DNA of 64,000 nt, taken from contig OX439046.1 in assembly GCA_949317995.1 (NCBI GenBank), positions 77,602,934 to 77,666,933 of the forward strand, read 5' to 3'. Shown piece after piece: positions 1-64,000 of this stretch; position 1 is the first letter of the stretch, and every line of letters starts with the position of its first letter. The stretch is from Acholoe squamosa. Its lineage: Eukaryota > Annelida > Polychaeta > Phyllodocida > Polynoidae. A program made the position numbers and the translations under genes. A model generated the notes under the pieces. That model searched no databases, was not told where the DNA came from, and saw only the letters and a list, made by a program, of their open reading frames with translations.

Positions 1-2481
1 CAGAGCTTCAATGCTCACCGGAGGAAGGCAGAAAGAACGCCCATTGACTTTGGCAACAACAGAGATGAAGACTACAACCTAAAGTTCTCAATGGATGAGC
101 TGAAGACAGCCCTGGGGAGCAGTAACAACAGTTGCCCAGGTCCAGACAACATCCCTTATGAGTTCCTACGACAGCTACCAGAACCCTCGAAACAGTGTTT
201 GCTTGGTATCATGAATAACATTTGGGAAACAGGTACCTTTCCGCCACACTGGCGAGAGGCCATAGTGCTTCCATTCCCAAAACCAAGCAAAGACTTGTCA
301 AACCCAAAGAACTATAGACCCATAGCTCTAACGAGCTGCATCTGCAAAACCCTCGAAAGAATGGTAAACACCAGACTGGTCTGGTACCTAGAAAAGAAAA
401 AGATCCTTAAGACAGAGCAATGTGGCTTCAGAAAGGGTCGCTCGACACAGGATGCCCTAACTACCCTCGAGACCTATGTACGAGATGCCTTTATAAATAA
501 GGAGCAAGTGGTAGCAGTCTTCTTTGATCTGGAGAAGGCGTATGATACCACCTGGCAATATGGTATCCTTAAGGACCTCAAAGATGCAGACCTGAAAGGT
601 CGGCTCCCTCATTTCATCAACCAATACCTATCAAACCGTTGCTTCAGGATCAGAGTAAACAACATCCACTCTGATGTCTTCAATCAGGAGTCTGGAGTTC
701 CACAGGGAGGCATTCTCTCAGTGACCCTATTTCTATTGAAGATCAACAACATCGTCTCTAAACTGGAACTGAAGCCAGAGATAGGCCGAACATTATATGT
801 TGATGATTTCTTCATGTGTTTCCGTGGCAAGAGCCTGAGAACCATTGAACGACACCTCCAACTTGCCATAGATGAAACAGTGAAGTGGGCAGACCAAAAT
901 GGCTTCCGATTTTCTCTAGACAAGACATCAGTTATGCACTTCCACTACCGCACTACAACAGACAGACAACCAAATATTGAAATCAACAAGAAACGTATTT
1001 CTGTAGTGGAAAATACCAAATTCCTTGGGCTAGTCATAGATCGCAAACTTATCTTTGATAAACATATTAAGTACCTCAAGGATAAATGTAACAAAGCTTT
1101 CAACCTACTGAAAGTAGTGGCACATCCATGCTGGGGTGGAGACCAGGACACACTCCTCAAACTATATAGAGCACTGGTCCAGTCTCAACTGGACTATGGT
1201 CTGTGTATTTATGGATCAACCTGGGCGACATACCTAGCAATGGCAGAGCGGATCCAGAGCCATGGACTCCGCATTTGTTTGGGAGCATTCAGAACATCCA
1301 GAATTAAGAGTTTGCAAGTCGCTGCTAGAGAACTACCCTTAGCCCTTAGACGAGAGAAACTCTCCCTTGATTATGCTATCCGGATTGCCACAAATCTTAA
1401 CAACCCAGCCGCAGCATTGTTGACAAACCCCAAGCACAAGGCAAAATATGAAGCAAAGAAGAACCAATACATTGCACCCCTTCGGGTGAGGGTATCCCAC
1501 CTATTAGAAGAAGCGGGAATGTCTCTGGATAATGTACTTAATGTAGAGTACCCGGAAAAGCCCCAATGGACATATCACAAACCAGAGGTCAGAATGGACC
1601 TTACCGCGCTTAAGAAAGGGGTAACATCTAGCACCACATATCAAGCAGCATTCAATGAACTGCGTGACAGTTACAGAGATCACGTACCAATCTACACCGA
1701 CGGATCACATATGGCAGACAAAACAGCATCTGCAGCCGTTCTAGGACCTCATGCCTTCAAAGAACGCCTGCCAGACGAAGCCTCCATCTACACAGCAGAG
1801 CTACATGCATTATACCTAGCACAAGATCACATTGAGACATCAGAAGGCAACAACTACCTGATTGTATCTGACTCCAAATCATCACTGTCAGCAATGCAGC
1901 ATAGCAAGTGGACACACCCTCTCGTGAAAAGAGTGTTGGAACGACACAATAGTCTTGCTCTAGCTGGAAAGAAGATAACGTATGCTTGGGTACCAGGCCA
2001 TGAAGGAATCCATGGCAATGACCTAGCAGACGTTGCTGCCAAGGATGCAACAAATCAAGTTCCAATAGATATGCCTCTACCATCAGAGGACCTCAAACGG
2101 AAAATCAGGAAATACATCCAACAAAAGTGGCAAGAGTTATGGGACGCTGAAAGACATAATAAACTTTACAAAATACAGCCCAAGATAGGCACAACCAAGA
2201 AAGCCAAATGCAAGAGCAGAAGAGAAGAAATTGTCATGAACAGACTAAGAATAGGCCACACCAGACTAACGCATTCACACCTCATGAAGAGAGAACCCAG
2301 ACCGCTTTGCAACAGGTGTCAAAAACACCTGACGGTGGAACATTTCCTTGTGGAATGTAGCCAGTGCCCCATGAGGGCACAATACCATCAATGTACAACA
2401 CTGAAAGAGTTATTTGATACCTGCAGACCGGATACAATACTTGCATATGTCAAGAACCTGGGATACTACAGTCAAATTTAA
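1..2481 (+). CDS. Non-LTR retrotransposon ORF2, 5'-truncated by window edge (reverse transcriptase + RNase H)
   Basis: The frame is open from base 1 to a TAA at 2481, so the start lies outside the window; the first ATG is at 91. Counting residues from that Met: RT fingers and palm lie at about 35-300. Motif A is FFDLEKAYD (first Asp at 146), the motif B region reads SGVPQGGILS, and the catalytic YVDD is at 236-239. An RNase H domain follows at about 530-670, with YTDGS (Asp537), the Glu of YTAELHAL, the Asp of VSDSKSSL and the Asp of GNDLAD, i.e. a complete D-E-D-D set. The C-terminus carries a zinc-knuckle-like C-x2-C...H...C segment (LCNRCQKHLTVEHFLVEC). RT plus RNase H without an integrase fits the I/Jockey-type non-LTR groups; the exact clade is not assigned. 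The endonuclease domain would lie upstream, outside the window. No internal stop or frameshift was seen, so the copy looks young. Confidence 0.95.
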   Translation, partial: QSFNAHRRKAERTPIDFGNNRDEDYNLKFSMDELKTALGSSNNSCPGPDNIPYEFLRQLPEPSKQCLLGIMNNIWETGTFPPHWREAIVLPFPKPSKDLSNPKNYRPIALTSCICKTLERMVNTRLVWYLEKKKILKTEQCGFRKGRSTQDALTTLETYVRDAFINKEQVVAVFFDLEKAYDTTWQYGILKDLKDADLKGRLPHFINQYLSNRCFRIRVNNIHSDVFNQESGVPQGGILSVTLFLLKINNIVSKLELKPEIGRTLYVDDFFMCFRGKSLRTIERHLQLAIDETVKWADQNGFRFSLDKTSVMHFHYRTTTDRQPNIEINKKRISVVENTKFLGLVIDRKLIFDKHIKYLKDKCNKAFNLLKVVAHPCWGGDQDTLLKLYRALVQSQLDYGLCIYGSTWATYLAMAERIQSHGLRICLGAFRTSRIKSLQVAARELPLALRREKLSLDYAIRIATNLNNPAAALLTNPKHKAKYEAKKNQYIAPLRVRVSHLLEEAGMSLDNVLNVEYPEKPQWTYHKPEVRMDLTALKKGVTSSTTYQAAFNELRDSYRDHVPIYTDGSHMADKTASAAVLGPHAFKERLPDEASIYTAELHALYLAQDHIETSEGNNYLIVSDSKSSLSAMQHSKWTHPLVKRVLERHNSLALAGKKITYAWVPGHEGIHGNDLADVAAKDATNQVPIDMPLPSEDLKRKIRKYIQQKWQELWDAERHNKLYKIQPKIGTTKKAKCKSRREEIVMNRLRIGHTRLTHSHLMKREPRPLCNRCQKHLTVEHFLVECSQCPMRAQYHQCTTLKELFDTCRPDTILAYVKNLGYYSQI

Positions 2482-2573
2482 ACAGTAGAAACTTTCTTCC
2501 ATAAAACCTTTAGGCACAAATAGCCATCACCAGTAGCTGACGTGCCATAAAACACTAACTAACTAACTAACAG
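1..2573 (+). mobile_element. Non-LTR (LINE) element, 3' portion with (CTAA)n tail
   Basis: The RT/RNase H frame is followed by a short 3' UTR of about 70 nt and then a simple tail, cactaactaactaactaac, at about 2554-2573. A short tandem-repeat tail rather than poly(A) is seen in several I-like non-LTR groups. The 5' part and the left target-site duplication are outside the window. If the SLCO gene's earlier exons lie further upstream, this element sits in one of its introns. Confidence 0.85.
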
Positions 2574-4148
2574 AGGCAAAGTCATAGAATCACCGTGTGC
2601 ACCTCTATTTGTTATCTATGGCGTTTATACCATGGTTTCAACCATTAAATTAATTATTTTACCTTATAAAGCCATGAAATGCACTGATTTTCGTTGCCAG
2701 TTGAAGACAGAGCTCCGAATCAAAACAAGGCGTCTTCCTCAGCGAGCGGACCAGACACAAAATATTACGTCAATGTGTGTCCGAGGGGCATTTTCATAGT
2801 AGAACCACTGGCAATCAGTGCGCGCAATGGCCAGAATACCCTTAGAGCATATGCCAACGTGACAACTTGTGTCTTGCCGCGGTAAACAATTCTTCCGCAA
2901 CGCAGTCAACATGACGGCGAAACTTCCGCTCGATTCGATTTTTCTATCATCAATCATGTTACATATACATGTCAAATCATGGCAAATTAAAGGTAGGTGA
3001 TAGAATATAATGTCTAGATTCATCCTCTATACACATTAAGCTCCTACTGCTATAGTATTTTTTTATATCGAATTAAATTCTTTGATGTCAACTTGCTGTT
3101 ATGTCGTCTCAATCCAAGTGTCAACATGGGTTCATTTAGCGCATGCTATTCGAACTTCAATATCCGCTCCAGGCACCGTAAATTCATTCAAGAACGTGAT
3201 AACCATGGTATGATTAAGGAATGACACCTCAGTATGTATTGGGGATATAGGATAAATATACAATTTGTTACATAAAGCAATGTAGAATTGTGGAAACCCT
3301 TTGATATTCAATATGCTGCACAATGCCCATTGAGCAATAATTGTGAGAATATGGCATTCTTCCACATATATTATGGCAGATTGGAATATGATACAGTAGA
3401 AAGTAAGACAATACACCACATGGATGGACAGCCTGGGGTTACACGATACGGAATCCTATAGACCCTCTTCCCTACAACTTCATGGGGCTCCTGATGGTAT
3501 CATGACAAACCTTACAGCTGCCACCCACATTGTACATGTAGGAGGTTAGGTAGCAATTCTGTGCTCGGTCAAGGCACTCAGTCGAGGCACTCATGGTGCC
3601 CCCAATATGTAAAAAATTATTCCAGAGTCACTCAGGTTTTATTGGCCTCAATAGGCAAGAAAATGAGAAAAATTGAAATTAACAAGGAATTCTGCTGAAA
3701 ATTAGAGGTGGAAAGAATAATGATGGTATTCCAGCTTTGAAGTGGTAGATTTCCAATATATTCACTTAGAAAAGAATATCAGTTGAGGATAACGTACATA
3801 TAGAGAGCAAAGGTCTGATGGCATCTTCTGAGGAAAACCCTTACAAGATGCCTCTGATGCCTCCTTGTACATAGACCTACATCTGTATGACCTGGTGTAC
3901 CCTGTACATAATGGCTGTACTACACGTGTAGCAGGGATTATGACCCGGGACTGAGGTGCATAATGCTGCAGGGTGGGATATATGAGGATGGCAGCTACAA
4001 GTGATAGTCGTTATGATATATCATACCAGGCAGCATATACTTATATGGGGAAGTAAAACAGGCATTGGCACCACAGTATTGCTTACAAGGCACTAATGCT
4101 TACAAATCCTTACCATAAGCTACTATATAACTGCTAAGCAAGGCTCAC
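2574..4148. other. No gene recognised
   Basis: AT-rich sequence between the LINE and the 25-bp array. I found no recognisable exon, RNA gene or transposon. The short open frames here show no family motif. It is probably intronic or upstream sequence of the SLCO gene. Confidence 0.5.
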
Positions 4149-5815
4149 CAAATTGCTAACCAGTGGTTACCACTGTATTATTAACCGGTGGTTACCATGG
4201 TATTGTTAACCTGTGGTTACTATGGTATTATTAACAGTGGTTACCATGGTATTTTTAACCTGTGGTTACCATGGTATTGTTAACCTGTGGTTAATATGGT
4301 ATTGTTAACAGTGGTTACCATGGTATTTTTAACCTGTGGTTACCATGGTATTGTTAACCAGTGGTTACCATGGTATTGTTAACCAGTGGTTACCATGGTA
4401 TTGTTAACCTGTGGTTACCATGGTATTGCTAACCAGTGGTTACCATGGTATTGTTAACCAGTGGTTACCATGGTATTGCTAACCAGTGGTTACCATGGTA
4501 TTGTTAACCTGTGGTTACCATGGTATTGTTAACCTGTGGTTACCACGGTATTGCTAACCAGTGGTTACCATGGTATTGCTAACCTATGGTTACCATGGTA
4601 TTGTTAACCTGTGGTTACCATGGTATTGCTAACCTGTGGATACCATGGTATTGCTAACCAGTGGTTACCATGGTATTGCTAACCTGTGGTTACCACAGTA
4701 TTGTTAACCTGTGGTTACCATGGTATTGCTAACCAGTGGTTACCATGGTATTGTTAACCTGTGGTTACCATGGTATTGCTAACCAGTGGTTACCATGGTA
4801 TTGCTAACCAGTGGTTACCATGGTATTGTTAACCTGTGGTTACCATGGTATTGTTAACCAGTGGTTACCATGGTATTGCTAACCTGTGGTTACCATGGTA
4901 ATGCTAACCAGTGGTTACCATGGTATTGTTAACCTGTGGTTACCATGGTATTGCTAACCAGTGGTTACCATGGTATTGCTAACTAGTGGTTACCATGGTA
5001 TTGCTAACCTGTGGTTGCCATGGTATTGCTAACCAGTGGTTACCATGGTATTGTTAACCTGTGGTTACCACGGTATTGCTAACCTGTGGATACCATGGTA
5101 TTGTTAACCAGTGGTTACCATGGTATTGCTACCCAGAGGTTACCAAGGTATTGTTAACCAGTGGTTACCATGGTATTGTTAACCTGTGGTTACCACGGTA
5201 TTGTTAACCTGTGGTTACTATGGTATTGTTAACCTGTGGTTACCACGGTATTGCTAACCAGAGGTTACCAAGGTATTGCTAACCAGTGGTTACCATGGTA
5301 TTGTTAACCTGTGGTTACCACGGTATTGTTAACCTGTGGTTACTATGGTATTGTTAACAGTGGTTACCATGGTATTGTTAACCAGTGGTTACCATGGTAT
5401 TGCTACCCAGAGGTTACCATGGTATTGTTAACCAGTGGTTACCATGGTATTGTTAACCAGTGGTTACCATGGTATTGTTAACCTATGGTTACCATGGTAT
5501 TGTTAACCTATGGTTACCATGGTATTGTTAACCAGTGGTTACCATGGTATTTTTAACCTGTGGTTACCATGGTATTGTTAACCTGTGGTTACCATGGTAT
5601 TGCTAACCTATGGTTACCATGGTATTGTTAACCTGTGGTTACCATGGTATTGCTAACCAGTGGTTACCATGGTATTGCTACCCAGAGGTTACCAAGGTAT
5701 TGTTAACCAGTGGTTACCATGGTATTGCTACCCAGAGGTTACCAAGGTATTGTTAATCAGTGGTTACCATGGTATTTTTAACCTGTGGTTACCATGTTGG
5801 TGCTAAACAGGGGTT
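4149..5815. repeat. 25-bp minisatellite, about 65 copies (core GGTTACCATGGTATTG)
   Basis: Tandem copies of a 25-bp unit, alternating between GTTAACCAGTGG and GTTAACCTGTGG joints around the core GGTTACCATGGTATTG. The unit is internally dyad-like (TACCATGGTA and GTTAAC are palindromes). Variants (ATTTTTAACC, TTGCTACCCAGAGG) are interspersed, and a few 24-bp units lack one base. It lies upstream of the SLCO Kazal exon. Confidence 0.95.
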
Positions 5816-6358
5816 TTATTCTTCTACAGCATACTTTCTGCATCTAACCAGTTCTGTGTAGAATTCATGGTGGAGGTAAAATAGAGCTAGATATGGGTAA
5901 TCAATACAAGGCTAACAGTGGTAATGCGGTGCTCGTCGTGAGTAAATAAAGGCGCAGTCTGCTCCTAGTCTGCTGCCAGCTTACTCAGCGCCCTGTGCCT
6001 ATAGTGTCAGACACTGTTTGAACTGTGACTTTGATACGTATGATACCATACTTGGTCACTGCGCGAAGTATAGTGACGCGCTGGTTTGAAGAACATTTGA
6101 GGCTGCTAAATAGTTCAAATTTGTTCAGAACAACAGAACATTGTCATGTTGTAATTATGATTGGTTAGCAAACACTTGTGCAAACACAGAGTTTTGACAT
6201 GATTTGAAACAGTTAATGGATAATGCTTCTGATTTTGGTGTATTTATCCCTATACCCACCATCTGGTCTTTCCATATTGTCTAATAGACATGCTAGATAA
6301 AAACTCCTTTTTATGACTCAATAATAAGGACGCTTTCTTTTGTATTTCTATTTCCCAG
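5816..6358 (+). other. Probable SLCO intron sequence
   Basis: Unique AT-rich sequence ending in a good 3' splice site (tctatttcccag at 6347-6358). No exon recognised inside it. Confidence 0.55.
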
Positions 6359-6554
6359 GTCTAACGATGTAGTGGAGGTGATCCAGGTACATTACAAAGA
6401 AAACTTAACATCAGCGTGTAACAACCAGTGTGCGTGTAGTCAGGCTGGGTACCAGCCGGTGTGTGGACATGACCATAAGACATACTTCAGTCCCTGCCAT
6501 GCGGGGTGTACCAACCTACATGTCTACACCACACCAGAGGGCATGACTGTCAGG
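6359..6554 (+). CDS. SLCO exon: Kazal-like extracellular loop
   Basis: The acceptor is tttcccag|G, and the first base completes a codon (phase 2 entry). The exon ends GTCAGG|GTAAGG in phase 0. It encodes VVEVIQVHYKENLTSACNNQ and then the Cys-rich Kazal-like core with PVCG and SPCHAGC. One N-glycosylation sequon (NLT) precedes the first Cys. Confidence 0.9.
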
Positions 6555-6753
6555 GTAAGGATTAACAGATTTACTTGGAGATTTTTTCTTTGCATTTGCA
6601 TCAATTCTTCTAGATAAAAAAGAAAAAAAAATATAAAAGTGATCCTCTATTTTGGGTGTAAGCGGGACTAGATCTGGTTCTGGTTACATACACTGTTAAG
6701 TTCTAGACTCCTATTGCCCAGTTGTGTTTTTATTATAGTTTAAAAAAAAACAG

Positions 6754-6810
<57 letters not shown>

Positions 6811-6925
6811 ATCCATCCTTAATTTTTATAATGCATACAAGTTTATCAATTCGTATTGTGTATCTCAAACCACAAGGCATTTGCATCTATCTCCATGTTA
6901 CACTACATATATCTCCATGATACAC

Positions 6926-6957
<32 letters not shown>

Positions 6958-9746
6958 TGTTACACTGCATATATCTCCATGTTACACTACATATATCTCC
7001 ATGTTACACTACATCTATCTCCATGTTACACTACATATATCTCCATGATACACTATATATATATCTCCATGTTACACTGCATATATCTCCATGTTACACT
7101 ACGTCTATCTCTATGTTACACTACGTCTATCTCCATGTTACACTGCATATATCTCCATGTTACACTACATCTATGTCCATGTTACATTACATCTATCTCC
7201 ATGTTACACTACGTCTATCTCCATGTTACACTGCATATATCTCCATGTTACACTACATATATCTCCATGTTACACTACATCCATCTCCATGTTACACTAC
7301 ACTTATCTCCATGTTACACTACATCTATCTCCATGTTACACTATGTCTATCTCCATGTTACACTGCATATATCTCCATGTTACACTATATCTCCATGTTA
7401 CACTACATTTATCTCCATGTTACACTACGTCTATCTTCATGTTACACTGCATATATCTCCATGTTACACTGCACTTATCTCCATGTTACACTACATCTCT
7501 CTCCATGTTACACTGCATATATCTCCATGTTACACTACATCTATCTCCATGTTACACTGCATCTATCTCCCTGTTACACTACATATATCTCCATGTTACA
7601 CTGCATATATCTCCATGTTACACTGCACTTATCTCCATGTTAAACTACGTCTATCTCCATGTTACACTACATCTACATGTTACACTACATATATCTCCAT
7701 GTTTCACTGCATATATCTCCATGTTACACTACGTCTATCTCCATGTTACACTACATCTATCTCCATGTTACACTACATCTATCTCCATGTTACACTACAT
7801 ATATCTCCATGTTACACTACATCTATCTCCATGTTACACTACATATATCTCCATGATACACTATATATATATCTCCATGTTACACTACATCTATCTCCAT
7901 GTTACACTGCATCTATCTCCATGTTACACTACATATATCTCCATGTTACACTACATCTATCTCCATGTTACACTGCATCTATCTCCCTGTTACACTACAT
8001 CTATCTCCATGTTACAGTACACTTATCTCCATGTTACACTACATCTATCTCCATGTTACACTGTATATATCTCCATGTTACACTACGTCTATGTCCATGT
8101 TACACTGCATATATCTCCATGTTACACTGCATATATCTCCATGTTACACTACATCTATCTCTATGTTACACTACGTCTATCTCCATGTTACACTACACAT
8201 ATCTCCATGTTACACTATATCTATCTCTATGTTACACTACATCTATCTCCATGTTACACTACATCTATCTCCATGTTACACTACATATATCTCCATGTTA
8301 CACTATATCTATCTCCATGTTACACTACATATATCTCCATGTTACACTACATCTATCTCCATGTTACACTACATATATCTCCATGTTACACTACATCTAT
8401 CTCCATGTTACACTAAGTCCATCTCCATGTTACACTACATTTATCTCCATATTACACTGCATATTTCTCAATGTTACACTACGTCTATGTCCATGTTACA
8501 CTGCATATATAGATGTAGTGTCCATGTTATACTACATATATCTCCATGTTACACTACATCTATCTCCATGTTACACTACATCTATCTCCATGTTATACTA
8601 CATCTATCTCCATGTTACACTGCATATATCTCCATGTTAAACTACATATATCTCCATGTTACACTACGTCTATCTCCATGTTACACTACATATATCTCCA
8701 TGTTACACTACATATATGTCCATGTTACACTACATATATCTCCATGTTACACTGCATATATCTCCATGTTACACTACATATATCTCCATGTTACACTACA
8801 TCCATCTCCATGTTACACTAAGTCTATCTCCATGTTACACTACATATATGACCAAATACTTCATTACAGAACTACTCAGCGTGTGCGTGTATCTACGAGG
8901 ACTTCATACACCAGGCGTCAGTGGCCAGTATGGGGCGGTGTGAGAAGGGGTGTTATAACCTCATCCCGCTACTCTCTATCCTCTTTCTCGTTGTGTTCAT
9001 AACCTGCCTCGGTCAGAATCCGTCTCTCCTCATCACACTCAGGTCTGTCGATGCAGGCTCACGCAGCTTTGCACTCGGCATGCAGAACGTCCTATGTAGG
9101 CTACTCGGTGAGTACCGATTTAATATATTTGTAAAAATGGTTTATAGAAATGCACATTTGAATTTTTTAGTTCACAATAGGGAATTAAAAGTATGAAATG
9201 AATTATTGTGGATAACATTTTCCCCAATATTCATGAGCACATTTATTGTCTCAGAAATCAAGCTTTCGTTTTTCATAATCATGATGATCTAGAGAAAGTA
9301 TATAGCCCTGTCCTAAATTTTATTAGACTTAGACATTTTTCCCAACATAATTATGATGTATTTTTTTCTTGTATTCCCCCACAGCCTTCATTCCAGCACC
9401 GATCTACTTTGGGCGTATCTTTGACTCTACATGTATGCTGTTTGCGGCCAGTTGTGACAACAGTGGGGCGTGTTTGGAGTACAACATTAAACGTCTCCCA
9501 TTTGTCTTATTTGGTGCCTGCCTTGTGCTGAAACTACTCACCTTTGTATTCCTACTCATGACGTACTTATCTGTGCGCTACTCATCAAGAAAGGCCTCGT
9601 ATGATGTAACTTTGGATGTAGAGCCAGGTGGCAGTAATAAACACACGATGGTAACAACGCCGGATACAGACGTGTCGATGGTGAGCTCAGTGTGTACCAC
9701 CAGTTATTCACAACAGACTATCACAGAAAACCAGCCCTGTATATAA
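6359..9746 (+). CDS. Solute carrier organic anion transporter (SLCO/OATP) family member, 3' part of gene (three coding exons)
   Basis: Exons 6359-6554, 8870-9107 and 9385-9746 join in frame with phases 0 and 1. The product is the C-terminal third of a 12-TM OATP. In order: a Kazal-like extracellular loop (CNNQCACSQAGYQPVCG, then TYFSPCHAGC); the continuation ACACIYEDF...MGRCEKGCYN; TM10 (LIPLLSILFLVVFITCLG) followed by QNPSLLITLRSV; the signature joining exons 2 and 3, RLLAFIPAPIYFGRIFDSTC; then TM12 (RLPFVLFGACLVLKLLTFVF) and a cytoplasmic tail. OATPs are sodium-independent plasma-membrane transporters of bile salts, steroid conjugates, eicosanoids and similar anions. The subtype and substrate cannot be told from this part. 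Exons for TM1-9 were not found and are presumably upstream of the window or unrecognised within 2574-6300. Confidence 0.92.
6756..6807. repeat. (TA)n microsatellite
   Basis: About 26 uninterrupted TA dinucleotides in the intron after the SLCO Kazal exon, just before the 22-bp array. Confidence 0.97.
6883..8850. repeat. 22-bp minisatellite, about 88 copies (core CTCCATGTTACACTAC)
   Basis: Tandem 22-bp units of the form ATATATCTCCATGTTACACT plus AC/GC, with a CATCTATCTCC variant. It fills almost the whole SLCO intron between 6554 and 8870. Because 22 is not a multiple of 3 and the unit has no stop, all three plus frames stay open for hundreds of codons. These frames are not genes. Confidence 0.97.
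8870..9107 (+). CDS. SLCO exon: end of Kazal loop, TM10 and TM11 start
   Basis: The acceptor is cttcattacag|AAC and the donor CTACTCG|GTGAGT (phase 0 in, phase 1 out). It begins NYSACACIYEDFIHQASVAS and ends FALGMQNVLCRLL. The 22-bp minisatellite stops only about 20 bp before this acceptor. Confidence 0.92.
9385..9746 (+). CDS. SLCO terminal coding exon: TM11-TM12 and C-tail
   Basis: The acceptor is attcccccacag|CC (phase 1) and the stop is TAA at 9744-9746. It encodes FIPAPIYFGRIFDSTCMLF, a Cys-containing loop (SCDNSGACLEYN), TM12, then about 60 residues of polar tail ending NQPCI. No AATAAA was found close downstream, so the end of the 3' UTR is not placed. Confidence 0.92.
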
Positions 9747-10571
9747 CACAATCAATGTATAGTGTCAGTTTGAATGCCTGCCGCGTGCGATTATTTTCCC
9801 CATCTTTGACTTGGGTAGATACCGAGGATGATCTGGAACCCATTGCTGCCAGTCGTCCTGGAGCAACTCTGACATCGACAACAGCGTCCAAGTACCACAC
9901 TCGTCCCATTTACTTAAGATGCTGTGTGTCAGTGGACAGAGGAACTGATAAGGAGACCAAATACACACAAGTTGTTTTGGTTGAATCAGGAATGTTGATG
10001 GTTTTATGAAGCAGAGAGAGGATAACTTTGGTTCTAGGTTGGCAGGTCCAGAGCACCACAACACACCAAGAGCTCCCCCCCTGGGTGTCTTGTATTACCC
10101 CTTATTAGGGTCTCTGGTATGTGGAACCATCCGTATTAAGAAGAATTCTGAGCCTGCGGACCCCGGTGGACTGTGGGTGTAAACGTCTTGAATTATAAGA
10201 GCGCATCTTGTGAATCTCATGACCAGAGGTGGCAAGAAAACCTCCCCAATCATATCACAAACTTTTCTTGTATTTGACGACGGGGTTATTCCCAACAAGT
10301 ATATACTCAACTAACCCTATTTAATGTAGGTTAGATCGGTACCCCGGTACATTGAGCATAATATTAACATAGACTTATACATATACACGCATGTACATAA
10401 GATAGGTATATATGCACTCATACATAATCAGTGCTCCTACTTAAAGAAGGCCTAATACCGTAGAGAGTATATACAGATTCCAACAAGGTGAATTGTGATG
10501 ACTATAAAGTATAGTTAGTGTAAAAGGTGTGACTGAAGATTTCAAATGAAGATATCTATGTGTATCATATT
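9747..10571 (+). other. SLCO 3' UTR / downstream sequence
   Basis: Follows the stop codon directly. No further exon or RNA gene recognised. Confidence 0.4.
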
Positions 10572-10675
10572 TGACGTAATTAGCGCACATACCCTGAGGA
10601 GCGCACACCCCCTCATTTTACCCATATCTTAAACTAGAAATAACTCCAATGTTTTTGAAGCCCAGTTAAACTGCA
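10572..10675 (+). repeat. Dispersed repeat R1, copy 1
   Basis: Contains GTAATTAGCGCACATACCCT, then a CCCATATCTTAAACTAG block and a GCCCAGTTAAA block. The same ordered blocks recur at 16001-16110 and, inverted, at 37971-38070. Its class is unknown. Confidence 0.65.
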
Positions 10676-10737
10676 CACTACTATACATATATTTTAATTA
10701 TATTTTAACTACACTTTGCGCTATTTATGTTCCATCA

Positions 10738-10853
10738 CTGCTGCATTCGTGCATCATGATATCCCCGTGGCATTAAAACACTCCTCAACTGTTGGTATGA
10801 TGCATGAATGCAGCAACAGCTATGTGTCGATGCGGCGTTAAGCTGACAAACAA
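10738..10853. mobile_element. Degenerate foldback copy of the ATGCAT MITE family
   Basis: Inverted arms GCTGCATTCGTGCATCAT (about 10740) and ATGATGCATGAATGCAGC (about 10797), one mismatch, about 40-bp loop. The words match the subterminal region of the TTAA-flanked family at 14120-14322, 12.6 kb, 37.8 kb and 38.6 kb. Confidence 0.6.
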
Positions 10854-11270
10854 AATCAAAATTTAAGTTGAAACAAGACTGCCACAGTGGAATAGGTAGG
10901 TATTCTTTTTGGCCAGTTCAAAAGTTACCCTCGGATACTCCTGGCATGAAGCTTCCAATCTGATAAAAAAAACAACCCAGTGCTCCTTTAAAAGGAAAGA
11001 TGTTTTCTGTTACTAAAACATCATTTTTTTTAAATTTCAATTAGAAACTGGGATTACCCCTGTAAAACATGTCAATGCACAGACCATCTCAAGACACAAA
11101 TTGAACTTTTCAGTCTGTGGAGAAAAGTTTCAGGACATATGTTTGGTAGTATGCATAGACTTAGAAATCCATCAGCAAGTGTGCACTTTTTGACGCATGT
11201 CGAAAAAGTTGAGTTAACCCGTTGAAGTATATTGTCCATGTTTTTGTTATGTACAACGGCATCAATGCAA

Positions 11271-11813
11271 ACCAGTTAATACGATATATGATGAAGACTG
11301 AACCAGTTAGCGTTAATACGATATATGATGAAGACTGAACCAGTTAGCGTTAATACGATACATGATGAAGACTGAACCAGTTAGCGTTAATACGATACAT
11401 GATGAAGACTGAACCAGTTAGCGTTAATACGATATATGATGAAGACTGAACCAGTTAGCGTTAATACGATACATGATGAAGACTGAACCAGTTAGTGTTA
11501 ATACGATATATGATGAAGACTGAACCAGTTAGCGTTAATACGATACATGATGAAGACTGAACCAGTTAGCGTTAATACGATATATGATGAAGACTGAACC
11601 AGTTAGTGTTAATACGATACATGATGAAGACTGAACCAGTTAGTGTTAATACGATACATGATGAACACTGAACCAGTTAGTGTTAATACGATACATGATG
11701 AACACTGAACCAGTTAGTGTTAATACGATATATGATGAAGACTGAACCAGTTAGCGTTAATACGATATATGATGAAGACTGAACCAGTTAGCGTTAATAC
11801 GATATATGATGAC
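11271..11813. repeat. 37-bp minisatellite, about 14.6 copies
   Basis: Tandem copies of GTTAATACGATATATGATGA followed by AGACTGAACCAGTTAGC. Variant sites are gatatat/gatacat, gaaga/gaaca and ttagc/ttagt. Confidence 0.97.
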
Positions 11814-12599
11814 GATTACTTCACACCCTCTCAGCCATCGGTGAGCCTATACCGGTATTATTATAAATATGATGATAGATATGTGTCCGTTAATATCTGA
11901 ACGCGGGTGCTGGACACCCTCTGACACCACCATCCCTCCATCCTTCCAACAAAAGTTGATAGTTGACCAGGGACAAAGTGTGATCATGCCTCAAACAATT
12001 CCTTACGGTATAGACGGAAACCAAGCGGCACTTTACAATCTATGTACTTACTGATATGAAATATCTGCCATCATTTTAAATATCGGTGCCTTGCGGTTCC
12101 AGATTCAGACAAAGTGTTTGTTGTTTGAAATGTGTGACCTATGATTAGAATTCTTCTGTTTGCACAGGTGTGAAATAATTATGTTGTAAGAAATGTTACA
12201 GATATGTTACATGTTCTAAAAGGATTACACATGTTTGTTGCAAAGGCATTTGCTTAGCTTGAAAAAAGTATTATTTATTGTTGGGCTTCCTCTATTTACA
12301 CACAGAATGAAATATTTAGACAGTTGTCAAAATTATTTAAACAGCAGTTATTGGAAGCTGAGAGATTAATATATATATATATACATATAGATATACTGTA
12401 TACTTTTTCCCTGTATATTATTTTTGAGGTTTTTGTTCAGCATGGTTTTGACATTGTAACTGTTGGTAGTATGTAGATGTGGTACTCATGTATGATATTA
12501 TAACTTGTGATATAGACTTAGTGATAGTTTAGCAGACAGTGGTGGTGTAGACTTGGCCTTGGTGAAGGTGTATTGTGCCATTACCAGTTATCCCTTTAT
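11814..12599. other. No gene recognised
   Basis: AT-rich sequence with a short (AT)n run at about 12370. Nothing codes convincingly. Confidence 0.5.
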
Positions 12600-12830
12600 G
12601 GGTGCGCAGATGCAGGAGTGCATCATGCCCATTGATCGTCAGGATGCACCGATGGAATGCTGGCGGCTCTGCCCGCCAGTATTTTATTGGAGCATCATGC
12701 TGACCTTGCACTGTTGTATCGACCCGGTATACGCTGGGTTGGCATGATGCATGAGACTCGCCAGGGCTGCATTCATGCATCATGACGACCAATGAGCATG
12801 ATGCTGTAATGCATCAGCGGCCTTCAATAA
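12600..12830. mobile_element. MITE of the ATGCAT family (copy A)
   Basis: Imperfect terminal inverted repeats of about 40 bp: the left arm holds GTGCATCATGCCCATTGATCG and the right arm, read in reverse complement, GCATCATGCTCATTGGTCG. The right end reads AATGCATCAGCGGCC. Short open frames here are by-products. Confidence 0.7.
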
Positions 12831-14115
12831 GAACCCATGTGGGTATATAGAGTATAGGATAAACCTTGAGGAATCCATGTTGTTGAAGACAGAAACGCTG
12901 CGGTAAGGAGTTGAATGCATTGTTTATTGTTACAAGACCAGCTCATGACACAAATATATGATACTAGTCAAACAATATTAGGCGGGCTTGAGAAAAGACA
13001 ACAATTTATGAAATAATTCTTTTTATATTTTGTTTCATTTACCTTTATGACTCATATCTTAAGTCAGTCTTGGGATATTATAATAAAGGAGGAGGAATCT
13101 TTGACTGATCTGTGAATATTTAAAACCACATTTTGAAATGAGTGAACAAATCAATAAATGGAAGCAAAATTGAGTAAAAATATCTGCATTGCGATTGTAC
13201 ATGAACTAGTCTCTGTTTGATATATATAACCCAGGTATGTTATACTTGGTTTCCTCTACCTACCTCTTCACTGCAAAAACATAGACGAGGGAGTGTGGAC
13301 ACTGCACCCTCCTAAACCTTACCATTTAGCAGTTTGTTATTTGACTCATCAAAGTGACTCATTTAGTCAACTTCTCAAAAACTGCTTCAACAGGCTCATT
13401 TTTGCAGGATATTTCTACCTGTGGCATTAATTGCAATAGAGGACTAGAAATGAGACAGATGTTGGTGTGGCCGGTAAAACCCTACGCTGATACGTACACG
13501 TTGCGTTCTAAGTACGATCACACATTACTTATATATTCTCTATGTACCTAGTGTCTAATGGTCTTCACTGAGCATGGGAGGCCGAGGAGGAATGTGTAAA
13601 GGTTATTCTGGTTACTATCAAGATAAACCACTCAATTTCTTTTATCTTCTCAATATCAAAGTTATTATAAGATGAATTGATCTCTAAATTCTAAGCATTC
13701 TAAATATGAACCCAGTGGTAAATGTGGCAAACGATTGTCTTTTCTTATTTCTCATATTTGGTATTGTTTATTCTGACTAGAAAATTCAGTTATCTTCCAT
13801 CTATCCCTTTGGGTGAAACCTTTACAATTCCAGGGAAGATTTATATTTATTTTATCTCTACAGTCAAATTGGTTTCCTGATGGCCATTGACTACAACTTC
13901 CCATGTAGTGGTAGTCTTTGAAATATGATATGACATAAAGTGTCATAACCTTTGTAGTTAGCCTCTGAGAAGAATGACACTCCAGTATGTGACATTTCTT
14001 GTAGAAAGCAGTGTCGTTGGTGTAGTCCATCCCGGGCTACTTCACTCCATGAGCTGTTCCCACTGCCTAGTCATGTCACTGATTGAGTTAATGTAGCTGA
14101 GTTAATATTATCTGA
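12831..14115. other. No gene recognised
   Basis: AT-rich unique sequence. Both strands were inspected for family motifs and none was found. Confidence 0.5.
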
Positions 14116-14326
14116 TTAACACCTTAAAGACCGGTGCTGCATTTATACCTATTGGTCGCCATAATGTATGGATGCTGCCGTGGTAAGTAACTTGCCAGCC
14201 CACATTCACACTTACCAGGGTACATTGAAGCATCAGCCCCATCCTATGGCTTTGATGCACTCTTGGAGTCATGATGCTTCAATGAAGTGCTGGCAATTAA
14301 TGCTTCAGCGGCCATGAAAGGGTTAA
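14116..14326. mobile_element. TTAA-flanked MITE of the ATGCAT family (copy B)
   Basis: A 203-bp element (14120-14322) lies between TTAA at 14116-14119 and TTAA at 14323-14326. Its ends are imperfect inverted repeats: left CACCTTAAAGACCGGTGCTG; right, in reverse complement, CCCTTTCATGGCCGCTGAAG. TTAA duplication and a CCYT-like terminus are typical of piggyBac-type non-autonomous elements; that assignment is inference. Confidence 0.7.
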
Positions 14327-16000
14327 CAATGGGAGCGCATGAAGTGAAGTGTTATTATAGTGTACTTAATTTGCTGAGGTTGGTTTATTATTACGCTCTC
14401 CCAGTGACTGGTGCCTGAAGTCACATTGGGATTAAACTATGTATACGAAATGGTTTATCACAATAATTTTCTCAAAGAAAAGCTCTGTAAATTCTCTTCC
14501 TCTCTATCAACTACTAAGGTATCTATGGATTTTCATGAATTTACTTGTTTGTATTTAATTGCTGAGTTAAAACTTGTTATGATGGCATTACTTAATTGAT
14601 GTAACTTTGGTGCGTCTTTCCTCAGACCTGTTTAATTGCGGCTTCCGTATATTTTCCTATAGCTGTACTGTACTGATGGCTTCCCCATGACATTGATGCT
14701 ATTCAGACTTATGTACTGCATATTTATAAAGTTTAAGCTATTTATATTTGAGATAGCACAAAGCTTGGTTGAATATAGCTTTTGCGAACATATTTATGTG
14801 GATATTAGGTTGTTTAGGGTTATTTAAGATATTATGCTCAAGCATGTTTCTTCCAGACCCAATTGTGTTCCTGAATTGTGTCATAAATTATTTGGAAAAA
14901 CTTGTAATCAAATATTTATATATATATTCATGTATTCATGTAGACATTAAGACTTAGTTTGAGTTAGCTATGACAAGTGGCAGGGATGTAAGAAGTGCCA
15001 TTAATTGTTGGATGTTGCCGATAGTCCTGAAAATGAAAAGGACATCTACCATAAATCCGCTTCAAGCCCGGCTCGGATATTTTGTGAGAATATTGAAGCA
15101 TGAAAACTGTACTTAACGGAAAGAATGACCCATGTTAACAATAATAAACAGTCTGGTTCTAGGTTCTTGTTCATGATACAAACTGCTCCTTCACTAGTTA
15201 TTGTACATGGGGTGACTGCCTCACTGTAGCTATAGAACTGCCTTAATATACTAAGAGAAACACACATCAGGAAAACTGTATGGATGTATATACCTCAATG
15301 TTAAACCATGTCAAATGTTCAAACTGCCACACTCTATGTCTGACAGTGTCAAACCATGGGGAGTGCTCCTCTTGTAATAACACTTAGCTAGGGCATGGTA
15401 ATATTGGCCTGACCTCTGAAACAGGCAATTTTGGAATTTTCATCTGATTTCAGCAGAAATTAGGGTCTTTTTTTTTTTAGGTTGAAGTTATCAACATGTC
15501 CACATATATCCTCAAATCCCTATTTCAGATTCATTTCTTGGTATTTCAAATCAGATTCAGAATGCCTTCATCTTCTTTTTTCAAAGAATAAGCCTGCATA
15601 TTACCAAGGTGTTAAGAAATGGCCAGTTCCTAAGTACTAACACAACTTCAGGTCACACTGCCCGCGGTCAGGCTTTTTTGCTAATCAGACAATTTATGAT
15701 ATTGCAAAAGAAAAATATTGGTCGAATTAGCAAAAAGTCACCTGACCGACAGCAGTGGAACCAACGCTGCCATTGCAGGAATACATGAATTTTCAATACA
15801 GTTTCTATATTATAATATCATGACAATGTTCTGCAGAGATTTGGCCAGATTTCTTACCTTTTGTTGACTGGAGAGAGGCATGTCTGATCCATTGACAAGT
15901 TCTGTAATTTTACATATCCATCACTCACTTTAGTCCCAGAGCGAACTTGAATCATGTTGAAACCTGCCTGAAGCGAAAAGTCGCCCTGACGATTTACTAC
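14327..16000. other. No gene recognised
   Basis: AT-rich sequence without recognisable coding, RNA or repeat features. Short minus-strand frames near 15.1 and 15.9 kb have no family motif. Confidence 0.5.
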
Positions 16001-16110
16001 ATTTGGTGTAATTAGCCCGCATACCTTAAATACTGTATACATCTCCTCTTTTAGTTACATTTTAGACTAGAATTGACTCAAATTCCCCATTTCACAAGCC
16101 CAAAAAAGCT
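16001..16110 (+). repeat. Dispersed repeat R1, copy 2
   Basis: Shares GTAATTAGC(C/G)CGCATACC, the TTTTAG..ACTAGAATT block and the following CAAAATTCC-like block with copies 1 and 3. Confidence 0.6.
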
Positions 16111-17570
16111 TGTAGACATCTATTTTACACATTTGTAGAAGCAGTGTGTACTAATTACTCTGAATATGGTATGTCAAAGGGACAATTAAATATGTATGTA
16201 GCAGTGTTGCCTGGTGCAACGTCTGTTAGACATCAGTGCAGAATTGTTTGAACAAAGTATAACAAGTTGTTGACATGTCGGTTTACAAGACAGACCGCAA
16301 AAAGAAATGTGAGGTATAAAGGTATGAATCTAATATAGTATAGCTTGAAGATATATGTACAGTGTGGGGGTACGTTATAGAGTGACTTGATATGTCCCAC
16401 CCATGTATTGTGTGTATACAGGTAATACACGACACACGGAATATGCCGCATGAACTTATCGTTATATTAGTACACCTAATACAGTTCATTTGACAGTGCA
16501 CTCATTTTGTGGTTTTGGACACACGTGTGTTCTGACAAGGTTTGTGTGTTTTGGAGCATACATGGAGAGCTCACTGTCACATAGTGTTGGAATAAAAGAC
16601 AAAGAGTGTTATCAACATGATGGTGTTGATGTCTTCTGTAGACATAATTGTAGATAGCTAGGCCTACCTTTCACAGTATCAAAATCCATTGTACCAACTA
16701 AAAGAGGATTCTGCAAAGACGTCTAGTGATTATCGTAAATGATCATGTAAAAGCCATGACTAGTACGAGAACCAAACCCGGGCAGGTGGAAAGAGGCTGC
16801 AGGTAGGGCTAGGGCTTAAGTCTCCCCTTACACCTGAAACAATGGGTGGGACTAAGATAGGGTACAATGCAGCTTAATAGGCTTGTCAATGGCCTTTGAT
16901 CTGACACATGGTCATTAACTGGACACCTCAGGAGCAGGGACAGGTCAGAAGCAGACATCTCGGAAGCAGGTCATCGTGGATGCAGACGATATTTTGAAAT
17001 TACAATATATTAATATTTAGATATTTATTGTTCCAAAACACAACCTTTTTGTTGTCATTTACTTATCTAAGAATAGGGACATTGTTCTTCTGGTTGTTGT
17101 TTTGTCAAGCTCTATTAAAGGAGGGATATCATCCTGGTTTGAATTGCACCCATAGTGTCCATGCTTCCGAGATATCTGCACCTTATTCATGCTGAACATG
17201 GAGCTGATGGCAGCTTAAATTCACTCTTTAATGATGGCGCTACGACAAATCCACTGTCTAACAGCCACCATGGCAGTGTCCATGACATAATATGATGGTG
17301 TAGTATAGGGGAACTTTAAACCTCAGTATAGTATTAGTGGTGGAGGTATTATACAGTAGAACCATTCCCCTCAATGAGACCTAGAATTATAGCATGTGAG
17401 ATATGGCACAGATAGTGCTGCCATCTGGAGTGGCGCCATGACACTAGATTGTTTAACAGCTCCTCAACAAGGTACAACAAAGCCTACCGACATCCATTCA
17501 TTAAAACCTCACTTCTCTCCCTCACTTGCTACTGGTTAATTCATGTTGAGCAAAGGTGCCCCTTATACTT
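16111..17570. other. No gene recognised
   Basis: No coding or structured element identified in this stretch. Confidence 0.5.
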
Positions 17571-18726
17571 ATAAGTTATAGGTGTGTACTCCATCAATGC
17601 TGCCTGCGCCCCATACTGTGATTTAGTGCATGGATACCTTATACATATAAGTTATAGGTGTGTACTCCATCAATGCTGCCTGCCCCCCATACTGTGATTT
17701 AGTGCATGGATACCTTATACATATAAGTTATAGGTGTGTACTTCATCAATGCTGCCTGCCCCCCCCCCCATACTGTGATTTAGTGCATGGATACCTTATA
17801 CATATAAGTTATAGGTTTGTACTCCATCAATGCTGCCTGCCACCATACTGTGATTTAGTGCATGGATACCTTATACATATAAGTTATAGGTGTGTACTCC
17901 ATCAATGCTGCCTGCCCCCCATACTGTGATTTAGTGCATGGATACCTTATACTTATATAAATTATAGGTGTGTACTCCATCAATGCTGCCTGCCCCCATA
18001 CTGTGATTTAGTGCATGGATACCTTATACATATAAGTTATAGGTGTGTACTCCATCAATGCTGCCTGCCCCCATACTGTGATTTAGTGCATGGATACCTT
18101 ATACATATAAGTTATAGGTGTGTACTTCATCAATGCTGCCTGCCCCCCCCCATACTGTGATTTAGTGCATGGATACCTTATACATATAAGTTATAGGTTT
18201 GTACTCCATCAATGCTGCCTGCCACCATACTGTGATTTAGTGCATGGATACCTTATACATATAAGTTATAGGTGTGTACTTCATCAATGCTGCCTGCCAC
18301 CATACTGTGATTTAGTGCATGGATACCTTATACATATAAGTTATAGGTGTGTACTCCATCAATGCTGCCCGCCCCCATACTGTGATTTAGTGCATGGATA
18401 CCTTATACTTATATAAATTATAGGTGTGTACTCCATCAATGCTGCCTGCCCCCATACTGTGATTTAGTGCATGGATACCTTATACTTATATAAATTATAG
18501 GTGTGTACTCCATCAATGCTGCCTGCCCCCATACTGTGATTTAGTGCATGGATACCTTATACATATAAGTTATAGGTGTGTACTCCATCAATGCTGCCTG
18601 CGCCCCATACTGTGATTTAGTGCATGGATACCTTATACATATAAGTTATAGGTGTGTACTCCATCAATGCTGCCTGCCCCCCATACTGTGATTTAGTGCA
18701 TGGATACCTTATACTTATATGTTATA
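17571..18726. repeat. 75-bp minisatellite, about 15 copies, variable poly-C tract
   Basis: Units run TATAGGTGTGTACTCCATCA ... TGCCTGCCCCC ... GTGATTTAGTGCATGGATAC. The C-run inside each unit varies from about 3 to 11, so unit length drifts around 75 bp. It lies just beyond the 3' end of the LDLa gene. Confidence 0.97.
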
Positions 18727-18813
18727 GAGTACCTACCAGGGAATTCTACCTTTTAGAAATTTTCATCGTCAGATTGAAACAGCACTCAAGTTGTGTCAGA
18801 TTAAAGTACTTTC

Positions 18814-18819
18814 TTTATT
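18814..18819 (-). terminator. Polyadenylation signal of the LDLa-repeat gene
   Basis: AATAAA on the minus strand (TTTATT on plus), about 95 nt after the TGA stop of the LDLa gene. This supports 18913-19271 as the terminal exon. Confidence 0.6.
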
Positions 18820-18912
18820 AATTTACGAAGTCTTTATCACAATTTTTATTTCTGGGAGTTAACTTTCTAACTTCACCTTATTCCCACCTATTCTCCAGCT
18901 CCCCAATAGGCC

Positions 18913-19271
18913 TCATTTTCTGCTAGGGCAGTTTTCCTCATCAGATCCATCCCTACAGTTCATGCGTCCGTCACACACCTGCCGGGCGTCAATACACACA
19001 TGGTTGTCACACTTAAACTGGTGTCCATGACACTCGTAGTTCTTACAGTCCTCTTCATCTGTTCCGTCTTCACAGTCCGCGTACCCATCGCACACCCAGT
19101 GTGTGCGGATACATTTACCATCACCACACAGGAAGTCGTCATGTTTACACAAGGGCCCCGTGGTACAGTTGGCTTCATCTGATCCATCAACGCAGTTATT
19201 GGTGTTGTCACAAACTGCCGACAAGGGCACACACTGGTTGTCCCCACAGTTATACTGCCCCTCACATGGTT
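18913..19271 (-). CDS. LDLa gene exon 4 (terminal): LDLa repeats 2-4
   Basis: The acceptor on the minus strand is ttatacctcag|AA (phase 1) and the stop is TGA at 18913-18915. It begins [20 protein letters not shown] and ends [12 protein letters not shown]. Three full six-Cys repeats are present. Confidence 0.92.
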
Positions 19272-21433
19272 CTGAGGTATAATTAAACACATACTTGTTT
19301 TTAACACATAATATTATTACTTTAAATTCTACCTATCAATTTAGTAAAAGTCCTTATCTCTTGAGGAATTGTGATTATTTTGTTAGGCAAAATCTTTCTT
19401 TTGTAAGACCATGTCCTAATTTTGGAAGGCAGTGTCCTTATTTTGGAAGGCAATGTCCTAATTTTAGAAGTCAAAGTCTTTATTTTGTAAGGCACTGTCT
19501 TTATTTTGTTAGTCAAAGTCCTTATTTTGTAAGGCAATATCCTAATTTCATAAGGCAAAATCCATATTTTTGTAAGGCAATGTCCTAATTTTGTAAGTCA
19601 CAGTCCTTATTTTGTAAGGCAGAGTTCTTATTTTGGAATGCAATGTCCTAGTTTTGTAAGTCAAATTCCTCATTTGGTAAGACAAAGTTATTTTGTAGGA
19701 AAATATGGAGAGGCAACAAATTAGGGCAGAGACATATAAGATGGCAGAGAGGGAGAAGTGAGGGAGGATGAAGACCCATTTGATGACCTGCGCTACAACA
19801 CACCACTTGAGTGGTTATCAATTTCTACCTGGGATTCGTCCAAGCCTGCAGTATTCCTCCACTTCATCTGATTCATCAGCACAGTCTGCCGCACCGTCAC
19901 AAAGCCATGTCTTGGTGATACACTTCCAACCCGTTCCACACTTAAACTCATCCTCACCACACTGCAGGGCTGTTAGAATCAGAAGTTTTACTGTAAGTAT
20001 GCGAGGTTTTACTGCAGAGCTGTAAGAATCAGAGGTTTAAATGTAAGTATGAGAGGTTTTACTGCAGGGCTGCAAGTATCAGAGGTTTTACTGTAAGTAT
20101 GAGAGGTTTTACTGCAGGGCTGCAAGTATCAGAGGTTTTACTGTAAGTATGAGAAGTTTTACTTTAAGTATGAGAGGTTTAACTGTATCAGAGAAATTTT
20201 GCTGTAAGTATGAGAGGTTTTGCTGTAAGTATGAGAGGTTTTACTGTAAGTATGAGAGGTTTTACTGCAGGGCTGCAAGTATCAGAGGTTTTACTGTAAG
20301 TATGAGAGATTTTACTGCAGGGCTGCAAATATTACAGGTTTTACTGTAAGTATGAGAGGTTTTACTGTAAGTATGGGAGTTTGTACTGCAGGGCTGCAAG
20401 TATGAGAGGGTTTGCTGCACGGCTGCAAGTATCAGAAGTTTTACTGTAAGTATGAGAGATTTTACTGCAGGGCTGCAAGTGTTACAGGTTTTACTGTAAG
20501 TATGAGAGCTTTTACTGTAAGTATGAGAGGTTTTACTGCAGGGCTGCAAGTATGAGAGGTTTTACTGTAAGTATGACAGGTTTTACTGTAAGTATGACAG
20601 GATTTACTGCAGGGCTGCAAGTATCAGGGGTTTTGGTACACTTTATCAACACAGCAAGAACCCATGACTTTTCAAAGAAGTTAGTAATAAAGATTTGCTT
20701 TTTTTCTCAGGTTTGGGTGACAAGAACGTAGATATGATATTAGCATCTTGCAATGTAGCATAGGTCTACATATTCTATATGCCATTTAAAGAGGATTAAG
20801 GGGCATGTCCTGAGGACAATTCTGCCTGCTATTTTGGTCACCTTGTGAATAAATGACAAAGTTCAGCATATAAGTCTATATTGGTTTCCTGGGACCGTAG
20901 CTTACATTCATGGGGTTCTTCCTCTCCACATTCGTCACATACGCTGCCCTGGTAGTCTGCAGACTTTACCCAGACTGTTTTATCATCCACCGACTTCCCT
21001 GCAGTAAAACAATAAATACCATATACATATATGTAGAATATAAACTGTATATAATTATGTAAGGCTCCCCTGGTGGTCTGCAGACTTTGCCCAGATGGCT
21101 TTATTATCCAGCGACTTCCCTGCATTAAAACAATAAGTACCATATGAAAGTAGAATATAAACTGTATATAGTTATGTAAGGGTGCCCTGGTACTGTGTCC
21201 TCATCCACCACATTGCGGGCTTCCCTAGCCCACTGAAAAGGGTCTATAACTCTTTCCTATCCCCTCGGATGTGTGTGGTGCACATATGTGCGGGCACTGA
21301 CACATTCCCCTGTGAAATTGTGTAATGTAGTTCTTACCTTGAATATGACCTTAGCTGTCGAAATGGCGTTAAACATCTATTACTCACTCACTCACTCCAC
21401 CGCATTGCCTCCAGTAATGAAAAAAGGTCGTTA

Positions 21434-21479
<46 letters not shown>

Positions 21480-24400
21480 CATAGAAATACTCAATACCAT
21501 GGTAAGAACCATGTACATATGTAATTATGTAAGGGTGCCCTGTAAGTCTGCTGACTTCACCAAGACTGCGATATCACCCACCGACTTCCCTGCAGTAAAA
21601 CAGTAAATAGTACATACACAAGGGTAAATATCATATATACATAATGTATAATTATATAAGGGTGCCCTGGTAGTCTGCAGACTTTACCCAGACTGTTTTA
21701 TCATCCACCGACTTCCCTGCAGTAAAACAGTAGGCTAAGTGGGACCTAAGTGTCATATAGGCCTATATAGAATATGTGATAACACAGTAACACAATAAAA
21801 CAGTAGTATTTACTGTGTCCTCATCCACCACATTGCCTGCAGTAACAAAAAAAAAGTCGTTAGGGAGTGGTAATTTTTTAACAACAGTTCTTAGGCTTAT
21901 CATGTCATACCAGTTCAAGTCCCCAGGACCTAATCTCAAGTCCCAAAGGACTTCTATACTTTTTGTCACAACAGGGAATGACTGATCATATGATATACCT
22001 AAAATGTATGGTGCTGGGAACTGCATTATTACATTAAGTTTTTAGATATTATCATAGGTACAATCCCCTCATTTAAAAAAAAAAGCATTATTTTTTTCTT
22101 GTCTCAGTTGAAAAGAATAAAGTAATCAATAGTTTTCTAAAATAAATCATTTTCGTATCCTTTGAGACATGCATAATAAGTTTATCACCATCTGTGTGAA
22201 GTATCCTGTATTACCCCTCACTAGTTTTTCGGTGGGGTAATACAGGACAATGCATTACCTATGGGAATTTGTATGGGGAGGACCTTTATAATATTTAAGA
22301 GCCAATTTGAGCAATTATCCTAATTAAAACCTTCCTGACAATGATAGACTTGAGCATCCACTTCTTTTCTCAAGACAAAGATATATACAACCTTCTCATT
22401 TTCAGAATTTTGTGAGTTTTTTTATGCATTGGGTATAGCTGTGGTGGCCATTTTGGAAAATGACCACCACAGCTATAACCATAATGAATTGAATTCATGA
22501 AGTTGACCAGATCTCAGTTGCATTTTGATGGATATGATCATAAAATGGCTCAAATGAAAGGTCTTTGTGAGAACTATTTAATATACGGGTTTTGGGCATA
22601 CCATAGTAACCTGGTTACCATGGCAACAATTTAAACATTAATTTTTTGTCAAATTCTGCTTAAATTAAAATATTTGTCCAGATGATGATCAGCACATAGT
22701 GTCAGGTGAATTAACAAAATACCTATATAATGTATTAGACTTATTGAAATCAATGCATATTTTGTTAAAACATATCAAAGGAATTTATTTCAAACAGTTC
22801 ATATTTTGCTCAGAGAAAATTTGACCCCTTTGAATAAAAAATTCCTCCCGTGTCCTGTCTTACCCCACAGAAGTGCACTGAAAACCTGAGATGCCCAAAA
22901 CTCGTCAGTGCAGACGACTTTAAGTCCTCAGGTTGACAATACCTAAATCTACAGCTTTAGGTCGTCAAAATGGCTACTTTAGGTCGTCATCCTGACCACT
23001 TAGGTCGTCCATATGATGACTTTGTATTGTCAGTATGACATGTTTAGGTTGTCATTTGACCTTGACTACTCTAAACTCGTCAGTATTGATGAATTTTAGG
23101 CGGCAGCAGGTTTTCTGTGTGTCCTGTATTACCCGGCATTTACAAGAAGTGTGGGGTAATACAGGACAATTTTAAAGTGCCCATTATCACCAATCCAGTG
23201 CATATCAGGATTTTGATTCCTATGAATAATTAATGATATAAAAGGGCTTAAAGTTTTCTAAAATTCCTCATTACACCACTCATGCCAGATCTAAGTGTTA
23301 AGTGTCCCGTATTCCCCCAGTTTCCCCTACGCGCCAATTTCATAGAAAAATAGAAAATTGTCAAAAATGATAAAATGAGTGCCAGATTAGTGCCAGGAAT
23401 ATTGGTCCCCTGATGTAGGAATGTACCTTACCCTCATGTAGACCTAGGCCATAGTAGCTAGGCCTACCGGGGGGCACTCAATTTTTTTTGGACGTGTGTG
23501 TGCAGCTGGAGGTTGGGCAACTCTTACCATTCCTTTAAAAAGGAGGGCTAGCACGGCTACGACGTACCCGCATTAGCAAGTTACATGACCACCCATTGAC
23601 CAATCACATCATCGCAAAATTTCCACTGGGTCCCACGGATTTGTGTACGATCTTTTGAACTGGTACCGGAGTTTTCCATGCTAGACAAATTAATTGAGCC
23701 TTGTTTAGGGAAATTGCTAAGACAATCTTTTTATTTTTCATGCCATATGTGGAAATATAGACACTTGCTTAGGGAAACTTTGGAGGAAAAGGAACAACGT
23801 CGGCAAAAGAATGAAAATTAACCCCCACTTTAAACATTTTAAACAAAAGGCGACATCTTTTAAGGAATGGTCCCAGCAAAGCGGGCATATTTCCAGCTTT
23901 CCTTATGCCATTCCTTATACAGTTATCAGAATCCATGGTCGAGTTTGCAGCACCTGGATCACAACTGCCATTGCCCATGACAAGCAGAATTAAAGTTACA
24001 TCTCCACCAAACTAATCAAATCAATACTTCATTCATCTATCCAGATCTATACACAATCTCATGCCATGGCTGATACGATCATTACTAGAGCTTAGTACTA
24101 CTCACGCCGTATTCAATGGGGGGGGGGGATGGAATATGATGCCTGCATATTCAATGGTGGTGTCGCATGCAGAATGTCACTACCATGCAAAATGTTTCCA
24201 GCGTTCTTCCAACAGACTTTGCACCCTCTAAATCATTTCATGCAAGATCAAAACATCTGCTTGGAGAGTGATAAACTTTACTTAATCTCGAAACAAATAG
24301 TTTTTTCTTTGAAAGGAAGAAACCATGAAAATATCCCTCTCCTCTTATAGAAATTGAAAAAACAACAACCCTAATGATACTGCCCCTATGCCATAGAACT

Positions 24401-27209
24401 ATGAATAATGCAAAGTGTACCTTGAATTTCCGCGGAAACATTTTGCATGGAGCGACATTTTGCATATAACAGTTGCATTTTGAATTTTGTAACAAGCTAG
24501 TTAGTTTCGTATTTAGGTATGGTTATTAGAAGTTTTACGACAAAAGAATGATTGAGCTAGTTAAATAACATTATGCTATGAATTTTTGATGTATATAGAA
24601 GAGAAATGCCATGTTTAAAAAGGAAAGATTCCCATGCATAACACTTAATACGAAACTAAGCGCCTGAAAATTGCAGCTAGCTCCCAACCAACCCGAGCAA
24701 GCCAATATGGCAGACAACAAGAAAGCGAATGACTCGGCATCTTCAAAATCATTAAATATTGTTGTGATTCTTGATCTAAAATCAAATTCATCCCTTAGAG
24801 CCATGGCATAAATGCAAATGTTAACTCACAGTGAATAATTTTGCATCGTATTCCCCAAGGGGTAGCTGTCCCGTATTCAACGAGGCCTTGACATTTGCTT
24901 ATTTATCCAAAAACACCAACCAGTTCTTTTAGAAGATTGTGCATTCACTGCTGCAAAAGTCTCCCAATTACAGCATTTGTGTATACATGCATTTTCACAT
25001 TCTTCAATCATCTTTTATTAGATACATGACTCGCTACTTTCCCGCGGTCTGCTCTAGTGGGGGCGGGGGTGAGGGCAGCTGGATGTGGGACTGGGTTACC
25101 CAGTGGTGTGAAGGGGCAGGGGCAGGGGTCTTGGAACAAAATATTGTTTTAGGCCAGGTCACACTGGCCTTACAAAACACAATAGTTCTGCAACAATTAT
25201 CTTGCTGAGGAAGACTGCAAACTGTGCAGTAGTGACGGAACTATGCCTATGGAAGAGGTGGGGGCTGTTCTGCGATGGGTTACCTAGACCATTCCTTTTT
25301 TTCCGGTGGTGATTACTAAAATCTTAATTACTCATAATCGACCCTTGCTTAGGGAGATTTTCCCCAGAGTGACCCTTACCTAGGGAGACTTCCCACAAGT
25401 ATACCCTTACTTAGGTAGATTTAGGATTGACAATACTAATTTTCATGATATGTTTGATCTGAAAAAAAAATGGCGGACATCTACAAAATATTCTATTACT
25501 TGTTGTCATGCTATCTGCGAGGGTATGCATGTATCAAAGATAGGTTTTCTGTTCAATACACATTGAATCTAAAAAATGATTAGATTGGAATTATGAAAAA
25601 GGTATTTGAAATCCTCAAAACATTAATTTAAATAACATTTGGGAGAAAAATCAAGTTAACTTTGAGAGAAGTACATGGTTTTATCTACCCTGTGCCTATA
25701 GAAGTACATGGTTTACTCTACCCTGTACCTATAGAAGTACATGGTTTTCTCTACCCTGTGCCTATAGTAGTACATGGTTTACTCTACCCTGTGCCTATAG
25801 AAGTACATGGTTTTCTCTACCCTGTGCCTATAGAAGTACATGGTTTTCTCTACCCTGTGCCTATAGAAGTACATGGTTTACTCTACCCTGTGCCTATAGA
25901 AGTACATGGTTTTATCTACCCTGTGCCTATAGAAGTACATGGTTTTCTCTACCCTGTGCCTTTAGAAGTACATGGTTTACTCTACCCTGTGCCTATAGAA
26001 GTACATGGTTTTCTCTACCCTGTGCCTATAGAAGTACATGGTTTTATCTACCCTGTGCCTATAGAAGTACATGGTTTTCTCTACCCTGTGTCTATAGAAG
26101 TACATGGTTTTATCTACCCTGTGCCTATAGAAGTACATGGTTTTCTCTACCCTGTGCCTTTAGAAGTACATGGTTTACTCTACCCTGTGCCTATAGAAGT
26201 ACATGGTTTTCTCTACCCTGTGCCTATAGAAGTACATGGTTTTATCTACCCTGTGCCTATAGTAGTACATGTTTTTATCTACCCTGTGCCTATAGAAGTA
26301 CATGGTTTACTCTACCCTGTGCCTATAGAAGTACATGGTTTTATCTACACTGTGCCTATAGAAGTACATGGTTTTATCTACCCTGTGCCTATAGTAGTAC
26401 ATGTTTTTATCTACCCTGTGCCTATAGAAGTACATGGTTTTATCTACACTGTGCCTATAGAAGTACATGGTTTTATCTACCCTGTGCCTATAGTAGTACA
26501 TGTTTTTATCTACCCTGTTCCTATAGAAGTACATGGTTTTCTCTACCCTGTGCCTATAGAAGTACATGGTTTTATCTACCCTGTGCCTATAGAAGTACAT
26601 GGTTTTCTCCAGCCTGTGCCTATAGAAGTACATGGTTTTCTCTACCCTGTGCCTATAGTAGTACATGGTTTTATCTACCCTGTGCCTATATGGGTATAAA
26701 GTCATGCTCATGAGGCTTGTGATGGAGGGGTTTAGAAAAGTGACATTTGTGACACAGGGGTTTTAGAAAATGACTGACGGTGACAACTTCAAAGGTTCCC
26801 AGTACATTAGCATGTACCCCTCCAGTCCAAATATCAAGGACAGGAGGGCCCTCAGAGTGAAATAAGATCCCTGGAGGCTCTGAGGGAGTCCCTTACAAAA
26901 CGAGGACCTGCGCGAGAGAGCAGGGCTCAGTTATTGTAAGCGAGTACAGGTCTGTGCATATTGAACAAGGTATCAGAGCTGGATATTCAGGCTACAATAC
27001 CACAACTCAGCTTACAGATATTTCTGTCTAATTCATAGAATGATGCAAATTGACAAAAACAGAGTTTAAAAAAACAAAGACAAAACAAAGATGGCCCAGA
27101 ACCCATAAATTGAATAAAGTAAATGAAATAACTTACCATTAGAAAGTAGAATATCAAAAGTGTTAAAACTGAGTATAATAATTATTATGTGTATCCCAGT
27201 AGCAGCCAT
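18913..27209 (-). CDS. Predicted secreted protein with four LDL-receptor class A repeats (221 aa, four coding exons)
   Basis: Exons 27209-27137, 20998-20906, 19969-19829 and 19271-18913 join in one frame; all three introns are phase 1, as is usual for LDLa modules. The product starts with a hydrophobic signal peptide ([18 protein letters not shown]). A short acidic Cys-containing segment follows (26-55, ending [13 protein letters not shown]). Then come LDLa repeats at about 59-96, 105-138, 144-178 and 183-217, each with six Cys and the Ca2+-binding acidic box (e.g. [22 protein letters not shown]). There is no membrane segment or GPI-like tail, so it is probably secreted. LDLa modules bind ligands through Ca2+-stabilised loops; the ligand here is unknown. 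The order of exons is inferred from splice sites and phase, and exon 2 has rival copies. Confidence 0.8.
19340..19695. repeat. 21-bp minisatellite in LDLa intron 3
   Basis: About 16 degenerate copies of TTTTGTAAGGCAATGTCCTA with alternating tails (gtcaaagtcc, gtcacagtcc). It sits between the last two exons. Confidence 0.9.
19829..19969 (-). CDS. LDLa gene exon 3: LDLa repeat 1
   Basis: A symmetric 1-1 exon of 141 nt: acceptor TTCTAACAG|CC and donor ATCCCAG|GTAGAA. It encodes [20 protein letters not shown] and then [15 protein letters not shown], a complete LDLa. An alternative acceptor eight bases in (CCCTGCAG|TGT) would be phase 0 and would not match exon 2. Confidence 0.85.
19975..20632. 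repeat. Intronic tandem repeat next to exon 3, built from splice-site-like words
   Basis: Mixed 21-bp units (AAGTATGAGAGGTTTTACTGT) and about 29-bp units carrying CTGCAGGGCTGCAAGTATCA. On the gene's strand these read as repeated TTGCAGCCCTGCAG and ACTTACAG words, copying the sequence around exon 3's own acceptor. The array starts within about 10 bp of that exon. Confidence 0.85.
20906..20998 (-). CDS. LDLa gene exon 2: acidic linker
   Basis: The acceptor is GTTTTACTGCAG|GG and the donor CATGAAT|GTAAGC, giving 93 nt, phase 1 on both sides. It encodes [20 protein letters not shown] then [10 protein letters not shown]. It joins exon 1 (ends AATG) as SNG|K and exon 3 as E|S|LQC. It is the only one of several similar copies with a usable donor. 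Confidence 0.7.
21055..21118 (-). pseudogene. Exon-2-like copy b
   Basis: Minus strand TAATGCAG|GG then [20 protein letters not shown] and a TAA. It is offset exactly 120 bp from exon 2. The true donor is missing and the copy runs into a stop. Confidence 0.7.
21306..21400 (+). mobile_element. 3' tail of a non-LTR element or derived SINE
   Basis: The segment ending TGTCGAAATGGCGTTAAACA tctattactcactcactcact has the same logic as the tail of the LINE at 2500-2573 (TGACGTGCCATAAAACACTA actaacta). A tetranucleotide run terminates each. The upstream limit is uncertain. Confidence 0.5.
21435..21478. repeat. (TA)n microsatellite
   Basis: Twenty-two TA dinucleotides in intron 1 of the LDLa gene. 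Confidence 0.97.
21530..21589 (-). pseudogene. Exon-2-like copy c
   Basis: Minus strand TTTTACTGCAG|GG then [20 protein letters not shown] and a stop. The acceptor is kept and the donor lost. Confidence 0.65.
21652..21716 (-). pseudogene. Exon-2-like copy d
   Basis: Minus strand TTTTACTGCAG|GG then [20 protein letters not shown] and a stop. It is identical to exon 2 for the first 17 residues, so it is a recent copy. A further, shorter relative (NVVDEDTV) lies at about 21806-21838 and another at about 21186-21230. Confidence 0.7.
22204..22247. repeat. Hairpin: 14-bp perfect inverted repeat
   Basis: TCCTGTATTACCCC and GGGGTAATACAGGA are separated by 16 nt. A near-identical hairpin occurs at 23120-23168. 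Confidence 0.85.
22432..22480. repeat. Hairpin: 23-bp inverted repeat with 2-nt loop
   Basis: The arms centre on TATAGCTGTGGTGG and CCACCACAGCTATA, followed by CCATTTT and AAAATG, with two mismatches. Confidence 0.85.
22876..23119. mobile_element. MITE-like element with internal TTTAGGTCGTCA repeats
   Basis: Ends CACTGAAAACCTG and CAGGTTTTCTGTG form a terminal inverted repeat. The interior has about seven degenerate copies of TTTAGGTCGTCA spaced roughly 25-30 bp apart. No coding frame. Confidence 0.55.
23120..23168. repeat. Hairpin, second copy
   Basis: TGTCCTGTATTACCC and GGGTAATACAGGACA flank a loop of about 19 nt. Same stem as 22204-22247 with an unrelated loop. Confidence 0.85.
23170..24172. 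other. No gene recognised (LDLa intron 1)
   Basis: No coding, RNA or clear transposon signal. A G-run of about 10 occurs near 24119. Confidence 0.45.
24173..24459. repeat. About 30-bp inverted repeat, 230-bp loop
   Basis: The left arm ends CCATGCAAAATGTTTCC (to about 24203). The right arm, GGAAACATTTTGCATGG followed by AGCGACATT, is its reverse complement with few changes. Possibly the ends of a small transposon. Confidence 0.65.
24460..25662. other. No gene recognised (LDLa intron 1)
   Basis: AT-rich unique sequence. No supported feature. Confidence 0.45.
25663..26693. repeat. 33-bp minisatellite, about 31 copies
   Basis: Units run GTACATGGTTTTATCTACCC followed by TGTGCCTATAGAA. Because 33 is divisible by 3, one plus frame reads an 11-residue repeat ([11 protein letters not shown]) for over 340 codons. 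Variation (tttatc/tttctc/ttactc) changes amino acids freely, so there is no sign of coding constraint. It lies within LDLa intron 1. Confidence 0.97.
27137..27209 (-). CDS. LDLa gene exon 1: signal peptide
   Basis: The start gtcaccATGG at 27209 is a strong Kozak context. The exon gives 24 residues with an Ile-rich hydrophobic core and ends TCTAATG|GTAAGT, a near-perfect donor in phase 1. The cleavage site would fall near the exon junction. Confidence 0.7.
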
Positions 27210-27324
27210 GGTGACTGTAGTGTTTAGTCTGTGTGTGTAACTGTTGTACAGTAAAGCTCTGTGACCTGCCTGTCTCTGCCCTCCTCTCACTCTAACTAGA
27301 CACTAATAACCCTGTACACTTACC

Positions 27325-27333
27325 CTATATATT
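27325..27333 (-). promoter_or_regulatory. TATA-like box upstream of LDLa exon 1
   Basis: Minus strand reads CAATATATAGGG about 118 nt upstream of the ATG, leaving room for a 5' UTR of about 85-90 nt. No other ATG is seen between it and the start. Confidence 0.35.
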
Positions 27334-27559
27334 GGCACCAAGGCCAACACAATTAGGCTACTTGTGTTTTATGTACACCCCCCCCCATATCATGTAGACT
27401 CATGTATAATTTGAAGTTGTTCTCACATCCGAATTTACCAGCCTCGTCTCCCATCATCTACACAGTCTTATCACAATACCTGTAAGGCACACCCGATTTG
27501 AAAGGAAAGGTATGGCCTGGGCACACCTTAGCACATTAGTACTGTTTATGTTATAATAT

Positions 27560-27779
27560 TGTAGGGGCAGTAATTCACCGTACCCAGTGTCAGACCCCCA
27601 GGGGCGGGTCTCCGGGTAATCACTGCCCCCTAGTGTGTATCATACCGATCCAGGTGTGGTTGGAAGGTGAGAACGTCAGACCAGGTGAAAGTAGCTCATA
27701 GGTAGAGCAGCCGCTTCGAAGTTGGAGGGCCCCGTGTTCAAGTCCCGGTTTCTCCAGAACATTTTCACCAACCTCTACA
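27560..27779 (+). mobile_element. TIR element with internal tRNA-like module (single copy)
   Basis: Ends TGTAGGGG and CCTCTACA are inverted, flanked on both sides by ATAT (27556-27559 and 27780-27783). Inside are a 5' hairpin (TAGGGGCAGT... pairing with ...CACTGCCCCCTA), a GATCCAGG...GAACGTCAG segment, and a tRNA-like module at 27684-27756. The same layout recurs at 58833-59950 in the opposite orientation. Confidence 0.75.
27684..27756 (+). other. tRNA-like sequence with A and B boxes (degenerate)
   Basis: 73 nt that fold into a cloverleaf-like shape: D arm GTAGCTCATAGGTAGAGC, anticodon loop TTCGAAG (anticodon CGA), T arm with GTTCAAGTCCC and terminal CCA-like TCTCCA. The acceptor stem has a mismatch and the anticodon stem is poor. 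A CGA serine tRNA would need a long variable arm, which is absent. It is best read as part of a transposable element. Confidence 0.55.
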
Positions 27780-27837
27780 ATATCCTTGCCTAAAGATGAA
27801 CCAATGGAGCAAGATACACCAATACAGTGTAGTCAAC

Positions 27838-28765
27838 ATGATGCACCAATACAGCATGATGCACTAATGCAGCATGATGCACGAATGCAGCATGATGCAC
27901 CAACAGAGCATGATGCACCAATACAACATGATGCACCAATACAGCATGATGCACCAATACAGCATGATGCACTGGTGCAGCATGATGCACCGGTACAGCA
28001 TGATGCACCAATACAGCATGATGCACCAATGCAGCATGATGCACCAATGCAGCATGATGCACCAATCACAGCATGATGCACCAGTGCAACATGATGCACC
28101 AATACAGCATGATGCACCAATACAGCATGATGCACAAATACAGCATGATGCACCAATGCAGCATGATGCATGAATGCAGCATGATGCACCAATACAGCAT
28201 GATGCACCAATGCAGCATGATGCACCAATACAGCATGATGCACCAATACAACATGATGCACCAATACAGCATGATGCACCAACACAGCATGATGCACTGG
28301 TGCATCATGCTGTATTAGTGCATCATGCTGTACCGGTGCATCATGCTGCAGTGGTGCATCATGCTGTATTGGTGCATCATGCTGTATTGGTGCATCATCA
28401 TGCTGTATTGGTGCATCATGCTGTACCGGTGCATCATGCTGCACCAATGCATCATGCTGTATTGGTGCATCATGCTGCATTGGTGCATCATGCTGTATTG
28501 GTGCATCATGCTGTGTTGGTGCATCATGCTGCTTTGGTGCATCATGCTGTATTGGTGCATCATGCTGTATTGGTGCATCATGCTGTATTGGTGCATCATG
28601 CTGTGTTGGTGCATCATGCTGCTTTGGTGCATCATGCTGCATTGGTGCATCATGCTGTATTGGTGCATCATGCTGTATTAGTGCATCATGCTGTACTGGT
28701 GCATCATGCTGCACCAGTGCATCATGCTGTATTGGTGCATCATGCTCTATTGGTGCATCATGCTA
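27838..28765. repeat. Head-to-head (palindromic) 18-bp minisatellite
   Basis: The first arm (about 27838-28295) is about 25 copies of CAATACAGCATGATGCAC. The second arm (about 28297-28765) is the reverse complement, GTGCATCATGCTGTATTG. The switch is at gatgcactggtgcatc near 28296. Single-unit variants (CAATGCAGC, CGAATGCAGC, CTGGTGCAGC) occur in both arms. Long open frames on both strands follow from the 18-bp period. Confidence 0.97.
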
Positions 28766-29068
28766 GGAAAGAAAATTAGTAAGAAATTGCCATCTAACAC
28801 TTATATGCTTAATGATAAAGGCCTACTTCTTTGATATAAACATCTAACATGCTTTTCCTTTTATTCATATCCCTGCATCATAAATAGGATAATAATTATG
28901 TCTATTGTGTTTGTGCTATTCATGGGGGTGGTGGGTAATAGTCCAGTGACAGTAAAAATGGCATTGTGAGACCTAAATTGGATGCTGTGTGTGATTGGTC
29001 ATGTCACCCTAGTCAGGACAGTGAGAGGGGAGTTCCCGTAATGGCTCGTGTAAGCGCCAGGGTCTAAA
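28766..29068. other. No gene recognised
   Basis: AT-rich unique sequence. Confidence 0.45.
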
Positions 29069-29255
29069 ATAAGGGAGTCGTCATTATTTATCAACAGGAG
29101 GAGGAGGGTGGTGGGTATAACAACTTTTGACCCCTCGTGAATGGGGGCATGAAAAAATGACCCCATTTTTAGCAAAACGTCTGTGCTACTATAGATCAAA
29201 GAGGGGCATGAAAATTTTCTGTGCCTCACCAACCTCCCTTGATGGCCACTCCCTA
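29069..29255. mobile_element. MITE with AGGGAGTSG termini (copy 1)
   Basis: Begins AGGGAGTCGTCATTATTTATCAACAGG and ends TGATGGCCACTCCCT. Its relative at 38306-38563 has GGGAGTGGTCATTA and TGATAAATAATGACCACTGCC ends. The interior of both has short blocks of the GGGGCATGAAAA / GAGGGGTCAAAA type. Confidence 0.6.
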
Positions 29256-29411
29256 AGCACTGATCACAAATAAGCACTGGTCTCAAAAAAGAACTGAGGT
29301 GATGGGGTATGAAATAAATCTTACCATAATTGCTTCAAATTAAGGTAAGATTAAGGGCTGTTAATCTTACCTTGGATCCTGCTAAAAGCTCAAATTCCTC
29401 TTAAAATGGGC

Positions 29412-30215
29412 CTCAATCCATCTCTGCCTGCCTCCCTGCCTGCCTGCCTTCATCCCTGCCTGCCTCCCTCCCTCCCTACATCTCTGCCTGCCTTCCTGCC
29501 TGTCTGCCTCCCTCAATCTCAGCCTGCCTGCCTGCCTGCCTTCCTTCCTCCACTGTCTGCCTGCATCCTTCCTTCCTCCCTGTCTGCCTGCCTGCCTACA
29601 TCTCTGCCTGCTTGCCTCCCTCCCTCCATTTTTGCCTGCCCACTTGCCTCCCCTCTCTGCTGGTCTCCCTGCCTGCCTGCCTCCCTCTGCCTGCCTGCCT
29701 GTCTCCCTGCCTGTCTCCCTGCCTCCCCTCTCTCCCTGCCTGCCTCCCCTCTCTGCCAGGCTGTCTCTCTGTCTGCCTCCCTCCATCTCAGCCTGCCTGC
29801 CTTCCTTCCTTCCTCCCCTGTCTGCCTGCCTCCTTCCTTCCTACCTGCCTCCATCTCTGCCTGCCTCCATCCCTGCCTGAGTCCCTACCTCCCTGCCTGC
29901 CTCTCTCCCTGCTGCTTGCCTCCCTCCTTGCCTACCTACCTCCCTCCCTGCCTGCCTGCCTCACTCCTTGCCTACCTCCCTGCCAACGTCCCCTCTCTCC
30001 CTGCCTCCTGCCTGCCTGCCTCCCTCTCTGCCTGTCTCCCTGCCTGCCTCTCCCCTGCCTTCCTGCCTCCCTTCCCTGCCTGCCTCCCTTGCTGCCTGCC
30101 TGCCCCCTGCCTGCCTGCCTACTTGTCTGCCTGCCTGCCTGCCCACGTGCCTACTTGCTACTATCTCCCAATCACCCCCTGCCTATCCCTGCCTGCCTGT
30201 CCTATACCCTGTCTG
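29412..30215. repeat. Low-complexity CTGCC/CTCCC polypyrimidine tract
   Basis: About 800 bp composed almost wholly of CTGCCTGC, CTCCCTCC and ATCCCTGCC words. The plus strand is about 80-90% pyrimidine. Leu/Pro/Cys-rich and Arg/Gly-rich open frames on the two strands are compositional. Confidence 0.95.
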
Positions 30216-30218
30216 CAT

Positions 30219-30311
30219 ATGAGGGAGACACATTAATGTGGATAAAACTGTTTAGGTCCCTGATAGCTCTATATTATGAGGGAGACACATTGATGTGGAT
30301 AAAACTGTTTT
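30219..30311. repeat. 57-bp tandem duplication
   Basis: ATGAGGGAGACACATT followed by GATGTGGATAAAACTGTTT occurs twice, 57 bp apart, directly after the polypyrimidine tract. Confidence 0.85.
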
Positions 30312-31609
30312 TAGTGAGGAGCTTTCCCCCCTCATTAATACTCACAAACTACTCCGCCTGAACACACTCACAATGCAGGCCCTATTCAACAGCCCCCCTT
30401 CTCTCAAAACTGTCCAAATTCTCCTCTATCATTATGAATGATTTCAGACCTGAGGGTAAGACTGCTAGGACAGCAGTGAGCACTAAAGTCAAAACTCGAG
30501 AGAAAAAAAGCTAAATACCCTGTAGAAAAGCTGGTGCTAGAACTAATTACATGTCCTGTACATCATGTGTATCATTGTTAGACTACATGTCAAACCCGGT
30601 GCTCATCATATCTCATGTATTTTTTCTATGTGCTGTTTTGATATCTAAACTTTTGGCTGGTTATTTTATATACTTCTAGCTCGCACATTGTCACTGCCAA
30701 AGAGCTGCAGGTTCTCTCAGTTTTAGAATATGTGCACCACAAAATTTGTCCCTTGACAGTCTTTGTTGCTGACTAGCCATAGCATGTGTATTCACTATTC
30801 TATTAATTGTATTCACATTATGATACACAGTGTCCTGTATGGTGCCTCAATTGTTCAGCTGTATTCTGTATAAGATTGAGTTACAGACCTGTAAATGTAT
30901 ACTTAGTATATTATCACTGATTCTAGTCTGATAGACATGCATGTATAAACAAGTCACTTAGTCATTTTGATATTTTGTGTTTCAACATTACTGTCACTAT
31001 TCTCCTTATGTATCAGTGTTGCCATTGTAACTATCGGCCACATCCGATCTCTCTCCTCCTGTTCCTTTGCCTCCTGTGAGGCCGTGAATAAAATGAATTA
31101 GGTCCCTGATACCTCCTGCTCCCTGCAGTACTCATGTATACCTGTAGGTGGCAGCAGCTACTTCCTGTCAGTCACGTGGTGTTTACATTGTGAGCAGGAC
31201 AACATGACTATGGCACAGACAGATTCCCCTGTAGTACCTACTGTATACATGTAGTACAGGAGATGATACAGCATGATGGAGGACTATACATGAGTGAGTA
31301 GACAGCCCAGGGGTGCATGGTCTATGTGTGTGTGTATACACGGCCTACATGAGGCCTGTACAGGCTGTAGTAGCACAGTAAGTGTGTGCATATAGAGGGA
31401 GGACGTATGGTGTAGTGCCACGTCTAGTAGTGTATGGAGGGTGGATGATGACATATTTATAGCACTTACTCACATTACACTTACACCACCTGTGTACTGT
31501 GCTGTTAACACACACTCAGAGTCAGACAGGAGGAGAGGAGGCATGCTCTATAAAGGATATATACAGTGTAATAGTGGTAGGAAACCTGTGAATGCCACAT
31601 ACTCATAAG
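30312..31609. other. No gene recognised
   Basis: Unique AT-rich sequence. No exon or structural feature supported. Confidence 0.45.
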
Positions 31610-32488
31610 GTTAACTCCGCATGTCAGCTGCAATTTAAGTTACCAATTGTTATAAGCTGCCTTGACTACGGCTGTGAGATATGGGGCATCACTAAGGGAA
31701 ATTAGGTGGGGAAACTAGAGTCCATACACCTAAGGTACTTAAAATCTATGCTAAGTGTTAGGAAGCAGACAACAACAGCTGCAGGATATGCTGATACAGG
31801 GAGGGTACCGCTAAAAGTGCAATGGAAAATTCGAGAACTCAGGTACTGGGAAATAATTGTAAATCTCCAGGAGTCACACATATTACATAAATGCTATAGG
31901 AAACTTACTTTGCTTGAAACTGGTGGTCAGATTAATTGGTGTAGTAATGTTAAAGACTTGTTGAACTCACTGTGTGAGCGATTTACTCAGCTCTGGGTAG
32001 AACAGGCAACTTGTGATGACCCTAAAGCTTTAACTGCTGTAACTGAACCGATAAATAGGAAGTATATAGAAAAAATAATGAATGAAATAACATCAGCTGG
32101 TGAAGGGAAAAAACTAAGAACATACAAAATATTCAAAACTGAGTTTAAACTTGAAAGTTATCTACCCTGTATCCCTAACCAAGCGCACCATGCAGCGTTA
32201 GCTCGGTTCAGACTCAGCTCTCACAACCTGGGTATAGAAACAGGAAGGCATTGTGAGCCTCCAAAACCTGTGTGTGATCGGATTTGTCTATATTGTTCTA
32301 GTGGCCATGTAGATGATGAAATTCATTTTCCCATCCAATGTGACTTTCATAGTGTATCAAAGCAATTGTTAGACAATGTTATGAATGAGAAAAACCAAAA
32401 CTATCAATTGAATGATATAGAGAAATTCACTTCTACTATGAACGGCATTGATATCGATTTCATCAAAGCTCTTGCCAAGTTTATGTAG
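31610..32488 (+). pseudogene. Decayed non-LTR retrotransposon, C-terminal fragment
   Basis: In the frame of the long open stretch 31706-32488, the preceding codons read CLDYGCEIWGITKGN and then a TAG at 31703. After it come KLESIHLRYLKSMLSVRKQT and a C-terminal Cys/His region (ICLYCSSGHVDDEIHF). YGCEIWG followed by a LRYLKSMLSVRK-type segment is the usual region after the RT domain in several invertebrate non-LTR elements. No RT catalytic motifs remain, and the copy is 5'-truncated with an in-frame stop. It differs from the LINE at 1-2573: no RNase H. Confidence 0.75.
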
Positions 32489-32887
32489 CATTGACAGGAA
32501 AATGGCCAAGAGAATTGAATAAGCACCTCTAAATAAGGGCCAGGGATGCAGGCAGTTTTAAATCTGTAAGTACCGGAGTGCTTAAACAAACCACTACATG
32601 GCCTGCATGTAGCATGGGGTCTTTGAATAAGCGCCCGGGGTAAAGGGTTCACTATGATTTAAGTTTAGTTAACTTATAAGCACTGGTGGTGAATAAGGGC
32701 CTAGGGGATTGCCTGGTTGAAATCAATGTGTGGCATGGCACGGTACTTTAATATACAGGCTGATATGGCATGGTATGGCTGTGGTGACAAAATAAAACGA
32801 GCCTTCGACTCAGTAAACATGAAAAGGAGGAAGTGCTTTGTCGAGGTACATTGAATGTTACACTCAAAGGGTCTTTTTATTTTTCAG
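32489..32887. other. RING gene upstream region
   Basis: Contains AATAAGSGCC-type fragments resembling the MITE at 33404-33560. It ends in a good 3' splice site (tttttatttttcag at 32874-32887), which suggests a non-coding 5' exon further upstream. Confidence 0.4.
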
Positions 32888-33005
32888 AAGCTTGCAACAT
32901 GACGGGGAATCCATGGAACCGATCACTTTGAATTTTTATTAGCGAGGAGGGAAATAGTGACATTGTTATAAACAAGGAAGGACAGTGCTCATATTACCTG
33001 TCAAG
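32888..33005 (+). promoter_or_regulatory. Predicted 5' UTR of RING gene, with short upstream ORFs
   Basis: Between the acceptor and the ATG are two overlapping short upstream ORFs: one of about 10 codons beginning ATGACGGGGAATCC and one beginning ATGGAACCGATC. Both end before the main start. They could dampen translation; this is inference. Confidence 0.35.
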
Positions 33006-33308
33006 ATGCTGCGTGCCATTTACCGCAGTTTGGGAGGCTCACAGAGTGCTCGCAGCCCAAATAATGAACAGGCAAGTGTGACACACGTGTATACCAATGA
33101 GAGTGACAATGATGTAGATAATACCAGTGCAGTCACACCCAGTGCTCCACTCCTGTCTGCTCAGGGCACACAGCGGCGCCGTCTGACGCGAGCTGAGGCA
33201 ATGGAGCGATTACGAGAGTTGCTCGAGTGTTCGATCTGCCTGGAGGAACTCAATGACCCCCGGGTACTTCCCTGTCACCACTCGTTCTGCCTTCCCTGCC
33301 TGCAGAAG
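33006..33308 (+). CDS. RING gene exon 1: N-terminus and first half of RING1
   Basis: ATG at 33006; donor CTGCAGAAG|GTATGT in phase 0. It encodes a polar, low-complexity N-terminus with TPSAPLL and the first six RING1 ligands (CSICLEELNDPRVLPCHHSF then CLPC). Confidence 0.85.
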
Positions 33309-36300
33309 GTATGTATCACCCTGTCAAATAATATATAGTGGAACATGAGCAGTACCATATTTCACCTTATAAGTGATGAAGAATATATGGCAGAACATGA
33401 GCAATACCGTATTCTACCTAATAAGTGCCCAGGGCACTTGAAAAGATCTATGTTAGTTCAAAATCATGAAAATTAGGCCTTTTTCTAGTCTGTAAATGGT
33501 TCCAAATAGGGGGGGGGGTGCTTATTAGGGGGAGGGTGATTATTAGGTGGAATATGATACATCTACTTAGCAGAGAACTGTATTTTAGATACGTCAAAGG
33601 CCACACAGTGGATGTTTTCCTATGAATATGTTGAGGCCAGTTACAACCATTATTTTTCTTTGCTAAAATGGTTTCCTGTTTATCATTATTGATAAGACAA
33701 AATGTGGATTGGGAGCTTTGTGGACTAATGAGAATATTAACTTTATTTATTTTTATTAGCCTTTAATTCCCTTGAGTGTTTGTATCTCTACATATTCCCC
33801 CACATGTGTGTACTAGTACGTTCTATCATAGATCCACCTTGGTGGCAGCAGAGCGTTCAGGTGCCCCAACTGTAACAAAGAGGTGCAGCTAAGACGAGGT
33901 GTGAACGAGTTACCGACAGACTTCAGGGCCAATGCGTTAAGGGAATGTCTGCCTGAGGAGGATGGGGATGAAGTGGTCTGTGATGCTACTAGTACTGGTG
34001 CTAAGCCTGCATTCCATGCATTCAAGTATGGAACACTTTACTTTAAGCTGGCTTTTTTTTTAACAAAGTCTAATAGAATTGAATTTCTAATTTAGGGAGT
34101 ATGTATTATTTAAAATAATCTCATTTTGATTCTGGTTATCAGGCCCATTGCCTTAATGATCAATAGAATGACTATTTTGATATAACTATTTCTTTATTAA
34201 TTTTTGTTTTTAACACTCATTAATTTACTGCAAAATCACAATTATTAGCCAACCACAAGCATAGCCCACACATTAAAGGTATTTGACAAATAAATATTCC
34301 CACAATTTATTGTTTCAAAACCACCATCAATAGGGTGATGAGAGTTTTATATGAAGAAATAAACAAGACTGTCCACACTGTCTAGAAGAAGAAGTTTCAT
34401 CTGAGAATAGTTTCATTTTTCACATTTTTCAGTACATCTGACACAGTGATGGGGATGGTGACGTGCCCGGTATGTGAGGAGATTCTGACAGAGCCGCGGT
34501 GCCTGGACTGTGGTCACTCGTTCTGCCTGGGTTGCCTGGAGTTCATGATGCCAATGAGTGGGTCTACAATACACTGTCCATGCTGCGCTAGTCAGACTGT
34601 TGTACAGGCATGTATAACGTACATAACCTTTCAAATGAGGTGGCACCACCCTAAATCAGGTCACTTCTGGGTAGAATGGTGAAATGCCCACACTAAATTC
34701 AGTTAATTTTCTGTTTCTAGGGCTATAAAATGGGTTATAAACAGGCTGTCTGTGTATTAATTGGCACTATACTTGTCCTGGAGGCTTGGAGAATATTTAA
34801 AAAAAAAATGGAAAAGAATGAAAAAAATTTAGATCATTTACTGCAGACCAAAGGGGCCTATGATACATGTGTGGTGACTCAGGTGGCAGACTACAAAAGT
34901 ATATTGGCAGTTTCTATGACGACTTGTGAAAAATCTGATTGCACTTTGTTATGACAGACCTAGCGTATGATTTTTGCCATTTCAAAGCTACAATCTGGTA
35001 TATTTGGTTTAGTTCTGAGGAAATCTTAAGTATTTGAAATACATGTAGTTTGTCAAGTGCCAGCCGATACTGGATTTTTTCGGATTGCACTGCATTTCTA
35101 GGGTGGTACCACCGTAAGGACCACAAAATGATGCTTATGTATTAACTTGTCAATTTGTATTAACTTGTCAATTTGAATCTAAAAAGCAATGTGGCTCTTC
35201 ATGTATTGTTTTGTTTTTGAAAGATAGAGACCAATGTTTTTAGATTGAATTTTTACCAAATATTCCTTTTGTGGAGATCATTATCGTGAAACATATTTAT
35301 TGCTTTGGCAGAAGATGGAAATATTAATTCATGTCTTTTCCATATGTTACAAGCAATCTTCCTGGCATTTATTTTTCACTTGAACAGGTCTAATGATTAG
35401 ACAAGCACATATTTAAATATCCAATGACATTTATTTGATAAATCAAGGTGAATATCAATCTTATTCGTAGAATGGCGTTGATGCTCTCCCAGTGGATGCA
35501 GCCAAGAATCACATGATGGAGATGTTCTCTGCACCGAGCCCCCCATCTGATGTCACAGCTGCACCGAGTGCCCCATCTGATGTCACAGCTGCACCAAGCG
35601 TCACTACCACTGTACCGCCGCCTTCATTGTACCCAGATCTGACACAGGAGTAAGTATTACTGTACATAGTGTCTTAAGGGAAGAGTCATTTATTGTTAAC
35701 TGGGGGGGGGGGAGGCTCATGGGTTTTAGCATACCACCAAAATTTGGTAGCCTTTTGGACCAACGAGTGGTGTGTGTGCTCCCTCCCCTCAGCGATGCAA
35801 CCTTGAAACTGAATCGTGTAACGGTTCAGGGGCCACCGTTGAAAAAAAAAAAAAAAAAAAAATTTGGTAGAGGTTATCGAAACCCATCTCCCCCATCCCC
35901 CCTCCAAATACGGACTGGTATTGGTGCAAATTACCCCCCAAAACATCGTTAAAACCATAATACCCCACACATGAGTCACACCATGTATAGGGCACACCCC
36001 GCGTGTAGGCATGATAACTTCTGTTCTAATCAATGGATTTTCAAAATCCAAAAATGTTTGAGCACCCCAGAGCCTTCCTTGCCCCCATATACCAGTGTAT
36101 TGCAGTGGGGGAGTCTTAGGACATTTTTAGAAAAAGGATATTCCCCAACATTGCATACAAGGCATGCCTTGTAACAGGGGTATTATGGTATATGCTTGTG
36201 AAATAACAGATTGCCATGAGTACTTGAATCACTCATATTTACTTCTGGCCCCAGAGTGATAGGTTTATGCTCCTTGCCTCTTTTACCAACACCCCTTCCA

Positions 36301-37696
36301 AAAATTGCTCAATTGAGGAGAATATTCATCCTTTGTATATGATGTTTTATCAACCTCTTAGTTGAATTCTTTTCCCACCTTTTTTCCCAATAGGACAATT
36401 CCTGGATATACCGAGGAGCCGACATCTCTCTTACCGCCCCCTCAGCCAAACAACGACAATGCAGACAGACCACAAGACATCGGCTCCATCATAATGAACT
36501 GCCTGCGGGACATCCGGAGTCAGCTTCACATATTTGATGCGGCCATTGTGCGAATGAACACCATTAACATAAACACACTGAGCTACCTGTGCCTCATGTG
36601 CTTCTTTGGTGGAGTCATGGTGGCCAGTGCGGACTGGGAGTCTGGCATGTTAACGCTCGTCCTGTCAGTGCTGACATGGTTTGGACCGCTATTTGTCCTA
36701 ACAGGGGTCCTAGTGCTGGTGTTCGGGCTGTGTAATGCTACAGTGAGAGATGTTGGGGTCCATGAGCGGCAGATGTACGGAGGGTGGATCGGGGGTATAG
36801 TGGGTGCTGAGGTGTTTGTGTACTATTCGGCTACCTCTACACAAGGCTTGTTCTGTGCTGTATCTGGCTCTGTGTTTGGGTGTGTCGCTGTTTGTGTGTC
36901 AGCCATGTCATCCCCGGGACATCAGCAGACAGCGATAAGCTCCCGCGGCTTCATTGAAGGACTGGCCTGGAAGACTCTTCCCTTTGTCATGTTAGGTGGT
37001 GTATATGGAACAGGGATTATAGAGTCTATTCTATTCTTACCCACAGCCTCTGTTGGGGCCTTCATTGGGATGCTTGTGTCCTCCCGAATCTTGGCCTTCT
37101 TTACCAAGAACAATGTATTGATCAAACTCTCTAAGTACAACATATTCACCACACTGAGAGGTGCCGTGCTTGGTAACATTACATCCGCCGTCTTACTACG
37201 CCTCCTACATCCGCGATTTGGGGTCGGACGCTGCCTTATATCAGGAGCAGCATTGGGGACGGGAATAGGACTCATTGTTGGTGATATCTACATGCCATGG
37301 TTAAGGAAACTACTGAGACTACCAGCTGATAATAGTGTAGTAGGTCTTGTACCACACGAGGGGAGCGGAACACAGCGCCGTGTTGTCCTCGCATTAGGGA
37401 CACTTACAGGAGGTGTTCTGGGCTTTGTGACCACCTTACAGATATTTGGGGTGTTGATCGGTGCACTGCTAGGACTGTACTTAGCTGAGCAGGGAATGGA
37501 CTCGTTTAGAATAATCCTCAATGACATACTTAAACTATATGACCACTGTGCCGTGGGAGCGCTGGTTGGAGCCTGTGTGGGATTCCTGGTTGCGCTGAGC
37601 TACAATTCCTCGCTCTGCGGTCCTCTTCTTGGTGTCGTCATAGAAACAGCCATCTTGGAGCTCTATATACAGGACCATGTGAGAGATGACAATTGA
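33006..37696 (+). CDS. Tandem-RING, multi-pass membrane protein (717 aa, five coding exons); probable E3 ubiquitin ligase
   Basis: Exons 33006-33308, 33832-34025, 34433-34607, 35471-35649 and 36394-37696 join in frame with phases 0, 2, 0, 2. RING1 has C75, C78, C90, H92, C95, C98, C112, C115. RING2 has C177, C180, C192, H194, C197, C200, C214, C217. Both are C3HC4 with identical spacing and are followed by similar linkers (GVNELPTDF; NGVDALPVD). Residues 225-284 are Ala/Pro/Ser-rich with a 10-residue repeat, PSAP at 256-259 and LYPDL at 277-281; another PSAP is at 45-48. Residues about 346-708 hold about 12 hydrophobic, Gly-rich segments. RINGs recruit E2 enzymes, so a membrane-anchored ubiquitin ligase is the likely role. 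There is no IBR, B-box or coiled coil. The start ATG (caagATGC) is the first in-frame Met after a predicted acceptor. I do not recognise this full architecture. Confidence 0.85.
33404..33560. mobile_element. MITE with TACCGTATTCTACCTAATAA termini in RING intron 1
   Basis: The left end TACCGTATTCTACCTAATAA and the right end TTATTAGGTGGAATATGATA are inverted copies with three mismatches. A partial relative (ACCATATTTCACCTTATAAG) lies just upstream at 33353. The interior includes a G-run. Confidence 0.75.
33832..34025 (+). CDS. RING gene exon 2: second half of RING1 and linker
   Basis: The acceptor is ttctatcatag|ATC (phase 0) and the donor TTCAA|GTATGG (phase 2). It encodes IHLGGSRAFRCPNCNKEVQL, then RRGVNELPTDFRANALRECL and an acidic stretch. 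The frame continues past the donor into a stop, so the donor is needed. Confidence 0.85.
34433..34607 (+). CDS. RING gene exon 3: RING2
   Basis: The acceptor is cacatttttcag|T (completes Asn). It encodes the whole of RING2 (MVTCPVCEEILTEPRCLDCG, HSFCLGC, HCPCC). The phase that matches exon 4 is reached at GTACAG|GCATGT, a GC-type donor; the alternative GTT|GTACAG is canonical but a poor match. Confidence 0.82.
35471..35649 (+). CDS. RING gene exon 4: Pro/Ala-rich linker
   Basis: The acceptor is ttattcgtag|AAT (phase 0) and the donor ACACAGGA|GTAAGT (phase 2). It begins NGVDALPVDAAKNHMMEMF and contains a 30-bp in-frame tandem repeat (APSPPSDVTA, APSAPSDVTA) followed by PPPSLYPDLTQ. Confidence 0.82.
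35650..36393 (+). other. RING gene intron 4
   Basis: Holds a G-run at 35701, an A-run of about 21 at 35842-35862 between two AATTTGGTAG words, and a short inverted pair (GGTAGCC region). Possibly a degraded transposon. No exon. Confidence 0.5.
36394..37696 (+). CDS. RING gene exon 5: multi-pass membrane domain and stop
   Basis: The acceptor is ttttttcccaatag|G (phase 2) and the stop is TGA at 37694-37696. Hydrophobic segments fall near protein residues 346-363, 370-396, 412-429, 434-454, 479-495, 497-520, 538-556, 563-581, 614-633, 634-649, 669-687 and 690-708. GxxxG-like patterns are frequent (GGWIGGIVGAE, GAALGTGIGLIVGD, GACVGFLVAL). It ends with a short acidic tail. Confidence 0.9.
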
Positions 37697-37750
37697 AGGC
37701 ATTATTATTGTATATATCCCAGAATGGTGAATATAAGGACATGTTATCTA

Positions 37751-37900
37751 CCTAACACTTTAACAGTTTAATGGCTTCTAATGCATTAATGTATCATTTC
37801 CATTGGGTTGTCATGATGCATGAATGTAGCACTGGACAATTACTCATCAGGGCTACATTCATCCATCGTATCGACCCTATGGGACCGATACACATGGCAG
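37751..37900. mobile_element. ATGCAT MITE family (copy C)
   Basis: Starts CTTTAACAGTTTAATGGCTTC, then AATGCATTAATGTATCA, CCATTGGGTTGTCATGATGC and ATGAATGTAGC. The distal arm (GGGCTACATTCATCCATCGT) is degraded. Confidence 0.65.
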
Positions 37901-37970
37901 ACTTATACATGGGGCAGTCTTATATACATAAATCTCATAATTTCCAAAATTATGTAAGTTATTTCAACTG

Positions 37971-38070
37971 TGCCTCATAACCTGAAGATTTTGGGTTAAT
38001 TCTAGTCTTTGATATGGGGGAAAAGATGGTATTTGAGCTTATTAGGGTATGTGCGCTAGTTACATTGAAT
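37971..38070 (-). repeat. Dispersed repeat R1, copy 3 (inverted)
   Basis: Minus strand reads AACTAGCGCACATACCCTAA, TTTTCCCCCATATCAAAGAC, TAGAATTAACCCAAAATCTT and GAGGCACAG, matching copies 1 and 2 in order. Confidence 0.65.
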
Positions 38071-38305
38071 AGGGTAACCCACAAGATACAAGTAAAAGTG
38101 GCACTCTAGGTACATTTTATGCTGGATTAAACAAAACATGGCTTAAAAATTACATAAAGAAGCCATATGATTTGTGTGTGGATCCAGATGTTATTCCACG
38201 TGGGGGGGGGGGGGATTGGGATCAGCATTTTTAGTATGTTAAACTTGAACCACACTGAAATAAACAAAATAATGGATATCTGTGTAAGTACTTGAATATT
38301 ATAGA

Positions 38306-38563
38306 GGTAGGGAGTGGTCATTACTAATTGATAGGGGGGGAGGTTGTGGGTTTCTGCACAGACACCCCCCGCCTCGACAGCAGTCAAACTTTTTGCATGC
38401 CCCCACCCCTCTTCAATCTATAGTAGCTTGGGGGCTCTTTTGCTTAAAAGAGGGCAAATTTTTTTACGTCTCCCTCAAGAGGGGTCAAAACATTTTACGG
38501 CTCCCCCTCAGAAGGGTCAAAAGTTTTTGCGCCCACCCTGTTGATAAATAATGACCACTGCCT
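38306..38563. mobile_element. MITE with GGGAGTGG termini (copy 2)
   Basis: The left end is AGGGAGTGGTCATTACTAAT; the right end is GATAAATAATGACCACTGCC. The interior has GGGGTCAAAA and CCCCCTC blocks. Confidence 0.65.
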
Positions 38564-38589
38564 TATGTTCCTAGAGCTGTAGATGCACT

Positions 38590-39056
38590 AGTCATCCAGC
38601 TGCCTTATGATGCATTAATGCATCATGCCCATTGGTTGTCATGAAGCATTAATGCGTCATGCCCATTGGTTGTCATGACGCATTAATGCGTCATGCCCAT
38701 CGGTTGTCATGACGCATTAATGCGTCATGCCCATCGGTTGTCATGACGCATTAATGCGTCATGCCCATCGGTTGTCATGACGCATTAATGCGTCATGCCC
38801 ATCGGTTGTCATGACGCATTAATGCGTCATGCCCATCGGTTGTCATGACGCATTAATGCGTCATGCCCATCGGTTGTCATGACGCATTAATGCGTCATGC
38901 CCATCGGTTGTCATGACGCATTAATGCGTCATGCCCATCGGTTGTCATGTTGCATGTCCAAAATCCTTGGCAAGCCACTTCTCAGGGCTGCATTGATGTA
39001 TCACGCCAACCAATGGGCATGATGCAATCCTACATAAGCAGCATTGAAAGGGTTGA
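38590..39056. mobile_element. ATGCAT MITE (copy D) with its left arm expanded into an array
   Basis: The left end is CTTATGATGCATTAATGCAT then CATGCCCATTGGTTGTCATG. The right end, in reverse complement, is CAACCCTTTCAATGCTGCTT then ATTGCATCATGCCCATTGG. The left arm's palindrome has been tandemly amplified (next entry). Confidence 0.7.
38606..38950. repeat. 34-bp array, about 10 copies, each with a perfect palindrome
   Basis: The unit is ATGACGCATTAATGCGTCAT (self-complementary) plus GCCCATCGGTTGTC. The first copy has the ancestral GATGCATTAATGCATC form and the later ones the GACGC/GCGTC form. Most copies are identical. Confidence 0.95.
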
Positions 39057-39103
39057 CCTTCTACTCACATCTATAAATGTGATTTGTATATTGTGTGAAT
39101 AAA

Positions 39104-41008
39104 GTTGCTGATTGACTTGATTTTGATATCATTGTTGATATTTTCTTCAATTTGAAATCAAGACCTGAATGAGACAAAGTATACATGTGAAAAATGAATA
39201 AGAAATTAGTCAACTCGACAACAAATATTTTGTTTGATATTTCTTCCTTGTTTTTAGATGCCTTCCTTTTCTGATATATACAAAACATATTTAGTTTTAC
39301 AAAACTCTCCTACCCTAACCCCTTTCAAATGTTTTGAGTGTTTCAATGCTTGTGACATATACACACTGGCATCGGGAAAAATGATCCTTTTGTACCACCA
39401 ATTACACACAGACACATTTTATACTCAGTTTAATGGAATTGCATTTTGTAAGGACCTCGGCCTATCTACATTCTGAAGTAGCAGTGTCCACGAAGTACAC
39501 CTGCCACACCAGACATTTTGGGCGTAAGACAAACATGTCCAGTGTAGGCAATTTCCACATGGGCCATTTTGGCCGGTGTTGAATTTATCCTTAGTCTACA
39601 ACATAAAACATGCGACTATCACCCACAGGCCATACTAGGTGATCTTGACTAAGTGAGGTCAACACCAAGGTCATGATAGTCGGGCAATGACAGCATTAGA
39701 TTGGACTATGACAAAAAAAAACCAACTCTTTGTTTCAGGTCGACCACCCTACCTTGCAAAACACGGCCAATCCTAAAGTTTTTTCTTCATTTTTGAAGAA
39801 ATTATACATATTTGTATATTTTTTTTAGTCAATGTAGTTTTCCAAGAGTCATTGTGAGTCACCGCAAGTCATCACATGTCTTTGTTGTAGTAAAAAGAAA
39901 TTTTTGGCCTTGCACAAAATTAAAAACCCATAAATTGTGGGTAGGAAAATATCATACTGTTAGTGATAATAGTATAAATATGTTTACACACACCCTGTAC
40001 ACAGATGTACTGTTAGTGATAATAGTGTAAATATGATTCCGCACACCCTGTACACAGATGCATGAATTTACCCATCATTTTTCACCCTGTGTTGCTGGCC
40101 GTTCCAGGAAATGAACAGTTCGAGAGATTGCTGATTCAACAGGACAATTCGACAGAAACTGAAAGGAAAATTGGATAGATTTTTGGAACGATTCGACAGG
40201 TTGGGCTTGACATAAAGCAGCATTCAAAAACTATTTTTCAACATTCAAATGCAGATTTTTGCCATTCCATGATTCTACACATAGGTACAGTATCATAAGG
40301 GTTGTTGTCCTTTCAAATTCTATAAGAGGAGAAGGATATGATCATGGTTTGTATTGCACCCAAATCTGTCAAATTGTCTCATAGATTACAAAATTCTGTC
40401 AACCTGGCGAAGTGCGATCTGTCAAACTGTCCCACAGCCGGTAGTTCAATACATAGATGTCCTTGTGAAACTGCTAAATTAAATCGACACAAATTAACTC
40501 CCTTCTCAAAACCAGAGATTTGAGGCCAGTTTTATAGAAGACAAGAATAGAAGCTCAGTAGACATAGCAGTCAGTGGATGGTGACCCATAGCTTCAGATT
40601 TGGGATGAATAACATTCCCCATTGTTCTATACTCATTACACTGTTGAAAATTCATTGCCTGATTCCATTTCCTTAATCAAGTGCAAAGGTAACCTTAATA
40701 AAGTGGGCTGGTGTATGGAGAAAAATGTCCTGTGTAGTGGCCTTCAACACCAGCCAAATTGGCCTGTGTAAAATTTTTGACTTTGCAGGCACTGGAGTAG
40801 TGTTTATCCTGTCCTACCCCCTCCCGCACCATTGTCCTATAGTCTAGAGGTTCAGTCTAGCCGGAATCAAGAGTCCAGGGATGTTTCTAACTGATGAAAA
40901 TCTATGCTGCCACCTGGTGGCTTGCATGACATTTAGGCTTAGGATGAAGGGTTGCTGATTGACTTCTATGTGGTAGATATACACTAAGTTGATCATTGTA
41001 TTCCATAT
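39104..41008. other. No gene recognised
   Basis: AT-rich unique sequence with a short duplicated segment at about 39955-40050 (ACTGTTAGTGATAATAGT...CACACCCTGTACACAGATG twice). No exon supported. Confidence 0.5.
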
Positions 41009-41233
41009 ACCGTATATTCCCTCGTATAAGCCACACCCTCATTTAAGCCGCACCCTGAGTTTGATAGGAGGCTATAAGCTTCATCCGGGGCTTGAAAATT
41101 GGGCATTTTAGCACTGTTCTGTGGTGTAAAAACCTCTCATATAAGCCTCACCCTGAGTACAGAACTTACAAGCTGCACATTTAATTGGGTACTCGTACTA
41201 GCCGCGGCTTACATGAGAGAATTTACGGCATTC
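41009..41233. mobile_element. MITE with ACCGTATATTCCCTCGTATA terminus
   Basis: The left end is TACCGTATATTCCCTCGTAT followed by AAGCCACACCC. The right end, in reverse complement, is TGCCGTAAATTCTCTCATGT followed by AAGCCGCGG. The interior repeats AAGCCBCACCCTGAGT. A looser relative with CGACCTATA / CGACTTATA and a GGGGTTTTATGGTATA end lies at about 60240-60428. Confidence 0.7.
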
Positions 41234-41398
41234 ACCACAGCCTGTCATACAGCCTGATGTGGCTATGCATGCTACACTGACCAAATGAGGCTTATGCCAC
41301 ACTTGACACCCACTCAAACCAGTCACAACCTGGGGGAAAGGGAAGGTGTAACACGGGTACATTGTTACTGTTAGACTGTGGTACTCTAGGACCCAGAC

Positions 41399-42039
41399 AG
41401 TCTAACACACCCTATAGTGATCCATGTCACATATAGACTTCTTTACACGGCCATGTTATGGTGTTGATTTTAAGTTAGTCTAACACACCCTATAGTGATC
41501 CATGTCACATACAGACTTCTTTACACGGCCATGTTATGGTGTTGATTTTAAGTTAGTCTAACACACCCTATAGTGATCCATGTCACATATAGACTTCTTT
41601 ACACGGCCATGTTATGGTGTTGATTTTAGTCTAACACACTCTATAGTGATCCATGTCACATATAGACTTCTTTATACGGCCATGTTATGGTGTTGATTTT
41701 AAGTTAGTCTAACACACCCTATAGTGATCCATGTCACATATAGACTTCTTTACACGGCCATGTTATGATGTTGATTTTAGTCTAACACACTCTATAGTGA
41801 TCCATGTCACATATAGACTTCTTTATACGGCCATGTTATGGTGTTGATTTTAAGTTAGTCTATCACCCTATAGTGATCCATGTCACATATAGACTTCTTT
41901 ATACGGCCATGTTATGGTGTTGATTTTAAGTTAGTCTATCACCCTATAGTGATCCATGTCACATATAGACTTCTTTACACGGCCATGTTATGGTGTTGAT
42001 TTTATTCTAACACACCCTATAGTGATTCATGTCACATAT
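41399..42039. repeat. 78-bp satellite, left part
   Basis: Units run AGTCTAACACACCCTATAGT, GATCCATGTCACATATAGAC, TTCTTTACACGGCCATGTTA, TGGTGTTGATTTTAAGTT. It is interrupted by the element at 42040. Confidence 0.97.
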
Positions 42040-43341
42040 GGGTCAATCCACTGAAAGTGGGCACTTGTCCATGGTAGAGGGTCATTTTTAAAATCTAAGA
42101 ATTAGATCATGAAACTTAATTTTATTGATAGCCCTATATCTTGGCTCTTAGGAAAGGTTCATTCAAGTCACTAACTCCCAAGCGGTCAGTTTTTATTGCA
42201 AATATTCAAAATTATGAAAATGTAATGGGCGTGATCAAAATGAATTCTTCTCTACATCACAGAAATATTTGTCAGAACTACATGATTTTCAGTTAGGATA
42301 TTTGACAATAGGTCCCAAAGCCACACTATGAAGAAAATAGGAAAAAAAGATGGATATTTACAATACATAAGGAAATAATATGAATGTAATGGGCGTGAGC
42401 GTAATGGGCGTGAGCGAAACAACTTTCCCAGGCTTCAGACAGCAACTCAGCAATATAACCTCACCCAGAATTAATCTAGGCAATAAAAATAATCTAAGAA
42501 TACTTATAGGATGCATTTGGAATGCATCAAGCCTGCCAACATGCTTGCAGTGCATTTTACTCACGCCCATTACGCTCACGCCCATTACGCTCACGCCCAT
42601 TACATCTGTCAGTTAGTCCCTCTTTTTGGCATAACCAAGGCATGTAGAGACTCCAGTCTTTTTTTAAAATGACTTATTAACAATAGATCTTCAAGTTAGG
42701 CTGGTTGAAAGAAAGAAAACTTTGATAGTATTTGTCCTGGATGCAGAAATTTGAATGTAATGGGCGTGAGCAAAATGGACTTGAAAATACTTGAATATGT
42801 ACTGCACAGTCATGCCTGCAAGTAGACCCTAAGTTTCTGTACCAGAAAATCCCCTATGATGACCCTAATCTTGGTGGGAAATAAGAAGATTGAGGGTAGT
42901 GTTTTAGTAGGCCTACCAGTGTTCTTTCATTTTGCTCACGCCCATTACAGCACCTGTATTTGGTTATGGAAATGAACAGGGGAAAAGGAATGCCAACCAG
43001 AGCACCTCCAAACAACATGAAAATGTTAGATAGGACCCCCCACTAAGGCATAGATAAAATTATATTGGTCTGTTGCTGTTTGGCTTGATGGTATATACCC
43101 TGGGATGAGGTGGAAATTGAATAAAAAGGCAATTTTTGACCATTTTTGAACTTTGGGCCACCATATCTAAAAAAATAGCAGGCCGACATATGTAAACTTG
43201 CCCTTCTTTTGAAGCCCAAGGTGTTTTCTTTGAAATGAAACCAGAAATAAGAAGAATGGTTACTTACTTTTTATTCTACAGCCCCCTGTATCCAAAAAAG
43301 ACCAAAAAAGACCCAGGTGCCCACTTTCGGTGGATTGACCC
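42040..43341. mobile_element. 1302-bp non-autonomous TIR transposon inserted in the 78-bp satellite
   Basis: Terminal inverted repeats of about 28 bp: GGGTCAATCCAC(T/C)GAAAGTGGGCAC(T/C)TG, two mismatches. ATAT is duplicated at 42036-42039 and 43342-43345; uninterrupted satellite units have a single CACATATAGAC here, so the empty site is known. The interior has no long frame but holds at least eight copies of TAATGGGCGTGAGC in both orientations (about 42217, 42388, 42400, 42562, 42576, 42590, 42758, 42930). The superfamily is not assigned. Confidence 0.88.
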
Positions 43342-44767
43342 ATATAGACTTCTTTATACGGCCATGTTATGGTGTTGATTTTAAGTTAGTCTAACACCCT
43401 ATAGTGATCCATGTCACATATAGACTTCTTTATACGGCCATGTTATGGTGTTGATTTTAAGTTAGTCTAAGACACTCTATAGTGATCCATGTCACATATA
43501 GACTTCTTTACACGGCCATGTTATGGTGTTGATTTTATTCTAACACACCCTATAGTGATTCATGTCACATATAGACTTCTTTATACGGCCATGTTATGGT
43601 GTTGATTTTAAGTTAGTCTAACACCCTATAGTGATCCATGTCACATATAGACTTCTTTATACGGCCATGTTATGGTGTTGATTTTAAGTTAGTCTAACAC
43701 ACTCTATAGTGATCCATGTCACATATAGACTTCTTTACACGGCCATGTTATGGTGTTGATTTTAAGTTAGTCTAACACCCTATAGTGATCCATGACATAT
43801 ATAGACTTCTTTACACGGCCATGTTATGGTGTTGATTTTAAGTTAGTCTAACACACTCTATAGTGATCCATGTCACATACAGACTTCTTTACACGGCCAT
43901 GTTATGGTGTTGATTTTAAGTTAGTCTAACACCCTATAGTGATCCATGACATATATAGACTTCTTTACACGGCCATGTTATGGTGTTGATTTTAAGTTAG
44001 TCTAACACACCCTATAGTGATCCATGTCACATATAGACTTCTTTACATGGCCATGTTATGGTGTTGATTTTAAGTTAGTCTAACACACCCTATAGTGATC
44101 CATGTCACATATAGACTTCTTTACACGGCCATGTTATGGTGTTGATTTTAAGTTAGTCTAACACACCGTATAGTGATCCATGTCACATATAGACTTCTTT
44201 ACACGGCCATGTTATGGTGTTGATTTTAAGTTAGTCTAACACACCCTATAGTGATCCATGTCACATATAGACTTCTTTACACGGCCATGTTATGGTGTTG
44301 ATTTTAAGTTAGTCTAACACACCGTATAGTGATCCATGTCACATATAGACTTCTTTACACGGCCATGTTATGGTGTTGATTTTAAGTTAGTCTAACACAC
44401 CCTATAGTGATCCATGTCACATATAGACTTCTTTACACGGCCATGTTATGATGTTGATTTTAGTCTAACACACTCTATAGTGATCCATGTCACATACAGA
44501 CTTCTTTACACGGCCATGTTATGGTGTTGATTTTAAGTTAGCCTAACACACTCTATAGTCCATGACATATATAGACTTCTTTACACGGCCATGTTATGGT
44601 GTTGATTTTAAGTTAGCCTAACACACTCTATAGTCCATGACATATATAGACTTCTTTACACGGCCATGTTATGGTGTTGATTTTAAGTTAGTCTAACACA
44701 CTCTATAGTCCATGACATATATAGACTTCTTTACACGTGTTGATTTTAAGTTAGTCACACTCTATAG
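43342..44767. repeat. 78-bp satellite, right part
   Basis: Same unit as 41399-42039; together about 26 copies. The last units lack a few bases (CTATAGTCCATGACATATAT) and the end is degraded. Confidence 0.97.
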
Positions 44768-45532
44768 TGTACAACTTGGTCACAACATAATAAACAGAAA
44801 ACACAGTCTGTATTCCAGGCAATATCCACTTCTACCCAGTGTCACATACAATATCCACTTCTGCATAGTATTCACCTCTGGTGATCAAAGCAAAGCTTCC
44901 TACAAGGAAGTTGTACTGGTTACAGTGTAGAGATAGGGGGTTTAGATTGAGGGTCCCCATGTCCCTTGTTGATTTTAAGAAAAGCCCCTTTCAAATGTCA
45001 CTAAATTTGTATTTTCCTCTGTCCTTGTTACTAAGCTCCATGTCACATGTCGATTTATAGAAAAGTCCATGTCCCCTGTCACTATCTTTTTTGTCCCATG
45101 TCCTTGTCCTTAGAAGCCCCATGTCCTTTTTCAATTTTAAGAAAAGGCCATGTCACACTGTCGATTTTAGGGGTCTACGCCCATAGATATGGTAAGGAGT
45201 GTCACACACCATTAACGGACTTAAAGTAGAGTCCTGACTGCAGCAGATATATTTAGATGTGAAGTGGATACAGACAGTGAAACACCCCCACACAGATCTG
45301 CACAACAATGGCAATACTGACGTAAGAGTGGAAGGACCAGTAAAGGTAATTAACAATTTACCATTACTTGATATTGGGTGGCCTTCTGTAAAATGTAACT
45401 GGCCACAAACATATTGGTCTGCCAAAAAGTGAGTTAGTATGGCATTTGAAGAAGAAGGGAAACTTTGATTCTCTGATCAGGGAGAGAACGGACCGTAAGG
45501 AGGGGGTTTACGACCTAAATACCTCCCACATA
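44768..45532. other. No gene recognised
   Basis: Includes degenerate repeats of the type CCATGTC..TTGATTTTAAGAAAAG at 44955-45165. No exon supported. Confidence 0.5.
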
Positions 45533-48350
45533 AAGCTGTACCTGAGGCCTGCAAAGGTTGCCATTCATTGCCATAGTCTATGTCACACATAAGCTGTACC
45601 TGAGGCCTGTAAAGGTTGCCATTCATTGCTATAGTCTATGTCACACATAAGCTGTACCTGAGGCCTGTAAAGGTTGCCATTCATTGCTATAGTCTATGTC
45701 ACATAAAGCTGTACCTGAGGCCTGTAAAGGTTGCCATTCATTGCTATAGTCTATGTCACATAAAGCTGTACCTGAGGCCTGTAAAGGTTGCCATTCATTG
45801 CTATAGTCTATGTCACATATAAGCTGTACCTGAGGCCTGTAAAGGTTGCCATTCATTGCTACAGTCTATGTCACATATAAGCTGTACCTGAGGCCTGTAA
45901 AGGTTGCCATTCATGCTATAGTCTATGTCACATATAAGCTGTACCTGAGGCCTGTAAAGGTTGCCATTCATGCTATAGTCTATGTCACATATAAGCTGTA
46001 CCTGAGGCCTGTAAAGGTTGCCATTCATGCTATAGTCTATGTCACACATAAGCTGTACCTGAGGCCTGTAAAAGTTGCCATTCATTGCCATAGTCTATGT
46101 CACATATAAGCTGTACCTGAGGCCTGTAAAGGTTGCCATTCATTGCTATAGTCTATGTCACATAAAGCTGTACCTGTGGCCTGTAAAGGTTGCCATTCAT
46201 TGCTATAGTCTATGTGACACATAAGCTGTACCTGATGCCTGTAAAGGTTGCCATTCATGCTATAGTCTATGTCACATATAAGCTGTACCTGAGGCCTGTA
46301 AAGGTTGCCATTCATGCTATAGTCTATGTCACATAAAGCTGTACCTGAGGCCTGTAAAGGTTGCCATTCATAGCCATAGTCTATGTCACATATAAGCTGT
46401 ACCTGAGGCCTGTAAAGGTTGCCATTCATTGCCATAGTCTATGTCACATATAAGCTGTACCTGAGGCCTGTAAAGGTTGCCATTCATTGCTACAGTCTAT
46501 GTCACATATAAGCTGTACCTGAGGCCTGTAAAGGTTGCCATTCATTGCTATAGTCTATGTCACATAAAGCTGTACCTGAGGCCTGCAAAGGTTGCCATTC
46601 ATTGCCATAGTCTATGTCACATATAAGCTGTACCTGAGGCCTGTAAAGGTTGCCATTCATTGCTATAGTCTATGTCACACATATAAGCTGTACCTGAGGC
46701 CTGCAAAGGTTGCCATTCATTGCCATAGTCTATGTCACATATAAGCTGTACCTGAGGCCTGCAAAGGTTGCCATTCATTGCTATAGTCTATGTCACATAT
46801 AAGCTGTACCTGAGGCCTGTAAAGGTTGCCATTCATGCTATAGTCTATGTCACACATAAAGCTGTACCTGAGGCCTGTAAAGTTTGCCATTCATTGCCAT
46901 AGTCTATGTCACATATAAGCTGTACCTGAGGCCTGTAAAGGTTGCCATTCATGCTATAGTCTATGTCACATATAAGCTGTACCTGAGGCCTGTAAAGGTT
47001 GCCATTCATGCTATAGTCTATGTCACATAAAGCTGTACCTGAGGCCTGTAAAGGTTGCCATTCATGCTATAGTCTATGTCACATATAAGCTGTACCTGAG
47101 GCCTGTAAAGGTTGCCATTCATGCCATAGTCTATGTCACACATAAAGCTGTACCTGAGGCCTGTAAAGGTTGCCATTCATTGCTATAGTCTATGTCACAT
47201 ATAAGCTGTACCTGAGGCCTGTAAAGGTTGCCATTCATGCTATAGTCTATGTCACATATAAGCTGTACCTGAGGCCTGTAAAGGTTGCCATTCATGCTAT
47301 AGTCTATGTCACATATAAGCTGTACCTGAGGCCTGTAAAGGTTGCCATTCATGCTATAGTCTATGTCACATATAAGCTGTACCTGAGGCCTGCAAAGGTT
47401 GCCATTCATTGCTATAGTCTATGTCACACATATAAGCTGTACCTGAGGCCTGTAAAGGTTGCCATTCATGCTATAGTCTATGTCACACATATAAGCTGTA
47501 CCTGAGGCCTGTAAAGGTTGCCATTCATGCTATAGTCTATGTCACATATAAGCTGTACCTGAGGCCTGTAAAGGTTGCCATTCATGCTATAGTCTATGTC
47601 ACATATAAGCTGTACCTGAGGCCTGTAAAGGTTGCCATTCATGCTATAGTCTATGTCACATAAAGCTGTACCTGAGGCCTGTAAAGGTTGCCATTCATTG
47701 CTATAGTCTATGTCACATATAAGCTGTACCTGAGGCCTGTAAAGGTTGCCATTCATGCTATAGTCTATGTCACATATAAGCTGTACCTGAGGCCTGTAAA
47801 GGTTGCCATTCATTGCTATAGTCTATGTCACACATATAAGCTGTACCTGAGGCCTGTAAAGGTTGCCATTCATTGCCATAGTCTATGTCACACATAAGCT
47901 GTACCTGAGGCCTGTAAAGGTTGCCATTCATGCTATAGTCTATGTCACACATAAGCTGTACCTGAGGCCTGTAAAGGTTGCCATTCATGCTATAGTCTAT
48001 GTCACATATAAGCTGTACCTGAGGCCTGCAAAGGTTGCCATTCATTGCTATAGTCTATGTCACACATATAAGCTGTACCCGAGGCCTGTAAAGGTTGCCA
48101 TTCATGCCACAGTCTATGTCACATATAAGCTGTACCTGAGGCCTGTAAAGGTTGCCATTCATTGCTATAGTCTATGTCACACATATAAGCTGTACCTGAG
48201 GCCTGTAAAGGTTGCCATTCATTGCCATAGTCTATGTCACACATAAGCTGTACCTGAGGCCTGTAAAGGTTGCCATTCATGCTATAGTCTATGTCACATA
48301 TAAGCTGTACCCGAGGCCTGTAAAGGTTGCCATTCATGCTATAGTCTATG
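45533..48350. repeat. 57-bp minisatellite, about 49 copies
   Basis: Units run AGCTGTACCTGAGGCCTGTA, AAGGTTGCCATTCATTGCTA, TAGTCTATGTCACATATA. Indels at cattcat(t)gc and caca(ca)tataa make units 54-60 bp, so open frames on both strands are broken and re-formed by chance. Confidence 0.97.
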
Positions 48351-49320
48351 TAAATCCTTGCTTCTAAGCAGCAAGCCACATTTGTCTTCTGAAATGGTCG
48401 GTAAGCCAGATTTGCAGAGTTGGCATGCCAACATGGGGCACAAACCCCATCCTTTATACATGTACATAAGAGTTTGCTTGCCTTGTTAGAGCATGTTTTG
48501 GTGCTATAGCATAGACATTATAGCAAAAACATGCTCTATTGTAGTGGGGCGGTGGATTGAATTTTGGAAGGGGTTCAGTTCTTTAGGCTGAAATTCCCCT
48601 CTAGCAATCAATAAAATTGTAATAACATATTATACACTGTACTATAGTAATACAGCGTTCTTCCCATGTGTAGTAGATGTTAATGTTTGCATGTTTTACC
48701 TTAAAAAAATGGGCTCAAAAATCAAAATTGTCACTGACAAGCTACTTCTAATAGACCTCGGTATTAAATCTTGAATATTTAACAGCAGACTTTGGCCGTT
48801 TTCAGCAGGTTGCATTTGTGACATGGCTTAAGCACTTCCCCTGGTGATGTAGAACAAAAGAAAACAAATCCTGTTTTTATTTGTTTGTCAACCTGATATA
48901 AACTACAGAACAGAAGGGATGAAATATAGAAATAAATCATTCAGGCATAGGCCAAAATGCAATATTGTGCAAGTCATGCACCACATGGCAGACAGCATGA
49001 TCAGGTGGGCACTGAACTGAGACATGCCGGTGCCTCGGGGCTGCAACAGGTATTTGTCTGCCTTCCAATCATGTCAACTTGACACAGACTTTCACCAAAT
49101 ATAATTGGACTTGTTGATTTCATTTCAAGGACCGCACTATCAGGGTATTAGTTTAGCGGAATATCAGCTGCAGGTTAGTGTACATAGAAACACGAGTATA
49201 GGAGACTTACAGGTAATGGTATAGGGGGCATTAAGGTGTTTGCACAGCCATGATAGTTCTGATATTGGAACTTCTCGCGATATATTGATTGGTGCCATAA
49301 ATCAAAACTCCCCATGGGAC
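48351..49320. other. No gene recognised; contains an inverted pair at about 48487-48542
   Basis: AGAGCATGTTTTGGTGCTATA and TATAGCAAAAACATGCTCT form a stem with a short loop. The right arm (ACATTATAGCAA...AACATGCTCTATT) recurs at about 60589-60614. The rest is unique AT-rich sequence. Confidence 0.5.
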
Positions 49321-49409
49321 TTATATAAATACTTACATGGCACTTACATAGGTACTTACATAGACACTTAGGTACTTCCTTGATATTTACACAAGTGCTT
49401 ACATAGGCA

Positions 49410-52400
49410 GCATGGATGCAGCAATGGTGTGACATGAATGCAACAATGATGGGACATGGATGCAGCAATGGTGCGACATGAATGCAACAAAGATGGGACA
49501 TGGATGCAGAAATGGTGCAGCAATGATGGGACATGGATGCAGCAATGGTGTGACATGAATGCAACAATGATGGGACATGGATGCAGCAATGGTGCAGCAA
49601 TGATGGGACATGGATGCAGCAATGGTGCAGCAATGATGGGACATGGATGCAGCAATGGTGCAGCAATGATGGGACATGGATGCAGCAATGATGGGACATT
49701 GGTGCAGCAATGATGGGACAGGGATGCAGCAATGGTGCATCTATGATGGGACAGGGATGCAGCAATGATGGGACAGGGATGCAGCAATGATGCAGCAATG
49801 ATGGGACAGGGATGCAGCAATGATGGGACATGGATGCAGCAATGATGCAGCAATGATGGAACAGGGCTGCATCAATGATGCAGCAATGATGGGACAGGGA
49901 TGCAGCAAAAGTGCAGCAATGATGGGACAGGGATGCAGCAATGGTGCAGCAATGATGGGACAGGGATGCAGCAATGATGGGACAGGGATGCAGCAATGAT
50001 GCAGCAATGATGGGACAGGGATGCAGCAATGATGGGACATGGATGCAGCAATGGTGCAGCAATGATGGGACAGGGATGCAGCAATGGTGCAGCAATGATG
50101 GAACAGGGCTGCAGCAATGATGCAGCAATGATGGGACATGGATGCAGCAATGGTGCAGCAATGATGGGACAGGGATGCAGCAATGATGGGACAGGGATGC
50201 AGCAATGATGCAGCAATGATGGGACAGGGATGCAGCAATGATGCAGCAATGATGGGACAGGGATGCAGCAATGATGGGACATGGATGCAGCAATGATGGG
50301 ACAGGGATGCAGCAATGATGGGACAGGGATGCAGGAATGATGGGACAGGGCTGCAGCAATGAGGCAGGAATGATGGGACAAGGCTGTAGCAATGATGCAG
50401 CAATGATGGGACATGGATGCAGCAATGGTGCAGCAATGATGGGACATGCCTGCAGCAATGACGCAGCAATGATGGGACATGGATGCAGCAATGATGCAGC
50501 AATGATGGGACAGGGCTGCAGCAATGATGCAGCAATGATGGGACATGGATGCAGCAATGGTGCAGCAATGATGGGACAGGGATGCAGCAATGATGCAGCA
50601 ATAATGGGACAGGGATGCAGCAATGATGGGACATGGATGCAGCAATGATGGGACAGGGATGCAGCAATGATGGGACGGATGCAGCAATGATGGGACAGGG
50701 CTGCAGCAATGATGCAGCAATGATGGGACATGGATGCAGCAATGGTGCAGCAATGATGGGACAGGGATGCAGCGATGATGGGACAGGGATGCAGCAATGG
50801 TGCATCTATGATGGGACAGGGATGCAGCAATGATGGGACAGGGATGCAGCAATGGTGCGGCATGGATGCAACAATGATGGGACATGGGTGCAGCAATGAT
50901 GGGACAGGGATGCAGCAATGATGGGACAGGGATGCAGCAATGATGGGACATGGATGCAGCAATGATGCAGCAATGATGGGACAGGGATGCAGCAATGATG
51001 CAGCAATGATGGGACAGGGATGCAGCAATGATGCAGCAATGATGGGACAGGGATGCAGCAACGATGGGACAAGGCTGCAGCAATGATGCAGCAATGATGG
51101 GACAGGGATGCAGCAATGATGCAGCAATGATGGGACAGGGATGCAGCAATGATGCAGCAATGATGGGACAGGGATGCAACAATGGTGCAGCAATGATGGG
51201 ACATGGATGCAGCAATGATGCAGCAATGATGGGACATGGATGCAGCAATGATGCAGCAATGATGGGACAGGGATGCAGCAATGGTGCAGCAATGATGGGA
51301 CATGGATGCAGCAATGATGCAGCAATGATGGGACAGGGATGCAGCAATGATGCAGCAATGATGGGACAGGGATGCAGCAATGATGGGACAGGGATGCAGC
51401 AATGATGGGACATGGATGCAGCAATGGTGCAGCAATGATGGGACAGGGATGCAGCAATGATGCAGCAATGATAGGACAGGGATGCAGCAATGATGGGACA
51501 GGGATGCAGCAATGATGGGACAGGGATGCAGCAATGATGGGACATGGATGCAGCAATGATGCAGCAATGATGGGACAGGGATGCAGCAATGGTGCAGCAA
51601 TGATGGGACAGGGATGCAGCAATGATGGGACATGGATGCAGCAATGATGGGACAGGGATGCAGCAATGATGGGACGGATGCAGCAATGATGGGACAGGGA
51701 TGCAGCAATGGTGCAGCAATGATGGGACATGGATGCAGCAATGATGCAGCAATGATGGGACAGGGATGCAGCAATGATGCAGCAATGATGGGACAGGGAT
51801 GCAGCAATGATGGGACAGGGATGCAGCAATGATGGGACATGGATGCAGCAATGGTGCAGCAATGATGGGACAGGGATGCAGCAATGATGCAGCAATGATG
51901 GGACAGGGATGCAGCAATGATGGGACAGGGATGCAGCAATGATGGGACAGGGATGCAGCAATGATGGGACATGGATGCAGCAATGATGCAGCAATGATGG
52001 GACAGGGATGCAGCAATGGTGCAGCAATGATGGGACAGGGATGCAGCAATGATGGGACATGGATGCAGCAATGATGGGACAGGGATGCAGCAATGATGGG
52101 ACGGATGCAGCAATGATGGGACAGGGCTGCAGCAATGATGCAGCAATGATGGGACATGGATGCAGCAATGGTGCAGCAATGATGGGACAGGGATGCAGCG
52201 ATGATGGGACAGGGATGCAGCAATGGTGCATCTATGATGGGACAGGGATGCAGCAATGATGGGACAGGGATGCAGCAATGGTGCGGCATGGATGCAACAA
52301 TGATGGGACATGGGTGCAGCAATGATGGGACAGGGATGCAGCAATGATGGGACAGGGATGCAGCAATGATGGGACATGGATGCAGCAATGATGCAGCAAT

Positions 52401-55400
52401 GATGGGACAGGGATGCAGCAATGATGCAGCAATGATGGGACAGGGATGCAGCAATGATGCAGCAATGATGGGACAGGGATGCAGCAACGATGGGACAAGG
52501 CTGCAGCAATGATGCAGCAATGATGGGACAGGGATGCAGCAATGATGCAGCAATGATGGGACAGGGATGCAGCAATGATGCAGCAATGATGGGACAGGGA
52601 TGCAGCAATGATGCAGCAATGATGGGACAGGGATGCAACAATGGTGCAGCAATGATGGGACATGGATGCAGCAATGATGCAGCAATGATGGGACATGGAT
52701 GCAGCAATGATGCAGCAATGATGGGACAGGGATGCAGCAATGGTGCAGCAATGATGGGACATGGATGCAGCAATGATGCAGCAATGATGGGACAGGGATG
52801 CAGCAATGATGCAGCAATGATGGGACAGGGATGCAGCAATGATGGGACAGGGATGCAGCAATGATGGGACATGGATGCAGCAATGGTGCAGCAATGATGG
52901 GACAGGGATGCAGCAATGATGCAGCAATGATGGGACAGGGATGCAGCAATGATGGGACAGGGATGCAGCAATGATGGGACAGGGATGCAGCAATGATGGG
53001 ACATGGATGCAGCAATGATGCAGCAATGATGGGACAGGGATGCAGCAATGGTGCAGCAATGATGGGACAGGGATGCAGCAATGATGGGACATGGATGCAG
53101 CAATGATGGGACAGGGATGCAGCAATGATGGGACGGATGCAGCAATGATGGGACAGGGATGCAGCAATGGTGCAGCAATGATGGGACATGGATGCAGCAA
53201 TGATGCAGCAATGATGGGACAGGGATGCAGCAATGATGCAGCAATGATGGGACAGGGATGCAGCAATGATGGGACAGGGATGCAGCAATGATGGGACATG
53301 GATGCAGCAATGGTGCAGCAATGATGGGACAGGGATGCAGCAATGATGCAGCAATGATGGGACAGGGATGCAGCAATGATGGGACAGGGATGCAGCAATG
53401 ATGGGACAGGGATGCAGCAATAATGGGACATGGATGCAGCAATGATGCAGCAATGATGGGACAGGGATGCAGCAATGGTGCAGCAATGATGGGACAGGGA
53501 TGCAGCAATGATGGGACATGGATGCAGCAATGATGGGACAGGGATGCAGCAATGATGGGACGGATGCAGCAATGATGGGACAGGGCTGCAGCAATGATGC
53601 AGCAATGATGGGACATGGATGCAGCAATGGTGCAGCAATGATGGGACAGGGATGCAGCGATGATGGGACAGGGATGCAGCAATGGTGCATCTATGATGGG
53701 ACAGGGATGCAGCAATGATGGGACAGGGATGCAGCAATGGTGCGGCATGGATGCAACAATGATGGGACATGGGTGCAGCAATGATGGGACAGGGATGCAG
53801 CAATGATGGGACAGGGATGCAGCAATGATGGGACATGGATGCAGCAATGATGCAGCAATGATGGGACAGGGATGCAGCAATGATGCAGCAATGATGGGAC
53901 AGGGATGCAGCAATGATGCAGCAATGATGGGACAGGGATGCAGCAACGATGGGACAAGGCTGCAGCAATGATGCAGCAATGATGGGACAGGGATGCAGCA
54001 ATGATGCAGCAATGATGGGACAGGGATGCAGCAATGATGCAGCAATGATGGGACAGGGATGCAACAATGGTGCAGCAATGATGGGACATGGATGCAGCAA
54101 TGATGCAGCAATGATGGGACATGGATGCAGCAATGATGCAGCAATGATGGGACAGGGATGCAGCAATGGTGCAGCAATGATGGGACATGGATGCAGCAAT
54201 GATGCAGCAATGATGGGACAGGGATGCAGCAATGATGCAGCAATGATGGGACAGGGATGCAGCAATGATGCAGCAATGATGGGACATGGATGCAGCAATG
54301 GTGCAGCAATGATGGGACAGAGATGAAGCAATGATGGGACAGGGATGCAGCAATGGTGCAGCAATGATGGGACAGGGATGCAGCAATGATGGGACAGGGC
54401 TGCAGCAATGATGGGACAGAGATGCAGCAATGATGGGACAGGGATGCAGCAATGATGCAGCAATGATGGGACAGGGATGCAGCAATGATGGGACATGGAT
54501 GCAGCAATGGTGCAGCAATGATGGGACAGGGCTTCAGCAATGATGCAGCAATGATGGGACATGGATGCAGCAATGGTGCAGCAATGATGGGACAGGGATG
54601 CAGCAATGATGGGACAGGGATGCAGCAATGATGCAGCAATGATGGGACAAGGATGCAACAATGATGGGACATGGGTGCAGCAATGATGGGACAGGGATGC
54701 AGCAATGATGGGACAGGGATGCAGCAATGATGGGACAGGGATGCAGCAATGATGCAGGAATGATGGGACAAGGCTGCAGCAATGATGCAGCAATGATGGG
54801 ACAGGGATGCAGCAATGATGCAGCAATGATGGGACAGGGATGCAGCAATGGTGCAGCAATGATGGGACAGGGATGCAGCAGTGGTGCAGCAATGATGGGA
54901 CATGGATGCAGCAATGATGCAGCAATGATGGGACAGGGATGCAGCAATGATGCAGCAATGATGGGACATGGATGCAGCAATGATGCAGCAATGATGGGAC
55001 ATGGATGCAGCAATGATGCAGCAATGATGGGACAGGGATGCAGCAATGGTGCAGCAATGATGGGAGAGGGATGCAGCAATGATGCAGCAATGATGGGACA
55101 GGGCTGCAGCAATGATGCAGCAATGATGGGACATGGATGCAGCAATGGTGCAGCAATGATGGGACAGGGATGCAGCAATGATGGGACAGGGATGCAGCAA
55201 TGATGCAGCAATGATGGGACAGGGATGAAGCAATGATGGGACATGGATGCAGCAATGATGGGACAGGGATGCAGCTATGATGGGACAGGGATGCAGCAAT
55301 GATGGGACAGGGCTGCAGCAATGATGCAGCAATGATGGGACATGGATGCAGCAATGGTGCAGCAATGATGGGACAGGGATGCAGCAATGATGCAGCAATG

Positions 55401-58400
55401 ATGGGACAAGGCTGCAGCAATGATGCAGCAATGATGGGACATGGATGCAGCAATGGTGCAGCAATGATGGGACAGGGCTGCAGCAATGATGCAGCAATGA
55501 TGGGACATGGATGCAGCAATGATGCAGCAATGATGGGACATGGATGCAGCAATGATGCAGCAATGATGGGACAGGGATGCAGCAATGGTGCAGCAATGAT
55601 GGGACAGCGATGCAGCAATGATGCAGCAATGATGGGACAGGGCTGCAGCAATGATGCAGCAATGATGGGACAGGGATGCAGCAATGATGGGACAGGGATG
55701 CAGCAATGATGGGACTTGGATGCAGCAATGGTGCATCTATGATGGGACAGGGATGCAGCAATGATGGGACAGGGATGCAGCAATGGTGCAGCATGGATGC
55801 AACAATGATGGGACATGGATGCAGTAATGATGCAGCAATGATGGGACAGGGATGCAGCAATGATGCAGCAATGATGGGACATGGATGCAGCAATGATGGG
55901 ACATGGATGCAGCAATGATGAGACAGGGATGCAGCAATGATGGGACAGGGATGCAGCAATGGTGGGACAGGGCTGCAGCAATGATGCAGGAATGATGGGA
56001 CAAGGCTGCAGCAATGATGCATCAATGATGGGACAGGGATGCAGCAATGATGGGACAGGGATGCAGCAATGGTGGGACAGGGCTGCAGCAATGATGCAGG
56101 AATGATGGGACAAGGCTGCAGCAATGATGCAGCAATGGTGGGACAGGGATGCAGCAATGATGCAGCAATGATGGGACAAGGCTGCAGCAATGATGCAGCA
56201 ATGATGGGACATGGATGCAGCAATGATGGAACATGGATGCAGCAATGATGCAGCAATGATGGGACATGGATGCAGCAATGATGGGACATGGATGCAGCAA
56301 TGGTGCAGGAATGATGGGACAAGGCTGCAGCAATGATGCAGCAATGATGGGACATGGATGCAGCAATGATGCAGCAATGATGGGACAGGGATGCAGCAAT
56401 GATGCAGCAATGATGGGACAAGGCTGCAGCAATGATGCAGCAATGATGGGACATGGATGCAGCAATGATGCAGCAATGATGGGACATGGATGCAGCAATG
56501 ATGCAGGAATGATGGGACAAGGCTGCAGCAATGATGCAGCAATGATGGGACATGGATGCAGCAATGATGCAGCAATGATGGGACATGGATGCAGCAATGA
56601 TCCAGCAATGATGGGACAGGGATGCAGCAATGGTGCAGCAATGATGGGACAGGGATGCAGCAATGGTGCAGCAATGATGGGACAGGGATGCAGCAATGGT
56701 GCAGCAATGATGGGACATGGATGCAGCAATGATGCAGCAATGATGGGACATGGATGCAGCAATGATGCAGCAATGATGGGACAGGGATGCAGCAATGATG
56801 GGACAGGGAGGCAGCAATGATGCAGCAATGATGGGACAGGGATGCAGCAATGATGCAGCAATGATGGGACAGGGATGCAGCAATGGTGCAGCAATGATGG
56901 GACAGGGATGCAGCAATGATGGGACAGGGATGCAGCAATGATGCAGCAATGATAGGACATGGATGCAGCAATGGTGCAGCAATGATGGGACAGGGATGCA
57001 GCAATGATGTAGCAATGATGGGACATGGATGCAGCAATGATGCAGCAATGATGGGACAGGGATGCAGCAATGATGGGACAGGGATGCAGCAATGATGCAG
57101 CAATGATGGGACAGGGATGCAGCAATGATGGGACATGGATGCAGCAATGGTGCAGCAATGATGGGACAGGGATGCAGCAATGATGGGACATGGATGCAGC
57201 AATGATGCAGCAATGATGGGACAGGGATGCAGCAATGATGCAGCAATGATGGGACAGGGATGCAGCAATGATGCAGCAATGATAGGACATGGATGCAGCA
57301 ATGATGGGACAGGGATGCAGCAATGATGCAACAATGATGGGACATGGATGCAGCAATGATGGGACATGGATGCAGCAATGATGCAGCAATGATGGGACAA
57401 GGATGCAGCAATGATGGGACATGGATGCAGCAATGGTGCAGCAATGATGGGACATGGATGCAGCAATGATGGGACAGGGATGCAGCAATGATGCAGCAAT
57501 GATGGGACATGGATGCAGCAATGATGGGACATGGATGCAGCAATGATGGGACAGGGATGCAGCAATGATGGGACATGGATGCAGCAATGATGCAGCAATG
57601 ATGGGACATGGATGCAGCAATGATGGGACATGGATGCAGCAATGGTGCAGCAATGATGGGACATGGATGCAGCAATGATGGGACAGGGATGCAGCAATGA
57701 TGCAGCAATGATGGGGCAGGGATGCAGCAATGATGCAGCAATGATGGGACATGGCTGCAGCAATGGTGCAGCAATGATGGGACAGGGATGCAGCAATGGT
57801 GCAGCAATGATGGGACATGGCTGCAGCAATGGTGCAGCAATGATGGGAAAGGGATGCAGCAATGGTGCAGCAATGATGGGACAGGGATACAGCAATGATG
57901 CAGCAATGATGGGACAGGGATGCAGCAATGATGCAGCAATGATGGGACAGGGATGCAGCAATGATGGGACATGGATGCAGCAATGATGCAGCAATGATAG
58001 GACATGGCTGCAGCAATGTTGCAGCAATGATGGGACAGGGATGCAGCAATGGTGCAGCAATGATGGGACAGGGATGCAGCAATGGTGCAGCAATGATGGG
58101 ACATGGCTGCAGCAATGGTGTAGCAATGATGGGACAGGGATGCAGCAATGATGGGACATGGATGCAGCAATTGTGCAGCAATGATGGGACAGGGATGCAG
58201 CAATGGTGCAGCAATGATGGGACAGGGATGCAGCAATGGTGCAGCAATGATGGGACATGGATGCAGCAATGGTGCAGCAATGATGGGACAGGGATGCAGC
58301 AATGATGGGACAGGGATGCAGCAATGGTGGGACAGGGATGCAGCAATGGTGGGACAGGGATGCAGGAATGGTGCAGCAATAGTGGGACAGGGATGCAGCA

Positions 58401-58832
58401 ATGGTGCAGCAACGATGGGACATGGATGCAGCAATGGTGCAGCAATGATGGGACATGGATGCAGCAATGATGGGACAAGGATGCAACAATGGGACATGGA
58501 TGCAACAATGGTGCAGCAATGATGGGACATGGATGCAACAATGGTGCAGCAATGATGGGACAGGGATGCAACAATGGTGCAGCAATGGTTGGACATGGAT
58601 GCAGCAATGGTGCAGCAATGATGGGACATGGATGCAGCAATGATGGGGCATGGATGCAGCAATGGTGCAGCAATGATGGGACATGGATGCAGCAATGGTG
58701 CAGCAATGGTGCAGCAATGATGGGACAGGGATGTAGCAATGGTGCAGCAATGATGGGACAGGGATGCAGCAATGGTGCATTTATGATGGGATATGGATGC
58801 AGCAATGATGGGACATGGATGCAGCAATGGTG
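49410..58832. repeat. 9.4-kb satellite of 11-bp subunits (22- and 33-bp units)
   Basis: Subunits GATGGGACAGG (or GATGGGACATG) and GATGCAGCAAT alternate as 22-bp (one of each) or 33-bp (one plus two) units, always in the same orientation. The minus strand has no stop in the unit, so frames of more than 2,700 codons appear; their 11-bp register shift makes them read the same peptide words in all frames. There are no splice, start or composition signs of a gene. Confidence 0.97.
50633..54250. repeat. Higher-order repeat of about 1.43-1.46 kb within the satellite
   Basis: The rare marker GATGGGACGGATGCAGC plus the surrounding unit order begins at about 50633, 52059 and 53518, i.e. spaced 1426 and 1459 bp. 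The 33-bp difference is one extra unit. A second marker set (GCAACGATGGGACAAGGCTG) is at about 51058, 52484 and 53943. The third copy is incomplete. Confidence 0.85.
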
Positions 58833-58857
58833 TGTAGAGGTCGGCGGAAAACGTCTT

Positions 58858-58929
58858 TGGAGAAACCTGGACTCGAACCCGGGACCCTCCAGCCTCGAGG
58901 CGGAAGCTCTTCCTCTGAGCTACTTCTCC
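58858..58929 (-). other. tRNA-like sequence, copy 1
   Basis: Minus strand GGAGAAGTAGCTCAGAGGAA ... anticodon loop CTCGAGG ... GGGTTCGAGTCC ... TTTCTCCA. A box and B box fit the RNA polymerase III consensus. The anticodon stem has a C-C mismatch. This copy has one base change that breaks the T stem. Confidence 0.5.
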
Positions 58930-59300
58930 TGACCTGACGTTCTCTACCTTCCACCTACGCCTGGATCGGTGTGTTACCGATAGGGAACATGTGACTACCC
59001 GGTGACCCACCCCTGCCGGTCGGCCACCCAGGCACGGGGACGCACATAGTCATGTTCCCCTACACAGCCCCCAACCAGCTTCGACCACGGAATTAACCAG
59101 CACTGAGTCACACACAGCTTAATGACTTCCTGTTCCCAGGACAACTGTGGGCACCACCTGTTTCCAAGTCTCCCAGTGCTAGCAGGTCGAAGCGCTTGCC
59201 GTATCACACCAACCCAGGGACTGAGCTCTGTAGCCCCCCCTCACGCGGGTCAGGACTACTCGGTTCCTCCACCAGTGTAGAGGTCGGCGGAAAACATCTT

Positions 59301-59372
59301 TGGAGAAACCGGGACTCGAACCCGGGACCCTCCAGCCTCGAGGCGGAAGCTCTTCCTCTGAGCTACTTCTCC
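59301..59372 (-). other. tRNA-like sequence, copy 2
   Basis: As copy 1 but with an intact T stem (CCGGG / CCCGG) and a paired acceptor stem (GGAGAAG / TTTCTCC). Anticodon CGA without the long variable arm of serine tRNAs, so a tRNA-derived module rather than a working tRNA gene is likelier. Confidence 0.5.
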
Positions 59373-59743
59373 TGACCTGACGTTCTCTACCTTCCACCTA
59401 CGCCTGGATCGGTGTGTTACCGATAGGGAACATGTGACTACCCAGTGACCCACCCCTGCCGGTCGGCCACCCAGGCACGGGGACGCACATAGTCATGTTC
59501 CCCTACACAGCCCCCAACCAGCTTCGACCACGGAATTAACCAGCACTGAGTCACACACAGCTTAATGACTTCCTGTTCCCAGGACAACTGTGGGCACCAC
59601 CTGTTTCCAAGTCTCCCAGTGCTAGCAGGTCGAAGCGCTTGCCGTATCACACCAACCCAGGGACTGAGCTCCGTAGCCCCCCCTTACGCGGGTCAGGACT
59701 ACTCGGTTCCTCCACCAGTGTAGAGGTCGGCGGAAAACATCTT

Positions 59744-59815
59744 TGGAGAAACCGGGACTCGAACCCGGGACCCTCCAGCCTCGAGGCGGAAGCTCTTCCT
59801 CTGAGCTACTTCTCC
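59744..59815 (-). other. tRNA-like sequence, copy 3
   Basis: Identical to copy 2 over the 72 nt. Confidence 0.5.
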
Positions 59816-59950
59816 TGACCTGACGTTCTCTACCTTCCACCTACGCCTAGATCGGTGTGATACCGATAGGGAACATGTGACTACCCGGTGACCCGCCCCT
59901 GTGGGTCGGCCACCTGGGCACGGGGACGCACATAGTCATGTTCCCCTACA

Positions 59951-60112
59951 CATGCAACATGGATGCAGCAATGGCACAGCATGGATGCAGCAATGGTGCA
60001 ACATGGATGCAACAATGGTGCAACATGGAGGCAGCATGGACATAGCAATGGTACAGCATAAACGCAGCAATGATGCAACATGGATGCTGCAGCGATGCAG
60101 CATGGGTGCATT
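59951..60112. repeat. Satellite remnant right of the 443-bp block
   Basis: Degenerate copies of GCAACATGGATGCAGCAATGG, related to the 11-bp subunit array at 49410-58832. Confidence 0.85.
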
Positions 60113-60119
60113 AATGTAT

Positions 60120-60233
60120 CCATGTAAGTACTCATGTAAGTACTTACGTAGGTACCTTTGTCATTGCCTATGTAAGGCGACACTCATGTAAGTACTTACG
60201 TAGGTACCTTTGTCATTGCCTATGTAAGGTGAC
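60120..60233. repeat. 51-bp tandem duplication with TAAGTACTTA palindrome
   Basis: CTCATGTAAGTACTTACGTA then GGTACCTTTGTCATTGCCTATGTAAGG occurs twice. Related, opposite-strand words (ACTTACATAGGTACTTACAT, GCTTACATAGGCAG) flank the other end of the satellite at 49320-49405. Confidence 0.8.
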
Positions 60234-60239
60234 CCCACC

Positions 60240-61855
60240 TATAGGTCGACCCTTTCTTTGAGAATCAAATTCGACCTATAGAAAAATATCTTGAGAAATA
60301 TTAACACTATAATCTTTTATATAAAAACCCCTCCTATAAGCCTAAGCCCCTATTTGGGAAAAAAATCGACTTATATGAAAAATAGATATAAATAAAAAAT
60401 GGATGTATAGCCGGGGTTTTATGGTATACATATGGGTAATGTTGTAAGCAAATTTGTAAGTACTCATGTACTTATGTAAGTATATTGGCAGACAGATGGA
60501 CACCTGGGTTAACACTGATACATAGCCTAGGTAGACACATGGGCACCTGGATTGACACATAGGCAGACATGACAAATGGAGTGGCAGGACATTATAGCAA
60601 CAAAACATGCTCTATTAATATACAAGATGTTACTAAAGCTATGCTATAGATATACATTGCTGTATTTTCTTTTTATCCTCTAATATCGCCAAAGTTACAG
60701 TCTTAAAGAAGGGTGTACCCCCCTCCTTTTCAAACTTCTATATCAGGGTCAGGTTGTCAGAAAGTGTAAGATTTTGCCCTTGAAGGCCCTTAAAATTAAT
60801 TTTCTAGTTACTTTATATAACCCTAACAAATTTGTGAAGGGACATCTCCTCAGCTCAGAAAACCAAAAAAAATACCAACTTAGGACATCCGGTTCCATTT
60901 TTATTGCTTGTTTTGTGTCATGTAACGTCCGGTACCAAAATGATGAAATATTGAGGTGGTTAAAGTTGCTGTCAGTAATATAGAATGTCCCATTATGCAT
61001 AGCAAACACATGCAATAGCAAGGCCAATATGTCTATTTTTGACTTCAATTACAAAATGGAACAAAATTTGAGTTATCCATGCACAGTAGACTGCCTCCTA
61101 CATGATAATAAAGTACCGGACGTTACATAACGTCCGGTACTTTAATCAGAATTATTTCACATAAGCTGCTCTCACATGGAGACAAATGCTGATAGACACA
61201 AAATTTGTTCACCAAAGTAGGGGATAATAGGTCCCTTTATATAGGTAATAACAAAAATGTTGAAGCTTTATTTTTTCCATGTAATATAACTGATTTAGAT
61301 TTAGGTACCGGACGTTACAAATTACAGATTTCCATTTTTAAAGACACATGATGAAAAATTCTCATTCAGTAACATGTCCAAACCTCATGGAAATGATACC
61401 TATGATCATATACAATATAAAAAATAACTTTGGTATATTCCAGATGTTCTTTATTCAATACAGTACACTTGTAAAAAATACAAAAAGTCAAAAAAGAACA
61501 AATTTGGCCATTCATTTTTCATTTTAGCAGGCTACAAGTCTGAGAGTTTTTGATGCAAGACCACAAATCAACATTTTTCTGATAGCCCCAAGTGTCCTCA
61601 ATCAAATGAGTCTATGTAAGACAAGATTGGTTCACAACTTCTTTCTCCAGAGCCATAAGAGTCCAAAATGACCCCAAAAACACAAAATCTAGTGCTTTCT
61701 GACGAACTGACCCATCAACTCATATAAGCTTTAACTTATACACAGGTTTAACCAGTATAAGTCCACATAAAAGGGATTGATACATGTACATGCAATGACA
61801 CATCAGTCCAGATGCCATTATTGCTTTACCTCTGTAGTGGCAGCTTGGTGCCCTA
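60240..61855. other. No gene recognised; contains repeated ACGTCCGGTAC sites
   Basis: GTAACGTCCGGTAC occurs at about 60921 and 61126 (plus) and inverted at about 61111 and 61303. The middle pair forms a 17-bp palindrome. No coding frame. Confidence 0.6.
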
Positions 61856-64000
61856 ACCCTTACAGGGTTAAAGCACCGTGCTGCCCTTACAGGGTTAAAG
61901 CACCATGCTGCCCTTACAGGGTTAAAGCACCATGCTGCCCTTACAGGGTTAAAGCGTGCTGGCCTTACAAGGTTGAAGCACCATGCTGCCCTTACAGGGT
62001 TAAAGCACCATGCTGCCCTTACAGGGTTAAAGCACCATGCTGCCCTTACAGGGTTAAAGCGTGCTGGCCTTACAAGGTTGAAGCACCATGCTGCCCTTAC
62101 AGGGTTAAAGCACCATGCTGCCCTTACAGGGTTAAAGCACCATGCTGCCCTTACAGGGTTAAAGCACCATGCTGCCCTTACAGGGTTAAAGCGTGCTTGC
62201 CTTACAAGGTTAAAGCACCATGCTGCCCTTACAGGGTTAAAGCACCATGCTGCCCTTACAGGGTTAAAGCACCATGCTGCCCTTACAGGGTTAAAAGCAC
62301 CATGCTGCCCTTACAATGTTAAAGCACCGTGCTGCCGTTACAATGTTAAAGCACCGTGCTGCCGTTACAATGTTAAAGCACCATGCTGCCATTACAATGT
62401 TAAAGCACCGTGCTGCCGTTACAATGTAAAAACACCATGCTGCCCTTACAATGTTAAAGCACCATGCTGCCCTTACAATGTTAAAGCACCATGCTGCCCT
62501 TACAATGTTAAAGCACCATGCTGCCCTTACAATGTTAAAGCACCGTGCTGCCGTTACAATGTTAAAGCACCGTGCTGCCGTTACAATGTTAAAGCACTGT
62601 GCTGCCCTTACAGGGTTAAGGCACCGTGCTGCCCTTATAATGTTAAAGCACCGTGCTGCCCTTACAGGGTTAAGCCTTGTAAGGGCAGCACGGTGCTTTA
62701 ACCCTGTAAGGGCAGCATGGTGCTTTAACATTGTAAGAGCAGCACGGTGCTTTAACATTGTAAGGGCAGCACGGTGCCTTAACCCTGTAAGGGCAGCACG
62801 GTGCTTTAACCCTGTAAGGGCAGCATGGTGCTTTAACCCTGTAAGGGCAGCACGGTGCTTTAACATTGTAAGGGCAGCACGGTGCCTTAACCCTGTAAGG
62901 GCAGCACGGTGCTTTAACCCTGTAAGGGCAGCACGGTGCCTTAACCCTGTAAGGGCAGCACGATGCTTTAACCCTGTAAGGGCAGTTTGCTGCCTTAACC
63001 CTGTAAGGGCAGCATGGTGCTTTAACCCTGTAAGGGCAGCACGATGCTTTAACCCTGTAAGGGCAGTTTGCTGCCTTAACCCTGTAAGGGCAGCATGGTG
63101 CTTTAACCCTGTAAGGGCAGCACGGTGCCTTAAGCCTGTAAGGGCAGCATGGTGCTTTAACCCTGTAAGGGCAGCACGGTGCTTAAACATTGTAAGGGCA
63201 GCATGGTGCTTTAACCCTGTAAGGGCAGCACGGTGCTTTAACATTGTAAGGGCAGCACGGTGCTTTAACCCTGTAAGGGCAGCACGGTGCCTTAACCCTG
63301 TAAGGGCAGCATGGTGCTTTAACATTGTAAGGGCAGCATGGTGCTTTAACCCTGTAAGGGCAGTGTGGTGCCTTAAGGGCAGCATGGTGCTTTAACCCTG
63401 TAAGGGCAGTGTGGTGCCTTAACCCTGTAAGGGCAGTGTGGTGCTTTAACTCTGTAAGGGCAGCATGGTGCCTTAACCCTGTAAGGGCAGTGTGGTGCTT
63501 TAACCCTTTAAGGGCAGTGTGGTGCCTTAACTCTGTAAGGGCAGCATGGTGCCTTAACCCTGTAAGGGCAATGTGGTGCTTTAACCCTGTAAGGGCAGTG
63601 TGGTGCTCAGACCCTGTAAGAGCAGCATGGTGCTTTAACCCTGTAAGGGCAGCATGGTGCCTTAACCCTGTAAGGGCAGTGTGGTGCTTTAACCCTTTAA
63701 GGGCAGTGTGGTGCCTTAACCCTGTAAGGGCAGCATGGTGCTTAGACCCTGTAAGGGCAGCACTGTGCTTTAACCCTTTAAGGGCAGCATGGTGCCTTAA
63801 CCCTGTAAGGGCAGCACGGTGCTTTAACCCTGTAAGGGCAGCACGGTGCTTTAACCCTGTAAGGGCAGCACGGTGCTTTAACCCTGTAAGGGCAGCACGG
63901 TGCTTTAACCCTGTAAGGGCAGCACGGTGCTTTAACCCTGTAAGGGCAGCACGGTGCTTTAACCCTGTAAGGGCAGCACGGTGCTTTAACCCTGTAAGTA
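61856..64000. repeat. Head-to-head 27-bp minisatellite, running off the window
   Basis: The left arm (61856 to about 62672) repeats CTTACAGGGTTAAAGCACCA TGCTGCC, with a CAATG-for-CAGGG variant block at about 62295-62650. At about 62672 the array inverts to GGGCAGCATGGTGCTTTAAC CCTGTAA and continues to base 64000. 27 bp is a multiple of 3, hence long repetitive open frames on both strands. Confidence 0.97.

Follow-up and report, generated by a model that had tools for sequence, protein, structure and literature searches.

TRIM RINGs usually need help pairing, and RBR ligases (RNF19, RNF144) combine two RING-like domains, in some cases with membrane segments. In self-associating TRIM RINGs, TRIM19 excepted, the helices flanking the RING are described as assembling into a four-helix bundle, and much higher activity was reported for TRIM5alpha and TRIM25 when their RINGs were placed in tandem (PMC7752041). 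TRIM3 was likewise rescued by RING tethering, while TRIM15 was not (PMC11992055), and the activity of TRIM28 was not raised in a tandem RING construct (PMC6487577). Two N-terminal RINGs have been reported for carp Trim33 and Trim36, and a transmembrane domain for human TRIM13/TRIM59 (PMC10048487). MARCH6 is described as having an N-terminal RING followed by several transmembrane segments, and RNF5 an N-terminal RING with a C-terminal transmembrane part (PMC12765900); transmembrane parts are assigned to 46 human RING genes in Table 4 of PMC2198940. The gene considered here, hereafter the twin-RING gene, lies on the + strand of an Acholoe squamosa window of 64 kb (C12:77602934-77666933), at positions 33006-37696 of that window; it is judged to be a genuine gene whose architecture is unusual.

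Gene model and coding constraint

The five exons give 2154 nt, or 717 aa, with no internal stop (Table 1), in line with the initial annotation, which had joined five exons in phase. Three introns are of the GT-AG type and intron 3 (34608 to 35470) is best read as GC-AG, with the donor CAG/GCATGT at 34607/34608. An alternative GT donor six bases upstream (34601/34602) is in frame as well, for a protein of 715 aa. Preference was given to the GC donor because the RING1 and RING2 units, and the RING2 of a paralogue on C18, then align without gaps. Indeed, in the GC version the RING1-helix and RING2-helix units align gapless with a score of 136 (best of 500 shuffles, 53), as against 123 and a two-residue gap in the GT version, and RING2 of the C18 paralogue (L022), which is open through the donor point, aligns gapless to that of the window. 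The gene model is established through exon 4, and phase and splice signals suggest that exon 4 is joined to exon 5 in the transcript. Exon 5 itself lies inside a 444-codon open frame, to be compared with a mean of 172 and a maximum of 304 codons for the longest + strand frame in 300 simulated sequences of 64 kb with matching dinucleotide make-up. Possible poly(A) signals (AATAAA) stand at 38259 and 39098. SLCO-like transporter exons and LDLR class A repeats were also read in the same window and, together with its spliced genes, are indicative of animal DNA.

Table 1. Features of the twin-RING gene, with positions in the window.
Feature	Position	Strand	Content	Evidence
Exon 1	33006..33308	+	start codon and disordered N-terminus, then RING1 up to intron 1 (first half)	open frame, GT donor, third-position excess vs partial copy L023
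PSAP	33138..33149	+	residues 45-48, possible TSG101 site	in 0.3% of shuffles, residues 1-66
RING1	33228..33873	+	residues 75-115, split by intron 1	C3HC4 pattern, Pfam, PDB TRIM56 5jw7
Exon 2	33832..34025	+	second half of RING1, helix after RING1	open frame; copies at C12:67.83 and 67.85 Mb
Exon 3	34433..34607	+	RING2	GC donor favoured; alternative end 34601
RING2	34464..34586	+	residues 177-217	C3HC4 pattern, Pfam, PDB TRIM5 2ecv
Exon 4	35471..35649	+	helix after RING2, Pro/Ser/Ala-rich linker	first residues resemble helix after RING1
PSAP	35564..35575	+	residues 256-259	in 5.7% of shuffles, residues 241-335
LYPDL	35627..35641	+	residues 277-281, possible ALIX site	in 0.3% of shuffles
Exon 5	36394..37696	+	linker remainder, polytopic membrane domain, stop codon	444-codon open frame, hydrophobic segments, single own-genome match
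Hydrophobic Gly-rich part	36572..37666	+	residues 345-709, about 10-13 segments	hydropathy and insertion-energy method

Exon 1-2 sequence, together with parts of introns, is kept in partial copies at two places, C12:67.83 Mb and C12:67.85 Mb; in the 36,901 bases examined there, neither exon 4/5 matches nor a RING2 exon were found. In the L023 partial copy, the matched exon 1 part is interrupted close to its beginning by an in-frame stop. Differences from exons 1-2 at codon positions 1/2/3 amounted to 10/1/16 and 10/7/17 for L023 and to 5/5/14 for L024. They are mostly at third positions, and exons 1-2, which this evidence covers, have therefore been under past protein-level constraint, exon 1 having retained a strong second-position constraint.

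Two RINGs, a gene family and a hydrophobic exon

Pfam RING models scored above cut-off on two stretches, the best match being zf-RING_UBOX (E 1.6e-17). A PDB sequence search gave 68 matches at E <= 0.01; among the best 60 of them, the chain nearest to RING1 was TRIM56 (5jw7, E 6.5e-11), with TRIM2 also near, and the chain nearest to RING2 was TRIM5 (2ecv, E 1.5e-8), followed by TRIM34 and TRIM31. This supports the original assignment of both as TRIM-type C3HC4 RINGs, and the absence of a B-box and of an IBR, also claimed at that stage, was borne out: no Pfam B-box family matched the 717-aa protein at E up to 10, and IBR_1 reached 13.3 bits where 27 would be required, its best stretch (188-202) lying within RING2. 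As to RING-CH (C4HC3), both units are C3HC4 and no RINGv was among the Pfam matches. Both RINGs of the window keep their zinc ligands and, between the first two Cys, the hydrophobic residue; the residue following the last zinc Cys is Asn in RING1 and Ala in RING2, neither being K/R/H. The helix-like stretch after RING1 resembles that after RING2 in the alignment of the two units, helices being judged by sequence.

The tandem RING is not confined to the twin-RING gene and recurs at 11 more loci of this genome. The own-genome searches, which covered 1,481,437,319 bases in 63 contigs, returned 80 places at E <= 0.001 for the N-terminal 246 residues (121 candidates, all scored), 13 of which matched on the RING2 side only, one being exon 4 of the window. 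A RING1-type unit was found upstream of the RING2-type unit, on the same strand, at 12 of 12 RING2-type loci, window included, in a count that took in 53 of the 80 matches. At the 11 further loci, the RING1-type match lies at most 3.5 kb away in nine and about 22 kb away in two. These loci are partly non-independent (one pair lies together on C1, another near C12:45 Mb) and not all are intact, one RING1 match on C1 containing three stop codons. Judged from the genomic sequence, the RING pair is shared by the members of a gene family, a finding that is new here. After the last zinc Cys of RING2, L022 continues for 503 residues with no hydrophobic segment. Two of the five paralogues with tails of more than 70 residues (L022, L033, L035, L036, L037) have putative C-termini of the CxxL type (CTFL in L036, CLTL in L037), a possible prenylation signal. 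No open frame with at least four hydrophobic peaks stood beside the RING in the L022-L041 pieces, of about 10 kb each, from which exons farther out would escape.

The residue after the last zinc Cys was K/R in none of nine RING2 units (Q, S, G, G, A, G, D and S in eight, A in the window) and in three of eight RING1-side units (seven plus the window, a doubly fetched locus being counted once), which suggests RING2 as a helper. This reading is weakened by the Asn that RING1 of the window has at that position.

The membrane part is confined to exon 5, where a hydropathy scan gave 11 peaks across residues 345-709. The earlier count of about 12 hydrophobic segments is thus fair but not exact, as a second method, based on a rough insertion-energy scale, gave 5, 7, 10 or 13 segments depending on the threshold. 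The stretches starting at residues 617 and 670 are mutually alike (score 54, against a maximum of 41 in 100 local shuffles), which suggests one internal duplication. Repetition of a single hairpin throughout the membrane part was considered and rejected: these two stretches alone stand out, and their profile scored 4.5 bits on the remainder, against up to 7.5 on shuffles. A K/R topology signal (15 vs 2) was also discarded, as positive-inside support fails per residue (2/28 inside hairpins vs 15/115 outside, Fisher p 0.53). In accordance with the first impression of a domain unlike anything recognised, searches of Pfam, NCBIfam, PHROGs and PDB sequences gave nothing significant for exon 5, and no PDB chain matched it at E up to 10; an NCBIfam match to MscL (E 0.031; 14.5 bits, cut-off 225) and a PHROGs match (E 0.13) were taken as chance. 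A viral-contig scan gave four pattern matches, none confirmed as a viral relative. The initial pass over the own genome yielded one candidate, and no second copy was found at E up to 10, in a search that could miss split or diverged copies. Single-sequence fold models were too poor for use (mean pLDDT 41.0 for the 433 aa of exon 5 and 51.3 for the last 187 aa).

Proposed mechanism and alternatives

We propose, with a probability of roughly 0.5, that the twin-RING protein is a membrane-embedded RING-type E3 ligase in which two RINGs pair within one chain, with RING1 as the driver and a membrane domain of about 12 segments; its ligase activity, intrachain pairing, topology and substrates are all putative. 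The two TRIM-type RINGs and their flanking helical sequence would stand on the cytosolic, N-terminal side, and the pairing of RING1 with RING2 would produce the closed RING dimer which TRIM ligases otherwise obtain through their coiled coil. Of the two halves, RING1 would more likely be the one that activates the E2, with RING2 in support, and a flexible linker would connect the pair to the Gly-rich domain, which may select or feed in membrane-protein substrates. In favour of this mechanism are the two canonical C3HC4 units, with TRIM RINGs nearest in the PDB, the similar post-RING helices, the gains reported for tandem or tethered RINGs of TRIM5alpha, TRIM25 and TRIM3, the constant RING1-then-RING2 order at the 12 loci, the K/R counts after the last zinc Cys and the hydrophobic segments. 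Counted against this mechanism are the TRIM15 and TRIM28 tandem constructs, which brought no gain, the poor fold models and the failure of the positive-inside count; moreover, with Asn after the last zinc Cys of RING1 in the window, both RINGs could be weak. A wider reading, somewhat doubtful, is that of a natural family of covalently tethered TRIM RING pairs, asymmetric and attached to membranes in several ways, by an orphan polytopic domain here and by CxxL in L036/L037; the polytopic member would then found a class of its own among membrane ligases, its membrane domain being likewise new.

The main reading can be refined, without being contradicted, into an endolysosomal sorting ligase whose linker would recruit ESCRT (PSAP-TSG101, LYPxL-ALIX) and direct ubiquitinated membrane cargo to multivesicular bodies. 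It would resemble LRSAM1, which is described as having a PSAP/PTAP motif and a RING and as binding TSG101 (PMC6364939). We regard it as unlikely. In its favour, the protein contains two predicted PSAP motifs and one LYPDL, SLYPDLT is also found downstream of RING2 at a C1 locus, and paralogues display PPAY twice (L035) and PSAP (L037). Five motifs were, however, tried across two regions, with single shuffle frequencies of 0.3% to 9%, and the C1 SLYPDLT stands in an open frame whose splicing to the C1 RING2 is hypothetical. ESCRT recruitment stays a side hypothesis because such motifs occur in only two of the 10 RING2-exon tails examined among the tandem-locus fetches.

A RING pseudoligase is quite unlikely; both RINGs would then be scaffolds, and the protein would serve as an adaptor or as a membrane transporter that dimerises through a RING-like module. 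Such a role would be in line with the absence of K/R/H after the last zinc Cys from both RINGs of the window, and TRIM RINGs that lack the linchpin are inactive in some cases (PMC11992055). By contrast, the RING of TRIM32 is reported to be active with Ser at that position (PMC11992055), the zinc ligands and the hydrophobic residue are preserved in RING1 and RING2, and the second-position constraint on exon 1 is strong. Finally, a soluble tandem-RING protein (exons 1-4 and an unseen end) and a separate exon 5 membrane protein, read together as one gene, are very unlikely: although no other fetched tandem-RING locus has a poly-TM exon, exon 5 is matched only once in its own genome and a Met lies inside it past the Pro-rich stretch, intron 4 has a GTAAGT donor, a pyrimidine-rich AG acceptor and an in-phase join, the Pro/Glu-rich linker is continuous across the exon 4/exon 5 junction, and no coding-like frame of at least 100 codons was seen on the + strand at 37.7-45 kb.

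Comparison with known systems

The membrane-embedded ligase with paired RINGs proposed above has several partial counterparts. RINGs placed ahead of a membrane part had been thought unusual, a view that does not stand because MARCH6 and RNF5 already have this order (PMC12765900). With MARCH6/Doa10, the twin-RING protein shares a RING that is N-terminal to a polytopic membrane part (PMC12765900); it differs by two C3HC4 RINGs in place of one RING-CH, and its exon 5 has no PDB match by sequence. RNF5/RNF185 likewise combine an N-terminal C3HC4 RING with a C-terminal membrane part (PMC12765900), but with a single RING and few membrane segments. Two RING-like domains are shared with the RBR proteins RNF19 and RNF144, whereas an IBR above cut-off is absent here. 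The RING type of TRIM (RBCC) proteins, N-terminal and C3HC4, is found again together with flanking helices, as judged by sequence, the nearest PDB chains being TRIM56, TRIM2 and TRIM5; by contrast, the twin-RING protein has no Pfam B-box and no RBCC order, and many membrane segments instead of one. Among the matches listed in open-licence PMC text, no description of a tandem-RING polytopic family or of a tandem-RING invertebrate family was found. If transcript and activity are confirmed, the twin-RING gene represents a new form of membrane RING ligase, and the coupling of a RING pair to a membrane domain that resembles none of those searched would, if true, widen the repertoire of animal membrane-protein tagging. 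Finally, engineered tandem TRIM RING constructs also hold two RINGs in one chain and force their pairing, but they consist of identical RINGs, whereas a natural gene family here offers diverged RINGs and a spacer of about 60 residues. A natural chain with two diverged TRIM-type RINGs would offer a direct way of asking if pairing within the chain takes the place of the coiled coil, and if a RING can serve the other as a dedicated helper.

Surroundings of the twin-RING gene

One of the two frames presumed to be reverse-transcriptase-like (31706-32485) ends about 500 bases upstream of the start codon of the twin-RING gene. Past the stop codon of that gene and ahead of the second AATAAA lies a minisatellite in which, by eye, an inverted repeat centred on ATTAAT recurs.

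Other features (L028, L036 and L037, ~10 kb pieces of the same genome at RING-matching loci, have their own coordinates)
Feature	Position	Strand	Basis
Reverse-transcriptase-like open frames	1-2478; 31706-32485	+; +	open-frame reading
SLCO-like exons	6297-9743	+	exon appearance
Open frame, LDLR class A-like repeats	18916-19332	-	open-frame reading
Minisatellite	38600-38950		read by eye
tRNA-Ser(CGA), three	58858-58929; 59301-59372; 59744-59815	-	tRNA prediction
Single-RING open frame	L028 717-1289		open-frame reading
RING2 exon ending in CTFL	L036 2142-2543		paralogue sequence
RING2 exon ending in CLTL	L037 3405-4151		paralogue sequence

Elsewhere in the window

The SLCO-like exons, among them a Kazal-like one and those for the final membrane segments, appear to encode the C-terminal portion of an organic-anion transporter, and a coding-like tandem repeat sits between them. 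The repeats of another frame are presumably LDLR class A-like. The tRNA-Ser(CGA) predictions, spaced by exactly 443 bases, lie next to a long satellite whose two strands differ strongly in base composition (strand skew).

RING loci elsewhere in the genome

In L028, one RING is followed by a hydrophobic stretch resembling a tail anchor. In the tandem-RING paralogues L036 and L037, the sequence endings of the second RING exon are possible prenylation signals.
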